From Schaalia sp. Marseille-Q2122 (GTDB lineage Bacteria; Actinomycetota; Actinomycetes; Actinomycetales; Actinomycetaceae), in assembly GCF_903645355.1 (NCBI RefSeq), contig NZ_CAHJXR010000007.1:124001-188000 (forward strand): DNA of 64,000 nt, in the 5' to 3' direction. The first letter of the stretch is position 1. Each line of letters opens with the position of its first letter. The notes beneath the pieces were generated by a model. It ran no database searches. It worked only from the letters and a program-made list of their open reading frames with translations, and was not told the origin of the DNA. The position numbers and the translations under genes were made by a program. Shown here one piece after another: positions 1 to 64,000 of this stretch.

Positions 1-436
1 CCGCATCGGCATTGAGGTGGTTTAGCGCGAAAGCGGTGATCGGGGTGGGCAGGGCGTCGGGAATCACCAAAGCGCGCCCGCCAGCGGCCACAGCCACAGC
101 AGCCGTGTCGAGGGCGAATTGCTCCGAACCGTAGCGGGCGTCATGGCCAATGACCACGCTAAAGCCCTCGCCCACGCGCTCACGCAGGACCGCCATCAGA
201 CCGGCGGCGGCCTTAATGACCACGGCGCGGTTCATGCGGTTGGGGCCACCGCCCAGGTGACCGCGCAGGCCAGCGGTGCCAAACTCCAGCACGCCCGAGA
301 ATCGATCGGCCAGGTCAGCCTCGGCGGCGGCGTCGCCCGCCAGGGCGGCATCCAGCAGAGCCTGAACCTCAGCAGCGGTGGTGGCGTCGGGATCGTCGGC
401 GATCCAGGCCTTCACAACGTCAACATCAAAAGACAC
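1..436 (-). CDS. Phosphohexomutase (phosphomannomutase/phosphoglucomutase type), N-terminal part, cut by window edge
   Basis: Only the first 145 codons are visible; the gene continues past the left edge. The GTG start at 434-436 is chosen because AAAGGAG lies five bases upstream. The translation shows FGTAGLRG at residues 52-59 and IGHDARYGS at 96-104, both signatures of the first domain of the alpha-D-phosphohexomutase superfamily, which moves phosphate between C1 and C6 (or C1/C5) of sugar phosphates through a phosphoserine. The serine loop itself would lie just beyond the edge. It follows the purine nucleoside phosphorylase gene by 29 bases on the same strand. That pairing suggests a nucleoside salvage unit in which pentose or hexose 1-phosphates are converted onward. 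The exact substrate (mannose, glucose or deoxyribose phosphate) cannot be decided from this part. Confidence 0.88.
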   Translation of the reverse strand, partial: MSFDVDVVKAWIADDPDATTAAEVQALLDAALAGDAAAEADLADRFSGVLEFGTAGLRGHLGGGPNRMNRAVVIKAAAGLMAVLRERVGEGFSVVIGHDARYGSEQFALDTAAVAVAAGGRALVIPDALPTPITAFALNHLNADA

Positions 437-465
437 AAGTGCTCCTTTAAACGGGTTGAGAATAA

Positions 466-1296
466 TCAGCGGATACGTGCGGCAATGTCGGCCAGCAGGC
501 GGGCAATACGCGGGGCTGCGGCCTGCCCGGCCTCAATGACTTCCTCATGCGACAAAGCCACCGGAGAAATGCCAGCGGCCAGGTTCGTCATCAGCGACAG
601 CCCCAGGATCTCCATGCCCACCTGGCGTGCAGCAATAGCCTCAAGGGTGGTGGACATGCCCACCAGGTCGCCGCCCAGGATACCCGCCATCTTCACCTCG
701 GCGGGGGTTTCGTAGTGGGGGCCGGGGAATTGCACGTACACGCCTTCGGGTAGCGTGGGGTCGACCTCGTGGGCGAGGTCGCGCAGGCGCTGGGAGTATA
801 GGTCGGTGAGGTCGACGAAGGTCGCGCCCTCCAAGGGGGAGGCGCCGGTGAGGTTAATGTGGTCGCGGATGAGGACCACCTGGCCGGGCGCCCAGTCGGG
901 GTTCAGACCGCCGCAGCCGTTGGTCAAGATGACATGCGAGGCGCCCGCAGCGGCAGCTGTGCGCATCCCGTGGGCGACCGCCCGCACGCCCTTACCCTCG
1001 TAGTAGTGGGTGCGTGAGCCCAGGACGAGGGCGTGACGGTCGGTGCCGTCAATGCGGATCGAGCGCATGACCGGCACGTGCCCGGCAACGGCGGGGGCGT
1101 GGAATCCGGGCACTTCGGAGGCGGGGATCTCAGAGACGGTCTCGCCGAGGAGTTCAGCTGCGCCTCCCCAGCCTGAGCCGAGGACGAGGGCAAGGTCGTG
1201 GGTGTCGATGCCGGAACGCGTTGCGATGACGTCGGCGGCTTCGCGCGCGAGTTCGAAGGGGTCGCGGGCGCTGTGGCAATGAGAGTCAGTAGTCAT
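466..1296 (-). CDS. punA: Purine nucleoside phosphorylase, trimeric type
   Basis: 276 residues, the usual length for trimeric purine nucleoside phosphorylases, which split (deoxy)inosine and (deoxy)guanosine with phosphate into base and pentose 1-phosphate in the cytosol. The phosphate loop GSGWG is at residues 40-44. RTHYYEG at 95-101 carries the expected Arg, His, Tyr and Glu. GPHYETPAE at 192-200 is the family signature. MTN at 236-238 supplies the Asn that recognises 6-oxopurines, so guanine/hypoxanthine specificity is expected. The annotated ATG is weakly supported because AAGGA abuts it; a slightly downstream start is possible. It probably forms a two-gene unit with the phosphohexomutase that follows it. 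Confidence 0.93.
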   Translation of the reverse strand: MTTDSHCHSARDPFELAREAADVIATRSGIDTHDLALVLGSGWGGAAELLGETVSEIPASEVPGFHAPAVAGHVPVMRSIRIDGTDRHALVLGSRTHYYEGKGVRAVAHGMRTAAAAGASHVILTNGCGGLNPDWAPGQVVLIRDHINLTGASPLEGATFVDLTDLYSQRLRDLAHEVDPTLPEGVYVQFPGPHYETPAEVKMAGILGGDLVGMSTTLEAIAARQVGMEILGLSLMTNLAAGISPVALSHEEVIEAGQAAAPRIARLLADIAARIR

Positions 1297-1521
1297 TCCT
1301 TAACGCTAACGCAGATCAGTCGCCAATGAGAACACGGTGGGAGCCTTCCCCGCTGCCATGTCCTTGAGCGAATGGGAGTGCAGGACGAGGGCGCCCCCGG
1401 GCGAGGTGCGGCAGTGCAGGAGACGTGAACACCCCTGCGCGCTACCGCTGAGCCCACTTAGGGTAGAGGCAGCATTGTTTTCTTCACCGCATTCTTCTCG
1501 TTGACTCTTGTAGGAGGCACC

Positions 1522-2628
1522 GTGCTGGCACCCTCTCAGTTGACGCTCACTGATCCTGTGCAGCTCACCGCCGAACTCATCGATATTCCCTCCGTCTCTG
1601 GCGACGAGGCACGCATCGCTGACGCTGTCGAAGCCTCCTTACGCGCTTGCCCTCATCTGCAAGTCACACGCAATGGGGATGCGGTGGTGGCCCGCACGAA
1701 TTGTGGCCGACCGACGCGCGTCATTATTGCCGGGCACCTCGATACGGTACCGATCAGTGACAACGTTCCATCCCGGCGCGGCGTCCTCGACGGACAGGAG
1801 GCGATTATTGGCCGCGGTAGTGTCGACATGAAGGCTGGGGTCGCAGTTGCCCTGCATCTTGCTCACGCCCTGAGCGCGCCCCGCCACGACGTGACGTGGA
1901 TCTTCTACGATCATGAGGAGGTTGCCGATGCCCTGAACGGTTTGGGGCGCCTCAGCCGTGATGCTCCTGAGCTTCTCGATGGGGATTTCGCGATCCTTGG
2001 CGAGCCCACTAGCGCGCATATTGAGGGCGGCTGCAATGGGACGCTGCGGGTGATTGCGACCTTCCCGGGCGTTGCCGCTCACTCGGCGCGCGCCTGGAGG
2101 GGAGACAACGCGATCCACAAGATGGCGCCTGTCATCAGCGCAATCGCCGCTTTTGGGAATCCTGAGATTGAGGTTGACGGGCTGGTCTATCGCGAGTCGC
2201 TGTCTGTTGTTGGGGTCAGTGGTGGGGGAGCGGCTAATGTGATCCCCGAGGAGGCTCGGATGGTTGTCAACTACCGTTTCGCTCCCTCCACCTCGGGTGA
2301 GGAGGCCCTCGCTTTCGTCCGCTCCTTCTTTGATGGCACGGGTGCCGTCATTGAGGTTGATGACCTCTCCCCTGGAGCCCGTCCTGGCATGGACGCCCCC
2401 ATTGCCCGCGAGTTTGCCGCCGCCGCGCGGGCCAGTGGGCAGGTCGAGGTTAATGCAAAGGAAGGGTGGACGGATGTTGCGCGTTTCGGTGCGCTGGGTG
2501 TCCCCGCCATTAACTATGGGCCGGGTAACCCCTTGGCCGCCCACACGATTGACGAGGCTGTCGCCGTTGCTGAGATTCTCCGTTGCGCTGAGGGGTTGGG
2601 GGCGTGGTTGGCGGGGGAGACTGGCTGA
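1522..2628 (+). CDS. dapE: Succinyl-diaminopimelate desuccinylase (M20 family)
   Basis: Zinc-dependent hydrolase that releases succinate from N-succinyl-LL-diaminopimelate in lysine and peptidoglycan precursor synthesis. The reading frame is open from 1501, but GTG at 1522 has AGGAGG four bases upstream and is the better start (368 residues). Metal-site motifs of the M20 family are all present: HLDTVP (His72, Asp74), GRGSVDMKAG (Asp102), the EE pair at 132-133, GEPT (Glu161) and a C-terminal His near 341 in AAHTIDE. Other M20 peptidases share these, so the desuccinylase call rests on overall fit and on the following LOG-family gene, a neighbour seen in other actinobacteria such as Mycobacterium (from memory). 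Confidence 0.87.
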   Translation: MLAPSQLTLTDPVQLTAELIDIPSVSGDEARIADAVEASLRACPHLQVTRNGDAVVARTNCGRPTRVIIAGHLDTVPISDNVPSRRGVLDGQEAIIGRGSVDMKAGVAVALHLAHALSAPRHDVTWIFYDHEEVADALNGLGRLSRDAPELLDGDFAILGEPTSAHIEGGCNGTLRVIATFPGVAAHSARAWRGDNAIHKMAPVISAIAAFGNPEIEVDGLVYRESLSVVGVSGGGAANVIPEEARMVVNYRFAPSTSGEEALAFVRSFFDGTGAVIEVDDLSPGARPGMDAPIAREFAAAARASGQVEVNAKEGWTDVARFGALGVPAINYGPGNPLAAHTIDEAVAVAEILRCAEGLGAWLAGETG

Positions 2629-2698
2629 GCTTTCGTTGAGACGTGGGCGTTGAGGGTCGCTATCGTGAATGTAGCGCCTGACACTTAACGAAGATTGG

Positions 2699-3457
2699 AT
2701 GACTTTCATGGCAGAGAATAATGGACGCCGCCGTTCCTACCAGCGTGGCCCTGTGCTCCTTCGTGGAGCGCAGATCCCGAAGGAGACCTCTGATGAGCGT
2801 TTGCTTCGTGAGGGGCAGGGAGCGGACTGGCTGCATGAAGACCCTTGGCGCGTGTTGCGTATCCAGTCTGAGTTCGTTGAAGGCTTCGGTGCGCTCGCGG
2901 AGATTGGCCCGGCGGTGTCGGTCTTTGGGTCGGCGCGCACGAAGGAGGATCACCCCTATTGGCAGGTCGGCTACGAGGTGGCTCAGCGCCTTGTTGAGGC
3001 AGATTACGCGGTCATTACCGGCGGCGGGCCTGGAGCGATGGAGGCTGCCAATAAGGGGGCTTGGGATGCTGGTGGCATTTCGGTGGGTCTGGGTATTGAG
3101 CTCCCTCAGGAGCAGGGGATGAACCAGTGGGTGAATGTCGGCATTAACTTCCGCTATTTCTTTGCCCGTAAGACGATGTTTGTCAAATATTCCAGTGGTT
3201 TTATTGTGCTGCCGGGTGGTTTTGGCACGCTGGATGAATTGTTTGAGGCGTTGACGTTGGTGCAGACACGCAAGATTCGGTCCTTCCCAATCGTTCTGGT
3301 GGGCACGGAGTATTGGGCGGGTCTGGTGGATTGGCTCAAGGAAAGTCTGTGTGAGCAGGGCATGATTTCTCCAGGAGATATTGATTTAGTTCAGGTTGTC
3401 GATGATCCTGCTGAGGCCGTGAGGATCGCAACGGGGCAGATGTCAGCATCTGCTTGA
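2699..3457 (+). CDS. LOG-family protein (TIGR00730), probable nucleoside 5'-monophosphate phosphoribohydrolase
   Basis: 252 residues with the Rossmann-like fold first annotated as lysine decarboxylase and now known, in plants and several actinobacteria, to remove ribose 5-phosphate from cytokinin ribotides. The two defining motifs are present: GGGPGAMEA at 108-116 and PGGFGTLDE at 172-180, the latter holding the active-site Glu. VFGSAR at 75-80 begins the first beta-alpha unit. The start is ambiguous: ATG 2699 has a weak GAAG upstream, and ATG 2708 is in frame. The gene lies 70 bases after dapE on the same strand. The physiological substrate in this organism is unknown; nucleotide salvage or clearance of modified nucleotides is more likely than hormone synthesis. 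Confidence 0.88.
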   Translation: MTFMAENNGRRRSYQRGPVLLRGAQIPKETSDERLLREGQGADWLHEDPWRVLRIQSEFVEGFGALAEIGPAVSVFGSARTKEDHPYWQVGYEVAQRLVEADYAVITGGGPGAMEAANKGAWDAGGISVGLGIELPQEQGMNQWVNVGINFRYFFARKTMFVKYSSGFIVLPGGFGTLDELFEALTLVQTRKIRSFPIVLVGTEYWAGLVDWLKESLCEQGMISPGDIDLVQVVDDPAEAVRIATGQMSASA

Positions 3458-3598
3458 GATTCTGTGCCTGATTCCCCGCGCAGTTGGGCCAATATTGAGT
3501 AAAATAGGGCTGTTATGTGCTGCGCGATGATCGCGCAGTGAGCTGCAGAGCGATCCTGGCGATGCAGCAGGCGAACAAACAGTGAGGAGCCGAAAACC

Positions 3599-3763
3599 AT
3601 GGCAGCAATGAAGCCGAGGACTGGCGACGGACCCCTGGAAGCAACGAAAGAAGGGCGCGGCATCGTCATGCGCATTCCCAGCGAAGGCGGTGGCCGTCTG
3701 GTCATTGAGCTGACGCCGGAGGAAGCAACGGAACTGGCGAAGGTACTTGGTGAAGCCGTCTGA
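3599..3763 (+). CDS. DUF3117 small conserved actinobacterial protein
   Basis: A 54-residue gene. The protein starts MAAMKPRTGDGPLEATKEGR and ends in an acidic/hydrophobic helix (TPEEATELAKVLGEAV), which matches the DUF3117 family found almost universally in actinobacteria. GTGAGGAGC lies about 10 bases upstream of the ATG. No signal peptide or membrane segment is present, so it should be cytosolic. The function is not known. A strong 17-bp-stem terminator begins 21 bases after the stop codon, consistent with a short, highly expressed transcript. Confidence 0.93.
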   Translation: MAAMKPRTGDGPLEATKEGRGIVMRIPSEGGGRLVIELTPEEATELAKVLGEAV

Positions 3764-3784
3764 GGAACTCCCTCAATATCTTCG

Positions 3785-3822
3785 AGGTGGCCCCTCGCAC
3801 CCGCAGGTGCGAGGGGCCACCT
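3785..3822 (+). terminator. Rho-independent terminator after DUF3117 gene
   Basis: Perfect 17-bp stem (AGGTGGCCCCTCGCACC with its complement) and a 4-base loop CGCA, followed by CTTGTTTC. It sits 21 bases after the DUF3117 stop. Confidence 0.88.
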
Positions 3823-4022
3823 CTTGTTTCGGCGCTGCTTAGAGGGCATATACGCAGATTTCAGGCCGGAAAACAAGGTGAAATCCCTATTTTGTCCACT
3901 GAGTGAACGACTTCTGTCAAAAGCGTTCCATGGCGGAATCACAACTACTAGAGTCGCAAATGACATCCCTATGTTTGTCGCATAGCGCCAAACAGGCACC
4001 CTCAAACTGATAGGAGATCCCC

Positions 4023-4400
4023 ATGGAAACCCAAGATCCTAATGCCCTGCTCGCGCTCTACACCTCTGTCCCATTCTTGGCTGGTTCCCTCATCGCGACG
4101 GTCCTGTCGATTGTGGGCATGTGGAAGCTTTTCGAGAAGGCCGGTGAACCCGGCTGGGCTGCCATCATTCCCTTCTACAATGCCTACATTCTGGTGAAGA
4201 TCGCCCTGGGTAATGGCTGGCTCTTCCTGCTTGCCCTCATTCCCGTGGTCAACTTCTTCTTCGTCATCTGGCTGATGATCAAGCTCGCAGCCGCCTTCGG
4301 CAAGGGCGTGGGCTTCGCTATTGGCCTGATCTTCCTCGGCCCTATCTTCATGATCCTCCTGGGTTTCAGTGACGCCAAGTACCAGGGCGTCCAGGCCTGA
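4023..4400 (+). CDS. Small integral membrane protein, DUF5684 family
   Basis: 125 residues with a good site (AGGAG, seven bases before ATG). Four hydrophobic segments are visible at roughly residues 15-35, 58-75, 77-92 and 97-115. The pattern WKLFEKAGEPGWAAIIPFYN followed by a long hydrophobic stretch and IPVVN is typical of DUF5684, a family of small bacterial membrane proteins sometimes labelled signal-peptidase-related because of a shared membrane segment. No signal peptidase catalytic Ser/Lys box is present. It appears to be monocistronic, bounded by the terminator upstream and a 19-bp hairpin downstream. The role is unknown. Confidence 0.78.
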   Translation: METQDPNALLALYTSVPFLAGSLIATVLSIVGMWKLFEKAGEPGWAAIIPFYNAYILVKIALGNGWLFLLALIPVVNFFFVIWLMIKLAAAFGKGVGFAIGLIFLGPIFMILLGFSDAKYQGVQA

Positions 4401-4442
4401 TCGTGGCTGAAGGGCCCCTCATATAGGCCTTTCCTTCAACAG

Positions 4443-4483
4443 CGGTGTGGGGGTCGAGTGCCATGCACTCGACCCCCACACCG
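4443..4483. terminator. Bidirectional terminator between convergent genes
   Basis: Perfect 19-bp stem (CGGTGTGGGGGTCGAGTGC with its complement) and a 3-base loop CAT, followed on the plus strand by TGTGTTTTT. It lies between the converging DUF5684 and methyltransferase genes and may end both transcripts, though the T-rich tail favours the plus strand. Confidence 0.88.
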
Positions 4484-4538
4484 TGTGTTTTTCGAGTCGA
4501 TTGACGCTCGCCCAGGCTCAGCGTCTGATAATCGCTTC

Positions 4539-5168
4539 TTAGCGGCGCACCGCCACGGCCACGCCGTCACCGACAGGCAGTAGGGCGGGAACGAAGTCCT
4601 CAGACTGGGCCAGGAAACGGCCAATCTCGCGCATCACCACCGTGTCGGCATCGCGGCGGGCCGGGTCGGCAACCTGATCGTGCCACAGGGCTCGCACGAC
4701 GATGACGGTCCCGCCGGGGCGCAGGACGCGCACAGCGTGATCGAGATAGGCGGGCGCCTCGGAGACCTCAGCGTCGATAACGACCATGTCGTAGCCGCCT
4801 GCCGCCATGCGCGGCAGTACATCCAGGGCGCGCCCTGAAATCAGGCGAGTTCGCTGCGAGGACACTCCTGCCGCCTGGAAGGCGCGACGCGCATACTTGT
4901 GGAATTCTGGCTCGTGGTCGATGGTGGTCAAGACGCCATCTTGCGCCATGCCGTCAAGCAACCACAGGCCGGAAACGCCCGCGCCGGTGCCGATCTCGAG
5001 GACGGCCCGCGCCCCAGCAACAGCAGCGAGCATCCGCAAGGTGGCGCCCACGCCGGGGGTGACGGGGGTAGCGCCGAGGTCAACCGCAGCTTCACGCGCC
5101 TGAGTAATGATCTCCCCTTCGGGAATGTACTCTTCGACGTATTGCCAGGTCTGTGCCTTCTCAGACAT
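4539..5168 (-). CDS. SAM-dependent O-methyltransferase (class I)
   Basis: 209 residues of the caffeoyl-CoA/catechol-type O-methyltransferase family. The SAM-binding loop VLEIGTGAGVSG spans about 57-68, the acidic residue ending strand 2 is in TTIDHEPE (81-88), and the metal or substrate Asp lies in YDMVVIDAE (126-134). No signal peptide. The closest known context is the mycobacterial Rv1220c-type methyltransferase, which lies in the same general block as dapE, DUF3117 and mrp (from memory). Substrate not known. The frame ends without the C-terminal extension of plant enzymes. Confidence 0.87.
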   Translation of the reverse strand: MSEKAQTWQYVEEYIPEGEIITQAREAAVDLGATPVTPGVGATLRMLAAVAGARAVLEIGTGAGVSGLWLLDGMAQDGVLTTIDHEPEFHKYARRAFQAAGVSSQRTRLISGRALDVLPRMAAGGYDMVVIDAEVSEAPAYLDHAVRVLRPGGTVIVVRALWHDQVADPARRDADTVVMREIGRFLAQSEDFVPALLPVGDGVAVAVRR

Positions 5169-5232
5169 GAATCCTCCACGGATGTCGGTGCCGGTAATGA
5201 TCCTGCCACTAAGCCTAGCGGCTGAGAATCAC

Positions 5233-6357
5233 TTAGTTGTTGATGGGAGAAACCCCCAGGGGACGTCCAGCCAGGCCACGGGTGTGCTCACCCAGGCGGG
5301 CTGCGAGAGCTTGCAGGGCTTCAGCGGCGGGTCCCTCAGCAAGGGCAACGGGAGCGCCAACGTCGCCGCCTTCACGCAGGGCAATATCGAGGGGAATCTG
5401 GCCGAGCAGGTCCACCGAGTAGCCCAGTTGGGCTGTCAGGCGAGCCGACACGGATTCTCCGCCGCCAGCACCGAAGATCTCCAGGCGGGAGCCGTCAGGC
5501 TGGGGGAGGAAAGACATGTTTTCGACAACGCCAATGACGCGCTGCTGAGTCTGGGTAGCGATTGAGCCCGCACGTTCGGCGACCTCTGCGGCAGCAATCT
5601 GCGGGGTGGTGACCACAAGAATTTCAGAGGAAGGCAGCAGCTGGGCGATGGAGATTGCCACGTCGCCCGTGCCCGGAGGCATGTCAATGAGTAGCACATC
5701 CAGGTCGCCCCAGAACACGTCGGCAAGGAATTGCTGGAGCGCACGGTGCAGCATCGGGCCGCGCCAGATCACAGCCTGGCCGTCGGCGACGAACATCCCA
5801 ATGGAAACGACCTTGACGCCACCTGCACCCACGGGGGGAATGATCATCCCGTCAATGACTTGGGGTTCGGTGGTGACACCCAGCATGCGGGGAATGGAGA
5901 AGCCGTAAATGTCGGCGTCCATGACGCCTACCTTCAGGCCGCGCTTTGCTAGGGCGGCGGCAAGGTTGGCCGTCATTGAGGACTTGCCGACGCCGCCCTT
6001 ACCGGAGGTCACGGCAATGACGCGGGTGAGGGAGCCAGGCTGATTGAAGGGAATCTCACGCTCGGGGCGGCCGCCGTTGAGCTTCTCTCGCAGGGCTTTC
6101 TTCTGCTCATCAGTCATGACGCCCATGTCGATCACGACGGATTCGACGCCCTCCACGGCGCCGACAGCGGCCTGAACCTCGGCCATAATCGTGTTGCGCA
6201 GGGGGCATCCAGCGGTGGTCAACAGGATTGTCACCCGCACGGTTGCGCCATCAATAGCAACGGAATCGACCATATTGAGGTCGGTAATCGGGCGACGAAT
6301 TTCAGGGTCATTGACGGTCGCGAGGGCGGCCATCACCAGTTCTTCAGAGACAGACAT
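5233..6357 (-). CDS. mrp: Mrp/ApbC-type P-loop ATPase, iron-sulfur cluster carrier family
   Basis: 374 residues. Residues 1-85 form a MIP18/DUF59 domain with the conserved TAGCPL (Cys51). The rest is a SIMIBI P-loop ATPase with the deviant Walker A SGKGGVGKS at 118-126 and DIYGFSIPRMLG in the switch region. Family members bind and transfer Fe-S clusters to apo-proteins. The usual C-terminal CxxC that bridges the cluster between subunits is absent: the segment after VENMS reads FLPQPDGSRLEIFGAGGGE. I recall the same absence in mycobacterial Mrp, so it is probably lineage-typical rather than damage. It is followed, in gene order, by the DUF1003/MgtE_N pair upstream on the same strand, as in other actinobacteria. 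Confidence 0.92.
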   Translation of the reverse strand: MSVSEELVMAALATVNDPEIRRPITDLNMVDSVAIDGATVRVTILLTTAGCPLRNTIMAEVQAAVGAVEGVESVVIDMGVMTDEQKKALREKLNGGRPEREIPFNQPGSLTRVIAVTSGKGGVGKSSMTANLAAALAKRGLKVGVMDADIYGFSIPRMLGVTTEPQVIDGMIIPPVGAGGVKVVSIGMFVADGQAVIWRGPMLHRALQQFLADVFWGDLDVLLIDMPPGTGDVAISIAQLLPSSEILVVTTPQIAAAEVAERAGSIATQTQQRVIGVVENMSFLPQPDGSRLEIFGAGGGESVSARLTAQLGYSVDLLGQIPLDIALREGGDVGAPVALAEGPAAEALQALAARLGEHTRGLAGRPLGVSPINN

Positions 6358-6366
6358 GCCTCTAGT

Positions 6367-6969
6367 CTACGCGGTGGGATTGAGGTCGCCTCGCGGGTTG
6401 TTGTCGGCCTCGCCGGCTTCACCCGTGCGGCGCTCTTCCTCGCGGCGTTCCTCTTCTTCGCGGCGCTCTTCTTCCTCGCGGCGATCCTCCTCGAATTCCT
6501 CGCGGAGGTCTTCGAGGACGGCACGCAGCTCGGAACGGACGAAGTCACGGGTGGCGACGTCTTGGAGGGCGAGGCGAAGGCCGGCGATCTCACGGGTGAG
6601 GTATTCGGTGTCCATGAGGTTACGTTCAGCGCGCTGGCGGTCCTGCTCGGCCTGCACGCGGTCGCGGTCATCCTGGCGGTTTTGCGCCAAGAGGATCAAC
6701 GGCGCAGCGTAGGAGGCCTGGAGGGAGAGCATGAGGGTCAGCGCGGTGAAACCCAGGTCTGCGCGGTCAAATTGCAGGTGGGCGGGCGCCAGCGTATTCC
6801 ACGCCAACCAGAAACCAACGAAGGCTGACAGGTAGACAAGGAATTGCGGGGTGCCAGAAAAACGCGCGATGCGTTCAGCACTGCGGCCCAGACGCTCAGA
6901 CTCGAAGTTGATTCGGGGGAGGCGGAAGCGGCTGGCGCGTTCAATCGGGGTATCAAGAGCGTCAGCCAT
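6367..6969 (-). CDS. DUF1003 family membrane protein
   Basis: About 200 residues; ATG at 6969 with AAGGAGCATTG just upstream, overlapping the stop of the MgtE_N gene by eight bases, so the two are translationally coupled. Two membrane helices are visible (about residues 43-60 and 72-96), with FGFWLAWN- and LMLSLQASYAAPLILLAQNR-like motifs typical of DUF1003. A cytosolic charged helix follows (QDDRDRVQAEQDRQRAERN), then a very Glu/Arg-rich low-complexity tail (EEDRREEEERREEEERREEE). The family is often linked with MgtE-like proteins and magnesium or cation homeostasis, but no activity is established. Confidence 0.85.
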   Translation of the reverse strand: MADALDTPIERASRFRLPRINFESERLGRSAERIARFSGTPQFLVYLSAFVGFWLAWNTLAPAHLQFDRADLGFTALTLMLSLQASYAAPLILLAQNRQDDRDRVQAEQDRQRAERNLMDTEYLTREIAGLRLALQDVATRDFVRSELRAVLEDLREEFEEDRREEEERREEEERREEERRTGEAGEADNNPRGDLNPTA

Positions 6970-8266
6970 CAATGCTCCTTGCCATTAGTCGGTCGGTGAC
7001 CTCGTCATCGTAGTCGCGCCAGTCCTCGGGCAGCAGTTCGTCGAGGACGTCGTCAACGGAGACCGCCCCCAGGAGGTGCCCGTCCTCGTCAGTGACGGGG
7101 AGGACGGTGAGGTTGTAGGTGGCGAGCAGGCGCGTGACGGTGGCAATGTGAACCGAGGGAGGCACCGCCTCGATATCACTATCAACAATAGTACCCAGGA
7201 GCGTCTGCGGAGGTTCTCGCAGCGCGCGCTGAATGTGGACCATCCCCAGGTAGCGGCCGGTGGGGGTTTCCATGGGTGGGCGCACGATGCAGGCGATGGT
7301 GGCCAGAGAGGCAGGTAGGTCCTCACGGCGAACGGCGGCCAGCATTTGGGCGACTGTGTCATCGGGGCCCAGGATGACAGGTTCGGTGGTCATGAGGGCG
7401 CCGGCGGTGGATTTTTCGTAGGTGAGGAGGCGGCGCACGTCCTCGGCCTCTTCGGGTTCCATGAGGGCCAGGAGGGATTGGGCCTGTTCGGCGGGCAGTT
7501 CACCAACGAGGTCGGCAGCGTCGTCGGGCTGCATGACGTCGAGGACGTCGGCGGCGCGGGTGGCGTCCAGGCGAGAGACGATGGAGACGCGGTCGTCGTC
7601 ACCAAGTTCTTCGAGGACGTCGGCGAGGCGATCGTCGGGCAGGGCTTTAGCGACGGCGAGCTGTCGGTCCTCGGGCAGGTCGTGGATGAGGTCTGCGAGG
7701 TCGGCGGGCTTCATGTCCTCAGTTTGGAGGATGAGGGTGCTTGCGCCCTGGGTAATGTCGACCTTGAGGAGGCCGGAGACGGCGTTGACGTCGACGGTGA
7801 GGGATTCGCCCTTGCGTTGGAAGCCGAGGGAGGACAGGCGCACGCGTTGGACGTGCAGTTTGGACAGGATCCAATCACGAGGGCGACGCTGCTCCATTGC
7901 CACGTCGATGACGGTGGCCTCGCCTGAACCGTCGTTTAAGGTGACGACGCGGTCGAAGAGCTGGGAGAGGACGAGGGTTTCCAGGGGACGCTGTTCGAAG
8001 CGGCGCATATTGAGCAGGCCCGTGGTGATGACGGCTCCGGATTTGATGGCGGTGACGCGGCCGAGGGGCAAGAAGACACGGCGGCGCGGGCCAACCTCAA
8101 CGACGAAGCCAATGACGTTGGCGGCTGCACCGGGGCGGAAGGTCGCCACAACGTCGTGAATTTTGCCGACTTTCTCGCCCAGAGGGTCGAAGACGCCTGT
8201 GCCTGCCAGCCTGGCAATGAAGACACGGCGGCCGCTGGTTCCTACATTCATCGGTGCATTACTCAC
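6962..8266 (-). CDS. MgtE intracellular-domain/CBS protein without the transport domain
   Basis: 434 residues with no transmembrane segment. The N-terminal 120 residues resemble PRC-barrel-like repeats (FDPLGEKVGKIHDVV). Residues from about 180 carry the MgtE_N superhelical domain, with repeated short motifs such as LADLIHDLPEDRQ, LADVLEELGDDDR and AADVLDVMQPDDAADLVGEL. A CBS pair covers about 285-420 (MTTEPVILGPDDTVAQML and LLATYNLTVLPVTDEDG). In true MgtE channels these domains sense Mg2+ and gate a five-helix membrane domain, which is missing here. The family occurs as a stand-alone protein beside DUF1003 in actinobacteria. It is presumably a cytosolic Mg2+ sensor, perhaps acting with the DUF1003 protein. 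Confidence 0.85.
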   Translation of the reverse strand: MSNAPMNVGTSGRRVFIARLAGTGVFDPLGEKVGKIHDVVATFRPGAAANVIGFVVEVGPRRRVFLPLGRVTAIKSGAVITTGLLNMRRFEQRPLETLVLSQLFDRVVTLNDGSGEATVIDVAMEQRRPRDWILSKLHVQRVRLSSLGFQRKGESLTVDVNAVSGLLKVDITQGASTLILQTEDMKPADLADLIHDLPEDRQLAVAKALPDDRLADVLEELGDDDRVSIVSRLDATRAADVLDVMQPDDAADLVGELPAEQAQSLLALMEPEEAEDVRRLLTYEKSTAGALMTTEPVILGPDDTVAQMLAAVRREDLPASLATIACIVRPPMETPTGRYLGMVHIQRALREPPQTLLGTIVDSDIEAVPPSVHIATVTRLLATYNLTVLPVTDEDGHLLGAVSVDDVLDELLPEDWRDYDDEVTDRLMARSIDG

Positions 8267-8347
8267 AGGAACAGCCTAGGCTGAATACGATGAATCTGTG
8301 TGTTCGGCATACAGGACTATCCCAAAAACTTGTGATTGAGGAGCAGA

Positions 8348-9067
8348 ATGTCTGAACGTCACCCTGCTGGGGCCGACCCCCGTTCGCGCATCCCAATGAT
8401 GCCCTCTGGCACTGAAGTTGCCTCCTACGCCACCTACCTGGAGGCGCAGGCGGCGGTTGATTACCTCTCGGACAGCGGTTTTAATGTCAAATCCATCACC
8501 ATTGTGGGCACGGATCTGCATTTGGTGGAGCGCGTGACGGGACGTTTGACGACGGGGCGCGTGGCCCTTTCGGGCGCGTCTTCGGGCGCCCTGTGGGGTG
8601 GCTTTATGGGGCTGATGGTGTCCTTTGCTTCCTCTAGTGCGAGCGCTTCCTTGTGGGTGTTGGCAGGCATGGGGGGTGGTGCCTTGGCTGGCGTCGTGAT
8701 GTCGGTGCTGCTGTACATGATGACGGGTGGGCAGCGGGACTTTACCTCTCAATCTCAGGTGGTTGCTTCGCGCTATGCGGTGTTGGCTGCCGCTGATGTG
8801 GCGAAGGCCTTTGAGCTCTTGCAAAAGACGCCGGGTAATCAGCGTCGTCCAGCGCCTAAGCGCGTGCGTGAGGAGAAGGAGGGGCCCACGGAGTATGGTT
8901 CGCGTCCTGATGAGAAACCTCGTTTTGGAGTGCGTTTATCTGAGGCTTCCGTCACGGCTTCGGCCCATTCTGAGAGTGAGTTAGTTCAGGATTCTCAGGA
9001 TGATTCTGAGGGGGCTCACAGGGAGAGCGTAGAAATGGAGAACCCTCCCCCTGAAGGTAAAGGCTGA
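8348..9067 (+). CDS. General stress protein 17M-like domain membrane protein
   Basis: ATG at 8348 is supported by GAGGAG six bases upstream, giving 239 residues. Residues about 18-60 match the general stress protein 17M/YflT domain (ASYATYLEAQAAVDYLSDSG, then VTIVGTDL-like). Two hydrophobic segments follow (about 80-98 and 101-120), then GGQRDFTSQSQVVASRYAVL, which closes the domain. The last 80 residues are charged and Pro/Glu-rich and look disordered. The gene is divergent from the MgtE_N gene, as in the mycobacterial counterpart block. It is probably stress induced by analogy only; no promoter is obvious. Confidence 0.82.
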   Translation: MSERHPAGADPRSRIPMMPSGTEVASYATYLEAQAAVDYLSDSGFNVKSITIVGTDLHLVERVTGRLTTGRVALSGASSGALWGGFMGLMVSFASSSASASLWVLAGMGGGALAGVVMSVLLYMMTGGQRDFTSQSQVVASRYAVLAAADVAKAFELLQKTPGNQRRPAPKRVREEKEGPTEYGSRPDEKPRFGVRLSEASVTASAHSESELVQDSQDDSEGAHRESVEMENPPPEGKG

Positions 9068-9363
9068 GAGCTCCCGAGAATTCCTTGCAGAGATGCCCTG
9101 TTTGTCACACATGCTAACAAACAGGGCATCTCTGCTGAGAAAATGACTAATTGCTGCAATCCTCCTGAAAAAGGTCTGGGAAATTACCTCTTTGATTCTC
9201 AGGAATGTGGAATGTTGACCAAGAACACTGAAAATGACGAAGGTCTCTTCTCCATTTCCATAGCACAGCAGGGCGTAACGATCTAGGCTCGAAGTGAGTA
9301 GCGTCATTTCAGGCATTAAGCGCTGAGAAGGCATTTCAGGAAACAACAGTCGGGAGACTACCC
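9068..9363. other. Intergenic region with one long hairpin
   Basis: 296 bases without a gene. A 19-bp perfect stem (positions 9087-9105 with 9117-9135, loop of 11) lies just after the stress-protein stop and probably ends that transcript, though no T-tract follows. The rest (9136-9363) should hold the promoter of the giant surface protein. I see no convincing -35/-10 pair or repeat there. Confidence 0.6.
9087..9135 (+). terminator. Terminator-like hairpin without T-tract
   Basis: GCAGAGATGCCCTGTTTGT pairs perfectly with its complement after an 11-base loop. The downstream sequence is TGAGAAAATG rather than T-rich, so factor-dependent termination or mRNA stabilisation is as likely as intrinsic termination. 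Confidence 0.65.
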
Positions 9364-12300
9364 ATGAGGAAAGAAGCCCTCATCAAGAAGATGGCGAGCC
9401 TCACCACCGTCGTGGGGGTAGTGAGCGTCGTCTTCGCAGCGCTCCTTAACCCCGGCCAATTCAGCGCTAAAGTCGACCTCAACGACGGGGGCGTCTGGGT
9501 AACTAACGCGCGCCTCGGCCTCGTTGGCCACCTCAACTACCGGGCCCAAGCACTTGACTCAGCTATCCGCACGCAGAGCAGTTCCTTCGATATCTACCAA
9601 AACGGCGAAGAGCTTCACCTCGCCGACATCGAAAACTCCACACTCTCAGAAGTTGACGTCGCCACAGCCACCCTCACCTCCTCCAGCTCCTACCCCGGAA
9701 TGGACGTCCAAGCAGGAGCCAACGCCCTCGCCGTCATTGACGCCCAAGCTGGACGAGTATGGCCCCAAAACCTCCACAAACACACCCCCTTCGAGCCTGA
9801 CGAGGTCGCCCCCGCCATCGCCGGCATGCCCTCACCGACGGTGAGCGTTGGTGTTGACGGTACGATTCACGTCGCATCCGCGCAGGCACAGCAACTCATC
9901 TCCCTTCCCCCAGGGGCAGGTGCCGATAAAGCAATCACCCGCGAATTCCCCGAACTGCCCACCAACGCACAACTCTCCCTCACCTCCGTGGGCAGCGACG
10001 CCATCCTCTTCGACCGCCGCAGCCACACCCTCTACCTGCCCAACGGCACCACCCAAACCCTCCAAGGCACCACCTTCGCGCTCCAAGAACCCAGCGCAGC
10101 CTCCGACAGCGTCCTCCTCGCCACCGACGTCGCCCTCGTCAGCGTCCCCCTCGACGGAGCAGAACCCCGCACATCGGCAGCACACAGTGTGTCCGGCAGC
10201 CCCGTCAAACCCGTCTTCCACCAAGGATGCTCCTACGGCGCCTGGACGGGAGCAGGCACCTTCACCCGCGACTGCGTCGACGACAGCGACGACACCCTTC
10301 TCAGCGTCGACACCCTCCAACGGGCAAAAAACACCCGATTCCGCGTCAACCGCGACGTCATCGTCCTCAACGACACCAGCAGTGGAACCCTGTGGCTGCC
10401 CGACCACAATATGATCCTCATCGAAAACTGGGATGACGTGCACTCCCAGATCGAAAACGACACCGAATCTGAAGAAGACTCCGTCGACGACACCAAAGAA
10501 ACCATCCTCCCCGAACGCACCGAGGAAAACACGCCCCCCATCGCCGTTGACGACGAATTCGGCGTGCGCCACGGCCGCACTAATATTCTCCCCGTCATCC
10601 TCAACGATTCGGATCCTGACGGAGACTTCCTCACTGCTGAACCTCTCACTCAACCCGCCGGAGCAGAAGTATCAATTGCCCGCTACGGCGCAGCACTCCA
10701 GGTGCGCGTCGACGACGGCACCAGTGGAACCCTCAGCTTCGACTACCGCATCACTGACGGACGCGGAGGTGTCGCACAAGCCAAAGTCACCCTCATCGTC
10801 CGCAAACCCGAAGAAAACAAGCCCCCCGTCCAAGCCATCGTGCCGCGCGTCGGAGTCGCCCTCAAGAGCAGCACCGTCTTCAATAGCCTCGCCAACTGGT
10901 ATGACCCCGACGGTGACCCCTTCTACCTCGAACGAGTCTCCGCACCCGAAGGGCTCAACGTCCGCCAACGCGAAACCGGAACCATCGACATCCTCGAAAG
11001 CGGACACGGCCCGGGAACCGCCAGCATCGGCCTCAGCGTCTCCGACGGACGAGAAGCCGGAAGCGGCGAAATCATCGTCGACATCACAGGCATCGACAAC
11101 ACGCCACCCGTCGCCAATGTTGACCACCTCATCGTCCGACAGGGCAACACCACAGTCGGACGCGTCCTCGACAACGACACCGACGCCAACGGAGACCTCC
11201 TGCGTATCGCCCAAGTCAGCGCCCCACCCGCAGGAATCGGAGTGAACTGGGACGGCCTCGAAGGAACCATCTCCGTTGAAGGACGTGAGGTCGGCACCTA
11301 CTACCTCACCTACCTCGTCAGCGACGGCCCCAGCACCGCCGCCGGCATCGTGCGCGTCGACGTCATCGACGGAAACTCCGACCTGCGGATTACCGCCGAA
11401 GACGACTTCGGTGTCCTTCCCGCAGGAGGGCACGTCCTCATTGATCTCCTCGCCAACGACTCTGACCCGGCCGGAGGAATCCTCACCGTCCAACAGCTTG
11501 ACGTGCCAGCGACATCCTCGCTGATGGTAGCCCTCACTCACCACCAAATCGTGCGAGTCTCCGCACCCGCAGGTCTCCACTCGCCCCAGACCTTCAACTA
11601 CACCGTCTCTAACGGGGTCAACTCAGCGGGGGCAACCGTCACCATCATCCCCAGCGACGCCGACAACGCGCAGTTGGGACCCGAACTCACCCCCGATCGC
11701 CTCACAGTACGAGTCGGCGACGTAGCCAGCGTCGCCGTCCTCGACAATGACCGATCCCCAAGCGGACTCAAACTCACCGTCGCCCCCACGCTCGACCACT
11801 CCATCGCGCCCGAGATCGCAACGGTCTTCACCTCCAATAACCTCATCCGCGTTCGAGGTGGCAAGACCCCCGGCAACGGCGAGATCTACTACAAAGTCAC
11901 CGACAGCTACGGCAAAACCGCAACCTCCGTCGTCCACCTCACCGTCATTGGACCCGACGAAGGCGACAACACTGCACCCAAACCCCAAGACATCATCGCT
12001 CGCACCCTGGCAGGCAACGAGGTCCTCATCAATATCCCCCTCGACGGGATCGACCCCGAGGGAGACTCCGTCACCCTCGTTGGCCTGGGAACAGCGCCAC
12101 GCCTGGGCACTGTCACCCTCGAAGGAACCTCCTTCCGCTACCGCGCAGGTGACGACACCGCAGGAACAGATAGCTTCACCTACATCGTCGAAGATCGCCT
12201 GGGACTGAGCGCCACCGGTCGCATCCACGTGGGCATCGCCGCGCGACCCTCAACAAACCTCAAACCCGTCGCCGTACCTGACCTCGTGCGCGTCAGGCCC

Positions 12301-15300
12301 GGAACACGAGTCGCCGTCGACGTCGTTCGCAACGATACCGACCCAGAAGGCGCCACCGTCAGCCTCGTCCCCGACTCCCTCACCAGCCCCACCCTGGCTG
12401 ACACCCAAGCCTCCATCCGCAATGGGCGCATCCTCCTCAGCGCGCCCCACAGCGAGTCACGCCACACCATCTCCTACGGCATCCACGACGGAGCCGGAGG
12501 ACGCGCTGAGGGCCTCCTGACAGTGATCGTCAGCGAGGACGCCCCTCGTCTTGCGCCCATCGTGCGTGATGACGCCGTCACCCGCGAGCAAGTCCAAGCC
12601 GCCACCGACGGTACCGTCAGCATTGATGTCCGAGCCAATGATGAAGACCCTGACGGCGACATCCTCGACACCACCGTCACCAGTGCCGACGCCAACCTCA
12701 AAGCCAACGCTGACGGCACCGTCAACGTGACCCTTGCAGCCGAGCCTCAGATCCTCATCTATACACTGACTGATAGCGATCAACTCTCCGCATCCGGACT
12801 GGTCCGCGTCCCCGGAATGAAGGTCGCCCGTCCCATTCTTGACACCCAGGTTCGCCCCGTGACCGTGGAAGCGGGCAAGACCGTCGATATTGACATCAAC
12901 GACTACGTCTCCACACGTGAGGGCCGCAGCGTCCGACTAACCAGCGCGGAAAAAGTCACTGTCGGCATCGGGGCAAACGGTGATCGCCTCGTCAAATCAC
13001 CCACCGTCCTGACCTTCACCTCCCGGCCAGACTTCTCCGGCCAAACCTCCATCACCTTCGAGGTCACCGATGGCGATGACGTCAACGACTCCGAAGGCCG
13101 AACCGCCATCATCAACCTGCCGATTACCGTGAGCGCCGGGCAAAACCGTCCACCCACCATTCGGCCCACCGCCATTGAGCTAGGTGCTGGCGAAGGCGGC
13201 ACAACCGTCGACCTCGCCCCCATGGTTACCGATCCTGACAATGACGACCCCGCCTCCATGACCTTCTCCCTCGGACAAGTCCCCGCCGGAATCAGTGCCG
13301 CCCTGTCGGGCACGGCGTTGACGGTCAGTGCAGAACTCGACCAAGCGCAGGGAGATGCAGGCGCGCTCGTCATTACCGTCGACGACGGAAAGGGCGGAAG
13401 CGCCAGTGGGCAATTCCCCATCCGGGTACGCCCAAGCTCCCTGCCCCTCATGCAGATCTCCCCCGCAACCCTCACCGTCAACGAGGGGAATGAGGGCAGC
13501 ATCAACATTAACGACTACCTCATCAACCCCCTTGCTGCGAAGGGGCCGGCCAGAATCGTAGGGCAACCGCAGGTCAGCGAGGGCGGAAGTGCCACCGTTA
13601 ACGGCGAGACCATTACCGTCCGCCCCAAGGCTGGCTTCAGTGGCAGCTTCACAATCGTCTACCGCCTCGCCGACGCAAGCCGCGATCCCGCGCGCGAAGT
13701 CGAAGGTCTCCTGACCGTTCACGTCCGCGGGGTGCCCACCGCTCCCAGCAACGTGCGGGTAGAGGCCGCAGAAGCAAGTGCGGCGCGAGTCAGCTGGAGC
13801 GCTTCAGAATCGCGTGGAACACCGATCCTGCACTACACCGTGACCGACCACGCCCAGGGGGACGTCACCGAATGCGGACTGGCTACCAGCTGCTTGGTTC
13901 GGGAACGTACGCCTGGAACAGAACACCGTTTCTCGGTCAATGCGCACAACGAGGTAGGGGAGTCCCCCGCATCAGAGGTTGTCGCGCTCGCTGTGGACAC
14001 CACTCCAGAGGCACCTGGTACACCTCGCCTCGTTGCTGGTGGTGGGCAGGTCACTGTGCGTTGGAATCCGCCGCGTAATGCGGGGTCGCCCATTCGCTCC
14101 TACGAAGTGGACCTGTCTCCCCACGGCGTTCAAACTGTCCACGCCGTTCCTGGCGATATGAGTGAGCAGAGCGTCACGATCAGCGGCTTGCAAAATGGCA
14201 CCCAGTACGTCGCAAAAGTGCGTGCTCTTAACGATCAGGGGGTATCGAAGTGGTCTCCTGAAAGTACTCCTGCGACCCCCTTTGGTCCTCCCGGCCCGGT
14301 GACCGACCTGCAGGTGAACTACAACGACCTTGGGAATGCTCCGCAGGGAGCATCCCCTATTCTCACCATCCGCTGGACTGCACCCGCACAGATAAATGGC
14401 CGTCCTATCGAGTACTACACTGTGACTGCCGGAGGGGTCAGCAAGCAGGTTTCAGCCGGAGAAGGGACTGCAACAACAATCCAACTGCCATCCTTCCCCA
14501 CGGAACAAGTGACCGTCACGGTGACGGCAACCAACGACCGAAACCAAGCAGATACCCACACCTCTGCACCAACAACGGTCACAACCTGGGTGGTGGGAAC
14601 GCCGCCTCCGCCGAGCCAAGTCAATGCCACGGCCACCGGGGAAAACAATGAGATCCGCGTGACGTGGACGAATAGCCCCGGTGGAAACGGGTGGAGGCCC
14701 GCCGACCTGAGCTACGAGTGGAGTCGGGGTGAGGGGTGGTACCCGCTGACCCAAGAACTCTTGAGCCATCCCTCATGGGTTAACGGCGGACGCTACACCG
14801 TCATGCTGCGAGCAGTTGGCACTCGTGAGGGTAACACCGTCGTATCCGATACCAGCTCATCAAACGAGTTCTCTCCTTACGGTCCTCCAATCGCCCCGCA
14901 GATCTCCTGCGAAGGTGGCGAAAAGCAGGTTCAGTGTCGTTGGAGTGGTGGCGATCCCAATGGGCGATCGGCGTTCTTCGCACTACAAGGTCCGATCGAA
15001 AAAGATGTCGATGCAAGTGGCGAACAAACGTACGCAGTGAATCCTGGGGAGAGCGTTCGTGCATGCGTTGTTGTCACCCAAAGCGAGAGCCAAAGGACGG
15101 CAACGAATTGTGCCGAAGCCTCAGCTCATCCAGGTCCACCGGATGATGATGACGACGATGATGACGATGATGAAACGCCTGGTTCTTGGCGTATGATACT
15201 AACTCAGGACCCGGGTGATAGTCTGTCATTCACTCTCACTTACGATGGGGCATGGCGTCCTGGTTACCGTGTGATCTCGTGTTTCAACGCCCGGAACAGG

Positions 15301-15486
15301 CGTGAAGCTAACCCATCCAACTACTTGGGTGGTCCGTATCGAGTGTTCGTTGGAACAAAGTCCGATGTTCGCGTGCGCTGCGCAGGTAACCCGGCTAACC
15401 CGAGCCTGAGACCCAACGAGCATTTCTCCTTAAGAGTCGTTGATCTCGAGGGCAGTGAAGTGAACTGGGTGCCGCTGCACCGATAG
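9364..15486 (+). CDS. Giant cell-surface protein: beta-propeller-like N-terminus, about 11 tandem Ig/cadherin-like repeats, fibronectin III repeats
   Basis: 2040 residues. A hydrophobic stretch at about 10-28 (SLTTVVGVVSVVFAALL) is a signal anchor. Residues about 40-370 resemble a propeller with repeated blade-like strands. From about 385 to 1455 there are roughly eleven 95-residue repeats of the tandem-95/cadherin-like type, recognisable by PPxAxxDxxxVxxG...LxNDxDPDGD, beginning near 385, 483, 576, 672, 767, 868, 964, 1062, 1155, 1260 and 1359. About four fibronectin III domains follow (starting near 1459, 1548, 1642 and 1742). An Asp tract sits at about 1926-1936, then a short Cys-containing beta-rich end. 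There is no LPxTG or C-terminal membrane helix. Related actinobacterial proteins usually head an operon with MoxR ATPase, DUF58 and transglutaminase genes; none is here. Codon choice becomes less C-ending after about 13.8 kb. Likely an envelope or adhesion protein. Confidence 0.85.
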   Translation: MRKEALIKKMASLTTVVGVVSVVFAALLNPGQFSAKVDLNDGGVWVTNARLGLVGHLNYRAQALDSAIRTQSSSFDIYQNGEELHLADIENSTLSEVDVATATLTSSSSYPGMDVQAGANALAVIDAQAGRVWPQNLHKHTPFEPDEVAPAIAGMPSPTVSVGVDGTIHVASAQAQQLISLPPGAGADKAITREFPELPTNAQLSLTSVGSDAILFDRRSHTLYLPNGTTQTLQGTTFALQEPSAASDSVLLATDVALVSVPLDGAEPRTSAAHSVSGSPVKPVFHQGCSYGAWTGAGTFTRDCVDDSDDTLLSVDTLQRAKNTRFRVNRDVIVLNDTSSGTLWLPDHNMILIENWDDVHSQIENDTESEEDSVDDTKETILPERTEENTPPIAVDDEFGVRHGRTNILPVILNDSDPDGDFLTAEPLTQPAGAEVSIARYGAALQVRVDDGTSGTLSFDYRITDGRGGVAQAKVTLIVRKPEENKPPVQAIVPRVGVALKSSTVFNSLANWYDPDGDPFYLERVSAPEGLNVRQRETGTIDILESGHGPGTASIGLSVSDGREAGSGEIIVDITGIDNTPPVANVDHLIVRQGNTTVGRVLDNDTDANGDLLRIAQVSAPPAGIGVNWDGLEGTISVEGREVGTYYLTYLVSDGPSTAAGIVRVDVIDGNSDLRITAEDDFGVLPAGGHVLIDLLANDSDPAGGILTVQQLDVPATSSLMVALTHHQIVRVSAPAGLHSPQTFNYTVSNGVNSAGATVTIIPSDADNAQLGPELTPDRLTVRVGDVASVAVLDNDRSPSGLKLTVAPTLDHSIAPEIATVFTSNNLIRVRGGKTPGNGEIYYKVTDSYGKTATSVVHLTVIGPDEGDNTAPKPQDIIARTLAGNEVLINIPLDGIDPEGDSVTLVGLGTAPRLGTVTLEGTSFRYRAGDDTAGTDSFTYIVEDRLGLSATGRIHVGIAARPSTNLKPVAVPDLVRVRPGTRVAVDVVRNDTDPEGATVSLVPDSLTSPTLADTQASIRNGRILLSAPHSESRHTISYGIHDGAGGRAEGLLTVIVSEDAPRLAPIVRDDAVTREQVQAATDGTVSIDVRANDEDPDGDILDTTVTSADANLKANADGTVNVTLAAEPQILIYTLTDSDQLSASGLVRVPGMKVARPILDTQVRPVTVEAGKTVDIDINDYVSTREGRSVRLTSAEKVTVGIGANGDRLVKSPTVLTFTSRPDFSGQTSITFEVTDGDDVNDSEGRTAIINLPITVSAGQNRPPTIRPTAIELGAGEGGTTVDLAPMVTDPDNDDPASMTFSLGQVPAGISAALSGTALTVSAELDQAQGDAGALVITVDDGKGGSASGQFPIRVRPSSLPLMQISPATLTVNEGNEGSININDYLINPLAAKGPARIVGQPQVSEGGSATVNGETITVRPKAGFSGSFTIVYRLADASRDPAREVEGLLTVHVRGVPTAPSNVRVEAAEASAARVSWSASESRGTPILHYTVTDHAQGDVTECGLATSCLVRERTPGTEHRFSVNAHNEVGESPASEVVALAVDTTPEAPGTPRLVAGGGQVTVRWNPPRNAGSPIRSYEVDLSPHGVQTVHAVPGDMSEQSVTISGLQNGTQYVAKVRALNDQGVSKWSPESTPATPFGPPGPVTDLQVNYNDLGNAPQGASPILTIRWTAPAQINGRPIEYYTVTAGGVSKQVSAGEGTATTIQLPSFPTEQVTVTVTATNDRNQADTHTSAPTTVTTWVVGTPPPPSQVNATATGENNEIRVTWTNSPGGNGWRPADLSYEWSRGEGWYPLTQELLSHPSWVNGGRYTVMLRAVGTREGNTVVSDTSSSNEFSPYGPPIAPQISCEGGEKQVQCRWSGGDPNGRSAFFALQGPIEKDVDASGEQTYAVNPGESVRACVVVTQSESQRTATNCAEASAHPGPPDDDDDDDDDDETPGSWRMILTQDPGDSLSFTLTYDGAWRPGYRVISCFNARNRREANPSNYLGGPYRVFVGTKSDVRVRCAGNPANPSLRPNEHFSLRVVDLEGSEVNWVPLHR

Positions 15487-15585
15487 GTGCACGTTGTTGT
15501 TCGTATGATGCCATTTCCCTGATACTGCTGAAATAGTGGAGGTTCCTGGGCGCTGTTCAGCAAGCCCTCGACTTCAGTAGAACCT

Positions 15586-17151
15586 TTAGCGTTGCAAGTG
15601 CGCAATCCATTCCTCAACGTCGGCGATCGTGCGAGGAATGTCCTCCGACATGCGCGTCACCGAGCCATCCTCATTGACAATGCAGTCATCTTCAATGCGC
15701 ACGCCAATGCCGCGGTACTCTTCGGGCACAGCCAAGTCATCAGCGCGGAAATACAGGCCCGGCTCAATGGTGAATGCCATCCCCGGCTCCAGCAACGCGT
15801 CCTGGTACATTTCGCGGCGAGCCTTCGCACAGTCATGCACATCCAAGCCCAGGTGGTGGCTAGTGCCATGAGGCATCCAGCGGCGATGCTGCTGGCCATT
15901 CGCCGACAAGGACTCCTCAGCACTGACCGGCAGCAGACCCCATTCCTCCAGGCGCGCGGCGATGACCTCCATCGCAGCCTGGTGCAGATCACGGAAACGA
16001 GCGCCAGGCTTGTTGGCTGCTGCAAGGGAAGCCTCGCAAGCATCCAGCACAGCCTGGTAGATCTGGGCCTGGGGCTCAGAGAATGAGCCATTGACCGGCA
16101 GAGTGCGGGTAATGTCAGCGGTGTAGAGGGAATCAACCTCGACACCAGCATCCACCAGGATCAGATCGCCGGGGCGAACCTCACCATCATTATCAATCCA
16201 GTGCAGGGTATTAGCGTGATTGCCTGAGGCAGCAATCGTGTCATACCCTAGGCCATTACCCTCCTCACGTGCAACGGCACCAAAAGCGCCCTCAACCACG
16301 CGTTCGCCTCGCCGATGACCAATCGCACGGGGAAGAATACGGATAATGTCATCAAAGCCAGCGCGGGTGATATCAACGGCACGCTGCAGCTCAGCAACCT
16401 CGTAGGCATCCTTACACAGGCGAATCTCCGACAGGCGCTCATCCAAAGCATCATCCTCAACGCGGGCATCCCCACCAGAGGGCAGACCAGCTTGCTGGCG
16501 AACCTCGTTCACCATCGCCTCCACAGCCGCATCCACCTGGGGGACCACGCGCAGGCGCACCTGGCCAGCGTCCTTCGCCAGCGCATCACGCAGGGAATTA
16601 ATATGCGCGCAACGCAGACCTGTCAGAGCCTCCATCTCTTCAAGGGAGGGACGCGCCCCTACCCAGAACTCGCCGTAGCGGGAATCAGCGTAGAACTCCT
16701 GGCTGGTACGCGACGCACGCGGCATCATGTACAAAACGGCTTCATGGGTCGAACCGTCAACGGCCTCACCCGGCGCTGTCAGGGGTTCAAGAACCAGTAC
16801 AGCATCGGGTTCCTTGTCTCCTCCCAGACCCGTCAGATGAGCGAAAGCAGAATGAGCGCGGAAACGGTAATCCGTGTCATTGCTGCGCACCTTGTAGGTG
16901 CCAGCAGGGATTACCAAGCGTTCTCCTACAAAAGGCTTGCCCGCCTTATCCGCGCGTGCCTGCAGGAAGTCGGCGGCCGCCGAACGCTCGGGCATTTCAG
17001 AGGAGCGAGGCCCCCAGTGAGAGGCCATGAACTCGCGGAAGGCATCGGTTTCAGGTCGGTGGGAGCGGTTGTCATTGCGGTCTTCCATCGCCTGAGCGTC
17101 ATGTGCAGTCTCGTGGTCAGCGTTGTGTTCAGTCATCATGTGTTCCATCAT
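15586..17151 (-). CDS. pepP: Xaa-Pro aminopeptidase (aminopeptidase P, M24B)
   Basis: 521 residues. An aminopeptidase P N-terminal domain (about 45-215, with GERLVIPAG and FRAHSAFAHLTGL) is followed by a pita-bread metallopeptidase domain. The dinuclear metal ligands are visible: two Asp in DAGVEVDSLYTADITRTLP, His in HGTSHHLGLDVHD, and Glu in EPGLYF and RIEDD. It removes N-terminal residues preceding proline, in the cytosol since no signal peptide is present. The first 40 residues are His/Glu/Asp/Met-rich and unlike the core. Several in-frame ATGs (17151, 17148, 17139, 17136) occur and none has a strong ribosome site, so the start is uncertain. Confidence 0.92.
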   Translation of the reverse strand: MMEHMMTEHNADHETAHDAQAMEDRNDNRSHRPETDAFREFMASHWGPRSSEMPERSAAADFLQARADKAGKPFVGERLVIPAGTYKVRSNDTDYRFRAHSAFAHLTGLGGDKEPDAVLVLEPLTAPGEAVDGSTHEAVLYMMPRASRTSQEFYADSRYGEFWVGARPSLEEMEALTGLRCAHINSLRDALAKDAGQVRLRVVPQVDAAVEAMVNEVRQQAGLPSGGDARVEDDALDERLSEIRLCKDAYEVAELQRAVDITRAGFDDIIRILPRAIGHRRGERVVEGAFGAVAREEGNGLGYDTIAASGNHANTLHWIDNDGEVRPGDLILVDAGVEVDSLYTADITRTLPVNGSFSEPQAQIYQAVLDACEASLAAANKPGARFRDLHQAAMEVIAARLEEWGLLPVSAEESLSANGQQHRRWMPHGTSHHLGLDVHDCAKARREMYQDALLEPGMAFTIEPGLYFRADDLAVPEEYRGIGVRIEDDCIVNEDGSVTRMSEDIPRTIADVEEWIAHLQR

Positions 17152-17312
17152 CCCACTTTTCTTCTGATGGAGTTTCTAAGGGAGGTTCCGTAGAAGGTCG
17201 GCTATTCAAAAGCCAGGTGCACAGGCTTGACCTGATGAGAAGCGAGGAAGATAGCGGATACTCTCAACGTCGCGGGGTGCACGACGTGCCCGCCGTGCTC
17301 TAGTGTCAGAGT

Positions 17313-18155
17313 ATGCGCATTGATCCTCACACCCACTCGTCCTACTCGGACGGTACCGACACTCCCGCCGAACTCATGGAGTGTGCCGCGCGCGCTGGCC
17401 TGGGAATGATTGGACTGACCGATCATGACACCACCATCGGCTGGGACGAGGCAGTCGCAGCGGTCGAGTCCAGCGGTGTTGCGCTGCTTCGTGGGGTGGA
17501 GATGTCATGCTCTGCAGGGGGGATTACTGTTCACCTGCTGGGGTATCTTTTTGATCCTGCCGATCGGGAGCTCAACGCGGCCTTCGATTCGCAGCGTTCC
17601 ACGCGTGAAAACCGCGGCCGACTCATGGTGGAACGCCTCAGCGCCGACTACCCCATCACCTGGGAAGACGTGAGCGCGCTTGCTCCGAACGGCGGCCCTG
17701 TCGGACGCCCTCACATTGCCGACGCCCTCGTCAACGCAGGAGCCTTCCCCCACCGTAATGCCGCTTTCGAGTGGGCACTACACCCCCGTGGCCCCTACTA
17801 CATTCATCAAGACGCCGTTGATCCCGTCGACGCCGTCCGCATGATCCGAAACGCTGGGGGAGTGCCCGTCCTCGCCCACCCCCGCGCCGCTAAACGCCAA
17901 CGGCTCCTCCCCGAAGAGGTGATAATCGCCATGTCCGAAGAGGGCCTGTTCGGCATCGAACGGGACCACCGCGACCACGACGAGGCCGCGCGCGCCGACG
18001 TTGAGCGCATAGCCACACTCTGCGGGCTAAGGATTTTCGGATCTTCGGACTACCATGGCACAGGCAAGCTAAACCGCCTTGGTGAACACCTCACCGACCC
18101 TGCGGTGATCGCGCAGGTAGAAGAACAAGGCCGACTGGAGGTTATCCGTCCGTGA
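17313..18155 (+). CDS. PHP-domain phosphoesterase (TrpH/YciV-like)
   Basis: 280 residues. The PHP signature starts at once: HTH at 6-8, Asp13, GLTDHDT at 34-40 and Glu63 in RGVEMSC. Later ligands occur in VLAHPRA and GSSDYHG. This order matches the YciV/RNase AM group, which hydrolyses 3',5'-bisphosphates and the 5' ends of short RNAs using three metals. No strong ribosome site precedes the ATG, and translation may be leaderless or weak. Its stop overlaps the GTG of the marC gene (GTGA), so the two are translationally coupled. Confidence 0.87.
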   Translation: MRIDPHTHSSYSDGTDTPAELMECAARAGLGMIGLTDHDTTIGWDEAVAAVESSGVALLRGVEMSCSAGGITVHLLGYLFDPADRELNAAFDSQRSTRENRGRLMVERLSADYPITWEDVSALAPNGGPVGRPHIADALVNAGAFPHRNAAFEWALHPRGPYYIHQDAVDPVDAVRMIRNAGGVPVLAHPRAAKRQRLLPEEVIIAMSEEGLFGIERDHRDHDEAARADVERIATLCGLRIFGSSDYHGTGKLNRLGEHLTDPAVIAQVEEQGRLEVIRP

Positions 18156-18784
18156 ATCTGAATGCGTGGGTCGATACGACCCTCCTAGCGACGACTTTCA
18201 CCACGTTGTTCGTCATCATGGACCCGCCTGGCACCGTGCCCGTCTTCCTTGCCCTCACCGGCAAGTATTCCAAGGCAGACCAGCGGCGAGCTGCCGTCCA
18301 GGCCACGCTGACCTCTTTTGGTGTCATCGTGCTCTTTGCCGTGCTCGGCCAATACATCTTGACCTTCCTGCAAATCTCTATTGAGGCCCTGCAGCTCTCC
18401 GGTGGTATCTTGCTCTTCCTGGTCGCTATGGAACTGCTGATGGATCATGGTGACGCCGAAGAACCAGACACGGGCGATAACAACGTCAATGTTGCCCTTG
18501 TTCCTCTGGGCACGCCTTTACTAGCTGGGCCGGGCGCGATTGTGGCCGTCATGGTGTCGGTGACTCAAGCCAGCGATCATGCCGACGGGTGGATCGCTGT
18601 GCTCATTGCCGTGGTGCTCATGCACCTCGTCATCTGGGCAACCATGCGATTCTCGCTAGAACTGTCGCGCCTGCTCGGCAAGGGCGGCGTCATGATCCTC
18701 ACCAAGATTTCTGGCCTGCTGCTGGCCGCTATCGCCACGCAAATGATTATGAACGCCATCTTCAAGTTCATCGCGAATAACTGA
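18152..18784 (+). CDS. MarC-family (UPF0056) integral membrane protein
   Basis: 210 residues with six hydrophobic segments. The N-terminal region (FTTLFVIMDPPGTVPVFLAL) and TPLLAGPGAI in the middle are hallmarks of the MarC/NAAT family. Some members transport neutral amino acids; the E. coli MarC role in multidrug resistance was not upheld. It starts with GTG overlapping the PHP gene stop. No regulator is adjacent. Function here is unknown beyond a likely transport role in the cytoplasmic membrane. Confidence 0.9.
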   Translation: MNLNAWVDTTLLATTFTTLFVIMDPPGTVPVFLALTGKYSKADQRRAAVQATLTSFGVIVLFAVLGQYILTFLQISIEALQLSGGILLFLVAMELLMDHGDAEEPDTGDNNVNVALVPLGTPLLAGPGAIVAVMVSVTQASDHADGWIAVLIAVVLMHLVIWATMRFSLELSRLLGKGGVMILTKISGLLLAAIATQMIMNAIFKFIANN

Positions 18785-18929
18785 TTGCTCAGGGGCGCTG
18801 GGGCGGGCGGTGCCTGTGCCTATGTTTTGAGGTGCCGAGGCACCAAGGACGGTGGCCCGGCCCGCCCGCTCACGCCTTGCTTTGCAAGGCGCTCGAAGCC
18901 CGGCCGATGAGGCGGGGCGCTTGTGTCTA

Positions 18930-18978
18930 TTCGCCTACGCTTCGCTTCGGCTCCTATGCCCAACCGTGCCGCAAGCGC
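18930..18978 (+). repeat. Dispersed relative of the 59-60 kb array
   Basis: TCGCCTACGCTTCGCTTCGG, then CTCCTATGCCCAACCG and CGCAAGCG, closely matches segments of the repeat array at about 59070, 59387, 59600, 59827 and 60038 (for example TCGCCTTCGCTTCGTTTCGG, then CCCTTATGCCCAACCTC, GCTGCAAGCG). It lies inside the loop of the 18914-18981 inverted repeat. Confidence 0.75.
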
Positions 18979-19020
18979 CCCACCTCACCCGCCTTGCCGG
19001 CCGCGCCGCCCTCGTCGATA

Positions 19021-19078
19021 TGGGAGGGGCGTTGTAGTTTCTGGGGGTTATGCGGTGTGGAAACTGCAACGCGGTGTG
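19021..19078 (+). repeat. Palindromic intergenic repeat, copy 1
   Basis: First of three near-identical copies. GCGTTGTAGTTTC (19029-19041) pairs with GAAACTGCAACGC (19060-19072) with one G-T wobble across an 18-base loop. Its first 56 bases are identical to copy 3 (21832) and differ from copy 2 (19571) at one base. Confidence 0.88.
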
Positions 19079-19103
19079 TACGACGCTGGCTGAGGACGAG
19101 AGA

Positions 19104-19529
19104 TTAGGGGCGCTCCCAGGGAGCAATGCCGCCGGGGATGATGTCGAACATGGGGTGGATTGCGGGAACCTCGTCCTTTTCGAGGGCGGCGACGGCTCCA
19201 GGTGTGCGCTGCCGGAGCTTAGCAAGTAGGTGCCCACGCTCAAAAGATATCTGGCCTGCGGTGACGGTAATGCGCGTAGTGCCAGGGCGGTCAATGCGCG
19301 AAGCGTCAAAGCGGTAGCCTCGCCGAGTTGCTTCCTGCTGGATGCCCGCAAGGAAGGTTCCGACCGCTTCGAGGGGATCCTCGCAGGCCTGGAAGCGTTC
19401 CAGCTGGGGATGCCGCGTGTAGCCCTTGGTTCGACCGGCAATCACGGCTTGGGCGAGCAGAGCCTCTCGCCAGCAAGCTGTGAGGCCCTGACGATCCAAA
19501 TACGAGGGGTGAAGAGACCATAAGCGCAT
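19104..19529 (-). CDS. Pyrimidine dimer DNA glycosylase-like protein (Pyr_excise family)
   Basis: 141 residues beginning MRLWSLHPSYLDRQGL and continuing WREALLAQAVIAGRTKGYTRHPQL, the pattern of the Pyr_excise family that also contains T4 endonuclease V. The phage enzyme uses an N-terminal Thr amine and a Glu to cut at UV dimers. The residue after the initiator here is Arg, so equivalent chemistry is not assured, and family members in actinobacteria are uncharacterised. No membrane segment. The gene lies between copies 1 and 2 of the palindromic repeat and is transcribed away from the GntR operon. The ribosome site is weak. Confidence 0.72.
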   Translation of the reverse strand: MRLWSLHPSYLDRQGLTACWREALLAQAVIAGRTKGYTRHPQLERFQACEDPLEAVGTFLAGIQQEATRRGYRFDASRIDRPGTTRITVTAGQISFERGHLLAKLRQRTPGAVAALEKDEVPAIHPMFDIIPGGIAPWERP

Positions 19530-19570
19530 CCCTTAATTATTCCCTGTTCCTTGGAGGGCACTCGCTGCCA

Positions 19571-19645
19571 TGGGAGGGGCGTTGTAGTTTTTGGGGGTTA
19601 TGCGGTGTGGAAACTGCAACGCGGTGGGGAAAAGTTGGGCGAGGG
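19571..19645 (+). repeat. Palindromic intergenic repeat, copy 2
   Basis: Same orientation as copy 1 and copy 3, with a C-to-T change in the stem that keeps pairing as a G-T wobble. The tail GGGGAAAAGTTGGGCGAGGG is shared with copy 3 but not copy 1. It lies between the divergent Pyr_excise and GntR genes. Confidence 0.88.
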
Positions 19646-19720
19646 GGAGAGGGGCGGTGAGGGTGAGGATGGCAAAGTCGGAGCTAGGGGTTGCGTACCT
19701 CCATGCCCATGGTGTATCAC

Positions 19721-19740
19721 TGTATTAGGCAAGTAATACA
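19721..19740. promoter_or_regulatory. Probable YtrA/GntR operator
   Basis: Perfect inverted repeat TGTATTA-N6-TAATACA, 41 bases upstream of the GntR-family start codon. Size, spacing and position fit a dimeric winged-helix GntR regulator controlling its own operon. A second small palindrome, GTGTTGGCAACAC, lies just downstream (about 19747-19759). Confidence 0.72.
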
Positions 19741-19781
19741 GATGGGTGTTGGCAACACACCCACAACGATAGGAGGTGCCT

Positions 19782-20150
19782 ATGGATCTCAATGACTCGC
19801 GACCACTGTGGATCCAGCTCGTCGAAGAATTTCGACGACGCATCGTCTCTGGAGAATGGGGGCCCGGTAGCAAACTCCCCAGCGTCCGCGAACTTGCCCT
19901 TGAACTCGGCGTCAACCCCAACACCATCCAAAAGGCATTGGGGGAGCTTGACCGAGAACACCTCACCCAAACGGAACGCACTGCAGGGCGCTTCGTCACC
20001 AGCGACGCCGACCTCGTCAATCAGGCGCGGATCGGACTCGCTCAAGAGGCAACCGACACCTACGTCAGCGCAATGAAAGGACTGGGAATAACCGCAGAAC
20101 TCGCCGCTGACCTCATCACCACCCGTTGGGACAAGGAGGACCCCCGATGA
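19782..20150 (+). CDS. GntR-family transcriptional regulator, YtrA subfamily
   Basis: 122 residues. ATG 19782 has AGGAGG five bases upstream; the GTG at 19776 lies inside that site and is unlikely. Residues about 5-70 form the winged helix (RPLWIQLVEEFRRRIVSGEW, then GPGSKLPSVRELALELGVNP, then NTIQKALGELD), with only a short C-terminal helix pair for dimerisation. That short C-terminus is the YtrA pattern, associated with ABC transporter operons induced by cell-envelope antibiotics. It overlaps the ATPase gene (ATGA). The inverted repeat at 19721-19740 is its likely operator. Confidence 0.93.
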   Translation: MDLNDSRPLWIQLVEEFRRRIVSGEWGPGSKLPSVRELALELGVNPNTIQKALGELDREHLTQTERTAGRFVTSDADLVNQARIGLAQEATDTYVSAMKGLGITAELAADLITTRWDKEDPR

Positions 20151-20842
20151 CTCCTCTCATCCAGATCGACCATCTCACAAAAGACTTCCGAGGAACCAAA
20201 GCCCTTGACGACTTCAGCCTCAGCCTCGAGGGCGGACGTATTGTTGGCCTGCTGGGAGAAAACGGCTCCGGCAAAACCACGCTGCTGAAAATCCTGGCCG
20301 GACTGCTCATGGACTACCAGGGCAGCGTCCGCATCAGCGGACATCAGCCAGGCGCGGCAACCAAGAAGCTCGTCTCCTACCTGCCAGACACCTCAGCAAT
20401 CCCCACCAACCTGACCGTCACCCAAGCCGTTGACCTCTACGCGCGCTTCTTTGCCGACTTCGATCGCAGAAAAGCCCAAGAGATGATCGACTTCTTCGCC
20501 CTGCCCGAACACAAACGCATCAGCGAACTCTCACTCGGCACAGCAGAAAAACTCCAGATCCTGCTGGCGATTGCCCGCCAAGCGCAGATCTACCTGCTGG
20601 ACGAGCCACTGTCCGGCATCGACCCAGCCTCGCGCGAACGCATCCTGCGCGGCATCCTCACCAACTTCAGCGAGGACGCACTCATGCTGGTCTCCACCCA
20701 CCTTATCCACGACATTGAACCCGTCATTGACCAGACCCTGTTCATTAAACGTGGCCAGCTCATTCTCAACCAAGAAACTGACGCTCTGCGCGAAGAATAC
20801 GGCAAGAGCCTCGAAGCCATCTTTAAGGAGGTGTACGCCTGA
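20147..20842 (+). CDS. ABC transporter ATP-binding protein (YtrB-like)
   Basis: 231 residues from ATG 20147, which overlaps the regulator stop and is preceded by AAGGAGG. Walker A is GENGSGKT and Walker B is IYLLDEPLSGID. The signature motif is the variant LSLGTAEKL rather than LSGGQ, as in several two-component exporters of the CcmA/YtrB type. The switch His lies in VSTHLIHD. It should energise the permease that follows. Regulator, ATPase and permease overlap one another, so they form one translationally coupled operon. Confidence 0.93.
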   Translation: MTPLIQIDHLTKDFRGTKALDDFSLSLEGGRIVGLLGENGSGKTTLLKILAGLLMDYQGSVRISGHQPGAATKKLVSYLPDTSAIPTNLTVTQAVDLYARFFADFDRRKAQEMIDFFALPEHKRISELSLGTAEKLQILLAIARQAQIYLLDEPLSGIDPASRERILRGILTNFSEDALMLVSTHLIHDIEPVIDQTLFIKRGQLILNQETDALREEYGKSLEAIFKEVYA

Positions 20843-21681
20843 TGTTTGGCGCACTACTTGCTCAAGAGTTCCGTTTCACGATGCGCAGTCTCCTGCAGAT
20901 CCTCCTGTGGTCGGCGGCGGTGGGCGCGGTGAGCGCCATTATGGTGGCCACGGGACTGCCGGTGATTAGCCATTTAGGTCAGTTCTTCCTCAATATCGTC
21001 ATTGTCGGTATTGGCATTGCCACGCTCATTGTCATGACCGTCCACTACTGGCGTTCCATGCACGGCTCGCAGGCGCCGTTCACACACTCCATTCCAGTGT
21101 CGGGGCGGATGCTTTTTACTGCGAAGGTTGTCTACTACATGGTGGCGGTCGCGCTCTCAGCGATTCCCACTCTGCTCGCCGCGCTTGTGTTGGTCACAGC
21201 TCAGACCATTGCTCAGGGCGGCAGCCTGGTCGACACCTACTCGATGTTGTGGGAGGGGACGTGGCAGATGTTGTCCGCTGTGCTGTCATCGGGGGCCATG
21301 GTGGCTCTGATCCTGACGGTTGTGTTGGCTTCAGTGGCGGGCACGCTTCAACTCCTTGGCGCCATCACCATTGGTTTCTCCGGGCGCTACACCGCGCGCG
21401 GCTATGTTGGCCCCGTTCTTGCTTTGGCGGCGACCTATCTCATCAACCAGGTCGTCGCTGTGGTGGGGATGCTCTTCATCCCGCTGAGCCTCACTATTGA
21501 GGGCGATGCGCCAACGGGAGTTGCATTCTCCATGATGCTGCCCGACCTCATCAGGGCAGTGCAGACGGGCGGAGAGCCTAGCCTGGTTGGCATGGGTGGC
21601 CCTCTGGCGACAATCCCGCTGGGCATCATTGCCGCTTTCTTGGCCATCCGAGCTCTGGAAAAGCACCTCTACGTGCGCTAA
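20842..21681 (+). CDS. ABC transporter permease (YtrC/ABC-2-like)
   Basis: 279 residues starting within the ATPase stop (TGATG). Six hydrophobic segments are visible (about 17-38, 45-65, 97-120, 140-165, 172-195 and 245-265). The protein has no domain beyond the membrane core, as is usual for partners of YtrB-like ATPases. The substrate is unknown. Related operons respond to lantibiotics or glycopeptide-like stress, but that is only inference here. A strong terminator follows 21 bases after the stop. Confidence 0.85.
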   Translation: MFGALLAQEFRFTMRSLLQILLWSAAVGAVSAIMVATGLPVISHLGQFFLNIVIVGIGIATLIVMTVHYWRSMHGSQAPFTHSIPVSGRMLFTAKVVYYMVAVALSAIPTLLAALVLVTAQTIAQGGSLVDTYSMLWEGTWQMLSAVLSSGAMVALILTVVLASVAGTLQLLGAITIGFSGRYTARGYVGPVLALAATYLINQVVAVVGMLFIPLSLTIEGDAPTGVAFSMMLPDLIRAVQTGGEPSLVGMGGPLATIPLGIIAAFLAIRALEKHLYVR

Positions 21682-21702
21682 CGCTTGTAGGGATCAACAT
21701 GC

Positions 21703-21742
21703 GGGGTGTGAGTCTTGGGCGTTGTCCCAACACTCACACCCC
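21703..21742 (+). terminator. Terminator of the GntR/ABC operon
   Basis: GGGGTGTGAGT pairs with ACTCACACCCC, with a further inner TTGGG/CCCAA stem after one C-C mismatch and a 6-base loop. It is followed by CGATCCTTTG. Confidence 0.82.
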
Positions 21743-21831
21743 CGATCCTTTGCGAGGCAGAGCTGCGTCCGTACTGCCGCTGTCAGGCAAGTAAGGGCGG
21801 GGGATGGGGCGGAGGGTGAGAGGGCCAGCTA

Positions 21832-21909
21832 TGGGAGGGGCGTTGTAGTTTCTGGGGGTTATGCGGTGTGGAAACTGCAACGCGGTGTGGAAAAGTTGGG
21901 CGAGGGCGG
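21832..21909 (+). repeat. Palindromic intergenic repeat, copy 3
   Basis: The first 56 bases are identical to copy 1, and the tail GGAAAAGTTGGGCGAGGG is shared with copy 2. A partial echo of the tail (GCGCGGTGTGGAAAAGT) recurs at about 21957-21973. It lies between the converging GntR/ABC operon and the MacB-like gene. Confidence 0.88.
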
Positions 21910-21985
21910 GGCGCAGCGGGCGCAGGCAGACGGCCGACCGCAGACAGGCGGGCGCAGCGCGGTGTGGAAAAGTCGGTGAGTGGCT

Positions 21986-23965
21986 TCAAGAGCGCAGCGC
22001 ATCGGAGGGTTCAATCCGGGAGGCCCGCTGGGTGGCAACGACACCTCCGAGTAAGCCCACGAAGATCCCTCCGAGAATGCCCAAGGGCACCATGACGGGG
22101 TCGAGGACGGGTTGCCACTGGCGGGCGAGGGTCACCCCCAGGATGACGAGGACCGCGCCGTACACTCCGACGATGCCGCCCAGGACGCCGATGACAAGGG
22201 ATTCAGTCATGACCAAACCGGTGACGTGAATCCTGCGTCCGCCGATTGCTCGTCGAAGGCCGAACTCTCCGATTCGTTGGAAGACTGCTGCTGTCATGGC
22301 ATTTGTCATGGAGAGCACTGCGGCAAGTAGGGCAACCCCTGTCAGGGTCAGCAGCATGGTTTGGAGGTTGCTTTCGATGTTTTCTCTCAGGGTCGTGGGG
22401 TCAGGTGGGGCGTCTACTCGGACGCTTTCTGGGGATGCGGGGATCCACGCGACGGGGCCTTGTTCAGCGACTTGTTGGGCTGCTCCGGGTACTACTTTGA
22501 CTTCGGCGCTGTAGTAGCGCACGGCGGAGAATGATTGCGCTTCGTTTTCGGCGGTGATGATTGAGCGCATGAGGGCAAGTTGCAGGCCGGCATCCGTTAA
22601 GACGCCGACGACTCGTTTGGGTTGCCCGTCGATCCAGACTACGGGCGAGGCGAGGAGGGGGCCGAGGTTGATCTCTTGAGCGACTTGCGCACCGAGGAGC
22701 ACTTCTCCTTCTAAGAGCGTGGGAATACGTTTCTCAGCGGCAGATTGGGCGCTATCAGTGGGTGGTGTGTCTTGTGCTAACGCTCCGATTGGCCCGTTTC
22801 CGGTCTCAATTGTGACGATTTGGGAGGGTATGTAGCCGTCGACCAGGCCAACAAGGTCGTAGGGGACCTGTTGGCCGCCCGCGCTACTGAGAGGGGTGGC
22901 GGTGATGCGATGTTGGCCGTGGGTCACGGTGATGAGTGCGTCTTCGACGCCCGCCAGTTTTTTCACTCGTTCGAGGGAGTCGTGGCTGCTGGCTTGCCGT
23001 CCGCCTGGCGAGGTGTGCGCCGCTGAGCTTTGCAGGGCGACGCGTTGGTTTCGTTGGGCGTCGAAGATGTCTGAGACCTGGTACTGGGCGGTTTGTGCGA
23101 GCCCTGTGGTGGTCAGGGCCAGGCCGACGCCGAGGGCTACGGAGGCAATGAGTGCGATGCTGCGTGCGGGTTTTGCCCAGAGTCCCTTCCATGCGTCGCT
23201 GAGGGCGTCCTTAATGCGGACGGTGGAGCTTGTCCCTTCGGGCGTGGGGGAGGGACGTTCCCGCTCCGTAGAAGGATGACGAGGCTGAGCTGCGGGGTGA
23301 GTCTCGCTGACAATCCCATCGAGGACGTGCAAACGCCTGGGTGCTCTGGCTGCTACGGCGGGGTCGTGGGTGACGAGGATAATGGTGATTCCTTGGGCGT
23401 TGAGGGCTTCAAGGGTGTCCATCACCTGTTGGCCATTTGCTTGGTCGAGGTTGCCTGTGGGTTCGTCGGCGACGAGGATCGGCGCGCCGGAGGCGATGGC
23501 GCGGGCAATGGCGACGCGTTGGCGTTCCCCGCCAGAGAGCGTCGCGGTGTCTTGTTCTGCTTTGTGTTCAAGCCCAACAAAGCTCAACGCTTTTTCTGCT
23601 AGTTCTCTGCGGCGTTTGGCGGGGAGGCCTCGGTAGAGGGTGCCAAGAGCCACGTTGTCGAGGACGTTGCGCCCATCAAGCAGGTGGAAAGACTGGAAGA
23701 TGAAGGAAAAAGTGGAGGAACGGAGGCGGGCTCGTTGTACGTCAGTCAGTGTTGTTGTGTCAGTGCCGTCAATGAAGTAGCTGCCACCTGTTGGGGTGTC
23801 CAGAAGGGCGATCTGGTTGAGCATGGTGGATTTGCCCGACCCGGAAGGTCCTTCAATGACAACATATTCACCCTGCTCAATGGTTACTGTCGCGTCTTTC
23901 AGGGCCGTGACATTGACCGGACCGGTGTAGGTTTTTGCAAGCCTTTCGAGGCGCAGGGTAGCCAT
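21986..23965 (-). CDS. MacB-like ABC exporter: ATPase fused to FtsX-type permease
   Basis: 659 residues. The N-terminal ATPase covers about 1-220, with Walker A GPSGSGKS, signature [14 protein letters not shown] and [12 protein letters not shown] first membrane helix lies near 265-290 (SIALIASVALGVGLALTTTG). A large extracytoplasmic domain follows to about 535, then three helices with the FtsX signature region (GEFGLRRAIGGRRIHV). This mechanotransmission architecture serves export or extraction of antibiotics, peptides or lipoproteins. The start overlaps the adaptor gene stop by one base, so the pair forms an ATP-driven exporter with its adaptor. It is the last gene of the six-gene minus-strand cassette. 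Confidence 0.92.
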   Translation of the reverse strand: MATLRLERLAKTYTGPVNVTALKDATVTIEQGEYVVIEGPSGSGKSTMLNQIALLDTPTGGSYFIDGTDTTTLTDVQRARLRSSTFSFIFQSFHLLDGRNVLDNVALGTLYRGLPAKRRRELAEKALSFVGLEHKAEQDTATLSGGERQRVAIARAIASGAPILVADEPTGNLDQANGQQVMDTLEALNAQGITIILVTHDPAVAARAPRRLHVLDGIVSETHPAAQPRHPSTERERPSPTPEGTSSTVRIKDALSDAWKGLWAKPARSIALIASVALGVGLALTTTGLAQTAQYQVSDIFDAQRNQRVALQSSAAHTSPGGRQASSHDSLERVKKLAGVEDALITVTHGQHRITATPLSSAGGQQVPYDLVGLVDGYIPSQIVTIETGNGPIGALAQDTPPTDSAQSAAEKRIPTLLEGEVLLGAQVAQEINLGPLLASPVVWIDGQPKRVVGVLTDAGLQLALMRSIITAENEAQSFSAVRYYSAEVKVVPGAAQQVAEQGPVAWIPASPESVRVDAPPDPTTLRENIESNLQTMLLTLTGVALLAAVLSMTNAMTAAVFQRIGEFGLRRAIGGRRIHVTGLVMTESLVIGVLGGIVGVYGAVLVILGVTLARQWQPVLDPVMVPLGILGGIFVGLLGGVVATQRASRIEPSDALRS

Positions 23966-25191
23966 CAGCGATCCACTCTGACCTTGAGGCCTTCGCTGAG
24001 TGCCCTGTCGGCGTGCATGGATTCAATGGCGCACATTCCTGTGACGCAGGCGAGTTGGCGGATAGGTACTTGAATGAAAGAGTCCGCCTGCTGAAGCAGG
24101 ATATGTGCCTGACCGGCGGCATCAGTGGCAATGGCCCGTTGAGGTACAGCTAGGACGCCCTGGAGGGGATCGGTGAAGTTAATGGTGATGAGGATGTCGT
24201 TGTGTCCTGCCCATTCCAGTGGGATAGTGCCGTTTTCGGGGGTAAATTCAATGATTGAGCTCCCTGAGCTCTCACGCATCTGGGCGCCTTCTCCTTCTTC
24301 TTTTTTCTCGGCGATTGTGCTGATGCGGACGTTGATTTCTTCGTGTCCAAGCACTGCGGTTCCGGGACGTCCTTCCATCAAACGTGCCGCTACAGGTCCG
24401 GGCACTTCACTGCTGACGGTGATGGTCGAGGACGCTAAAACAAGCATGCTGTTTTCATCCCCAAGGGTTGTGCCCAGCCCGGGAACAGCGTTGACGTGCG
24501 CGGGCAGGCCGGGAATGACGAGGATTTCGCTGGCGGGCAGGTACGTTTCTTTCTCTACCTTGGTGGGGGCGGCGGGCCTGGGCGCGGTGGAGGTAGATTG
24601 TGCACTATCCGGCGCGACCTCGGATGTGGGGGGTTCTGGTTTCTTTTCTCGCTGGGGTGCTTTTGCACCGTTTTCCGAATAGAGATCCTGAATGCACGCG
24701 GCTGTCCACGCGCCAAAGTGCCCGTCTGGGTGGAGGTCGTAGCCGAGTCCTTGCAGGGCTTTTTGAATCATGCGGACGTCTTCGCCGCTATCGCCTGGGC
24801 CCAGATCACGATAGAGAGGAAAACCCCCGGAGAGCGCGATGAGGGGGCGATCGTTGATCCATGTGATGACTGTTCCTGAGCGGAGCTCTTGGCCCTGCTG
24901 GATTCCCTGCGAGGTGATGACAGATGTTGCCCCAGCTTTGGGGAGGGTGAACTTTCGTTCCCCTGACCGCCTGGCGCTTGCTTTCATGGTTGTCCGCTCA
25001 ACCAGGTCTGTTTTCTCGATCGCAACAAGGACGGGCTGCGCGGCAGGTGGAGCAGCGGCAGCGGCGCGCTGCGCGCTGGATTGAAATTGGCTGGCTGCAA
25101 CCCAGGTTGCGCCGATGAGTGCGAGCGCTGCGACGATGACAGTGCCGATGATGAATCGGCGTTTTATCCGTTTGCCTGTGTGTACTGTCAT
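23965..25191 (-). CDS. Membrane-fusion (HlyD/MacA-like) protein with peptidoglycan-binding domain
   Basis: 408 residues with one N-terminal membrane helix (RFIIGTVIVAALALIGATWVA region, about 12-32), so most of the protein is outside the membrane. A peptidoglycan-binding-1 domain is recognisable in the middle (LGPGDSGEDVRMIQKALQGL, then GYDLHPDGHFGAWT). A MacA-like beta-barrel/hairpin region flanks it. Gram-positive MacB systems often pair with such adaptors, which anchor the exporter to the wall. It is coupled to the MacB-like gene by a 1-base overlap. The gap to the upstream lipoprotein gene is 176 bases and holds short tandem repeats. Confidence 0.83.
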   Translation of the reverse strand: MTVHTGKRIKRRFIIGTVIVAALALIGATWVAASQFQSSAQRAAAAAPPAAQPVLVAIEKTDLVERTTMKASARRSGERKFTLPKAGATSVITSQGIQQGQELRSGTVITWINDRPLIALSGGFPLYRDLGPGDSGEDVRMIQKALQGLGYDLHPDGHFGAWTAACIQDLYSENGAKAPQREKKPEPPTSEVAPDSAQSTSTAPRPAAPTKVEKETYLPASEILVIPGLPAHVNAVPGLGTTLGDENSMLVLASSTITVSSEVPGPVAARLMEGRPGTAVLGHEEINVRISTIAEKKEEGEGAQMRESSGSSIIEFTPENGTIPLEWAGHNDILITINFTDPLQGVLAVPQRAIATDAAGQAHILLQQADSFIQVPIRQLACVTGMCAIESMHADRALSEGLKVRVDR

Positions 25192-25244
25192 GTCATTCTT
25201 TTCTGTAAGGGCTCTTCTGAGGTGGAGCTTGCACTGCTCATGCA

Positions 25245-25303
25245 GCGTGCCTTTTTAAGCGTGCCTTTTCAGAGTTGGGGCCGGTTCAGAGTCGGGGCCG
25301 GTT
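25245..25303. repeat. Two adjacent short tandem duplications
   Basis: GCGTGCCTTTT occurs at 25245 and 25259 (14-base period). AGAGTTGGGGCCGGTT and AGAGTCGGGGCCGGTT follow with a 17-base period (25270-25303). They lie in the leader between the lipoprotein gene stop and the adaptor gene start. Confidence 0.8.
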
Positions 25304-25367
25304 TTCTGGCGTTCGCGTGCCGAGTAATTGATGGGTGTTTATTGCGGGGCGTGCCAGTAGAAGCTGA

Positions 25368-26450
25368 CTATTTGTAGCCGTACTCGGCAAGAATCTGGAG
25401 GGCTCGGGCTGCTTTTTCGGCCCTCCCGTCAAACTGTGAACGGAGCTCCTCGCGATGCGCCGTCACGAACTCTTCACGGATTGCCCATTCTGCCTCGTAG
25501 AGTTCCTCATTCCAGCTCGAGCTTTCGCGGCACTGGGCGTCGTGGACGGCGACGGCAATCTCGTCGGCACTTGCTGCGTCAGCATTTGGACTGCTGGAGT
25601 CGTCGAAGGAAACCCAGCGGTTTTGGAGGCTTTCCGGCAGTGCATGAACAGAAGTAACATCCCACGGCTGGTCTGGAAGGTCGGGGATGCCCAGGGGCTG
25701 CATGCACTCATTCCAACGCCCGGCTGCGGCAACGATGGCAGGGGCTTGACGGTCGGCGTGCAGTCGGTTGAGCTGTGACCCCACAGTCGCTTGGGCTTCG
25801 AGTACTTCCAGCGCCATGTCTGCTTCACTGCCCAGGAAGGAAGCATCGCCCGAGTCGGTGCCTGGCGCTGCTTCGTAGTTTCGTTTCTTCCATTCCTCAA
25901 CGCTGATCCCATCGAAACGGGCTCGCGCGATTAAATCGCACTCATGGTCAGCCATTCTCTGCTCGTGGGATTCACTCTGGGGATCACGGTAGGGCACACC
26001 TGGAACTCGGCTGGGATCAGGGGCCAGGCGGTACCCGTACTTGCCGGCGAGTTCCTCGTTAAAGAGCCGTTCCCCACCCGGTCCGTAGGATTCGGAGCGC
26101 GGAGCGAAAGGAACGAGGTGCATTTTTTCTTCCGTGAATCCCCGCTGGTTCATGCACTCAACGTGCATGAGAACCTGAGCCGCAGTTTCCAGTTCCCAGT
26201 CACGATGGTCGAAATACGGGTCTGTTGGCAGCGTCCACTGTTTGCGGTCTTTCACTGGAAGTTCATCACTGAAGATAGGCATACGCGAGGGGTCAAAAGT
26301 CACCTCTGCCGCGGTGCTTTGGGCGGCGCTTTCAGCCACAGGCTCCTGCTTTCGTGGCGTGTCCTCAGCCTCGGTGGCCGTACAGCCTGCGAGGACGATC
26401 ACGCCGATAGTGACACTCCATAGTGCCTGCCTGCGTGCCTCTTTCAGCAT
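25368..26450 (-). CDS. Lipoprotein A, paralogue of the lipoprotein at 28450-29502
   Basis: 360 residues. A type II signal peptide ends in the lipobox LAGC (Cys about 23), so the mature protein is anchored outside the membrane. I do not recognise a named family. The mature part aligns over its length with lipoprotein B. Shared blocks are W-LPTD, H-ECMNQRGF versus HCMQQKGY, FNEELAGKYGYRL versus FNEGIASRFGYRL, RWNECMQPLGIPDLPDQPW versus KWRECMAPLGIADLPEFPW, and EEFVTAHREEL. Four Cys besides the lipobox are conserved, which suggests two disulfides. AAGGAGGATTC precedes the ATG. It lies 63 bases after the response regulator gene on the same strand. Confidence 0.8.
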   Translation of the reverse strand: MLKEARRQALWSVTIGVIVLAGCTATEAEDTPRKQEPVAESAAQSTAAEVTFDPSRMPIFSDELPVKDRKQWTLPTDPYFDHRDWELETAAQVLMHVECMNQRGFTEEKMHLVPFAPRSESYGPGGERLFNEELAGKYGYRLAPDPSRVPGVPYRDPQSESHEQRMADHECDLIARARFDGISVEEWKKRNYEAAPGTDSGDASFLGSEADMALEVLEAQATVGSQLNRLHADRQAPAIVAAAGRWNECMQPLGIPDLPDQPWDVTSVHALPESLQNRWVSFDDSSSPNADAASADEIAVAVHDAQCRESSSWNEELYEAEWAIREEFVTAHREELRSQFDGRAEKAARALQILAEYGYK

Positions 26451-26513
26451 GAATCCTCCTTGAATATCTGCTGACGTGCTCTTTTTATCCTATGAGCGGG
26501 AAGGCATGTTTCT

Positions 26514-27200
26514 CTATTGAGTTTTGTTAACAATTCCTGCACGTGCTGCTCGTAGAGCCACTTCCGTTCGGGACTGGCAGCCGAAGTGATCCAAGATCTG
26601 GGTGACGTACACGCGCACGGTGCCTTCTGAGTAGGCGATTTTCTTGGCAATTTCTTTGTTTGTTGCTCCGGTGATGAGTTCGTCGTAGACGGCACGCTGT
26701 CCGATGCTGAGTTCGTCGACGAGTTCGTTCCAGTGTGTGGAGGAGCGGTGGTAGTCGCCCATGAGTTTGAGGGTGCTGATGGCCGCATTCGTTGCTTGGG
26801 GGGACAACACATGCTCGCCGACACGGATACGCTCAAGTGCGTCGATCACGTCCTTGATGGGCATGTCTTTGGTGAGGAATCCGGCGGCTCCGGCTGCCAA
26901 TGCCGCACTGAGGCGTTCAGATCGTTCGAAGGCCGTGTACATGGCGACGCGAATATTCGCGTGCTCTTCAGTAATGATACGGGTTGCCTCAACACCGTCA
27001 AGGTGTGGCATTTCGACGTCCATCAGCACGAGGTCGGTGGGGATCGTTCGCAGGAGTTCGAGCGCTTCGTATCCGTCGTGTGCGGTGGCAACAATGGTGA
27101 TCTTTCCGGCTCGCTGGAGCTGACGGGCAAGACCTTCACGCAGGGCATCGTTGTCTTCGACGAGCATGACCTTCATGGGGGTTGGCGCGGGGCGTGTCAC
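26514..27200 (-). CDS. LuxR/NarL-family response regulator
   Basis: 228 residues starting with GTG (AAGGAAG six bases upstream), overlapping the kinase stop. The receiver domain has the acidic pair ED (15-16), phosphoacceptor Asp61 in LMDVEMP, and Lys in LTKDM. The C-terminal LuxR helix-turn-helix is clear (TNKEIAKKIAYSEGTVRVYV). Partner of the kinase encoded just upstream. Likely targets are the flanking lipoprotein and exporter genes; this is inference from gene order. Confidence 0.95.
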   Translation of the reverse strand: MTRPAPTPMKVMLVEDNDALREGLARQLQRAGKITIVATAHDGYEALELLRTIPTDLVLMDVEMPHLDGVEATRIITEEHANIRVAMYTAFERSERLSAALAAGAAGFLTKDMPIKDVIDALERIRVGEHVLSPQATNAAISTLKLMGDYHRSSTHWNELVDELSIGQRAVYDELITGATNKEIAKKIAYSEGTVRVYVTQILDHFGCQSRTEVALRAARAGIVNKTQ

Positions 27201-28330
27201 GGTTCTTCCTTGTCTTGTGGGCTGGCCTGGAAAATGGGGATGCGCACGCTGTGGAACCAGGTTCCGTTTGCCGGGCCGATGAGGACATCAAGGTCGAGGG
27301 TTTGGCCTTTTTCGTAGAGGCTTGCAATGCCCAGTCCTGAACTGAGCGCCGTTTCTGTTTCACTTTCACTCAGATGTGCGCAGGGGGACACGAGTGCGAT
27401 TTCGAGGTGGCGGTGGGTGGTCTCAGCCCAGAGAGAGATGTCGCTTCCGTGGGGGGCGTATTTGGTGCAGTTGATGAATCCTTCTCGTAGGAAGGTGCAC
27501 AGGAATTCTGTCGCCCGCTGGTCGAGGGCTTTGTTGAGGTAGGAGCGGTTGGGCAGGTCAATGGTGAGTGAGTGATCGCCGCGGGTGAGAATTTCTTGGC
27601 CCTCTCGGATGACGTCGCCAAGGCTGAGGTTCTGCTTTGTTTGCCCGCCTTCTGCGTTGGTGAAAACCTGACGCAGGTAGATGGATGCTTGTACGGCTTT
27701 GTCTTCAATGGTGGCGATTCCGCGCGCCATGTCATCTGCATGTGGACTGTCAGCACTGTGGGGGTGGAGGTTGTGGAGTTCGCGTGCTGTCATGATGATT
27801 GCGGCGAGGTCGGTCATCACGGAGTCGTGAATGTAGCTGGCAATGTCAGCGCGTGTGGATACGGCAATGGTGTGGATTTCTTCTTCGAGTTGTTCGATCT
27901 TTTTCCTGTTGGTGTACAGGAATGTCCCCATTCCGACACCCAGACATGACTGAATGCTTAGGGATGTCAGGCGCTGAATGGGTAGAACTGGCCAGGATGC
28001 GCCAATGTGAATGGAAGCGATTGTTCCTACGGCAAGGACGGCGTAGGGCCAGTAGCGTTTCTGGGCGATGAGTTCAGCGAGTGCGAGTATGACAAGCAGC
28101 CCGCTGAAGGGGATGCCACTTCCGATGGCGGTAGCGGCTGAGGCTCCGATCACTGCGCAGATGCCGAGTGCGCCGATCAGCGGCCAGCGGGTGAGGAGTA
28201 TGGCAGACAGGAGAAGAAGGAGACTGGGCGTTAAGGCGCTGAGAGATCTTCCTTGCAGAACGTGGATGACCAAGAAATCCGCACAGAAGAGGGCAAGGGC
28301 AGAGAGGGCGTATGCATGGTTCTTGTTCAA
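27197..28330 (-). CDS. Sensor histidine kinase, NarL-partner (HisKA_3) type
   Basis: 377 residues from a TTG start with AAGGAAGGG six bases upstream. Five or six hydrophobic segments fill residues 8-140 with almost no extracytoplasmic loop, typical of intramembrane-sensing kinases. A short coiled linker (KKIEQLEEEIHTI) leads to the dimerisation helix with His168 in SYIHDSV. The ATPase domain keeps the Asn-box in a variant form (REGFINCTKYA) and a degenerate G-box (SSGLGIASLYEKG). Lacking a sensor domain of its own, it may depend on partner proteins. The two flanking lipoproteins are candidates. Confidence 0.9.
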   Translation of the reverse strand: MNKNHAYALSALALFCADFLVIHVLQGRSLSALTPSLLLLLSAILLTRWPLIGALGICAVIGASAATAIGSGIPFSGLLVILALAELIAQKRYWPYAVLAVGTIASIHIGASWPVLPIQRLTSLSIQSCLGVGMGTFLYTNRKKIEQLEEEIHTIAVSTRADIASYIHDSVMTDLAAIIMTARELHNLHPHSADSPHADDMARGIATIEDKAVQASIYLRQVFTNAEGGQTKQNLSLGDVIREGQEILTRGDHSLTIDLPNRSYLNKALDQRATEFLCTFLREGFINCTKYAPHGSDISLWAETTHRHLEIALVSPCAHLSESETETALSSGLGIASLYEKGQTLDLDVLIGPANGTWFHSVRIPIFQASPQDKEEP

Positions 28331-28449
28331 TGCCTGCCCTTCCTTTGTCGTGCTTTCAGGATTTTAGTGTGCAGGATTTCAGGCCGCTTGCGGAGCCCCC
28401 TTCTTCTTAACTTTTGTTAACGAGGCTTTCGCCGGGGTGCTGGTGAGCG

Positions 28450-29502
28450 CTACTGCCCGTAGCCGTTTTCGAGGTAGACCTCGGTCGCGTTTTTGACGTG
28501 CTGGCGTTGCCGCTCGAGGAGCGGAGCAAGTTCGGCGCGGTGTGCGGTGACAAACTCTTCACACAGCTTCCATTCTTCCTCGTACAAGGTGTCAAACCAG
28601 CCTGAGGAACGCCGACAATTCGCATCGTGTACGGCGTACTGCACTTCTTCCTGTGAGGGTGTTCCGCCAGTGTCCCAATTCCATCGGTCCTGGAGGGAAA
28701 TGGGCAGATCGTAGCTTGCTGTCTCCCACGGAAACTCTGGAAGATCAGCAATCCCCAATGGTGCCATGCACTCACGCCATTTTTGTGCAGCGTCAAGCAA
28801 AACAGGCTGTTGAAGATCCAACGTCAAACGACCCAGTTGCCTTTCAGCATCCGAGCGGGGGTCTTCACCAAGGAGAGCACGGGCTTCCTCTTCAGTTTGA
28901 GGAATTTCCTTGAGGGAGGAAACACGCTGCATCTCTTTCTTCAGTGCCTCATATTCATCGGGAGTGATCCTTTGCATCGCATCATCACGACACTGCGCTA
29001 AGTGCTGTTTCGCGTCGCCACCTAAGGTCGAGGCGTAGGTGTCAGGCGGTGGCGCTCCCTCCACGTAGGAGTTGGTTCCATCCAAGCGATAGCCAAAACG
29101 GGATGCAATGCCCTCATTAAATATTTTCTTGCTTGATCCCCAAGGATAAACTTCATCTTCTGGTTGGAACAGCTTGATATGAAGCGGGAAGTCTGCATAG
29201 CCTTTTTGCTGCATGCAGTGAACTTCCGCCACAATTTTAGCGTCGACAACGTAACTGCCGAGTGTCCGGCCGTCGTAAACATCCGTTGGCAACACCCAGC
29301 GATCTTGATTTTTCTGAGGAAGCGCATCAGATAGCACGATCTGCGGGATGCTTGTCGCCCCTTCGAGCCCCTGATTGCTCGATTGAGGAGCTGACGTCGC
29401 CTCTTCAGAGGAAGAAACATTACCTGCATCTGATGCGCTGCAGGACGCCAAGACAAGAGCGAAGCAGAGCAAAAATGCGGTTGAGCGTCCACGTGACTTC
29501 AT
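28450..29502 (-). CDS. Lipoprotein B, paralogue of the lipoprotein at 25368-26450
   Basis: 350 residues if ATG 29502 is used (GGAG nine bases upstream); the frame is open to 29526. The signal peptide MKSRGRSTAFLLCFALVLAS ends at the lipobox Cys21. The mature region carries the same four Cys positions and the same blocks as lipoprotein A (LPTDVYDG, CMQQKGY, FGYRL, ECMAPLGIADLPEFPW, EEFVTAHRAEL, ENGYGQ). No known domain is recognised. It is first in the six-gene minus-strand cassette and lies 119 bases before the kinase gene. Divergence between the paralogues is substantial, so the duplication is old or selection differs. Confidence 0.8.
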   Translation of the reverse strand: MKSRGRSTAFLLCFALVLASCSASDAGNVSSSEEATSAPQSSNQGLEGATSIPQIVLSDALPQKNQDRWVLPTDVYDGRTLGSYVVDAKIVAEVHCMQQKGYADFPLHIKLFQPEDEVYPWGSSKKIFNEGIASRFGYRLDGTNSYVEGAPPPDTYASTLGGDAKQHLAQCRDDAMQRITPDEYEALKKEMQRVSSLKEIPQTEEEARALLGEDPRSDAERQLGRLTLDLQQPVLLDAAQKWRECMAPLGIADLPEFPWETASYDLPISLQDRWNWDTGGTPSQEEVQYAVHDANCRRSSGWFDTLYEEEWKLCEEFVTAHRAELAPLLERQRQHVKNATEVYLENGYGQ

Positions 29503-29725
29503 TGTCCTCATCTCCGAGATACTCAAGGTTTTCGTTGGGGAGCATTCCGATGCTCCGGGCCGCTGCAGGTCTGATTGGAAGTTTTCTCTCTACTACGAGG
29601 CAGCGATCGTTGAGAGTTGCTTCATAATACCTAATAGAGAGCGGAGTTCAACCCACTTCACTTGTGCCTGCAGACAAGGCGGGCGCAAGCGCGGGATACA
29701 AGTGGATCTTTGCCATAACGGTAAG

Positions 29726-29762
29726 GGGCCGGGTGAACGCCCTGCTTGCGTTCACCCGGCCC
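29726..29762 (-). terminator. Hairpin after the DEAD-box helicase gene
   Basis: 15-bp perfect stem GGGCCGGGTGAACGC with its complement and a 7-base loop, 23 bases beyond the helicase stop. No pronounced T-tract follows on the minus strand. Confidence 0.75.
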
Positions 29763-29785
29763 TCACGTTTAAGTAGATAGCGCCG

Positions 29786-31765
29786 TCAGTCCTCGCTTGT
29801 GCGCACCTTCGAGATGCGGCGACGACGACGCGGCGCACCACTCGCGCCAGAAGTCTTCCCAGCAGAGCCTTGAGGCGCAGCTCCCTGCTGATCGCCCATA
29901 GTCTGCGCGTTCGCCCCACGTCCGCGACGCGAGCTGATCCGGTGCTCAGCATCGGTGCGGTGCCCAGAACGTCCACTCGCAGAACGTCCACCGCCAGCGC
30001 GCTTAGCAGCGCCAGCGTCACCGCGCTCACCAGCGCCCTCAGCGCCGCGCCCGCCTCGTGCTGCAGAACCTCCTCCAGCAGCCCCGCGACCACTGCCACG
30101 ACCACCCGAGCGGCCCCCACGGCCAACAGTGCGGCTGCCACCAGAGCGCCCACCAGCGGTACGACCTCCAGCGCTGCGCCCTCGCCCAGCGGAACGATGA
30201 CGAGTACCGGTCTCACCCAGATCCTCAAGAACCTCAGCCGCCAGCCCCTCTCGCGTGCGCTTTGCGCGCGGCAAACGAGAGGTCACATCAGAAGGAATAT
30301 CCAGGTCAGTAAACAAGTGAGGCGACGTGTGGTAGGTCTCCAGCGGATCGGTCACACCCAAGCCCAAAGCCTTCGAGATCAACCCCCAACGAGGCACATC
30401 ATCCCAGTCCACGAAGGTCACAGCCGTGCCCGAATTACCCGCGCGGCCCGTGCGGCCAATACGGTGAATGTAGGTCTTTTCATCCTCCGGGCACTGGTAG
30501 TTAATAACGTGGGTGACATCGTCAACGTCAATGCCACGCGCAGCAACATCGGTTGCCACCAGCACATCCACCTTGCCCTTACGGAAGGCACGCAGGGCCT
30601 GCTCGCGCGCGCCCTGACCCAGGTCGCCGTGCAGTGCGCCCACAGCAAAACCATTGGCAGTCAGTTCTTCACCCAGGCGGGCAGCCGTGCGTTTCGTCCG
30701 ACAGAACACCACGGTCTTCCCACGCCCGCGCGCCTGCAGAATGCGAGAGACAACCTCACCCTTATTCATCGCATGCACACGGTAAATGACCTGCTTAACG
30801 GACTTCACCGTCGCCCCCTGATCGGTGGGATCCTGAGCGCGAATGTGGGTGGGCTGCTTCATAAACTTACGCGCCAGAGCAATGACCGGGCCGGGCATGG
30901 TGGCCGAGAACAGCATGGTGTGGCGATTCGCGGGAGTGCGCGACAGCAACACCTCAACGTCGGGCAGGAAGCCCAGGTCAAGCATCTCGTCGGCCTCGTC
31001 CAAAACCACGGTTTCCGCACCCGACAAGTGCAGGTGACCGCGGCGCAGCAGGTCAATCAGACGCCCAGGAGTGCCCACCACAATATCGACGCCGCGCTCC
31101 AAGGCCTCGATCTGTGGCTCAAACGCAACGCCACCGTAGACATCGAGAATACGCAGGTTCAGGTATTTCGCGGCCGCACGCAAATCGTCACCCACCTGCT
31201 TTGTGAGCTCACGGGTGGGCAAAATAATGAGCGCCTGAGGCTTATTGGGATTGAGGAGGTCCTCATAGCCTTCCTCGTCGGGGGCAATGACGTCTTCGAG
31301 GACGGGAATACCAAAGCCCAAGGTCTTACCCGTACCGGTTTTCGCCTGACCAATAATGTCGTGGCGGTCAAGGGCCACAGGCAGGGTCAGTGCCTGAATG
31401 GGGAAGGGGTGGACAATGCCGCGTTCTTCGAGGGCGTCAACGATGGGGTCGGTCACGCCAAAGTCAGCGAAAGTCTTCTGGTTGAGGTCTTCCTCGCCAC
31501 TGTTGGTAATGTCGGCGGGCACCTCCACCTCAGGGGCGGGGGCGACAATGTCACCCAGGCGCACGACACCAGCGGAGTACTCCACAGTTTCGGTGGGCGC
31601 GGTGGGCGCGGCGGGTTCGTTGGGCGCTGCAGCTTCGGCGGGCGTGGCAGAAGCAGCGCCTGACGAGGGGCCCGCAGAAGCAGACTTCGCAGCGACAGTA
31701 TCGGCGGCGGTGGCCTCGTCCTTAGGCATAGGGGCAGGGGAATCTATAAAGGTAGTGTCGGTCAT
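29786..31765 (-). CDS. DEAD-box ATP-dependent RNA helicase (RhlE/CsdA-like)
   Basis: 659 residues from ATG 31765 (AAGG upstream). An acidic, Ala/Pro-rich N-terminal extension of about 100 residues precedes the core. Core motifs in order: Q motif FPIQALTLP, Walker A AKTGTGKT, PTRELTKQ, VLDEADEMLD, SAT, then the second RecA domain with TDVAARGID and HRIGRTGRAG. The last 130 residues are a basic Arg/Gly/Ser-rich tail with RGG-like repeats (RGGRSGGRGSGRGAAGGG), an RNA-binding extension typical of ribosome-assembly and cold-shock helicases. The neighbouring divergent ferritin-like gene and the DUF3107 gene also accompany the helicase in mycobacteria (from memory). Confidence 0.93.
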   Translation of the reverse strand: MTDTTFIDSPAPMPKDEATAADTVAAKSASAGPSSGAASATPAEAAAPNEPAAPTAPTETVEYSAGVVRLGDIVAPAPEVEVPADITNSGEEDLNQKTFADFGVTDPIVDALEERGIVHPFPIQALTLPVALDRHDIIGQAKTGTGKTLGFGIPVLEDVIAPDEEGYEDLLNPNKPQALIILPTRELTKQVGDDLRAAAKYLNLRILDVYGGVAFEPQIEALERGVDIVVGTPGRLIDLLRRGHLHLSGAETVVLDEADEMLDLGFLPDVEVLLSRTPANRHTMLFSATMPGPVIALARKFMKQPTHIRAQDPTDQGATVKSVKQVIYRVHAMNKGEVVSRILQARGRGKTVVFCRTKRTAARLGEELTANGFAVGALHGDLGQGAREQALRAFRKGKVDVLVATDVAARGIDVDDVTHVINYQCPEDEKTYIHRIGRTGRAGNSGTAVTFVDWDDVPRWGLISKALGLGVTDPLETYHTSPHLFTDLDIPSDVTSRLPRAKRTREGLAAEVLEDLGETGTRHRSAGRGRSAGGRTAGGRSGGSRTVGRGGRSGGRGSGRGAAGGGSAARGGRGAEGAGERGDAGAAKRAGGGRSASGRSGHRTDAEHRISSRRGRGANAQTMGDQQGAAPQGSAGKTSGASGAPRRRRRISKVRTSED

Positions 31766-32093
31766 CACGATGAGCCTTATCTCCGGAAAAGAAAGCATCC
31801 GGTGGTGTGGAGCAGCCGATCGTGGAATACCACCCGCAGTGTCTGGCGGGACGCAGCGCAGCGCGCGCGTGAATGAAACAGTCGAGACGATCGGTCAGCC
31901 GTCGGTCCCCTTCAGTCTACTGCGTGAGGATGCCAGCACGGCCCGAGCGCAGCACACAACTCGGTGAGTTTGCGCTCAAAAGTGACACCTCAGAGCTATG
32001 CGGCACGCTCTATAGTGCAGCGGAGCTGGTCATGCAATGAAGAAAGTGGGCGTTTCTGGGGAGTCTGGGCCGTGGCGCGCTAGGCTTGGAGGC
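31766..32093. other. Intergenic region between divergent helicase and ferritin-like genes
   Basis: 328 bases with no gene. It must contain two divergent promoters. TATAGT at 32011-32016 could be a -10 for the ferritin-like gene, but no matching -35 is present. GGTGGT and ACCACC (about 31802 and 31830) can pair. No strong riboswitch or hairpin was recognised. Confidence 0.5.
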
Positions 32094-32720
32094 ATGGAAA
32101 AGGTCTATGAACCCGTTGATGCAGGCACCCGCAATGTCGTGGGCCTGATTGCGTACGCAACCTTGGCCGCAATGACGCGCCTGGCAAAGGACGGCGACGG
32201 CGCGCCAACGATCTCGGCCCACATTGAACACGCGCACATGTCCGCCCGCGCCTACGTGGTTTTCAGCCAATTGGAACTGTGGGCAGTGCATCGTGACGTT
32301 GACCTTCAAGAAGCAGCTGGCCAGTACAAGGGCCTCTTCGATGACCTCGATGCGCGCACCCGCCCCGATAGCTGGTGGGAACGCACGGTCAAGACCTACG
32401 TCACTATCGGTATCCTCGCCGATTTCCTGCAAGAAGTCGCCAAGCGCCGCAAGCTCTTCTCCGGCGCGATCGGCTGGGATCTGGGCCAAAACGAGTGGGA
32501 GAGGGGCGCGCTTGCCCCACTGACCGCCGTTGACACTCAAATGCAGGCGCGTCTGTCACTATGGGCCCGTCGCGTTGCCGGCGAGGTCTTCGGCCTTGTC
32601 CTGCTCCTGCTCGACAAGCACCCTGACCTGCTGGCAGAGCCTTTGGACAAGCCAGGTATCGTTGAGATGCTCAGTGCCCGCCATTGCGAGCGTATGGAGC
32701 AGCTGCACCTTCAGCCCTAA
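32094..32720 (+). CDS. Ferritin-like fold protein (tRNA-hydroxylase-like family)
   Basis: 208 residues from ATG 32094, supported by TTGGAGG just upstream. Mostly helical, with Glu/His pairs consistent with a ferritin-like four-helix bundle (AHIEHAHMSARAYVVFSQLE and WWERTVKTYVTIGILADFLQE). The family is the actinobacterial group often annotated as ferritin-like or MiaE-like and found beside a RhlE-type helicase. A di-metal site is plausible, but not every ligand can be assigned by eye. Cytosolic. Function unknown. Confidence 0.72.
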   Translation: MEKVYEPVDAGTRNVVGLIAYATLAAMTRLAKDGDGAPTISAHIEHAHMSARAYVVFSQLELWAVHRDVDLQEAAGQYKGLFDDLDARTRPDSWWERTVKTYVTIGILADFLQEVAKRRKLFSGAIGWDLGQNEWERGALAPLTAVDTQMQARLSLWARRVAGEVFGLVLLLLDKHPDLLAEPLDKPGIVEMLSARHCERMEQLHLQP

Positions 32721-32839
32721 GCACGCCTGAGGCACCACGAAAAGGACCAGTGTTCCCACGCGGCGCTGCTGGTTTACGGCCCATCACCTACGATGGGCGC
32801 TCAGTCTGCTTGACGATGTCTCCACGTGAAAGGACCACT

Positions 32840-33790
32840 ATGTCTGGTGTTCCCCGTCTCGCCATCGTGATTCCTTGCTACAACGAGGAAGCGGTCCTAC
32901 CTGTCACGAAACCGCTCTTTGAGGACAAACTGCTCTCCCTGATTGAGGCTGGCAAGGCGGCCCGGGACTCAGCGCTCGTCTTCGTTGACGACGGCAGTCG
33001 GGACGCCACCTGGACGCTCATCGAAGAATTCTCCTGCGGAAACCCTCATATTCGAGGCCTGCGCCAAAGCCGCAACCGTGGACATCAAAGCACCGTCTTA
33101 GCTGGCCTACTCGAATCCATGCACGACTACGACGTGACAATCAGCGTCGACTGTGACGGGCAAGACGACCTCAACACCATGGATGAGATGCTTGCCGCCT
33201 ACGCTGAGGGCGCAGAAGTGGTGTACGGCGTGAGGAACGACCGCGCGACCGATTCTTTCTTCAAGCGTTTTACCGCTGAGTCTTTCTACCGGATTCTGGC
33301 GACGATGGGCGTGGAAGTGGTGTTCAACCACGCCGACTACCGCCTGATTTCCTCTCGAGTCCTCAAGGAATTTGCCAGCTTCAAGGAAGTGAATCTCTTC
33401 TTGCGTGGCCTCATCCCCCTAGTGGGATTCAAGAGCACCTCGGTGTACTACGCCCGCCATGAGCGCATGGCCGGTGAAAGCCACTACCCGTTGACGAAGA
33501 TGCTGGGTCTTGCCGTTGACGGTGTGACAAGTTTGAGCGTCAAACCCATCCGCATGATTACGGCTGCGGGGATTGTCGTGTCCCTGCTGAGTTTCTTCTT
33601 CATCCTGTGGATTATTGGCACCTTCTTCTGGGGGACCACGGTGCCAGGATGGGCATCCACCACGGCTGCCTCGGTATTCCTTGGTGGCCTCCAGCTGTTG
33701 TCCCTGGGGATCATCGGCGAATACGTCGGGAAGATCTACATGGAAAGCAAGGAGCGCCCGCGCTACATCATTAGTGAGCGGACGGAGTAA
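32840..33790 (+). CDS. GT2 glycosyltransferase, GtrB/DPM1-like (polyprenyl phosphate sugar transferase)
   Basis: 316 residues from ATG 32840 (AAAGGA six bases upstream); the frame is open much further upstream but without a ribosome site. The GT-A fold shows VIPCYNEEAVLP at the start, VDDGSRDAT, GHQSTVLAGL, and VDCDGQDDLNTMDEM for the metal-binding DxD-like site. Two C-terminal membrane helices (about 238-260 and 268-295) match GtrB-like enzymes that load glucose or another sugar onto undecaprenyl phosphate on the inner membrane face. The acceptor glycan is unknown and no flippase gene is adjacent. Confidence 0.92.
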   Translation: MSGVPRLAIVIPCYNEEAVLPVTKPLFEDKLLSLIEAGKAARDSALVFVDDGSRDATWTLIEEFSCGNPHIRGLRQSRNRGHQSTVLAGLLESMHDYDVTISVDCDGQDDLNTMDEMLAAYAEGAEVVYGVRNDRATDSFFKRFTAESFYRILATMGVEVVFNHADYRLISSRVLKEFASFKEVNLFLRGLIPLVGFKSTSVYYARHERMAGESHYPLTKMLGLAVDGVTSLSVKPIRMITAAGIVVSLLSFFFILWIIGTFFWGTTVPGWASTTAASVFLGGLQLLSLGIIGEYVGKIYMESKERPRYIISERTE

Positions 33791-33817
33791 GGCCGAGGCA
33801 GCCGCAGCGCGTGTCGT

Positions 33818-34039
33818 TTAGAGGGCGAAGCCGACGCGGCGTGGTTCCTCAGACCCGATCTGCGTGAAACCAATGGCGTCTGCGGGGATGAGCACGCGCT
33901 GGCCTTGAGCGTCCGTAAGGTCAAGGACGGTGCCCTGGTTGAGGGCTGCGGTGAGCTGCGCGGCGAAGTCGTCTGCGGTGCTATCCAGGTCGAGGATGAG
34001 TTCGCGGGCGACATTTCGCACACCAATGGTGACCTTCAT
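33818..34039 (-). CDS. DUF3107 small conserved actinobacterial protein
   Basis: 73 residues starting MKVTIGVRNVARELILDLD and ending GSEEPRRVGFAL, the full length and typical ends of DUF3107. The family is near-universal in actinobacteria and sits close to the RhlE-type helicase in mycobacteria. AGGAGCCCCC lies upstream of the ATG. Function unknown. Converges with the glycosyltransferase gene across only 27 bases. Confidence 0.93.
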   Translation of the reverse strand: MKVTIGVRNVARELILDLDSTADDFAAQLTAALNQGTVLDLTDAQGQRVLIPADAIGFTQIGSEEPRRVGFAL

Positions 34040-34120
34040 GGGGGCTCCTTATGAGAGAAAATAGCGACTACCGCTAGTTTAGTTGACCCAAATCCGGGGT
34101 GCCTCTGAAACTATAGAGCC

Positions 34121-37100
34121 ATGAGCGAAATCCAGGTCGATCTTGTCGCCCCGTCACCGGAGGCCACCCGCCTGCCATCCTTGGGACAGGCTCAGCGCGC
34201 CGTGTGCGAGGCGAGTGCGCGTGAGTCCCTCATTGTGCGCGGTGCCCCGGGCTCAGGCAAGACGACGACGCTTCTGGCTGCAGCGCAGGCGGCGTTGGAG
34301 GCGGGTGAACGAGTGGCGGTCCTCGTCCCCGATCGGGTGCGTGAAAAACTACTCGCCCCCCGCTTGCAGGCCGTGGCGCCGCATGTGGTGCGCCCCGTGC
34401 GCACGCCAGCGTCTTTTGCCTACAACGTGGTGAATCTGTGGCGGACGCGCCGGGCAGACCCTCTGGGCGACCTAGAGCTCATTACGGGCGCGCAAGAGGA
34501 CGCCGCCATCGCTGAGCTTCTCGCGCAGGGCGTGCCCGAGTGGGAGGGCGTGTTTGCTCCTGAACTGCTGGAGATGAGCATGATGCGCATGGAGGTGCGT
34601 AACCTCCTGAGCCGCGCGGATGAGCATGCCGTGAGCGCTGAAGAGTTGGATGCGTTGGGGCAGCGCTACGCCCAGCCCGCGTGGCTGGGCGGGGCCCGCC
34701 TACGTCGCGCTCTGGATCAGCGCGGCGAGGCTGATTCCGAGGTGCGTGGGACGATGCGCGCCTCACACTCGCGGATCCAGCATGTTGCGGCCGACCTTGT
34801 GCGCTGCTGGGAGGAGGCTGCCCCGGAGCGTCAGGTGAGTGAGCCTCTGCCCGTCCCTGACCTGTTGATCGTGGATGACCTGCAGGATTGCACCCCCGCG
34901 ACGCTGGCCTTGATTGAGGCCGTCCACTCGCGCGGGGCGCGCCTGCTGGCGTTTTCAGACCCCGATATTGCGGTGGCCTCCTACCGTGGTGGCTATGCGA
35001 ACGCGGATATGGTGCTTGCCGCCGCGACGGGCTGCGAGATTCGTGAGCTCGGAGAGGTCTACCGGGGGACACCGCAACTGCGAGCGGTTGTGCAGCGCGT
35101 GTGCGAGGGCATCACCCAGCAGGGCCCCATCGGGCGACGACTGGTGGGAACCGCCCCCTCGCAGGACGAGGCCACCGCCGAGCCGCCGACGGGCGATGAG
35201 GTGCGGATACACGTTGCCGAAACCCGCGCACAAATGGGTGCCCAGCTCGCACGACACCTGCGCGCACACCACCTTTACGATGGCATTCCCTGGGGAGAAC
35301 AGGTGGTCATCGTCCGCTCCGCTGCGGCCGCCGACGAGATCCGCAGGCAGCTGCGTCGCGCCCACGTGCCCATTGAGAATCAGGAGCGCGCTTTTTCTTT
35401 CACCACAGAACCCGTGACGCGTATTCTTCTGCGCCTGTTGACGGCCGCCGCAGAGCTGGGGACGGACAGCGGTGGCCTCGTGGAAGAACTCGTGTCCTCT
35501 CCACTGATTGGCGCCGACCCTGTCGATGTGCGCCGACTGTGGAGGATTCTCAACGCTGAGGGGGCCTTCAACGCCGGTACTGCCGGGCAGGATGCTCCGG
35601 CCAGTGTCGCTGAAGTCGACCTCGCAGCCCTTCTCACCCGCTACCGCGATCCCGAGCAAGCGCAACGAGACGTCACCAGCTACGAGCGCCTCAGCCGCTA
35701 CGCGCAGCTGTGTGAAAACCTCACCCGCGCCGCCCGCATGTGGCGCTTGAGCGCTCAAGCCGCACGCAAACGCCCTCGCGAGGGCCTGTGGGACCTGTGG
35801 GAAGCCGCCGGGGTTGCCCACACCTGGCAAGAAGAAGCCGTCAAAGACACTGCGGAAAGCTTCTGGTACGACACGCAACTGGACGCCATCCTCGCACTCT
35901 TCCGCGTCGCTGACGTGTGGGAACAGCGCAACCCCGCCGGAGATGCCGCCAGCTTCGCCTCCGCCATCATTGACCAGCTCCTCCCCGTCGACACCATCGT
36001 CGACACCGGCCAACGGCCAGCGGGCGTCCCAGTCCTCTCCGCAGCGCAAGCCGCAGGCGGCCAATGGCAGGTCGTGGCCATTGCAGGCGTCCAAGATGGA
36101 CTCTGGCCCAACACGGCCCTGCGCAACCACATGCTGCACGCCGACACCCTGGGCACCCTCATGCTCGGGATACGTCAGGGAGCAGACGAACTCAGCTGGG
36201 AGGAACTCACCCACGTGCGCAGCAGGCGCCGCGCGGTCAAAGACGATGAGTACCGTCTATTCGCCTGCGCAGCCTCCCGAGCCTCACGTTTCCTCCACGT
36301 AGCGGTCGTCCTCAACGAGGAAGCAGCTCCGTCAGAACTCTGCGACCGGGTCGCCCTCGCCGAGGACACAGGCACCCGAAAGGTTGAGCGAGCTGAGGAT
36401 GGCCGCCCCCTCTACCGCGTTGAAAAAACAGCGGCGCCCCTGGATTTTCATGGCCTCATGGGGGCACTGCGCTACTGGGCTGCGCAGGAGGAAAACAGTG
36501 ACGAAAAGGAAGCGGCACTGACCGCCCTCGCCCTACTTCAACGTGAGGGCATCCCCGGCGCCGACCCCGTGTACTGGGGTGGAGCAGGGGGCGTGACCTC
36601 ACATGCGCCACTCTTTGGTGCCGAAGCGATCCGCGTGTCCCCATCCTCTGTGGAAACCATGGAGAAATGCCCGCTCAAGTGGTTCTTCCGCCGGATCGGC
36701 GGAGATGCGCGCAGCGGTTTCTCCCAATCCCTGGGCACCCTCATTCACGCCATCGCTGAGGCACACCCTGCGGGCGATGCCGACACCCTGCGGGCCGCCC
36801 TCAATGAGGCCTGGCCAACCCTCGCGCGCGAACTCGAGCCCTTCGAAGAACGCGCTGAACGTGAAAAAGCGGAGGAACTCATTGAAGGACTGGTCGCCTA
36901 CCTTGCCCACCTGCCCGCCGGTCAGCAGGTGGAGACGGAATTCCGGGTGCGAGCCGACATGGGCGACTACATCATTAGCGGCTCCATTGACCGCCTCGAG
37001 TCGGGCGAGCACGGCGTGCGCGTGGTGGACTTTAAAACCGGTCGGGAAAAGAGCGCACAGGAAGCCGAAGAGGACCCCCAGCTCGCCACCTACCAGGTAG

Positions 37101-37378
37101 CTCTGGACGCCCTGGGATACACGGTTGAGGGCGCACAATTGCAATACTTGCGCGTTCCCGACGGCAAGCGCCCACCCGTGCCTCGCCATATTCGAGGGGC
37201 TCGCACGCAGGCGGCCTTCTCAGATGAGAAGCTCGCCGACCAGCGTCGGCATCTGCAAGAACTTGTCACCCACATGAGGGGGCCGACCTTTGCCAGCGTG
37301 ACCTCCAGCGAGTGCGAACGCTGCGTCTTCGTGGCAAGCTGCCCGGCCCAGGGCGGAGCAGAACGGGTGGTGAACTAA
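34121..37378 (+). CDS. adnA: AdnA-like helicase-nuclease subunit (UvrD-fold plus PD-(D/E)XK nuclease)
   Basis: 1085 residues. Walker A GAPGSGKT is at 41-48. Walker B is the variant VDDLQD, so motor activity may be weaker than in its partner. The C-terminal nuclease is recognisable by SIDRLESG and VVDFKTGRE near residue 960-975. Cys residues in EKCPLKWFF and in SECERCVFVASC, spaced as in AddB/AdnA, would hold a 4Fe-4S cluster clasping the nuclease domain. The stop overlaps the next gene (TAATG). Order and domains fit AdnA, the first gene of the mycobacterial AdnAB heterodimer that resects double-strand breaks for recombination. Confidence 0.87.
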   Translation: MSEIQVDLVAPSPEATRLPSLGQAQRAVCEASARESLIVRGAPGSGKTTTLLAAAQAALEAGERVAVLVPDRVREKLLAPRLQAVAPHVVRPVRTPASFAYNVVNLWRTRRADPLGDLELITGAQEDAAIAELLAQGVPEWEGVFAPELLEMSMMRMEVRNLLSRADEHAVSAEELDALGQRYAQPAWLGGARLRRALDQRGEADSEVRGTMRASHSRIQHVAADLVRCWEEAAPERQVSEPLPVPDLLIVDDLQDCTPATLALIEAVHSRGARLLAFSDPDIAVASYRGGYANADMVLAAATGCEIRELGEVYRGTPQLRAVVQRVCEGITQQGPIGRRLVGTAPSQDEATAEPPTGDEVRIHVAETRAQMGAQLARHLRAHHLYDGIPWGEQVVIVRSAAAADEIRRQLRRAHVPIENQERAFSFTTEPVTRILLRLLTAAAELGTDSGGLVEELVSSPLIGADPVDVRRLWRILNAEGAFNAGTAGQDAPASVAEVDLAALLTRYRDPEQAQRDVTSYERLSRYAQLCENLTRAARMWRLSAQAARKRPREGLWDLWEAAGVAHTWQEEAVKDTAESFWYDTQLDAILALFRVADVWEQRNPAGDAASFASAIIDQLLPVDTIVDTGQRPAGVPVLSAAQAAGGQWQVVAIAGVQDGLWPNTALRNHMLHADTLGTLMLGIRQGADELSWEELTHVRSRRRAVKDDEYRLFACAASRASRFLHVAVVLNEEAAPSELCDRVALAEDTGTRKVERAEDGRPLYRVEKTAAPLDFHGLMGALRYWAAQEENSDEKEAALTALALLQREGIPGADPVYWGGAGGVTSHAPLFGAEAIRVSPSSVETMEKCPLKWFFRRIGGDARSGFSQSLGTLIHAIAEAHPAGDADTLRAALNEAWPTLARELEPFEERAEREKAEELIEGLVAYLAHLPAGQQVETEFRVRADMGDYIISGSIDRLESGEHGVRVVDFKTGREKSAQEAEEDPQLATYQVALDALGYTVEGAQLQYLRVPDGKRPPVPRHIRGARTQAAFSDEKLADQRRHLQELVTHMRGPTFASVTSSECERCVFVASCPAQGGAERVVN

Positions 37379-40300
37379 TGACTGAGGAAAAGAGTCAGAC
37401 AATGACCGAAGACGCAGTGTGGGCGGGGGATCCAGCCTTTACCGCCGAAGTCATCCAACGCTGCGTTGACCCCACGAAAGCACCCACGCCCGAGCAAAAA
37501 GCTGTCATTGAAGCACCGCTGCGGCCCACGCTCGTCGTTGCTGGTGCTGGCGCGGGCAAGACAGAGACGATGTCGATGCGCGTGCTCTGGCTCGTTGCCA
37601 ACCAGGGTATTGATCCCGAGAGGATCCTTGGCCTGACCTTCACCCGCAAGGCGGCCGGTGAACTCTCCGAGCGTCTGCGCGCTCGACTGGCAACACTGGC
37701 CCGCACTATTCCCGCACTCGAAGAGGCGGGGGATCCTCAGTGTTCGACCTATAACGCTTTTGCTCAGCGGATCGTCCTTGAGCACGGGTGGCGCATTGGT
37801 TTTTCAACGGACACGCGCCTCATGGGCGAGGCTGCCTCCGTCCAGATGATGTCTGAGATCGTCCGCGAGTGGACGGGGGAGGAACTACCTAGCGGCGTGT
37901 CGATTGCTAGCACGGTCTCGACCGCGCTGAGCTTGGCGCAAAACCTTGCTGAGCACGGCTACACCGTTGACAGCGTGTCGGACTCTTTTGATGCGCTGGC
38001 CGAGCATATTGAGCAGATGGGTGCGCCTGCGAAGCCTCAAGGGGACATCGCCGCCGGAGCGAGGGCCGCTGTTGAAGCCCTGGGGCGGCGCAGTATCTAC
38101 CTCAAACTCATCGCCGCCTTCCAAGAACGCAAACGACGCGAGGGCGTCATTGACTACGCGGACCAGATCGCTGTGGCAACCCGCCTGGTCACGGAGTGCC
38201 CCGACGTGGTCGAGGTAATCCGCTCTGAGTTCGATGCGGTGCTCCTTGATGAGTTCCAGGACACCTCCGTCATTCAGATGACGCTGTTTTCTGCACTTTT
38301 TGGCACGCGCGCCGGTCAGAGCCTGGCATTGACGGCCGTGGGCGACCCGAATCAGGCAATCTACGGTTGGCGCGGGGCCTCGGCCGCCTCGCTGGAAGGA
38401 TTCCTGGACGCCTTCGATCCCCTAGATGAGGGGCAGAGTGGCGCCCCAGAGCAGTGTCACGACCCCGGGCAGACCCTCACTTTGTCGACGGCGTGGCGCA
38501 ATGACCACCAGATCCTCACCGTCGCCAATGCCTTGGCTGAGCCCCTGCGTTCTCATTCCGTCAAGGCAAAGTCTCCGATTCTGTCCGCACGCCCTGGCGC
38601 AGGGCGAGGCGAGGTGCGCTTCCACTACACGCCAACGCGTGAGGAGCAAGCCGCAGCTATTGCTGAGGAAATTGCCCAGCGCTACCGGGCAGGCAAGGCT
38701 TCGGGCAAGACGCCCACAGCTGCGGTACTCTGCGCCCGGCGCAAGGACTTTGATCTCTACGAACAAGCCTTGAGGGAGCGGGATATTCCCACGCAGGTGA
38801 TCGGGGCAGGCGGGCTTTTAAATCAGCCGATTGTCAGGGACTTGAGGGCGGTGCTCGAAGTTGCCAGCGACATTGAGGCCACCCCACAGTTGCTACGCCT
38901 CCTAACTGGCCTGCGTTTAGGTAGTGCTGACCTATTCTGCCTGTGGGAATGGGCCCAGCACCTGGCGCGTTCCCACCCGCAGGACCACCACCCGCAGGCC
39001 TTCCTCCTTGAAGCGGTGGATTCTCCTCCTGAAGTGGGGTGGGGTCCCGCAGCGGGGGCTGGCCCTGAAGAGGGGGCTGGTCTTGACGAGAGGTCTGGCC
39101 CTGGGCAGGGCGGACCGCGCTTCACGCAGGCCGCCCACCAGAGGGTCAGCCTGTTGGGTAGGCGCCTGCGCGCCATCCGCGCCTATGGGGCGCGCGGCGT
39201 CGTTGAGCAGGTCGAACGTGCTATCTCCGTCATGGGCCTCATTGAAGAATGCCTGGCTGATCCTCAGGATTCGCGGGGGCGCGTCGCCCTTGATGCCTTC
39301 GTGGATATTGCTGCCACCTACGAGCGCGACACGGATGGTGCTGACCTGCCAGGCTTCCTCACCTGGCTGACCCTGGCAGAGACGGAGGAACGCGGCCTGC
39401 CCCTGCCTGCGGGCGAGCCCGACCCTCAGGCCGTGCAGATTATGACGGTTCACGCCTCCAAAGGCCTGGAGTGGGACATTGTGGCCGTGGTGGGCATGGG
39501 GGATGGGGCCTTCCCGCGACATGGTTCCACCAGCACGCTGCGCCCCCTTGTCGCCAAGGAACACCACTACGAGGCCGCGCCGGAGGGGATCTGGAGGTCT
39601 AGGGGCTGGCAGACCGCAGTGGGGGAGTTACCCTACGATCTGCGAGGCGACCGCGCGGAACTGCCCGCTTTCGACGACCCTGAGGGGTGGATTGGTGGCA
39701 CCAGTACGAACCCCGAGACAGGACGGGAAGTAAAGCAGACCTTCCCCAAGTGGTTGACGAGTATCTACGAGCCCGAGGTCGGGCGCTACCTGGAGCGTGA
39801 GCAGCGCCGACTGGCCTATGTGGCCGTCACCCGAGCCCGTTCTACGCTGTTGATGAGCGGTGACTGGCATGATGGGCTGGCCAAGGGCCGCTACCCGTCG
39901 ATCTACCTGCACGAGGCCCTCGCCACCCTCCATCTGTTGGCCTCGCAGGCTGTAGAGGGGGACGAGCAGGCGCGCGGGCGACTGGGGTGCGCGGCAGAAC
40001 CTCGCTACCTGGAGACTGAGGCTTTCGCTCGCGCCGCGGGCGCATGGGAGGCACTGCTGGAGGATTTCCGCCGGGCTGACGAGATTGTTGAGGCCCTCGG
40101 CCAGGAACGTGAAGTTGCCGGTGAAGAAAACCCTGATCATGTGGAGTTTCCTCCGCCTGCGGGAGAGGCTCTGACACTGGTTGAGGCCGCCGCCGAAGCG
40201 GTGCTCGCCCGTTCCCAGGAGATGCGTGGAGATCGAGATGTCCTTGACGCTCTTGCTCCCATGAGCTCCCATGACCTTATTCGTGACGCGATTGCGTTGA

Positions 40301-40992
40301 TTGAGGAGGAGCGGATCCGACGCGAACCAAAGAATTTCACGGTGACGCTCGGACGCCTGCGGGCAACGGCTGTGTCCTCCCTGCTGGAGGATGAACGCGC
40401 TTTTGCTTTGTCCTTGCGTCGGCCACTGCCTGTGCGGCCCTCCTCAAGTGCGACCCTGGGGACCTTGATTCACGCCTGGGCTGAACGCCAATTGCGGCAA
40501 AACAGCGGCGAGCTCTGGATGGAGCCCGTTGAGGGTGTGGAGATGCTCTCCGCTCGGGATGCAGAGCGCTTAGCGCGCATGCAAGAGAATTTCATGGGGA
40601 TGAATATGCCAGGTGTTCCGGTGGCGGTGGAAGAGTCTTTCGCGGTTGGTATTGCGGGGGTGACGGTCCAGGGGCGTATTGACGCGGTCTTTGCGGCGCC
40701 TGATGGGCGCAGCATCGTTGTGGATTGGAAGAGTGGCCGCGTACCGACCAGTCGAGATACGGAGAAATTGCGATACTTCCTCAACCAGTTGCGTCTGTAC
40801 CAGCAGGCGTGGGCACTGCACTCCGGCCAACCCGTTGACAGCGTTGACGCTCAGCTGGTGTTCCTGGAGCACAATCGTGTCCTCACTTTGGCGGAGATTA
40901 CTCAGATGCTGTCGGCCAGCGGCGCGTCAGGGGCAGGTAGGCCTCTTGACGAGGCCCTCGCCCTTGTTCTTTCCGATGAGGACGAGAGGTAG
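37378..40992 (+). CDS. adnB: AdnB-like helicase-nuclease subunit (UvrD-fold plus nuclease)
   Basis: 1204 residues from the ATG overlapping the adnA stop; an in-frame ATG at 37402 is an alternative. All superfamily 1 motifs are orthodox: Walker A AGAGAGKT, TFTRKAAGELSERL, DEFQDTS, GDPNQAIYGWRGAS, VHASKGLEWD and YVAVTRAR. This is the stronger motor of the pair. The C-terminal nuclease shows GRIDAVF and VVDWKSGR. A Gly/Pro/Glu-rich low-complexity insertion (about residues 553-578, repeated GAGPEEGAG-like units) interrupts the helicase 2B region and is probably a flexible linker. With AdnA it should form the double-strand-break resection complex. Confidence 0.9.
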   Translation: MTEEKSQTMTEDAVWAGDPAFTAEVIQRCVDPTKAPTPEQKAVIEAPLRPTLVVAGAGAGKTETMSMRVLWLVANQGIDPERILGLTFTRKAAGELSERLRARLATLARTIPALEEAGDPQCSTYNAFAQRIVLEHGWRIGFSTDTRLMGEAASVQMMSEIVREWTGEELPSGVSIASTVSTALSLAQNLAEHGYTVDSVSDSFDALAEHIEQMGAPAKPQGDIAAGARAAVEALGRRSIYLKLIAAFQERKRREGVIDYADQIAVATRLVTECPDVVEVIRSEFDAVLLDEFQDTSVIQMTLFSALFGTRAGQSLALTAVGDPNQAIYGWRGASAASLEGFLDAFDPLDEGQSGAPEQCHDPGQTLTLSTAWRNDHQILTVANALAEPLRSHSVKAKSPILSARPGAGRGEVRFHYTPTREEQAAAIAEEIAQRYRAGKASGKTPTAAVLCARRKDFDLYEQALRERDIPTQVIGAGGLLNQPIVRDLRAVLEVASDIEATPQLLRLLTGLRLGSADLFCLWEWAQHLARSHPQDHHPQAFLLEAVDSPPEVGWGPAAGAGPEEGAGLDERSGPGQGGPRFTQAAHQRVSLLGRRLRAIRAYGARGVVEQVERAISVMGLIEECLADPQDSRGRVALDAFVDIAATYERDTDGADLPGFLTWLTLAETEERGLPLPAGEPDPQAVQIMTVHASKGLEWDIVAVVGMGDGAFPRHGSTSTLRPLVAKEHHYEAAPEGIWRSRGWQTAVGELPYDLRGDRAELPAFDDPEGWIGGTSTNPETGREVKQTFPKWLTSIYEPEVGRYLEREQRRLAYVAVTRARSTLLMSGDWHDGLAKGRYPSIYLHEALATLHLLASQAVEGDEQARGRLGCAAEPRYLETEAFARAAGAWEALLEDFRRADEIVEALGQEREVAGEENPDHVEFPPPAGEALTLVEAAAEAVLARSQEMRGDRDVLDALAPMSSHDLIRDAIALIEEERIRREPKNFTVTLGRLRATAVSSLLEDERAFALSLRRPLPVRPSSSATLGTLIHAWAERQLRQNSGELWMEPVEGVEMLSARDAERLARMQENFMGMNMPGVPVAVEESFAVGIAGVTVQGRIDAVFAAPDGRSIVVDWKSGRVPTSRDTEKLRYFLNQLRLYQQAWALHSGQPVDSVDAQLVFLEHNRVLTLAEITQMLSASGASGAGRPLDEALALVLSDEDER

Positions 40993-41095
40993 GGGATCCC
41001 CCAGAAAATAGGTGCAGGCGCAGTCAATGGACCTGCCACGAGCGCAGTTACGGGACCCGCAACGCACACAGGCGCGGCGGGGCGCGGCGGCCGGG

Positions 41096-42274
41096 CTAGC
41101 GTTCTTGCTGGGTGGGTAAGACGATGGTCTCGACCTCGTCCTCGTCATCCTGGGTGAGTTCGCCCAGCGAGGCCGCGACTGTCGGAGGACCATCCTCGTC
41201 CTCACCATCCTTGCCCGCAACATCGTCCGCGCCCGCATCCTCCCGGCTGTGCGCCGAGGGCGTGGGGGCAGTGTGCGCAGCGGGGCCGTTGAGCCCCCAT
41301 ACCGCGTAGGCTTCCTCAGCGGGAGTATCCACGGACAAGGGCGCGGCCACCAGCGGCTCATCCTCGAGGTCCTCGGAGAGTTCACGGATCATCTCACGCG
41401 CCTGCTCCACAATCTCCGCATCCTCAGCGTGAACGCCGTGGAGGAGCCAGCGCACTAGGGAAAGCTCGGAGATCAGCTGAGCGCGCGTCTCCAGATGGAC
41501 GTCCACAGCGCTGCGGGTCATGGCGTAGGCCTCGCGGAAACGCAGCATGAACTCGTCACTGCCCTGGGCAAGTACCCACGCAATATCAGTGGCAGGATCA
41601 CCCACGTGAGCGGAGGAGAAACCCGAGAGCGCGCTCACCGCACCCTCGTGGACGCACACCGAGGTGCACTGCAGGTCCCCGTGGATGGGGGCGGTGGCAA
41701 AACGCCACATAGCAACGTCTTCGAGAGCTCCTTCCCAACGGTTCCACAGGTTAGCGGGGATGACGGTGTGGGAGGCGGCCTCGTCAAGCAGGGCGAGGTG
41801 GCGTTGGCGGCATTCGGCGGCCGTGTAGGTGGGCAGGTCCACGCCCGTGTAGATCCCGGTAGGCAGGTTGTGCAGGTGGGCGAGAGCGCGAGCGAGGGAT
41901 GCGGGCAGGACGTGGGGGTCGGCGAAGTCCTCGTCGGTCATGAAGCGTCCGCCCAGGTCATTGTGGACCATGACGCGGGAGCCGTCGCTGGTGCGGGCAA
42001 AACCGGCTGGGCGGGGGACACGGAAGGGGATCATGCCCGCTTCCTGAGCTTGGGAGAGACGTGAGAGGACGCTGACCTGGGATTCCATGTCGAGGCCGCC
42101 GACAGTGTCGTGGGGGCAGGTGACCATCCAGCGGTTCCCGGCGATGTCAATGATGCCGGTGACGGAGACCAGCTCGTCACTGTACTGGGGTGGGCGCAGG
42201 CCTGCGACGTTGAGGCCGGGGACGGCTGCGGTGGCCAGTGCGGCCAATTCAAGGGGTGTTTTTGCGCGGCTCAC
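41096..42274 (-). CDS. Aminoglycoside phosphotransferase (APH)-fold protein with altered active site
   Basis: 392 residues. The APH/choline kinase fold is evident: an N-lobe with VTGIIDIAGNRWMVTCP, LARALAHLHNLPTG, then the catalytic-loop region IHGDLQCTSVCV and GDPATDIAWVLA. In active APH kinases the loop reads HGDxxxxN and is followed by a D-F/W metal site. Here the Asn position is Ser and the second motif reads LSGFSSAHVGDPA, without the Asp. The catalytic Asp of HGD is kept. The protein may be a pseudokinase or a divergent enzyme. The last 90 residues are acidic and look disordered. It converges with adnB; similar genes accompany adnB in related genera as far as I recall. Confidence 0.75.
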   Translation of the reverse strand: MSRAKTPLELAALATAAVPGLNVAGLRPPQYSDELVSVTGIIDIAGNRWMVTCPHDTVGGLDMESQVSVLSRLSQAQEAGMIPFRVPRPAGFARTSDGSRVMVHNDLGGRFMTDEDFADPHVLPASLARALAHLHNLPTGIYTGVDLPTYTAAECRQRHLALLDEAASHTVIPANLWNRWEGALEDVAMWRFATAPIHGDLQCTSVCVHEGAVSALSGFSSAHVGDPATDIAWVLAQGSDEFMLRFREAYAMTRSAVDVHLETRAQLISELSLVRWLLHGVHAEDAEIVEQAREMIRELSEDLEDEPLVAAPLSVDTPAEEAYAVWGLNGPAAHTAPTPSAHSREDAGADDVAGKDGEDEDGPPTVAASLGELTQDDEDEVETIVLPTQQER

Positions 42275-42356
42275 CCTTCAAAGGTAGCGGCATCAGGGGC
42301 TTTGGCGCCGGAGAAAACGCCCGGGGTGAGTGAGTTGAAGGTGCGGAGCGCAAAAG

Positions 42357-42365
42357 TTATCCACA
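42357..42365 (+). promoter_or_regulatory. Consensus DnaA box upstream of the Tad operon
   Basis: TTATCCACA, the strict DnaA-box consensus, lies 92 bases upstream of the tadA start in a spacer between divergent genes. It is a single copy; no cluster or AT-rich unwinding element is nearby, so this is not an origin. Confidence 0.45.
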
Positions 42366-42448
42366 GATTTTCCCAATGACGCAAAAAGCGCGAAAAAACT
42401 CGTTAGTCTGCCTAGCAGGCTGAAAAATAAACCTTCATGGAGGGGTGG

Positions 42449-43654
42449 ATGAAAGACTACGACACTCAGCTGCAGTGGGTCCGCGACGAGGTCACGGCAC
42501 GCGCCATTGACCCCTACGCCCACAGGGATGTCGTGACCCGCATCATTCAAGATGCCCTCGACCGCTCCGGTGACCTCTACGTCGGCTCCGATCGTGAGGA
42601 ACTCATTGCCAAGATGCTGGCAGATGTCGTCGGCGTGGGGCCACTCCAGCCCTACCTTGACGACCCGGAGATTGAGGAAATCTGGATCAACGAGCCGACC
42701 CGTGTCTTCGTCGCCCGCGGCGGCTCCCCCGAATTGACACCCCTCATCCTGGGTGAGCAGCAGGTACGCGACCTCGTTGAACGCATGCTCCACCATTCCG
42801 GCCGTCGCCTGGACCTCTCCCAACCCTTCGTTGATGCCATGCTGCGCGGCGGTGAACGCCTCCACGTCGTCATCCCACCGGTCGCCGGGCGCCACTGGTC
42901 AGTCAATATCCGCAAGCACGTCCAAAACTCCCGAAGCCTTCAAGACCTCGTGGCCGTAGGCATGGTGCCCCCGCAGGTGGGACGTTTCCTAGCTGCAGCG
43001 GTGAGCGCGGGGCTCTCCATCCTCGTCTCGGGCGCAACGCAGGCGGGCAAGACAACGCTCCTGCGCGCCCTCACTGGCGCTATTCCTCGGAGCCGTCGGG
43101 TCATCACGTGCGAGGAAGTCTTTGAGCTCCACCTGCCTAACCGTGATTGTGTGGCGCTCCAAACCCGTCCGGGCAATGTGGAAGGCCGGGGCGAGGTGAC
43201 CCTACGTGACCTCGTGCGCGAGACCATGCGTATGCGCCCTGAAGTCCTCATCGTCGGGGAGGTGCGTGGCGCTGAAGCCCTTGACCTTCTCCTTGCCCTC
43301 AATGCGGGTGTACCCGGCATGGGCACCATTCACGCCAACTCCGCGCGCGAGGCCCTCGTCAAACTCTCCATGCTGCCCCTTCTGGCGGGCGAGAATGTCA
43401 CCTCCCACTTCGTGATTCCCACCGTGGCTCGTTCAGTGGACCTGGTCCTGCACGTTCATCGTGACCGCAGCGGGCGGCGCTACTTGCGTGAGGTCCTCTC
43501 CATCCCCGGTCGCGTCGAGGGCGAACGCATTGAGGCAGCAGAGGTGTGGAACTGGGATGGGCATGATCTGCGACGTGGCCCTGGCGGAAGTGAATGGCAC
43601 GACCGTTTTCAGCAGGCCGGGTTTGAGCTCGGCGCGCTCCTGGGAGGTGAGTAG
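42449..43654 (+). CDS. tadA: Tad/Flp pilus assembly ATPase (TadA/CpaF family)
   Basis: About 401 residues from ATG 42449, which follows GGAGGGGTGG; the ATG at 42437 lacks a ribosome site. Secretion ATPase of the type II/IV superfamily: Walker A GATQAGKTT, Asp-box region ITCEEVFELHL, Walker B-type LIVGEVRGAEALDLL and His-box GMGTIHANSAREAL. It powers assembly of a Tad (tight adherence) pilus and acts as a cytosolic hexamer at the membrane. First gene of a seven-gene cluster. Many actinobacterial Tad loci begin with a septum-site-determining-like (Ssd) gene, which is not present here. Confidence 0.93.
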   Translation: MKDYDTQLQWVRDEVTARAIDPYAHRDVVTRIIQDALDRSGDLYVGSDREELIAKMLADVVGVGPLQPYLDDPEIEEIWINEPTRVFVARGGSPELTPLILGEQQVRDLVERMLHHSGRRLDLSQPFVDAMLRGGERLHVVIPPVAGRHWSVNIRKHVQNSRSLQDLVAVGMVPPQVGRFLAAAVSAGLSILVSGATQAGKTTLLRALTGAIPRSRRVITCEEVFELHLPNRDCVALQTRPGNVEGRGEVTLRDLVRETMRMRPEVLIVGEVRGAEALDLLLALNAGVPGMGTIHANSAREALVKLSMLPLLAGENVTSHFVIPTVARSVDLVLHVHRDRSGRRYLREVLSIPGRVEGERIEAAEVWNWDGHDLRRGPGGSEWHDRFQQAGFELGALLGGE

Positions 43655-44515
43655 ATGGAAGGGGTCCTTATCGGCATTGGTGTGGGCGTGGGCATGGTGC
43701 TCATCATGTCAGTAGTGACAGGGGTCCCGGCCCTGCGTCTGCGCCCGCCCCAGTGGTATTTGCACTGGCAGGACCATGTTCAGCGGGCAGGTATTCGGGG
43801 CCTGAACGTTCCGCGCTTGCTCGGGCTGAGCCTGGTTTTGGCGTTGCTGGTGTTCATCGTTGCCTTCGCGTGGACGGGGGTTGGGCCGGTGAGCCTCATC
43901 CTGGCGGTGGTGACAGCGCCACTGCCCAATGCTTTCGTCTCAACCCGCGCCCATAAGCGGGCGCGCCAGATGCGTGAAGTGTGGCCCGAAATCATTGATT
44001 CCCTCGTGTCAGGCGTGCGCGCAGGAGCCTCACTGCCCGACCTCCTCATTGAACTCGGGGAGAGTGGGCCACCATCCATGCGCGAGGTTTTCACCACTTT
44101 CGCCACCGACTACCGTGCGGAAGGCCGATTCGAGCCAGCCTTGTTGCGAGTGAAAGACCGCTGCGCTGACCCGGTGGCCGATCGTATTGTCGAGGCTCTC
44201 CGCCTGGCTCGCGAGGTCGGCGGCAGTGACCTGTCCCTCCTGCTGCGTGATCTGGGAACCCTGCTACGTGAGGACGCGCGAGTGCGTGGCGAGCTGGAAG
44301 CTCGGCAATCCTGGACGGTCAATGCCGCCCGCCTGGGCGTTGCCGCACCATGGGTGGTGCTCCTGTTGATCTCTGGACAGTCTCATGCGGCCGCTGCCTA
44401 CGCAAGCTCCGAAGGGCTGGGAGTCCTCGGTTTTGGGGCGCTGGTGTGCGCTGTTGCCTACGCGGTAATGCGAAAGATTGGGCGTCTGTCCACCGATCAA
44501 AGGTCACTGCGATGA
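43655..44515 (+). CDS. tadB: Tad pilus platform protein TadB (T2SS F family)
   Basis: 286 residues starting directly after the tadA stop, with GGGAGG upstream. N-terminal helices (about 5-22 and 60-85), a cytosolic GspF domain (about 110-220, EVWPEIIDSLVSGVRAGASL then PDLLIELGESGP) and C-terminal helices (about 228-245 and 252-270) fit TadB. It forms the inner-membrane platform with TadC, on which the ATPase acts. Overlaps tadC by four bases (ATGA). Confidence 0.9.
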   Translation: MEGVLIGIGVGVGMVLIMSVVTGVPALRLRPPQWYLHWQDHVQRAGIRGLNVPRLLGLSLVLALLVFIVAFAWTGVGPVSLILAVVTAPLPNAFVSTRAHKRARQMREVWPEIIDSLVSGVRAGASLPDLLIELGESGPPSMREVFTTFATDYRAEGRFEPALLRVKDRCADPVADRIVEALRLAREVGGSDLSLLLRDLGTLLREDARVRGELEARQSWTVNAARLGVAAPWVVLLLISGQSHAAAAYASSEGLGVLGFGALVCAVAYAVMRKIGRLSTDQRSLR

Positions 44516-45588
44516 ACCCCTCAGCGTGGATACCTTCAGCAGACATTGGGGTACTGGCACTGCCGGGGACCCACGCCCTGTCCGCAGTTCCACTGCCACC
44601 CATTGACCCGCGTCCGATGCACAGCGGCCAGGACGCCAGCGAGATGATGTCTGGTCAGTACGGGCAGGATGCCCCCGTCCCTCTCCTGAACTCTCCCTTC
44701 TCCGGCGGCCTCGCCAGCGTCCTTGTCGTCCTTGTCGGGGCAGTGGGAGTAGTCCTCATCGCCAGCGCCATCCGCAGCCACCGCGTCACCCTCGCATCGC
44801 GACTGCACCACGTCCGCCACCCGGAAGGGCAAGGCGAGAACCTCGCCCTCAGCTGGCTGCGATCCCGCTGGGCGCAGGTGGTTGAGGCTATCGGGTCGAC
44901 CTCAACTTCCGTTGAGCGCCGCCTCGAACTCCTGGGAGGGACGCACACCCTGGCGCACTTCCGACTCCAGCAGGTCATTGCCACCCTCGTGTCGATGAGC
45001 ACCCTCGGCGTCGCAAGCGCCCTCCTGGTGGCACGACTGAGTCTGAGTGGCCTCCTCAGCGTCGTGCTCGCACTTGCTATTGGCGCACTCGCCGGGGCTG
45101 CTCTGTGGGATCAACTGCTGACCCTGCGCGCCCAGCGCCGCCAACGCCTCATTGACTCCCAGGTCCCTGACATGTCTGACCTGCTGGCTCTGGCCGTCGG
45201 AGCAGGCGAATCCATTCCCGGTGCCCTGGCCCGGGTATCAAGCGTGGCCGCCAGCGAGCTAGCTGGGGAGATCTCTCGGACCGTCTCCGAGCTCACCTTG
45301 GGGAAACCGACCTCGCATGCGCTGACACAGCTTGCGCAACGCAATGACTCGCCCTCCCTGAGTCGTCTGTGTCAGACGATGGTGACCGCCATTGAGCGCG
45401 GCTCACCGCTGGCGATGGTCCTTCACGATCAGGCGCAAGATATCCGCGAACACAACCGCCAGCGGCTCATGGAAGAAGGCGGAAAACGAGAGATCATCAT
45501 GCTCTTTCCCGTCGTCTTCCTCATCCTTCCTATCACTATTCTTTTCGCTCTCTATCCCGGTTTGGCGGCCCTCAAAATTGGGCCTTGA
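44512..45588 (+). CDS. tadC: Tad pilus platform protein TadC (T2SS F family)
   Basis: 358 residues from ATG 44512, overlapping the tadB stop. The first 60 residues are Pro/Ser-rich, then a membrane helix (LASVLVVLVGAVGVVLIASA). Two more helices lie near 160-200. The GspF domain has DMSDLLALAVGAGESIPGAL. A final helix (IIMLFPVVFLILPITILFAL) ends the protein, as in TadC. It is the second platform subunit. Confidence 0.9.
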   Translation: MNPSAWIPSADIGVLALPGTHALSAVPLPPIDPRPMHSGQDASEMMSGQYGQDAPVPLLNSPFSGGLASVLVVLVGAVGVVLIASAIRSHRVTLASRLHHVRHPEGQGENLALSWLRSRWAQVVEAIGSTSTSVERRLELLGGTHTLAHFRLQQVIATLVSMSTLGVASALLVARLSLSGLLSVVLALAIGALAGAALWDQLLTLRAQRRQRLIDSQVPDMSDLLALAVGAGESIPGALARVSSVAASELAGEISRTVSELTLGKPTSHALTQLAQRNDSPSLSRLCQTMVTAIERGSPLAMVLHDQAQDIREHNRQRLMEEGGKREIIMLFPVVFLILPITILFALYPGLAALKIGP

Positions 45589-45627
45589 CCGTATTCGCTT
45601 GTCCACGACCCTTCACTGAGGAGAAAA

Positions 45628-45834
45628 ATGTCCACCCTTCGTTCAACATACAATCACCTGAAGCGTTTCATCCTCCCTCCTTGCGAGGGCGATGACCCTG
45701 AACGCGGCGACGTGCCCGGCTGGGTGCTCATCACCCTGATGACGGCCGCCCTTGTGGCCGCGATCTGGGCGGTCGCCAATGAAGCACTCACTCAACTCTT
45801 CGAACAGGCGATGCAGCGTTTTGCTGGCCGCTAG
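45628..45834 (+). CDS. Small Flp-pilin-like subunit
   Basis: 68 residues with a strong site (GAGGAG, four bases before ATG). A basic N-terminus, an acidic stretch EGDDPERGD, then one hydrophobic helix (VPGWVLITLMTAALVAAIWA) with a short amphipathic end. Placed where actinobacterial Tad loci carry the major pilin (Rv3656c-like). The Glu five residues into the mature pilin and a Gly cleavage site are not in the classic arrangement, so processing is uncertain. Its stop overlaps the next gene. Confidence 0.75.
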   Translation: MSTLRSTYNHLKRFILPPCEGDDPERGDVPGWVLITLMTAALVAAIWAVANEALTQLFEQAMQRFAGR

Positions 45835-46231
45835 ACCCTCTGAAGCTCAGCGTCAGGACCCATCCCGAGACGAAGGGTCTGAGGTTGTCTCCCACATCCT
45901 CGTCCAATTCCTTGTACTTCTTGTGGTGATGATCCTCCTGCAAAGCGCGATCCTGGTCCACACCCGCAATACGACGATTTCTGCTGCGGGTGAGGGGGCG
46001 CGTCGAGCTGCCCTGCTGGGTGGAAACTCTGCCGAAGCTCAGCACCGCGTGGAGGCTCTGCTTGAGAGCTTGCTGGGGCACGATCCTGGGCGCAGTGTGG
46101 TGTTGAGTACCCGACCGGATCCGGCGGGCGCTGTTGCGGTGGTCACGGTGCGCACCACGCTGCCCGTGTTCTTCACCCTCGGCCCCCCGTTACTGGAAGT
46201 GCAGGGCAGTGCCGTCATGGAGGCCCCCTGA
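45821..46231 (+). CDS. TadE-like pilus assembly protein
   Basis: About 136 residues if the TTG at 45821 is used; ATG 45779 in the same frame is an alternative that would overlap the pilin gene by 56 bases. A hydrophobic helix (HILVQFLVLLVVMILLQSAI) follows the charged segment RDEGSEVVS, and the outer part is HTRNTTISAAGEGARRAALL, typical of TadE-like minor pseudopilins. The rest is a small beta-rich domain ending in a polar tail. It overlaps the next gene by one base. Confidence 0.75.
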   Translation: MLAARPSEAQRQDPSRDEGSEVVSHILVQFLVLLVVMILLQSAILVHTRNTTISAAGEGARRAALLGGNSAEAQHRVEALLESLLGHDPGRSVVLSTRPDPAGAVAVVTVRTTLPVFFTLGPPLLEVQGSAVMEAP

Positions 46232-46716
46232 TGCGCTGTTTGAGAGAGGCGAAGCTGTTCTTGCGGGAGGCCAGGGGGCAGGATGAGACGGAGACAGAGC
46301 AGTGGCGTGCCGGAGAAGCAGGTGAGGCTCTCATTGAGTTCATTGCCGTGATGATCCTTTTCGTTATTCCCGTCTTCTACATCATTCTTTCCTTGGGGCA
46401 GGTGCAGGCCGCCACCTACGCTGCCGAGGCCGCCGCACGCAATGGCGCGAGAATCCTGGCTGCACACCCGCAGGCTCACGCGTTGGCTGAGCGGCAGGTG
46501 CAGCTGGCTTTTAGTGATTTCGGCCTGGCGCCCCCAATGTTTCATGCAGTGTGCCAGCCCGCAGATTGTTCGACTGGTGGCGTGGTGACGGTGACAGTGG
46601 AGGCGCGTACGCCTCTGCCTCTTGTGCCTGACTGGGTGGGGGCGCGGGCTTTTATTCCCGTAGTAGCGCAGGTGGGGATGCCGGTGGAAGGACTGAGTGT
46701 GCATGGTCTGGAGTAG
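46231..46716 (+). CDS. TadE/TadF-like pseudopilin
   Basis: 161 residues. After a charged cytosolic start (about 1-30) comes the TadE signature GEALIEFIAVMILFVIPVFY with Glu in the helix, then QAATYAAEAAARNGARIL. Two Cys (VCQPADC) are separated by four residues and could form a small disulfide loop in the external domain. The start overlaps the previous stop (TGATG). Confidence 0.85.
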   Translation: MRCLREAKLFLREARGQDETETEQWRAGEAGEALIEFIAVMILFVIPVFYIILSLGQVQAATYAAEAAARNGARILAAHPQAHALAERQVQLAFSDFGLAPPMFHAVCQPADCSTGGVVTVTVEARTPLPLVPDWVGARAFIPVVAQVGMPVEGLSVHGLE

Positions 46717-47224
46717 ACGCCCTTGGGCTGTGGTCTGGTTTGTGCAGGGGCGCGCATTCTTCCTTCGTCCCCCTAGTGTGAAGGACGAGGGTGAGGCCGA
46801 TGCTGAGGAGGGGCGCATCGGTGTCCTCATGGCGGTGCTTGTGATGATTGTCCTCATCGCATGCCTGGTGGCGGCGAATATTGCGGCTGTTCATTTGCAG
46901 CACAGGCGTCTGCTGGCCTGCGCGGATGCTGTGGCGCTCGCGGCTTCGGGCAATGTGGATGCGCATCCGTTTTATTCCAGTGGGGGCCAGAATCTTGAGG
47001 TGAATCCGGCGTGGGCGTTGGGGGTCACTCAGCAGCGTTTAGTGGACTTGTCGGCCTCGACCTGCCGGGTGGGCGAGGGCGTGCAGGTCGTCAGTGTGAC
47101 CCGTTCGGTGAAGGATGTGGTGGTGGAGGTGAGGGCGGTGGCGACTCTGCCTTTGGTGCCGCCGTTTGTTAATGAGTTGTTGGCTCCGCGTCTGCAGGAG
47201 TCAGGTGCGGCTGTGATGCGCTAG
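46703..47224 (+). CDS. TadG-like membrane-anchored pilus protein
   Basis: About 173 residues; ATG 46703 is used here, but GTG 46697 with GAAGGA four bases upstream is equally possible. The motif GRIGVLMAVLVMIVLIACLV then QHRRLLACADAVALAASG matches the TadG-like/Rv3654c group that ends actinobacterial Tad clusters. The remainder is a beta-rich extracytoplasmic domain. It overlaps the upstream gene by 14 bases. The cluster ends here. Confidence 0.8.
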   Translation: MVWSRRPWAVVWFVQGRAFFLRPPSVKDEGEADAEEGRIGVLMAVLVMIVLIACLVAANIAAVHLQHRRLLACADAVALAASGNVDAHPFYSSGGQNLEVNPAWALGVTQQRLVDLSASTCRVGEGVQVVSVTRSVKDVVVEVRAVATLPLVPPFVNELLAPRLQESGAAVMR

Positions 47225-47300
47225 CGTCGCAGGGCAGTCTAGGGCAGGGAAGGGCAGGGCACAGTAGGGGAGGGCAAAGCAAGGCAGGGCGAAGGGCCTA
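47225..47300. repeat. GGGCAG-type short repeat tract
   Basis: About ten irregular copies of AGGGCAG or a close variant follow the Tad cluster stop. No hairpin or ORF is associated. Confidence 0.65.
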
Positions 47301-47322
47301 GGTGTGGTCTGTGCTGCTGTGA

Positions 47323-48772
<1,450 letters not shown>

Positions 48773-48844
48773 GAGCGCGTCTCATCCGATAGGCGCCCTC
48801 TTCTGTCAGAGGGACACGTCTGATCGGATCACCACTCACGCTAT

Positions 48845-48881
48845 AGGGCGGGGCGGAGGACAATGTCCTCCGCCCCGCCCT
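48845..48881. terminator. Terminator hairpin after gdhA
   Basis: AGGGCGGGGCGGAGGACA with its complement, a near-continuous 18-bp GC-rich stem and a minimal loop. A 16-base direct duplication ATTGGCCTCCCCGTGG follows at 48886-48917. Confidence 0.78.
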
Positions 48882-49064
48882 GTGCATTGGCCTCCCCGTG
48901 GATTGGCCTCCCCGTGGATCCGTATATTGCCTGACCCCAGCCACTACAGGGTGAAAATCAGGGACATCCCCAATAGCGATGCCGCTGCGAATGAGCAACA
49001 CTAATATGACGCGACGTTTCTCAGACCGAAGGGCGCCGCACACACCCGCAACAGAAAGCCCCTC

Positions 49065-52000
49065 ATGCTTGAGCTCCGCTCCATCCGCAAGGCCTACACC
49101 ACCGCTAGCCTCGTGCAGATCGCCCTCGACGATGTCTCGGTGTCCTTCCGAGACAACGAATTCGTGGCGATCCTCGGCCAATCCGGGTCGGGCAAAACCA
49201 CCATGCTCAACATCATCGGCGGCCTCGACCAATTCGACGCGGGCGACCTCGTCATTGACGGCATCTCCACCCGCGACTACAAAGACCGCGACTGGGACAC
49301 CTACCGCAATAACCGCATCGGCTTCGTCTTCCAGGCCTACAACCTCATCGCCCACCAGTCAGTCCTCTCCAACGTGGAACTTGCCCTGACCCTCTCGGGT
49401 GTCAGTCGATCGGAGAGGCGCGAACGCGCACGCCAAGCCCTCATCGACGTGGGCCTCGCCGATCACATCCACAAGAAACCCAACCAGCTTTCCGGCGGGC
49501 AGATGCAGCGCGTCGCCATCGCGCGCGCCCTCGTCAACGACCCCGAGATCCTCCTGGCTGACGAACCCACAGGCGCCCTCGACTCTGCGACCTCCGTGCA
49601 GGTCATGGACCTGCTCAAAGAGGTCGCCAAAGACCGCCTGGTCATTATGGTCACCCACAACCCCGAGCTGGCCCACCACTACGCCACTCGTATTGTGGAA
49701 CTCGCTGACGGGCGCGTCATTGCCGACTCTGACCCCTTCGACCCTGCCGCTCACGAACAGCGCAGCGCCAAGGACATTCGCCGTGCCTCCATGTCCTTCT
49801 TCACAGCCCTGGCCCTGTCCTTCTCCAACCTCATGACGAAGAAGGGCCGCACCCTGATGACGGCCTTCGCTGGGTCCATCGGCATTATCGGTATTGCAGC
49901 GATCCTTGCCCTGGCCAATGGGGTCAATGAGTACATTGCCGACCGGGAGGAAGAACTCCTCACCACCTACCCGTTGTCCATTGAAAAAGTCGGCTTCGAC
50001 TTCGGCGTCTTCTTCGAGCAACGCAGCAGTCACATCGCCGACGACGGTCAACAAAGCGAGGGCGACGCCGACGCGGGACAGTCGGCGAAGACGGTACGCA
50101 CAGACTCGCGCTTCGACGACACCCTCGACCAGGTGACCAGCAATGACCTGCGCTCCCTGAGGACCTTCCTTCTGCAAGATGGGGGCAATATTTCCTCCCA
50201 CGTGCAAAGCATCGACTACACCTACAAGGTGACGCCACACCTGTTCTTGCCCATGGACGCGAAGTACGTCAAGGATGAGCCGGTGCAGGCCCACCCCTCG
50301 ACCCTGCTTGAGCAGGGAGGCGTGCAAGAAGCCCTCCCTGAGTTCTTCGCCGCCAACGCCCAAACTGACACCTTCCGCCAACTGCCCTCTAGTCCGGGCA
50401 TCTACGAGGAAAGCATTGGCCTGCTCAAGGGCCACTGGCCCCGCTCCAAAGAGGAAATGATCCTCGTCCTGCCAGCCAGCGGTGAGCTGGTGGACGTCCT
50501 GGAGTACAACATGGGCTTGCGTGATCGTTCTGAGATCACCAAGAGCTTGGATCGTCACAATTTACGAGGCCGTCGCAGCGGGGCAAGCACCGCCGACAAG
50601 GCACAGTCAGCCGATACGGGCGGTGCGGATGCGCCTACTTCAGCCTCCGCGCAAAGTGGAAGGGAGGAGCGTGTCTACTCCTACGACGAATTCTTGAAGG
50701 TGACCTACAAGCTCGTCAACGCGGGGGACCGCTACACCTGGGATGACTCCTTGAAGGTCTGGGCTGACCAGTCGAAAAACAAGGAACACATGACGCGCCT
50801 CGTCAATGCGGGTGAGACACTGCGGATCGTGGGCGTGGCGAAGGCCCTTGAAGCTGATGATGCGCCTGCTCTGGTGCCCGGTATCTACTACGCTCCTGAA
50901 CTCACCGAGCACCTGATCCGCATGTCAGAAAAGTCTGGCATTGTGAAGGATCAGCTTGCGCGGCCCAATATCAATGTGGTGACGGGAAAGTCCTTCGATG
51001 AGGAAGGTAAAGAAGACCCTCTGAAGAGCTTTGACATGTCTAAGCTGTTGAGCATTGATGAGGCCAAGATCCAAGAAGCCTTCGGTGGCGGGGCAGATGC
51101 CCTGGCGTCGAGGCTGTCGGGGTTGGATATGAGCGGCCTTGACCTATCTGGCCTTGACCTGAGCGGTATGGACCTTAGTGGCCTGGACATGGGCAACCTA
51201 GATCTTTCCTCCCTCGACATGTCTCAGATTGACCTGTCCAACATTGGCGCAGCCGTTGACCCTTCGGCGATTGACTTCTCTGCGTTGACGGCGCAGTTCC
51301 CAGAGCTGGCCAAGGTGGACCTCGTCAAAATCGCGCAGGCCGCTTTCGCTGACGGTGTCATCGCGCCCGACGCGGGGCAGCGCCTCACCCCTCTGTTGAA
51401 CTCTCTTGCTCAGGATTTTCTTCTCTACCTGCAACAACACGCGGGTGAAGGGAAGAGTGTCACTGACCTCGCCATTGAGTTCTTCAGCCAAGAGAGCGTG
51501 TCTACGCGGGTGCGTGAGGCCCTCACTGACCCGCAGATCATCAACCAAGAAAAGCTCCTGGCCAACCTCACGAAGGCTTTAGGAGAGGACCCCGCCCTCC
51601 AGCACGTCGGTCAGGCAATGATGGAAACCATTGTTTCCACCGTGGGGGAGCAGTTGGCGAAGGCCTTCATGAACACGATCTCGCAGGCGATCGGCACGCA
51701 GATCCAGCAGGCCATGGCACAGACCATGACCACGCTCATGACCCACATCCAAGAGCAGATCGTCAGCCAACTTCAAAACGCTGCCGCTAGTTTCCATGCA
51801 TCCATGGCCGATGCCTTCACCATTGACGAGAAGAAACTGGCTGAAGCCTTCGTCTTTAAAGCGAACGCGGAAGAGCTCTCGACAATCTTCACCTCGATCC
51901 TGACCTCGAGCCGCGATACCTACGACACGAATCTCAAGAAGTTTGGTTACGGAGACCTCACCGACCCTGACACCATCAACATCTACCCCCTGAGCTTCGA

Positions 52001-52538
52001 AGATAAGGAAAGTGTGAAGACCATCCTCGAGGACTACAACGCCTCCATGCGCGATCAGGGGCAGGACAAGAAAGTCATCACCTACACCGACTTCGTGGGT
52101 GCACTCATGTCGGGCGTGACCGAGATCGTCAACATGATCTCGACGATGCTCATTGCCTTCGTGGCGATCTCCCTGGTGGTGTCCTCCATCATGATCGGCA
52201 TCATCACCTACATTTCCGTGCTGGAACGCAAGAAAGAGATCGGTATCCTGCGCTCCATCGGCGCTTCACGAGGGGATATCCGCCGCGTCTTTAACGCCGA
52301 GACCATCCTCGTTGGTTTGCTGGCTGGCATGATCGGTATCGGTGTGACACTGCTGCTCACCATCCCCGCCAATGCGATTGTCGAGTCCCAATTCGGCGTG
52401 TCCGGTATTGCCCAGCTGCCCCCGGGGGCGTCGCTGGTGCTCATTGGGATTTCGGTAGTACTGACCCTCATTGCAGGCATTATTCCCGCCGGTAAGGCCG
52501 CCAAGGCCGACCCGGTGGAGGCCCTGCGTTCCGAGTGA
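49065..52538 (+). CDS. Large ABC transporter: ATPase, FtsX-type permease and long external domain with SGLD-type repeats
   Basis: 1157 residues. The ATPase covers about 1-225 (Walker [35 protein letters not shown]). A helix lies at about 265-287 ([20 protein letters not shown]). An extracytoplasmic domain of roughly 730 residues follows, then three C-terminal FtsX-type helices with [20 protein letters not shown]. The external domain contains at residues 685-728 eight consecutive five-residue units of the form SGLD[LM], which resembles a pentapeptide repeat. Long amphipathic helices follow ([20 protein letters not shown]). It has no separate permease or adaptor gene. Likely a lipid, peptide or lipoprotein handling transporter; substrate unknown. 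Confidence 0.87.
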
Positions 52539-52554
52539 GTGTACCTAGCCCTCG

Positions 52555-52589
52555 CCCCCGCCCTCGCCTGTGAAGGACGAGGGCGGGGG
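52555..52589. terminator. Hairpin after the large ABC gene
   Basis: CCCCCGCCCTCG (52555-52566) pairs with CGAGGGCGGGGG (52578-52589). No T-tract. Lies 17 bases after the stop. Confidence 0.65.
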
Positions 52590-52719
52590 TGCGTCATGCG
52601 TGCGGGGAGGACGTGCGGGCGGCGTCCTCGTCGGGCGGTGGGTGTTTTCTTCCTCATCTTTTCGCCCCCAAGCCCCTGCGAGAGGCGACGAGGCGGCGTC
52701 AATCGACTAGGCTTGCCAC

Positions 52720-53835
52720 GTGGCCATTGAGTTTTCTGAAGAGATCCAAGCACTGCGCACCACGATGGAAAACATCATCGCGGTCGTCCAGCCTGACAAC
52801 CTCCGCGCACAGATCGAGGAACTGTCCGAAAAAGCGGCAGCCCCCGACCTGTGGGATGATCCTGCCCGCGCGCAGGAAGTGACCTCCGAACTGAGCCATC
52901 GCCAGTCGGAACTCGACCGCGTGACCTCCATGTCCGAGCGTATTGACGACCTCGAAGCCATGGTGGAAATGGCAGGTGAAGACCCCGACGAAGCCGAGCT
53001 GCTCCTGGAGGAAGCCGAGGGCGACCTCGCCACACTCAAGAAGGACATCTCCGACCTGGAAATCCGCACCCTCCTGGACGGGGAATACGACGAACGTAAC
53101 GCCGTCATCACCATCCGTTCGGGCGCTGGCGGCGTGGATGCGGCTGACTTTGCCGAAATCCTCCTGCGCATGTACCTGCGATGGGCGGAACGCCACGGCT
53201 ACCCCACGAAGGTCATGGACACCTCCTACGCTGAAGAAGCAGGCCTGAAGTCAGCGACCTTCGAGGTCCAGGCCCCCTACGCCTACGGCACCCTGTCGGT
53301 GGAGGCGGGCACGCACCGCCTCGTGCGTATCAGCCCCTTCGATAACCAGGGCCGCCGCCAGACTTCCTTCGCAGCCGTTGAGGTCATCCCTCTCATTGAG
53401 TCCACCGACCATATTGAGATTCCCGAACATGAACTCAAGGTTGACGTATTCCGCTCCTCGGGCCCTGGCGGCCAGTCGGTGAACACCACCGACTCGGCGG
53501 TGCGTATGACCCACATCCCGACGGGCATCGTTGTGTCCATGCAGGATGAAAAGTCGCAGATCCAAAACCGTGCGGCCGCCTTGCGCGTCCTCCAGTCGCG
53601 ACTGCTGGTCCTGCGTCACGAGGAAGAGCAGGCCAAGAAGAAGGAACTGGCTGGCGATGTGAAGGCCTCCTGGGGTGACCAGATGCGCTCCTACGTCCTC
53701 CAGCCCTACCAGATGGTCAAGGACCTGCGTACCGAGTTTGAATCCGGTAACCCGCAAAATGTCTTTGACGGCGACATTGACGGCTTCATTAATGCCGGTA
53801 TCCGCTGGAGGAAGAACCAGGCTGCCCAAGCCTGA
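52720..53835 (+). CDS. prfB: Peptide chain release factor 2
   Basis: 371 residues from GTG 52720. Recognises UGA and UAA stop codons. The stop-reading tripeptide SPF is present in RISPFDNQG and the catalytic GGQ in [15 protein letters not shown]. The N-terminal helical domain and the PCRF domain are complete. Unlike E. coli, there is no internal stop or programmed +1 frameshift: the frame is continuous. It precedes the convergent CAP gene, with a terminator between them. Confidence 0.96.
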
Positions 53836-53870
53836 TCCTCAGCATTACGCGAGATCTTGATACAACGCTA

Positions 53871-53903
53871 TCGCCCTCGTCCTGAAAACCAGGACGAGGG
53901 CGA
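53871..53903. terminator. Terminator after prfB
   Basis: TCGCCCTCGTCCTG pairs with CAGGACGAGGGCGA around a 5-base loop AAAAC. It lies between convergent prfB and the CAP gene and could serve both; GAGCTTTTG follows at distance. Confidence 0.8.
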
Positions 53904-53928
53904 GGCGTTGTTGAGCTTTTGTGCCTCT

Positions 53929-54927
53929 TCAGGCGTGCCTGCGGCGAAGCATCAGCAGAAGACCCCCGGCAGTGACTGACAGGACTGCCACGCCCACGGC
54001 CGACATGTGAAGCCCTGTCGCTGAGAGGCCAGAAGGAGTCCGATCAGGAGTGGGTGCAGACTTCATGGCCGAGGTATCAGTGTCGGGGACAGGGTGAATG
54101 TACTGCGTGCCCTTCTGCGGACTCGTTGGGCCAGCAGAGCGGGCGCCCTCGGCATCAGCTCGATCCTGCTTGGCTGCTTGCGTCCGATTTGAGCCGTCAA
54201 GTCCATCGCGCGCCTCCTGGCTGTTAGGGGAGGCAGCGTCGTCACCTCCGCCTGCTGCTACGGGGGCAGGCTGCGTGTCGGAGGCATTGTCGGGAGAAAG
54301 CTCTGAGGCGGGTGCCTGCGCCTGTTCGGGTGGGGGAGGAGAGGCCGGGGCTGCAGTAGTTGGCGCAGGCCCCGACACTGTCAGGTGGGAGACATCAGGG
54401 TAGTTGCCAAAGTTCTGAGTGGCATACCAAGAATTCGTCGCCGGATTGAACGAGACTCCGATACCGATAACATTCGTGTCCGGATTGGTCATATTGGTGT
54501 AGTGGCCAGGAGAGTTTTCCCACTGGAGGTACAGCTCCGTGCCAGCGTCCTCCTCAGCCCAACTCTGACGCATCGCGACATTTTCAGAAGCGCCGGTCCA
54601 GCCGCCCGGATAGAGCTCTGAGAAGCCAGGGCGGTGATTGAGCACTCCGATGGCGGCCATGTGTTCGCTCCAGTTCTGCGCGATGGCGTCAAGCTCCGCC
54701 ACGCGGATCACAGGAGATAGACCAAGGCTGGCGCGCAACTGGTTGACGCGCCGCAAGATCGTATCAGCGTGGGGTGCCTCGTGAACGCTCAAAGCCCGCG
54801 GGAGAGGTGCAAATACGGCAGGAGCTGGGCTGAGGCCGACAGGGGCGGCGAGGGCGGAGCTCGCGGCAGGAAGGACAATGATCGTGCTCGCGGCGAGTGT
54901 GGCAATGAAACAACGGGTGAGTCGCAC
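53929..54927 (-). CDS. Secreted CAP/SCP-domain protein with C-terminal anchor and LSATG motif
   Basis: 332 residues from GTG 54927, seven bases after GGGAGG; the open frame extends further but without a site. A signal peptide (to ALA-A) is followed by a CAP domain (about 50-165) with RVNQLRASLGLSPV, LNHRPGFSE, ASENVA, SPGHYTNM and NVIGIGV. A Pro/Ala/Ser/Glu-rich stalk and a Thr-rich segment lead to LSATG, a hydrophobic helix and the basic tail RRRHA. That end resembles a sortase signal with Ser in place of Pro, or simply a membrane anchor. Surface protein; CAP proteins bind lipids or act in adhesion, with no catalytic residue established. Confidence 0.82.
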   Translation of the reverse strand: MRLTRCFIATLAASTIIVLPAASSALAAPVGLSPAPAVFAPLPRALSVHEAPHADTILRRVNQLRASLGLSPVIRVAELDAIAQNWSEHMAAIGVLNHRPGFSELYPGGWTGASENVAMRQSWAEEDAGTELYLQWENSPGHYTNMTNPDTNVIGIGVSFNPATNSWYATQNFGNYPDVSHLTVSGPAPTTAAPASPPPPEQAQAPASELSPDNASDTQPAPVAAGGGDDAASPNSQEARDGLDGSNRTQAAKQDRADAEGARSAGPTSPQKGTQYIHPVPDTDTSAMKSAPTPDRTPSGLSATGLHMSAVGVAVLSVTAGGLLLMLRRRHA

Positions 54928-55228
54928 GGGCGTTCCTCCCTGGGTGTCCTTGAGGTAGGTTTGCTGCTCTTGGACGCTCTTTGTACACGTCCCGGGCCTC
55001 GGGCCGGGTACCACTGAAGCACAGTCAGCTGGTGAGACTAGTGGAGATACTCTTTGAGTTCCCTGGACGCCACGCTTCAACTGCGTGTGCCGTGAAGATG
55101 CCCTGAGCGCCACCTGAGGAAGCAGGACCACAACAAGTGGACTTTCAAAGTGGGCGTGTCGCTCGCGCAGATCTGCTAAGGGCACACATAGTCTGACTGT
55201 ACCCCTGTCCCCAATCAGAGACGCTCTC
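54928..55228. other. Divergent promoter region between CAP and ftsE
   Basis: 301 bases without a gene. It must hold promoters for both genes. No convincing promoter, repeat or hairpin could be recognised. Confidence 0.45.
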
Positions 55229-55918
55229 ATGATTCGCTTTGACCACGTCACCAAGGTCTACAAGCCAGGTGCACGCCCGGCCCTTGACGATGTTTCACTG
55301 GAGATCGAACGCGAAGAATTCGTGTTCCTCGTCGGCAAATCCGGCTCCGGTAAATCGACCTTCCTCCAACTCGTCATGCGTGAAATCAGCGCGACCTCAG
55401 GACACGTATGGGTACTCGGCCAAGATGTCGGCCGCCTCTCACGCTGGTCAGTGCCAAAACTACGCCGCAAAGTCGGCACCGTTTTCCAAGACTTCCGACT
55501 CCTCCCCTCCAAAACGGTCTACGAGAACGTCGCCCTCGCCATGCAAGTCATCGGCAAACCGCGCCACGCCATCGAAGCAGCCGTGCCCGACGTCCTCGAC
55601 CTCGTCGGACTCTCCGGCAAAGAAAAACGCCTCCCACACGAACTCTCCGGCGGTGAAGAACAACGCGTCGCCATCGCCCGCGCCATGGTCAACCGCCCCG
55701 AGCTCCTCCTCGCCGACGAACCCACCGGTAACCTCGACCCCGACACGAGCCTGGGCATCATGCGTCTCCTTGACCGCATCAACCGCGCCGGCACCACCGT
55801 CGTCATGGCAACCCACGACGCCGACATCGTCGACCAGCTGCGTAAACGCGTCATCGAACTCGGTGACGGCCACATCATCCGCGACCAATCCCGCGGCGTC
55901 TACGGATCGGCACGGTGA
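55229..55918 (+). CDS. ftsE: Cell division ATP-binding protein FtsE
   Basis: 229 residues. Walker A GKSGSGKS, signature [15 protein letters not shown], Walker [14 protein letters not shown]. The region [17 protein letters not shown] is characteristic of FtsE. With FtsX it forms a complex that couples ATP hydrolysis in the cytosol to activation of a peptidoglycan hydrolase outside. The next genes are ftsX and an M23 peptidase, giving the complete module. Confidence 0.95.
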
Positions 55919-55924
55919 CAGACC

Positions 55925-56839
55925 ATGAAATTGCGCTTCATCCTCGCTGAGGTCGGCAAAGGCCTATCCCGCAACCGCGCCATGTCCGTGGCCGTCATTA
56001 TCGTCACCTTCGTCTCGCTGCTCTTCGTAGGCGTCGCAGGCCTGGCACAAATGCAGGTCGGCCGCATGAAAACCGAGTGGTACGACAAGATCGAAGTCTC
56101 GATCTACATGTGCGCCATCAACGACAAAAACCCCGACTGCAACAACCAGGAAGCCACCGAGCAGCAGATTGCCGCCGTCAGGGAGCGCCTGAACTCCGCT
56201 GAAATGACCCCCTACGTCAAGGAAATCTACGAAGAGTCCAAAGAAGAGGCCTACGCCAACTTCGAAAAACTCTTCGGCGAATCCTCCTTCGGACGCTGGA
56301 CCACCGCAGACATGCTGCAATTCTCCTTCCGCGTCAAACTGGTCGACCCCGAGCAATACACCATTATCAACGAGGAGTTCTCCGGCGTATCTGGCGTCTC
56401 CGAAGTCAAAGACCAACGCCAAATCGTCGAACCCCTCTTCCAGGTGATCGACAAAGCCAAACTCCTCTCCCTCGGCCTCGCCGGCGTCATGACCATCGCA
56501 GCGATCCTGCTCATCACGACAACAATCCGCCTGTCAGCCATGAGCCGCGAACGCGAAACCTCCATCATGCGACTCGTCGGCGCCTCCAGCCTATTCATCC
56601 AAGCGCCCTTCATGATCGAAGGCGCCCTCGCCGCAGTCACCGGCGCACTCCTCGCAGTGGGCGCCCTCTTCGCCGGAGTGAAGTTCCTCGTCGCAGACTG
56701 GATCGCCCCCGCCTTCCCATGGACAACCTTCATTGGCATGGCCGAAGTGTGGATCATGGCCCCGGTCCTCATCGCTGCGGCGGTGCTCCTCGCCCTCGTC
56801 GCATCCGCCTTCTCCCTCGCGAAGTACACCAAGATCTAA
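55925..56839 (+). CDS. ftsX: Cell division permease-like protein FtsX
   Basis: 304 residues with four membrane helices: about 20-42, then after a 130-residue extracytoplasmic loop three at about 178-200, 225-250 and 270-295. The loop holds two Cys (YMCAINDKNPDCNN), probably a disulfide. Signature motif RETSIMRLVGASSLFIQ. It starts six bases after ftsE and transmits ATPase motion to the hydrolase encoded next. Confidence 0.95.
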   Translation: MKLRFILAEVGKGLSRNRAMSVAVIIVTFVSLLFVGVAGLAQMQVGRMKTEWYDKIEVSIYMCAINDKNPDCNNQEATEQQIAAVRERLNSAEMTPYVKEIYEESKEEAYANFEKLFGESSFGRWTTADMLQFSFRVKLVDPEQYTIINEEFSGVSGVSEVKDQRQIVEPLFQVIDKAKLLSLGLAGVMTIAAILLITTTIRLSAMSRERETSIMRLVGASSLFIQAPFMIEGALAAVTGALLAVGALFAGVKFLVADWIAPAFPWTTFIGMAEVWIMAPVLIAAAVLLALVASAFSLAKYTKI

Positions 56840-56897
56840 GGTCCCCACGCGCTTACCCCAGCACCGCAGGCACGCAGGACGGAAAGGAGCAGCACCG

Positions 56898-58229
56898 ATG
56901 ACCGCCACTACTCCCCCCACTAAGGACGAGGCCACCGCCCTCGCCCCCCTGCGCTCCACGGCAGCCACCCGCTCCTGGCGCCGCAGCCTCCTTGCTGCGC
57001 TCTACGCCCTTGGCCTCGTCGTGCCGCTGACCATCTTGCCCGCATGGGCTGAGGACGACCGCGACTCCGTCGCACGCGCCCAAGAAGAATCCGCCAACCG
57101 CGTCGAAGAAATCAAACACGACATGGAAGGCATCGACTCCACCCTCGCTCAGGTCTACCTTGAACTTGACTCCCTGCGTGCCCAGATCCCCGTTGCAGAA
57201 AACGAACTCTCGCAGGCGCAAGATCGCTACGACGCGGCCAACCGCACCCACCAGGCCGCCCTCGGCCAACTCGAAACCGCGACAGCGGAAAAAACCCGAA
57301 TCGACACCGAAATCGCAGAAGCCGAAGAACTCCACGACCAGGCGCGCCTAGCTATCGGGGAACTCGCCCGCGAAATGTACCGCGGGGGAGCGCCCTCGCC
57401 CGTCATGCTCGCCATGAGCGCCGAAGGCAGCCAAGGCATCGCTGAACGCGCCGCCGCCGCAGAAGCACTCGCACGCTCACAAAGCACCGCGATCTCCTCG
57501 GCCCTCAATATCCAAGAACGCCAACGCAACCAAGCCACCCGCCAGCAGGCCATCACCGAACGCATCAGCGACCTCGAAAGTAAAGCCCGCAGCGCCGCAG
57601 AGGAAGCCGAAACCTCCCAACGTCAGGCAGAAGCGAAAGTCAAGGAGCTCACCGAGCTCAAGAAGAACGCCGACGCCAAGCAAGTGCAATGGGAAGCTAA
57701 AAAGCAAGAAGCCGCCAAGCAGCTCGACAAGTGGCAGGCCGAATACGATGCCATGAGCGCCAAACTCGCCAAAATCGACGAAGAAAACCGCGCTCAACAG
57801 CGTATCTACTCCACGCCAACAGGCGGAGCCAGCGGCTTCTACTCGCCCCTGCGCATCCCCCTCATCATGACCTCGCCCTTCGGATGGCGCCACCACCCCG
57901 TCCTTGGCACCAGCCGATTCCACAACGGCACTGACTTTGCCGCCAACTGTGGCACCCCCATCTATCCCAGTGCCCCCGGGGTTGTCTCGGCGGTGACCTT
58001 TGAAGAAGCTGGTGGCAATGTCGTTTACGTTAATCATGGTCTGATGAACGGGTCATCGTGGATGAGTGCCTACGTTCATATGGAAGGCACCAATGTGTAT
58101 CCCGGCCAGTCCGTCGGCCTCGACTCAGTCCTCGGCTGGGTGGGAACCACAGGGTATTCCACGGGCTGCCACCTGCATTTGTCCTTCATGCAAAATGGCG
58201 CTGACGTTGACCCGATGGATTTCCTGTAG
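56898..58229 (+). CDS. M23/LytM murein hydrolase with coiled-coil, FtsEX partner
   Basis: 443 residues from ATG 56898 (AAAGGAG, eight bases upstream). A signal peptide (LLAALYALGLVVPLTILPAWA) is followed by a long coiled-coil (about 55-310) of the EnvC/PcsB type, then the LytM domain: FGWRHHPVLG, HNGTDFA (His and Asp zinc ligands) and HLHLSF (HxH). All zinc ligands are present, so it may be an active endopeptidase rather than an activator only. Co-transcribed with ftsEX, which supports allosteric control by FtsX. Confidence 0.93.
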   Translation: MTATTPPTKDEATALAPLRSTAATRSWRRSLLAALYALGLVVPLTILPAWAEDDRDSVARAQEESANRVEEIKHDMEGIDSTLAQVYLELDSLRAQIPVAENELSQAQDRYDAANRTHQAALGQLETATAEKTRIDTEIAEAEELHDQARLAIGELAREMYRGGAPSPVMLAMSAEGSQGIAERAAAAEALARSQSTAISSALNIQERQRNQATRQQAITERISDLESKARSAAEEAETSQRQAEAKVKELTELKKNADAKQVQWEAKKQEAAKQLDKWQAEYDAMSAKLAKIDEENRAQQRIYSTPTGGASGFYSPLRIPLIMTSPFGWRHHPVLGTSRFHNGTDFAANCGTPIYPSAPGVVSAVTFEEAGGNVVYVNHGLMNGSSWMSAYVHMEGTNVYPGQSVGLDSVLGWVGTTGYSTGCHLHLSFMQNGADVDPMDFL

Positions 58230-58305
58230 GAGAATCGGGCAGTTAGTGTCGTGAGCCTCCCGAGTACGCGGAGGCGTAGAAAGTCACCCGGAAGGAGGCG
58301 AACCC

Positions 58306-58833
58306 ATGCCCAAGGAGTGGAAGAAACCCAAGCCCACCGAGGCAGAAAAACGCAAAGCAGAAGCCGACGCGCACAGAACCATTGCCCGTAATAAGAAGGC
58401 ACTGCACGACTACCTCATTGAGGACAAGTGGGAGGCCGGTATCGTCCTTTCCGGTACCGAAGTGAAGGCGCTACGCATGGGGCGCGCCTCCCTGGTTGAC
58501 GCCTGGGTTGAAGTCAAGGACGGCGAAGCCTGGCTCTACGGCGCCAATATCCCCATGTACGCCCAGGGCTCCTGGAACAACCACGCACCCACGCGCAAGC
58601 GAAAGCTCCTCCTACACAAGGACCAGATCCTGCGCCTGGAACAGAAAGTGGCGGCCAAGGGCTACACCATCGTGCCCCTGGAGCTCTACTTCATTGGCGG
58701 ACGCGCCAAGGTCGAGATTGCCCTGGCAAAAGGTAAGCAGGAGTGGGATAAGCGTCAGGCTCTGCGGGAAGCCCAAGATAAGCGTGAGGCAGAGCGCGCC
58801 ATGCGGGCGTATGCTCGGCGTGCACGGGGCTAG
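58306..58833 (+). CDS. smpB: SsrA-binding protein SmpB
   Basis: 175 residues. Binds tmRNA and delivers it to stalled ribosomes. The family pattern is clear: ARNKKALHDYLIEDKWEAGI, LSGTEVKALR, WLYGANIPMYAQGSWNNHAP and RKRKLLLHKDQI. It is preceded by GGAAGGAGG at about seven bases. tmRNA (ssrA) often lies close by, but I find no tRNA-like 3' end in the following 1.6 kb, which is instead a repeat array. Confidence 0.96.
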   Translation: MPKEWKKPKPTEAEKRKAEADAHRTIARNKKALHDYLIEDKWEAGIVLSGTEVKALRMGRASLVDAWVEVKDGEAWLYGANIPMYAQGSWNNHAPTRKRKLLLHKDQILRLEQKVAAKGYTIVPLELYFIGGRAKVEIALAKGKQEWDKRQALREAQDKREAERAMRAYARRARG

Positions 58834-59455
58834 GTTGCCTCACTGAGGTCGGTGGGGCGGCGTATGTTGGCGGCGCTCAGGGCTGGCCCTGTGTCCGACC
58901 TGCTTCGCGATGGGTATGGCTGGGCGTAATTGGTATGGTTTGGCGCTGTTGGTATGGGGTATGCCGTCTACCAATGGCGATGATCCGTACCATTGGTGCT
59001 GAACCGTACCAATAGTGCTGATCCGTACCAGCGGCGAGGGGGTGTGGCCGTTAGGGGGTGGTTATGCCCAATCGCCTTCGCTTCGCTTCGGCTCCTGTTC
59101 TCGGCTGTGTTGCGAGTGTCAGCCTTGCCTGCCCCAGTGTCAGCCTTGCCTTGCGATGGGTATGCCTGGGCGCAATTGGTATGGTTTGGCGCTGTTGGTA
59201 TGGGGCATGCCATCTACCAAAGGTGCTGATCCGTACCAATGGAGCTGGGGCGTACCAATGGTGATGGGGTGTGGCCGCAGGCAGGGGATCTTGGAGAGGT
59301 TTCTACCTGCCTGGGCAGTAGTTCTGCCTGGGGTTGTGGACACGGGGGTTGTGGACACTGGGGTCGCTCGTGCCCTTTCGCCTTCGCTTCGGCCCTTATG
59401 CCCAACCTCGCTGCAAGCGTCAGCACTTTCTGTCCTGGTGTCCGCCTTGCCTTGC

Positions 59456-59909
59456 GATGGGTATGGCTGGGCGTAATTGGTATGGTTTGGCGCTGTTGGT
59501 TTGGGGCATGCCATCTGCCAAAGGTGCTGATCCGTACCAATGGAGCTGGGGTGTACCAATGGTGATGGGGTGTGGCCGTTAGGGGTTGGTTATGCCCAAT
59601 CGCCTTCGCTTCGTTTCGGCCCTTATGCCCAACCTCGCTGCAAGCGTCAGCACTTTCTGTCCTGGTGTCCGCCTTGCCTTGCGATGGGTATGGCTGGGCG
59701 TAATTGGTATGGTTTGGCGCTGTTGGTTTGGGGCATGCCATCTGCCAAAGGTGCTGATCCGTACCAATGGAGCTGGGGCGTACCAATGGTGATGGGGTGT
59801 GGCCGTTAGGGGTTGGTTATGCCCAATCGCCTTCGCTTCGTTTCGGCCCTTATGCCCAACCTCGCTGCAAGCGTCAGCACTTTCTGTCCTGGTGTCCGCC
59901 TTGCCTTGC
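59456..59909. repeat. 227-bp tandem duplication, one difference
   Basis: Units 59456-59682 and 59683-59909 are identical except for GTGTACCAATGG versus GCGTACCAATGG. This degree of identity indicates recent duplication or gene conversion within the array. Confidence 0.92.
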
Positions 59910-60302
59910 GATGGGTATGGCTGGGCGTAATTGGTATGGTTTGGCGCTGTTGGTATGGGGTATGCCGTCTACCAATGGCGCTGAAACGTACCAGCGGCGA
60001 AGGGGGCGTGGCCGTTAGGGGGTGGTTATGCCCAATCGCCTTCGCTGTGCTTCGGCTCCCATGCCCCGCTGCGTTGCAGGTGTCAGCCTTGCCTGCCCCA
60101 GTCTGTGCCCTGCTTCGCGATGGGTATGGCTGGGCGTAATTGGTATGTCTGGGCGCTGTTGGTATGGGGTATGCCTCGTACCAATGGCGATGATCCGTAC
60201 CAATGGTGCTGGGGTGTACCAGTGGCTTTGGGCTGGGCCGGTGGTATGGGTATGGATGAGAACTATGGGTGTGCCTGGGCGCAATTGGTATGGGGCATGC
60301 CG

Positions 60303-60420
60303 TCTACCAATGGCGCTGATCCGTACCAATGGCGCTGGGGTGTACCAAAGGCGTTGGGGCGTACCAATGGCGCTGATCCGTACCAAAGGCGTTGGGGCGT
60401 ACCAATAGTGGTGGGGCGCT
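60303..60420. repeat. Six-unit 19-bp minisatellite at array end
   Basis: TACCAA begins at 60305, 60324, 60343, 60362, 60381 and 60400: exact 19-base spacing. Consensus GTACCAATGGCGCTGATCC, with AAAGGCGTTGGGG variants. Confidence 0.92.
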
Positions 60421-60490
60421 CCGTCTGGAACGCCCCACCACTAGAGGAGGAAATCAATGCGACACAAGGAAAACGGAAGCAGGGAAAACC

Positions 60491-60742
60491 TCAGTTTCCA
60501 CCCGACATCATGGAGTCAGACATCATTCCGTCGTGCATGTGGCCGTCCGACATCATGGAATCTTCCATCATCATGCCGTCGCTCATGGTCTCATCCGACA
60601 TCTTGTCGTCCATCATCATGGAATCGGACATCATGGCGTCCTCAGACATCATCTTGTCTGCGGGAGCCTCGGAAGAGCAGGCGGCCAGACCAATGGTGGC
60701 AATAACAACGGCGGAAGCAGCGGCAATCTTACGGATGTTCAT
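60491..60742 (-). CDS. Methionine-rich small lipoprotein (MSDxM repeats)
   Basis: 83 residues from ATG 60742, preceded by AAGGAG at five bases. Type II signal peptide MNIRKIAAASAVVIATIGLA ends at Cys22 (lipobox LAAC). The 62-residue mature chain has 19 Met, many Asp/Ser/Glu, one HMH and no other Cys or aromatic residues. It consists of irregular MMSDSMM/MSDGMMM units, similar in style to Met-rich pentapeptide-repeat lipoproteins. Met-rich clusters bind Cu(I)/Ag(I) or scavenge oxidants; both roles are inference. Divergent from dipZ. Confidence 0.8.
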   Translation of the reverse strand: MNIRKIAAASAVVIATIGLAACSSEAPADKMMSEDAMMSDSMMMDDKMSDETMSDGMMMEDSMMSDGHMHDGMMSDSMMSGGN

Positions 60743-60933
60743 GAAAACTCCTTCAGTAAAGGGATCGGGGCATCCACAGCCTCGGATGCGCTCACATGTG
60801 AAGATTCGCCGCAGAGCAGCAAAAGGATTGCCACACGTCCAGTGAGCTATGTCACCCCTGTTTTTCTCGAAGCCGCGCAAACTTCACCGGGGAGGGCGCC
60901 GAACTAGGGGCAAATATCAATGAAAGGAACCCC
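60743..60933. promoter_or_regulatory. Shared divergent promoter region of Met-rich lipoprotein and dipZ
   Basis: 191 bases. A 6-bp inverted repeat GCATCC-N8-GGATGC lies at 60770-60789. On the minus strand CAATCC and GCGAAT occur 15 bases apart, each one mismatch from the mycobacterial SigK boxes as I remember them (CCATCC, CCGAAT). This is a weak hint of SigK control, not a firm call. Confidence 0.35.
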
Positions 60934-62865
60934 ATGACCTCCCTCGTCCTTATTGGACTGCTCGGCGGCTTCATTACGGGCATCTCACCCTGCATATTGC
61001 CTGTCCTCCCAGTCATCTTCTTCTCTGGCGGCGCCCAGAGTAGCCGCGTCACAGCAGGAAACATCCAGTCAAAATCTGGCTTCGGCAGCGCCATCCCCGG
61101 CATAGGCGGGCCGGGCCTCGCAGCAGGCACACTCGGCGGTCAGACCCTCGGCAACACAGTCGGGACAGGCACCACAGGCACCACAGGCACCACAAGCACG
61201 ACAGACACCACGGGCAACGCAGTCGACAGTATCGGTGCCACCGTCACACCTAACGCAGCCACAGCTGAAGCAACAGCCCCCGCCGTCTCACGCTGGCGCC
61301 CCTACCTGGTGGTTGCCGGCCTAGTCCTGAGCTTCACCGTCTTCACCCTGCTGGGCTCCACACTGCTGTCGCTACTGGGCCTACCCCAAGACATTATTCG
61401 CTGGGCGGGCATCATCCTGCTGGCCGTCATCGGCATCGGCATGCTCATCCCCCAGGTCATGGAGGTCCTTGAGCGCCCCTTCCAACGCTTCGGCCGCTCC
61501 AGCGGAAAGCGCCCCGACAATGGCTTCCTCCTCGGCATCGTCCTAGGTGCCGCCTACGTACCCTGCGCGGGCCCCGTCCTCGCCGCAGTATCCGTCGCCG
61601 GAACCACCGGAGAAATCGGCGCCGACACCGTCGCCCTCGCCCTGTCCTTCGCCATCGGAACCGGCATCCCTCTGCTCTTCTTCGCCCTCGCAGGCCGAGG
61701 CGTCGTCGAACGCATCTCCGCATTCCGAACCCGCCAGCGCCTCATCCGCACCATCGCCGGTGTCTCCATGATCGCCCTCTCCCTCGGCCTCGTCTTCGAC
61801 ATCCCCGCTGTCGTGCAGCGCGCACTGCCGGACTGGACCGCAGGCCTCCATGAACACACCAACCAGCTTCTTCACGGCAACGAGCGCCGCGGCGCCGGAG
61901 CCGACGCGAGCGCAACCCCGGATGCGCCCGACGGCACCAGCTGCGTTGACGGCGCAGGAACCCTCGGCGACTGCGGCCCCTTCGCCGCCATTGAAGGCAC
62001 CGTCGCATGGCTCAACACCCCCAACGAACAGGCACTTACCACAGCCGACCTCGACGGCAAGGTCGTCCTCGTCGACTTCTGGGCCTACTCCTGCATCAAC
62101 TGCCAGCGCTCCATCCCGAGCATCCAAAAACTCCACGAAACATACAAGGACGCCGGTCTGACCATCATCGGCGTGCACTCGCCCGAATACGCCTTCGAAC
62201 GCGAAGTCGACAATGTTCGCGCGGCCACCGCCGACTTTGGCCTGACCTACCCGATCGCCGTCGACTCCGACCTCGTCACCTGGCGCAACTTTGACAACCA
62301 CTACTGGCCCGCCCACTACCTGCGCGACGCCAAGGGCACCCTACGCCAGTTCTCCTACGGCGAGGGCGGCGATGCCACCACCGAACGCCACATCCGCACC
62401 CTGCTGCGCGAAGCCAACCCCACCGTGGAACTGCCCGACCCGATCTTTACCACGGACGACCCCACCACCAGCGGTTCCCGCACCCCCGAAACCTACCTGG
62501 GTTATGGGCGCGCCAAGTACTTCGCAGGCGGACCCCTCGCCAAGGGGGCAGCCACCTTCGGTTTCCCACCCAACCAGCCCGCAGACTCCTTCTCCCTCGA
62601 AGGAGCATGGACCGTTGAGGCTCAGCACATTACGCCCACCGCCGGTGAAGCGAAACTGCGCCTCAAGTACCACGGCAAACAGGTGAACCTCGTCCTTTCC
62701 GGGGAAGGGGCTATCACGACCACGCTGAATGGCCAGACCCGAACCCACACGATCAGTGGCGTTCCCAACGCCCTGGAACTTGTGGCCACCGATACGACCC
62801 AGGAAGGAACGATCGACATTACAGTCTCGCCCGGTGTGCAGCTGTATTCCTTCACCTTCGGGTGA
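60934..62865 (+). CDS. dipZ: DipZ-like protein: CcdA membrane domain, thioredoxin-like domain, C-terminal beta domain
   Basis: 643 residues, AAAGGA upstream. The CcdA/DsbD-type membrane part has redox Cys20 (ISPCILPVLP) and Cys211 (AAYVPCAGPVL). Between helices 1 and 2 there is an unusual Gly/Thr-rich insertion of about 80 residues with three perfect 9-bp repeats (GGCACCACA). After the membrane part, a thioredoxin-like domain has SCINCQ (Cys387, Cys390) and VDFWAYSC. Residues about 510-643 form a beta-rich domain as in mycobacterial DipZ. It passes reducing power from cytosolic thioredoxin to extracytoplasmic thiols. Confidence 0.92.
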   Translation: MTSLVLIGLLGGFITGISPCILPVLPVIFFSGGAQSSRVTAGNIQSKSGFGSAIPGIGGPGLAAGTLGGQTLGNTVGTGTTGTTGTTSTTDTTGNAVDSIGATVTPNAATAEATAPAVSRWRPYLVVAGLVLSFTVFTLLGSTLLSLLGLPQDIIRWAGIILLAVIGIGMLIPQVMEVLERPFQRFGRSSGKRPDNGFLLGIVLGAAYVPCAGPVLAAVSVAGTTGEIGADTVALALSFAIGTGIPLLFFALAGRGVVERISAFRTRQRLIRTIAGVSMIALSLGLVFDIPAVVQRALPDWTAGLHEHTNQLLHGNERRGAGADASATPDAPDGTSCVDGAGTLGDCGPFAAIEGTVAWLNTPNEQALTTADLDGKVVLVDFWAYSCINCQRSIPSIQKLHETYKDAGLTIIGVHSPEYAFEREVDNVRAATADFGLTYPIAVDSDLVTWRNFDNHYWPAHYLRDAKGTLRQFSYGEGGDATTERHIRTLLREANPTVELPDPIFTTDDPTTSGSRTPETYLGYGRAKYFAGGPLAKGAATFGFPPNQPADSFSLEGAWTVEAQHITPTAGEAKLRLKYHGKQVNLVLSGEGAITTTLNGQTRTHTISGVPNALELVATDTTQEGTIDITVSPGVQLYSFTFG

Positions 62866-62880
62866 GGGTTGAATCGGCCA

Positions 62881-62894
62881 CGTATTCGAATACG
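62881..62894. promoter_or_regulatory. 14-bp perfect palindrome upstream of sigK
   Basis: CGTATTCGAATACG, 16 bases after the dipZ stop and 70 bases before the sigK start. Possible regulator site; identity of the binder unknown. Confidence 0.5.
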
Positions 62895-62910
62895 CTCGCG
62901 CCGGGCGTGA

Positions 62911-62949
62911 TCTTCCTCCCCCAAGCCATTTTGGAGTGGGGGAGGAAGA
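62911..62949 (+). promoter_or_regulatory. Hairpin just upstream of sigK containing the purine-rich ribosome-site-like sequence
   Basis: TCTTCCTCCCCCA (62911-62923) pairs perfectly with TGGGGGAGGAAGA (62937-62949), loop 13. The right arm holds GGGGGAGG, the only Shine-Dalgarno-like sequence before the sigK ATG at 62964, although 15 bases away. It may be a dipZ terminator/attenuator or a translational control hairpin. No T-tract follows. Confidence 0.7.
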
Positions 62950-62963
62950 AACCATCTTCTACG

Positions 62964-63527
62964 ATGACAGGTGTGAATTGTGCCCAGACCATTACCGAAG
63001 CTGAGATGCTCAGCCGGATCTCGCGTGGGGATCAAGAGGCTTTCGCCTACCTTTACGACGCGTGGTCGGGGCGAATGTATGCCCTTATTGTGCAGATCCT
63101 TGTTGACCGGGCTCAAAGCGAAGAGGTGCTCCAAGAGGTCTTTTTGGAGATCTGGCAGCGCGCCCCGCAATTTGATGCTGATAAGGGCAGTGGCCGGGCG
63201 TGGATGGTTACCATTGCCCGTCGCCGCGCCATTGACCGCGTGCGTTCTTCGCAGCGGGCGCGCGAGCGGGAAAACTCTTGGACGAACTATCTGCCCGATA
63301 TTGATAGCACGTTGGCGCAGGTCGAGGAGCGTCTTGCTGGCGCTGAGGTTCACGAGGCTTTGGCCGCCATTGGTGAGCCCCATAAGACCGCCGTTGCGTT
63401 GGCGTACTTTACCGGCATGACTCACGTGGAGATCGCTGAATATCAAGGCGTGCCCGTGGGTACCGCGAAGACTCGAATCCGTGATGGAATTAAGAAACTA
63501 CGAACTGTGATGGGGGTGGAACAATGA
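62964..63527 (+). CDS. sigK: ECF RNA polymerase sigma factor, SigK-like
   Basis: 187 residues if ATG 62964 is used; the frame is open to 62862 and ATG 63006 is a further option. Region 2 (GDQEAFAYLYDAWSGRMYAL, then LVDRAQSEEVLQEVFLEIWQ) and region 4 (LAYFTGMTHVEIAEYQGVPV, then GTAKTRIRDGIKKLR) are complete, and no region 3 is present, as in ECF factors. Overlap with the next gene is four bases (ATGA), as for sigma/anti-sigma pairs. Context with dipZ and the RskA-like gene supports the SigK assignment. Confidence 0.88.
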   Translation: MTGVNCAQTITEAEMLSRISRGDQEAFAYLYDAWSGRMYALIVQILVDRAQSEEVLQEVFLEIWQRAPQFDADKGSGRAWMVTIARRRAIDRVRSSQRARERENSWTNYLPDIDSTLAQVEERLAGAEVHEALAAIGEPHKTAVALAYFTGMTHVEIAEYQGVPVGTAKTRIRDGIKKLRTVMGVEQ

Positions 63528-64000
63528 CTCACGAGGTAGACCCCTTCGACGACACTGAGGTCGGCGCCCTCCTCGGGGCCTCGCTGCCTCCCGTTGAGCC
63601 TCCCGCGCATGTGCGCGCCCAGATTCTCGAGGCCATCGCCCGCACTCCTCAGGTGGAGGGCGCTGGGCAGGTGCAGGGCGCTGGGCAGGTGCAGATAAGC
63701 GAACAGTCCGCGCCAATGGGGGAACAGCCCGCGCCAATGGGTGAACAGCTCAGCGCGCCTGCGCTTTCAACTCTGCCTCAGTCGGCACCCTCACCCGCCA
63801 CCGCTCAGGTGCACCCCCTTCCCGCGACTGTCGGCGCGGGAGCCTCGTCGGCCCCAATTGACGAGGCCGACGCCCAGATCCTCCCCTTGCGGCGAGCCTT
63901 CTCCGCACGCCGCATCCTGAGCGGCGTTGTGCGCGTGGCGGCGGCCTTCGCGCTGCTGGCTGCGGGCGTGGGGATTGGGCGGTGGAGCGCCATGGACTCG
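63524..64000 (+). CDS. rskA: RskA-like anti-sigma factor, N-terminal part, cut by window edge
   Basis: Begins inside the sigK stop and runs off the right edge (159 codons visible). The cytosolic start THEVDPFDDTEVGALLGASL is followed by a Pro/Gln-rich stretch with two in-frame tandem duplications (18 bp at 63659-63694 and 21 bp at 63701-63742). One membrane helix begins near residue 140 (VVRVAAAFALLAAGVGIGRW). An RskA-type extracytoplasmic domain would follow. The anti-sigma function is inferred from position and topology. Confidence 0.75.
   Translation, partial: MTHEVDPFDDTEVGALLGASLPPVEPPAHVRAQILEAIARTPQVEGAGQVQGAGQVQISEQSAPMGEQPAPMGEQLSAPALSTLPQSAPSPATAQVHPLPATVGAGASSAPIDEADAQILPLRRAFSARRILSGVVRVAAAFALLAAGVGIGRWSAMDS

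Follow-up and report, generated by a model that had tools for sequence, protein, structure and literature searches.

The 19-bp-phased array downstream of smpB in the window, the whole 64-kb stretch of DNA analyzed, is best explained as a single member locus of a REP/BIME-like family of palindromic DNA repeats dispersed between genes, homogenized within each species by a putative trans-acting activity and tandemly amplified here; we put the probability of this reading at roughly 0.5. Two sister bacteria, the source organism (genome G000) and a sister species (genome G001), have a hairpin family in common, frequently at corresponding sites, and nearly every copy carries its own species' base pair. 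Concerted evolution of dispersed bacterial elements could be seen here in a clean natural form, in a family that lacks the transposase invoked for REP systems. How transposase-less palindromic repeats spread and become homogenized can be tested directly in it, and its 19-bp phase offers a strong handle on the factor.

How is the array built? It spans 58905 to 60411 and consists of seven palindromic modules, in each of which reverse units (TTGGTA...) lead into a 26-bp palindromic centre and then into forward units (TACCAA), all in 19-bp phase. The module is thus an inverted repeat of 19-bp units around a 26-bp palindrome, the unit core is GTAC-N5-GCGC, and the forward units are of the type TACCAATGGCGC... 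Motif centres are 19 bp apart inside each arm and also through the inversion point. Locus-specific spacers lie between the modules and give the array its 227-bp period. The features of the locus, in window coordinates, are as follows.

58306 to 58833, plus strand: smpB, upstream of the array (Pfam SmpB, 197.5 bits)
58905 to 59037, plus strand: module 1, three reverse units, centre 58949 to 58974, four forward units
59151 to 59264, plus strand: module 2, centre 59195 to 59220
59377 to 60225, unstranded: higher-order tandem repeat of module plus locus-specific spacer, period 227, 3.8 copies
59452 to 59565, plus strand: module 3, centre 59496 to 59521
59593 to 59645, minus strand: degenerate copy, in an array spacer, of a second stem-loop family (family B, see below)
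59065 to 59096, 59370 to 59418, 59820 to 59872 and 60029 to 60066: other degenerate family B copies in array spacers
59679 to 59792, plus strand: module 4, centre 59723 to 59748
59906 to 60000, plus strand: module 5, centre 59950 to 59975
60115 to 60228, plus strand: module 6, centre 60159 to 60184
60241 to 60411, plus strand: module 7, centre 60285 to 60310, forward arm of six units
60491 to 60742, minus strand: small convergent gene of 83 amino acids on the far side of the array, no Pfam match

The initial annotation had divided the array into six larger units and an end minisatellite; there are really seven modules, and what it took for a minisatellite is the forward arm of module 7, which has six units. 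The motif positions that it gave are exact, both for TACCA (13 of 13: 58969, 58988, 59007, 59026, 59215, 59234, 59253, 60305, 60324, 60343, 60362, 60381 and 60400) and for GGTATGG (three of three: 58913, 58932 and 58951), and the hairpin that it proposed between CGCTGTTGGTA and TACCAATGGCG is fully paired over its 11 positions, two of the pairs being G-U. Self-comparison of the array confirms the 19-base phasing, with lag 19 far above shuffled sequence. Self-identity at that lag over 58905 to 60420 is 0.470, the top value of 300 dinucleotide shuffles across lags 5 to 60 being 0.316, and two copies of one motif spaced by exactly 19 occur 19 times in the array, shuffles averaging 0.003. Tandem Repeats Finder returned the 19-bp period and the 227-bp higher unit. 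Between 58700 and 60800 there are no promoter-like or terminator-like sites, where shuffles give 1.0 and 2.0, and a plasmid and phage search with window positions 60100 to 60425 found no match. Two familiar candidates were rejected. The position downstream of smpB suggested a tmRNA, but ARAGORN called 0 genes in the window and the tmRNA lies ~11 kb further on; nor is this a CRISPR array, in which unique spacers of similar size would separate direct repeats: here the units follow directly on one another at 19-bp phase and change orientation at a palindromic centre.

The same architecture recurs across the source genome, where a DNA search gave 50 matches to the array. A covariance model built from 39 hairpins, of rough calibration, gave 109 strand matches, which by our own count represent 55 modules at 23 places, with at least two modules at 16 of them. 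Among 360 units scored at 22 places, same-orientation neighbours are exactly 19 apart in 175 cases, 18 in one and 20 in one, the remaining spacings being 3 to 10 (3 cases) or 24 to 57 (23 cases); reverse-to-forward spacing is 19 in 53 cases, 13 in 12, 12 in one and 37 in two. Tandem periods of at least 40 were found at 11 of 16 stretches and depend on the locus (227, 192, 191, 190, 183, 160, 126, 53 and others). Copy numbers may be collapsed, three arrays being near contig ends (C7:232 kb, C10:2 kb and C11:0.3 kb; C-numbers denote contigs). Nearly all places checked (20 of 21) sit outside genes called by our own codon-usage script, which missed at least one gene (the DUF559-like gene discussed below) and whose gene borders are approximate. 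The exception is C11:331-500 (L044), where 19-bp-phased reverse units lie within the 3' end of an ORF, as though the array had turned coding; the 538-residue product has a Cthe_2159 domain at residues 144-398. For the pair and species-switch comparisons below, 57 centres were printed, five without units were removed by eye (C4:93112, C3:150977, C8:89322, C7:128360 and C7:186498) and C7:19163 and C1:20320 were added, giving 54 modules that do not include C7:44775.

In the sister species, whose SmpB is 96% identical to that of the source genome, one hairpin lies downstream of smpB; its architecture and 19-bp phase are the same but its letters differ. In total, G001 possesses 17 single hairpins of this architecture and one partial match (C1:191827). 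Because the letters differ, plain DNA searches with the window sequence find the source genome only (1 of 38 and 1 of 35). The covariance model was run on 33 other genomes of the genus and found nothing in 32 of them; the roughly calibrated model gave one weak match in G012 (37.5 bits, E 5e-5). A spaced-box pattern, searched in 213 genomes of the bacterial family, matched 12 times in G000 and 7 times in G001, and among the other 211 genomes 15 had one match each, the reversed control matching 26 genomes by our own count. Of all the genomes searched, only the two sister species hold the repeat family. A pattern for the palindrome alone matched 14 stretches in GTDB contigs, a set that may omit the source genome; seven are from Bradyrhizobium and none was recognized by title as Actinomycetaceae. 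The same pattern had 0 matches in viral contigs. The initial annotation would have abandoned its reading had the array been an assembly artefact, or had no related strain carried it and had it shown neither transcription nor structure conservation. A related genome does carry the family, and an artefact is unlikely because the family is found at 23 places here and at matching places in a second genome.

Alignment of flanks identified 10 sites where an array of the source genome matches a hairpin site of the sister species, with both flanks aligned at seven and one outer flank at three (C10, C3:145.7 and C3:147.6), and the surrounding genes of these ten sites are in an order common to the two genomes; in an integron attC array, by comparison, gene cassettes would lie between the sites and an IntI integrase would be encoded. 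An eleventh common site (C7:19 kb in G000, C4:16847 in G001) lies in a stretch ~95% identical between the species. There are also differences in presence and absence: the model finds nothing at the G001 sites aligned to four arrays of the source genome (C3:154, C3:143.9, C2:36 and C2:113), and nothing at the G000 sites aligned to five hairpins of the sister species (C68:69, C1:450, C13:300, C2:233 and C13:346 kb), the flanks being too diverged for reading insertion junctions or target duplications. Partner sites were placed for a subset only, with the other G000 places and G001 C57:47 kb outside the pairing.

Are the elements at common sites simply descended in place? This predicts that same-site pairs would be more alike, but the best identity of same-site cross-species pairs averages 39.3 of 70 compared with 40.0 for unpaired elements (permutation p 0.73, on group means), and so the elements do not look simply descended in place, although this absent site memory might partly reflect saturated intergenic divergence. 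Instead, letters follow species: G-C occupies both column pairs, 6/65 and 25/46, in 53 of the 54 modules of the source genome and in 0 of 17 hairpins of the sister species. The switch and site-pairing comparisons cover 17 of 18 G001 matches (the partial C1:191827 left out) and 10 of 11 common sites (C7:19/C4:16847 left out), and with two species carrying the family, the letter switch is described here as a difference between them rather than as a directed change. The sole exception to the G-C switch is the element at C7:19 kb, the only one of G001 type among the 54 modules. The surrounding region (G000 C7:17-21 kb, G001 C4:15-19 kb) reaches an identity of ~95% that is matched by only two other aligned stretches, perhaps through recent exchange between the species.

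The array could alternatively be a passive satellite, a functionless product of replication slippage at a palindrome that arose by chance, involving no trans-acting factor. Locus-specific tandem periods, at 11 of the 16 stretches, indicate local duplication, and the expanding satellite suggested by the initial annotation is half right, in that most places in the source genome hold two or more modules, whereas the G001 hairpins are single. Local slippage, however, does not make dispersal to 23 and 17 places, sites common across species, or a family-wide switch, and a passive origin is very improbable.

What would the putative activity recognize? The arms of the hairpin covary. In the 15 G001 hairpins, the covariation score is 0.267 against 0.167 shuffled (0 of 500 shuffles) and is above every slid version, and in a 39-sequence set (alignment A2, 24 of the 54 G000 modules plus 15 G001 hairpins) it is 0.304 against 0.199 shuffled (0 of 500). 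Both-side changes are seen at 15 of 33 pairs in the 15 G001 hairpins, and the count of such cells exceeds 500 of 500 shuffles and every slid version, whereas the plain number of both-side-changed pairs is within the shuffles (66 of 500 for the 15 hairpins, 234 of 500 for the 39 sequences). Kinship among sequences can beat such shuffles without structure, and the argument for covariation therefore rests on the slid control and on the free columns. The clearest covariation joins columns 21-24 with 47-50, where letters are free in G001 yet mostly complementary; the conserved boxes are GTAC and GCGC. Compensatory arms can also come from template switching without selection, and the arms pair less well in G000 than in G001, which counts against our explanation.

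A DNA-binding protein that reads the 19-bp-spaced boxes in the duplex, co-evolved with the switch and serving regulation or chromosome organization, would account for a spacing that is kept while the letters between boxes vary, for the conservation of the GTAC and GCGC boxes, and for a switch seen at nearly all modules. The fixed spacing and the near-universal switch fit a trans-acting factor, and the protein-binding array that had been proposed initially may still hold. Duplex binding, however, needs no pairing between columns that are unconserved in G001 and yet largely complementary across the dyad, and covariation at such positions points to a folded strand. Gene context is similarly divided. 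All 17 G001 hairpins lie outside genes called by our script, and the 14 with both neighbours called comprise 4 convergent, 2 divergent and 8 co-directional sites. A gene start faces the element at 10 of these 14, from 64 to 825 bp away, and given this a regulatory role is possible; but the 4 convergent sites, and the 7 of 8 co-directional sites that are nearer a gene 3' end than a start, are unlike typical operators. On balance, we consider duplex binding unlikely. Among ten array-side proteins scanned in the source genome, three are aminoacyl-tRNA synthetases (C10:2.9-4.5 kb, C6:132.1-133.1 kb and C1:120.2-122.9 kb).

Proximity to gene 3' ends, seen at many element sites, would also suit hairpins that work at the RNA level, as stem-loops for transcript stability or antisense blocking, in 3' untranslated regions for instance. 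The plus strand of 58905 to 59045 folds far better as RNA (z -6.27) than its complement (-2.42) or than the plus strand as DNA (-2.68), and wobble-type departures are near-pure G-U on one strand per amplified locus: window modules have 4-8 G-U and 0 C-A, and C5 modules have 0 and 10-12, with the G-U on the other strand. However, the strand bias is also in the spacers, units and spacers having the same sign at 15 of 17 places, and since the seven spacers folded are no better than shuffles (z -1.2 to 1.5, from a chosen subset of modules and spacers), strand-biased mutation could explain the G-U purity, which we set aside as proof of RNA. The modules contain other mismatches too (3-7 of 32 pairs in the window), and the two genes that flank C5:301 both run opposite to its G-U strand. 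Eight G001 hairpins fold strongly on both strands (z -3.1 to -10.3 as RNA), and G001 L175 folded as DNA has a z of -9.47. In our own simple scan, 6 of 17 G001 sites have a terminator-like site, in the sense of the flanking gene, between that gene and the element, the smpB site in G001 has terminator-like sites on both sides, and an Rfam 15 search of the 64-kb window had 0 matches at gathering score. The structured RNA of the initial annotation thus holds for structure, the module having covarying arms, but an RNA function is poorly accommodated by good folds on either strand, and we regard it as improbable.

The strong one-strand G+T bias extends over whole amplified arrays, spacers included (C10, C5, C6:133k, C3:154k, C2:43k and window 58905-60411), and is weaker or inconsistent in most 150-bp flanks; it is mostly of one sign per contig. 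Ordinary intergenic regions of the window, 18 in number, have a mean absolute keto bias of 0.10, and no clear replication signal emerged from the composition of the individual contigs.

With which known repeats can the family be compared? According to one account, REP/BIME elements are intergenic palindromes with compensatory stem changes, whose inverted pairs form modules that follow each other head to tail, joined by linkers particular to each locus; the BIMEs of Stenotrophomonas resemble the present family in their head-to-tail modules, in linkers of unrelated sequence and in compensatory stems (PMC2817692). The family described here is likewise extragenic and palindromic with complementary arms, has inverted units in head-to-tail modules with locus-specific linkers, and shows compensatory stem changes (score and cells, 0 of 500, the plain pair number not being beyond shuffles). 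The letters of REPs co-evolve with their transposase, as stated in the part of the source available (PMC8266576). Unlike REPs, however, neither alignment consensus (A1, A2) has a GTAG or CGTC end tag, the boxes being GTAC and GCGC, and there is no Y1 transposase (RAYT) in G000, G001 or four relatives (Y1_Tnp, PF01797, 0 of 6 genomes; control matches in 5 of 14). The arms are 19-bp phased direct repeats around a 26-bp palindrome, also unlike REP/BIME. Most REP families usually exceed 100 copies, compared with 55 modules at 23 places in G000 and 17 in G001, but this is a soft criterion, and some REPs are tabled with fewer than 100 copies in the excerpted source (PMC2817692). Because the tag and transposase are lacking and, more softly, the copy number is low, we do not class the family as REP; it works like one. 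The CGTC-tagged REPs, apparently without a dedicated transposase in the portion of the report consulted (PMC3733652), are similar as palindromic repeats without a known mobilizer, but, as far as that portion describes them, the present family differs in having no CGTC end tag, in being longer, and in its phased 19-bp arms and tandem arrays.

Two further systems invite comparison. MITEs are short, dispersed, inverted-repeat elements with presence/absence differences between species, and the family is alike in this; unlike MITEs, the Y1 search found no parent transposase, and sites are common across species though sequences are not. Plasmid iterons are also phased repeats, of ~19-22 bp, but the present family is dispersed over many contigs and palindromic, and there is no Rep match among the flanking proteins scanned. 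A literature search found no paper describing this family, as judged by titles and the abstract starts shown.

In the mechanism that we favour, homogenization of dispersed elements in trans, the activity would recognize a folded strand together with the phased GTAC/GCGC boxes, and would copy or convert elements against each other, such that each species comes to hold one type. Local tandem growth would arise from recombination or replication slippage at the hairpins. The activity might more specifically be a putative sequence-specific, non-Y1 nuclease acting on the folded phased palindrome, whose cuts would drive conversion to one type, tandem growth and local inversions; this version is a distinctly long shot. 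A candidate partner, as a lead only, is a fast-evolving gene, ~370-395 codons long, which in both species has an element on either side (G000 C3:145.7/147.6 kb, G001 C13:287.7/289.0 kb). It resembles DUF559, a domain that we take to be nuclease-like, although the match is weak (17.4 bits against a cut-off of 20.6) and confined to the G001 copy; NCBIfam and PADLOC found nothing in the two proteins. The copies are 57% identical between species, compared with 96% for SmpB. Each species has one paralog, the two being 51% identical, and other genomes of the genus reach 33-34% identity at best. The gene stays a lead because relatives are widespread (31 of 33 other genus genomes), the 6-kb stretches around the paralogs have no covariance-model match, and other genes are also enclosed by nearby element pairs. 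The flanking genes are reversed in contig order between the species but the DUF559-like gene is not, and so the inter-element segment is inverted between them (G000 C3:145.5-147.9 kb, G001 C13:287.2-289.1 kb). Elsewhere, between two arrays of the source genome (C6:68.7-70.2 kb, L039), a weak PIN-like frame, below cut-off, and an HTH_17 frame look, from their sequence, like a toxin-antitoxin pair; the G001 counterpart is one hairpin, with a gap of ~200 bp.

A second dispersed stem-loop family, B, is ~90 nt long and occurs in the window at 18905-18997 (minus strand), without an Rfam match there. Further copies are at C8:91.7k, C4:349k, C2:264k, C2:217k, C3:304.9k, C3:305.2k, C4:7.6k and C4:8.0k, and in G001 at L167:1842-1925. 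Several copies adjoin 19-bp arrays, the loci searched having been preselected for array match. The outer stem of family B covaries, with both-side changes at 13 of 26 predicted pairs in 11 copies, and its conserved inner stretch is GGTTGGGCATAGGAGCCGAAGCGAAGCG.
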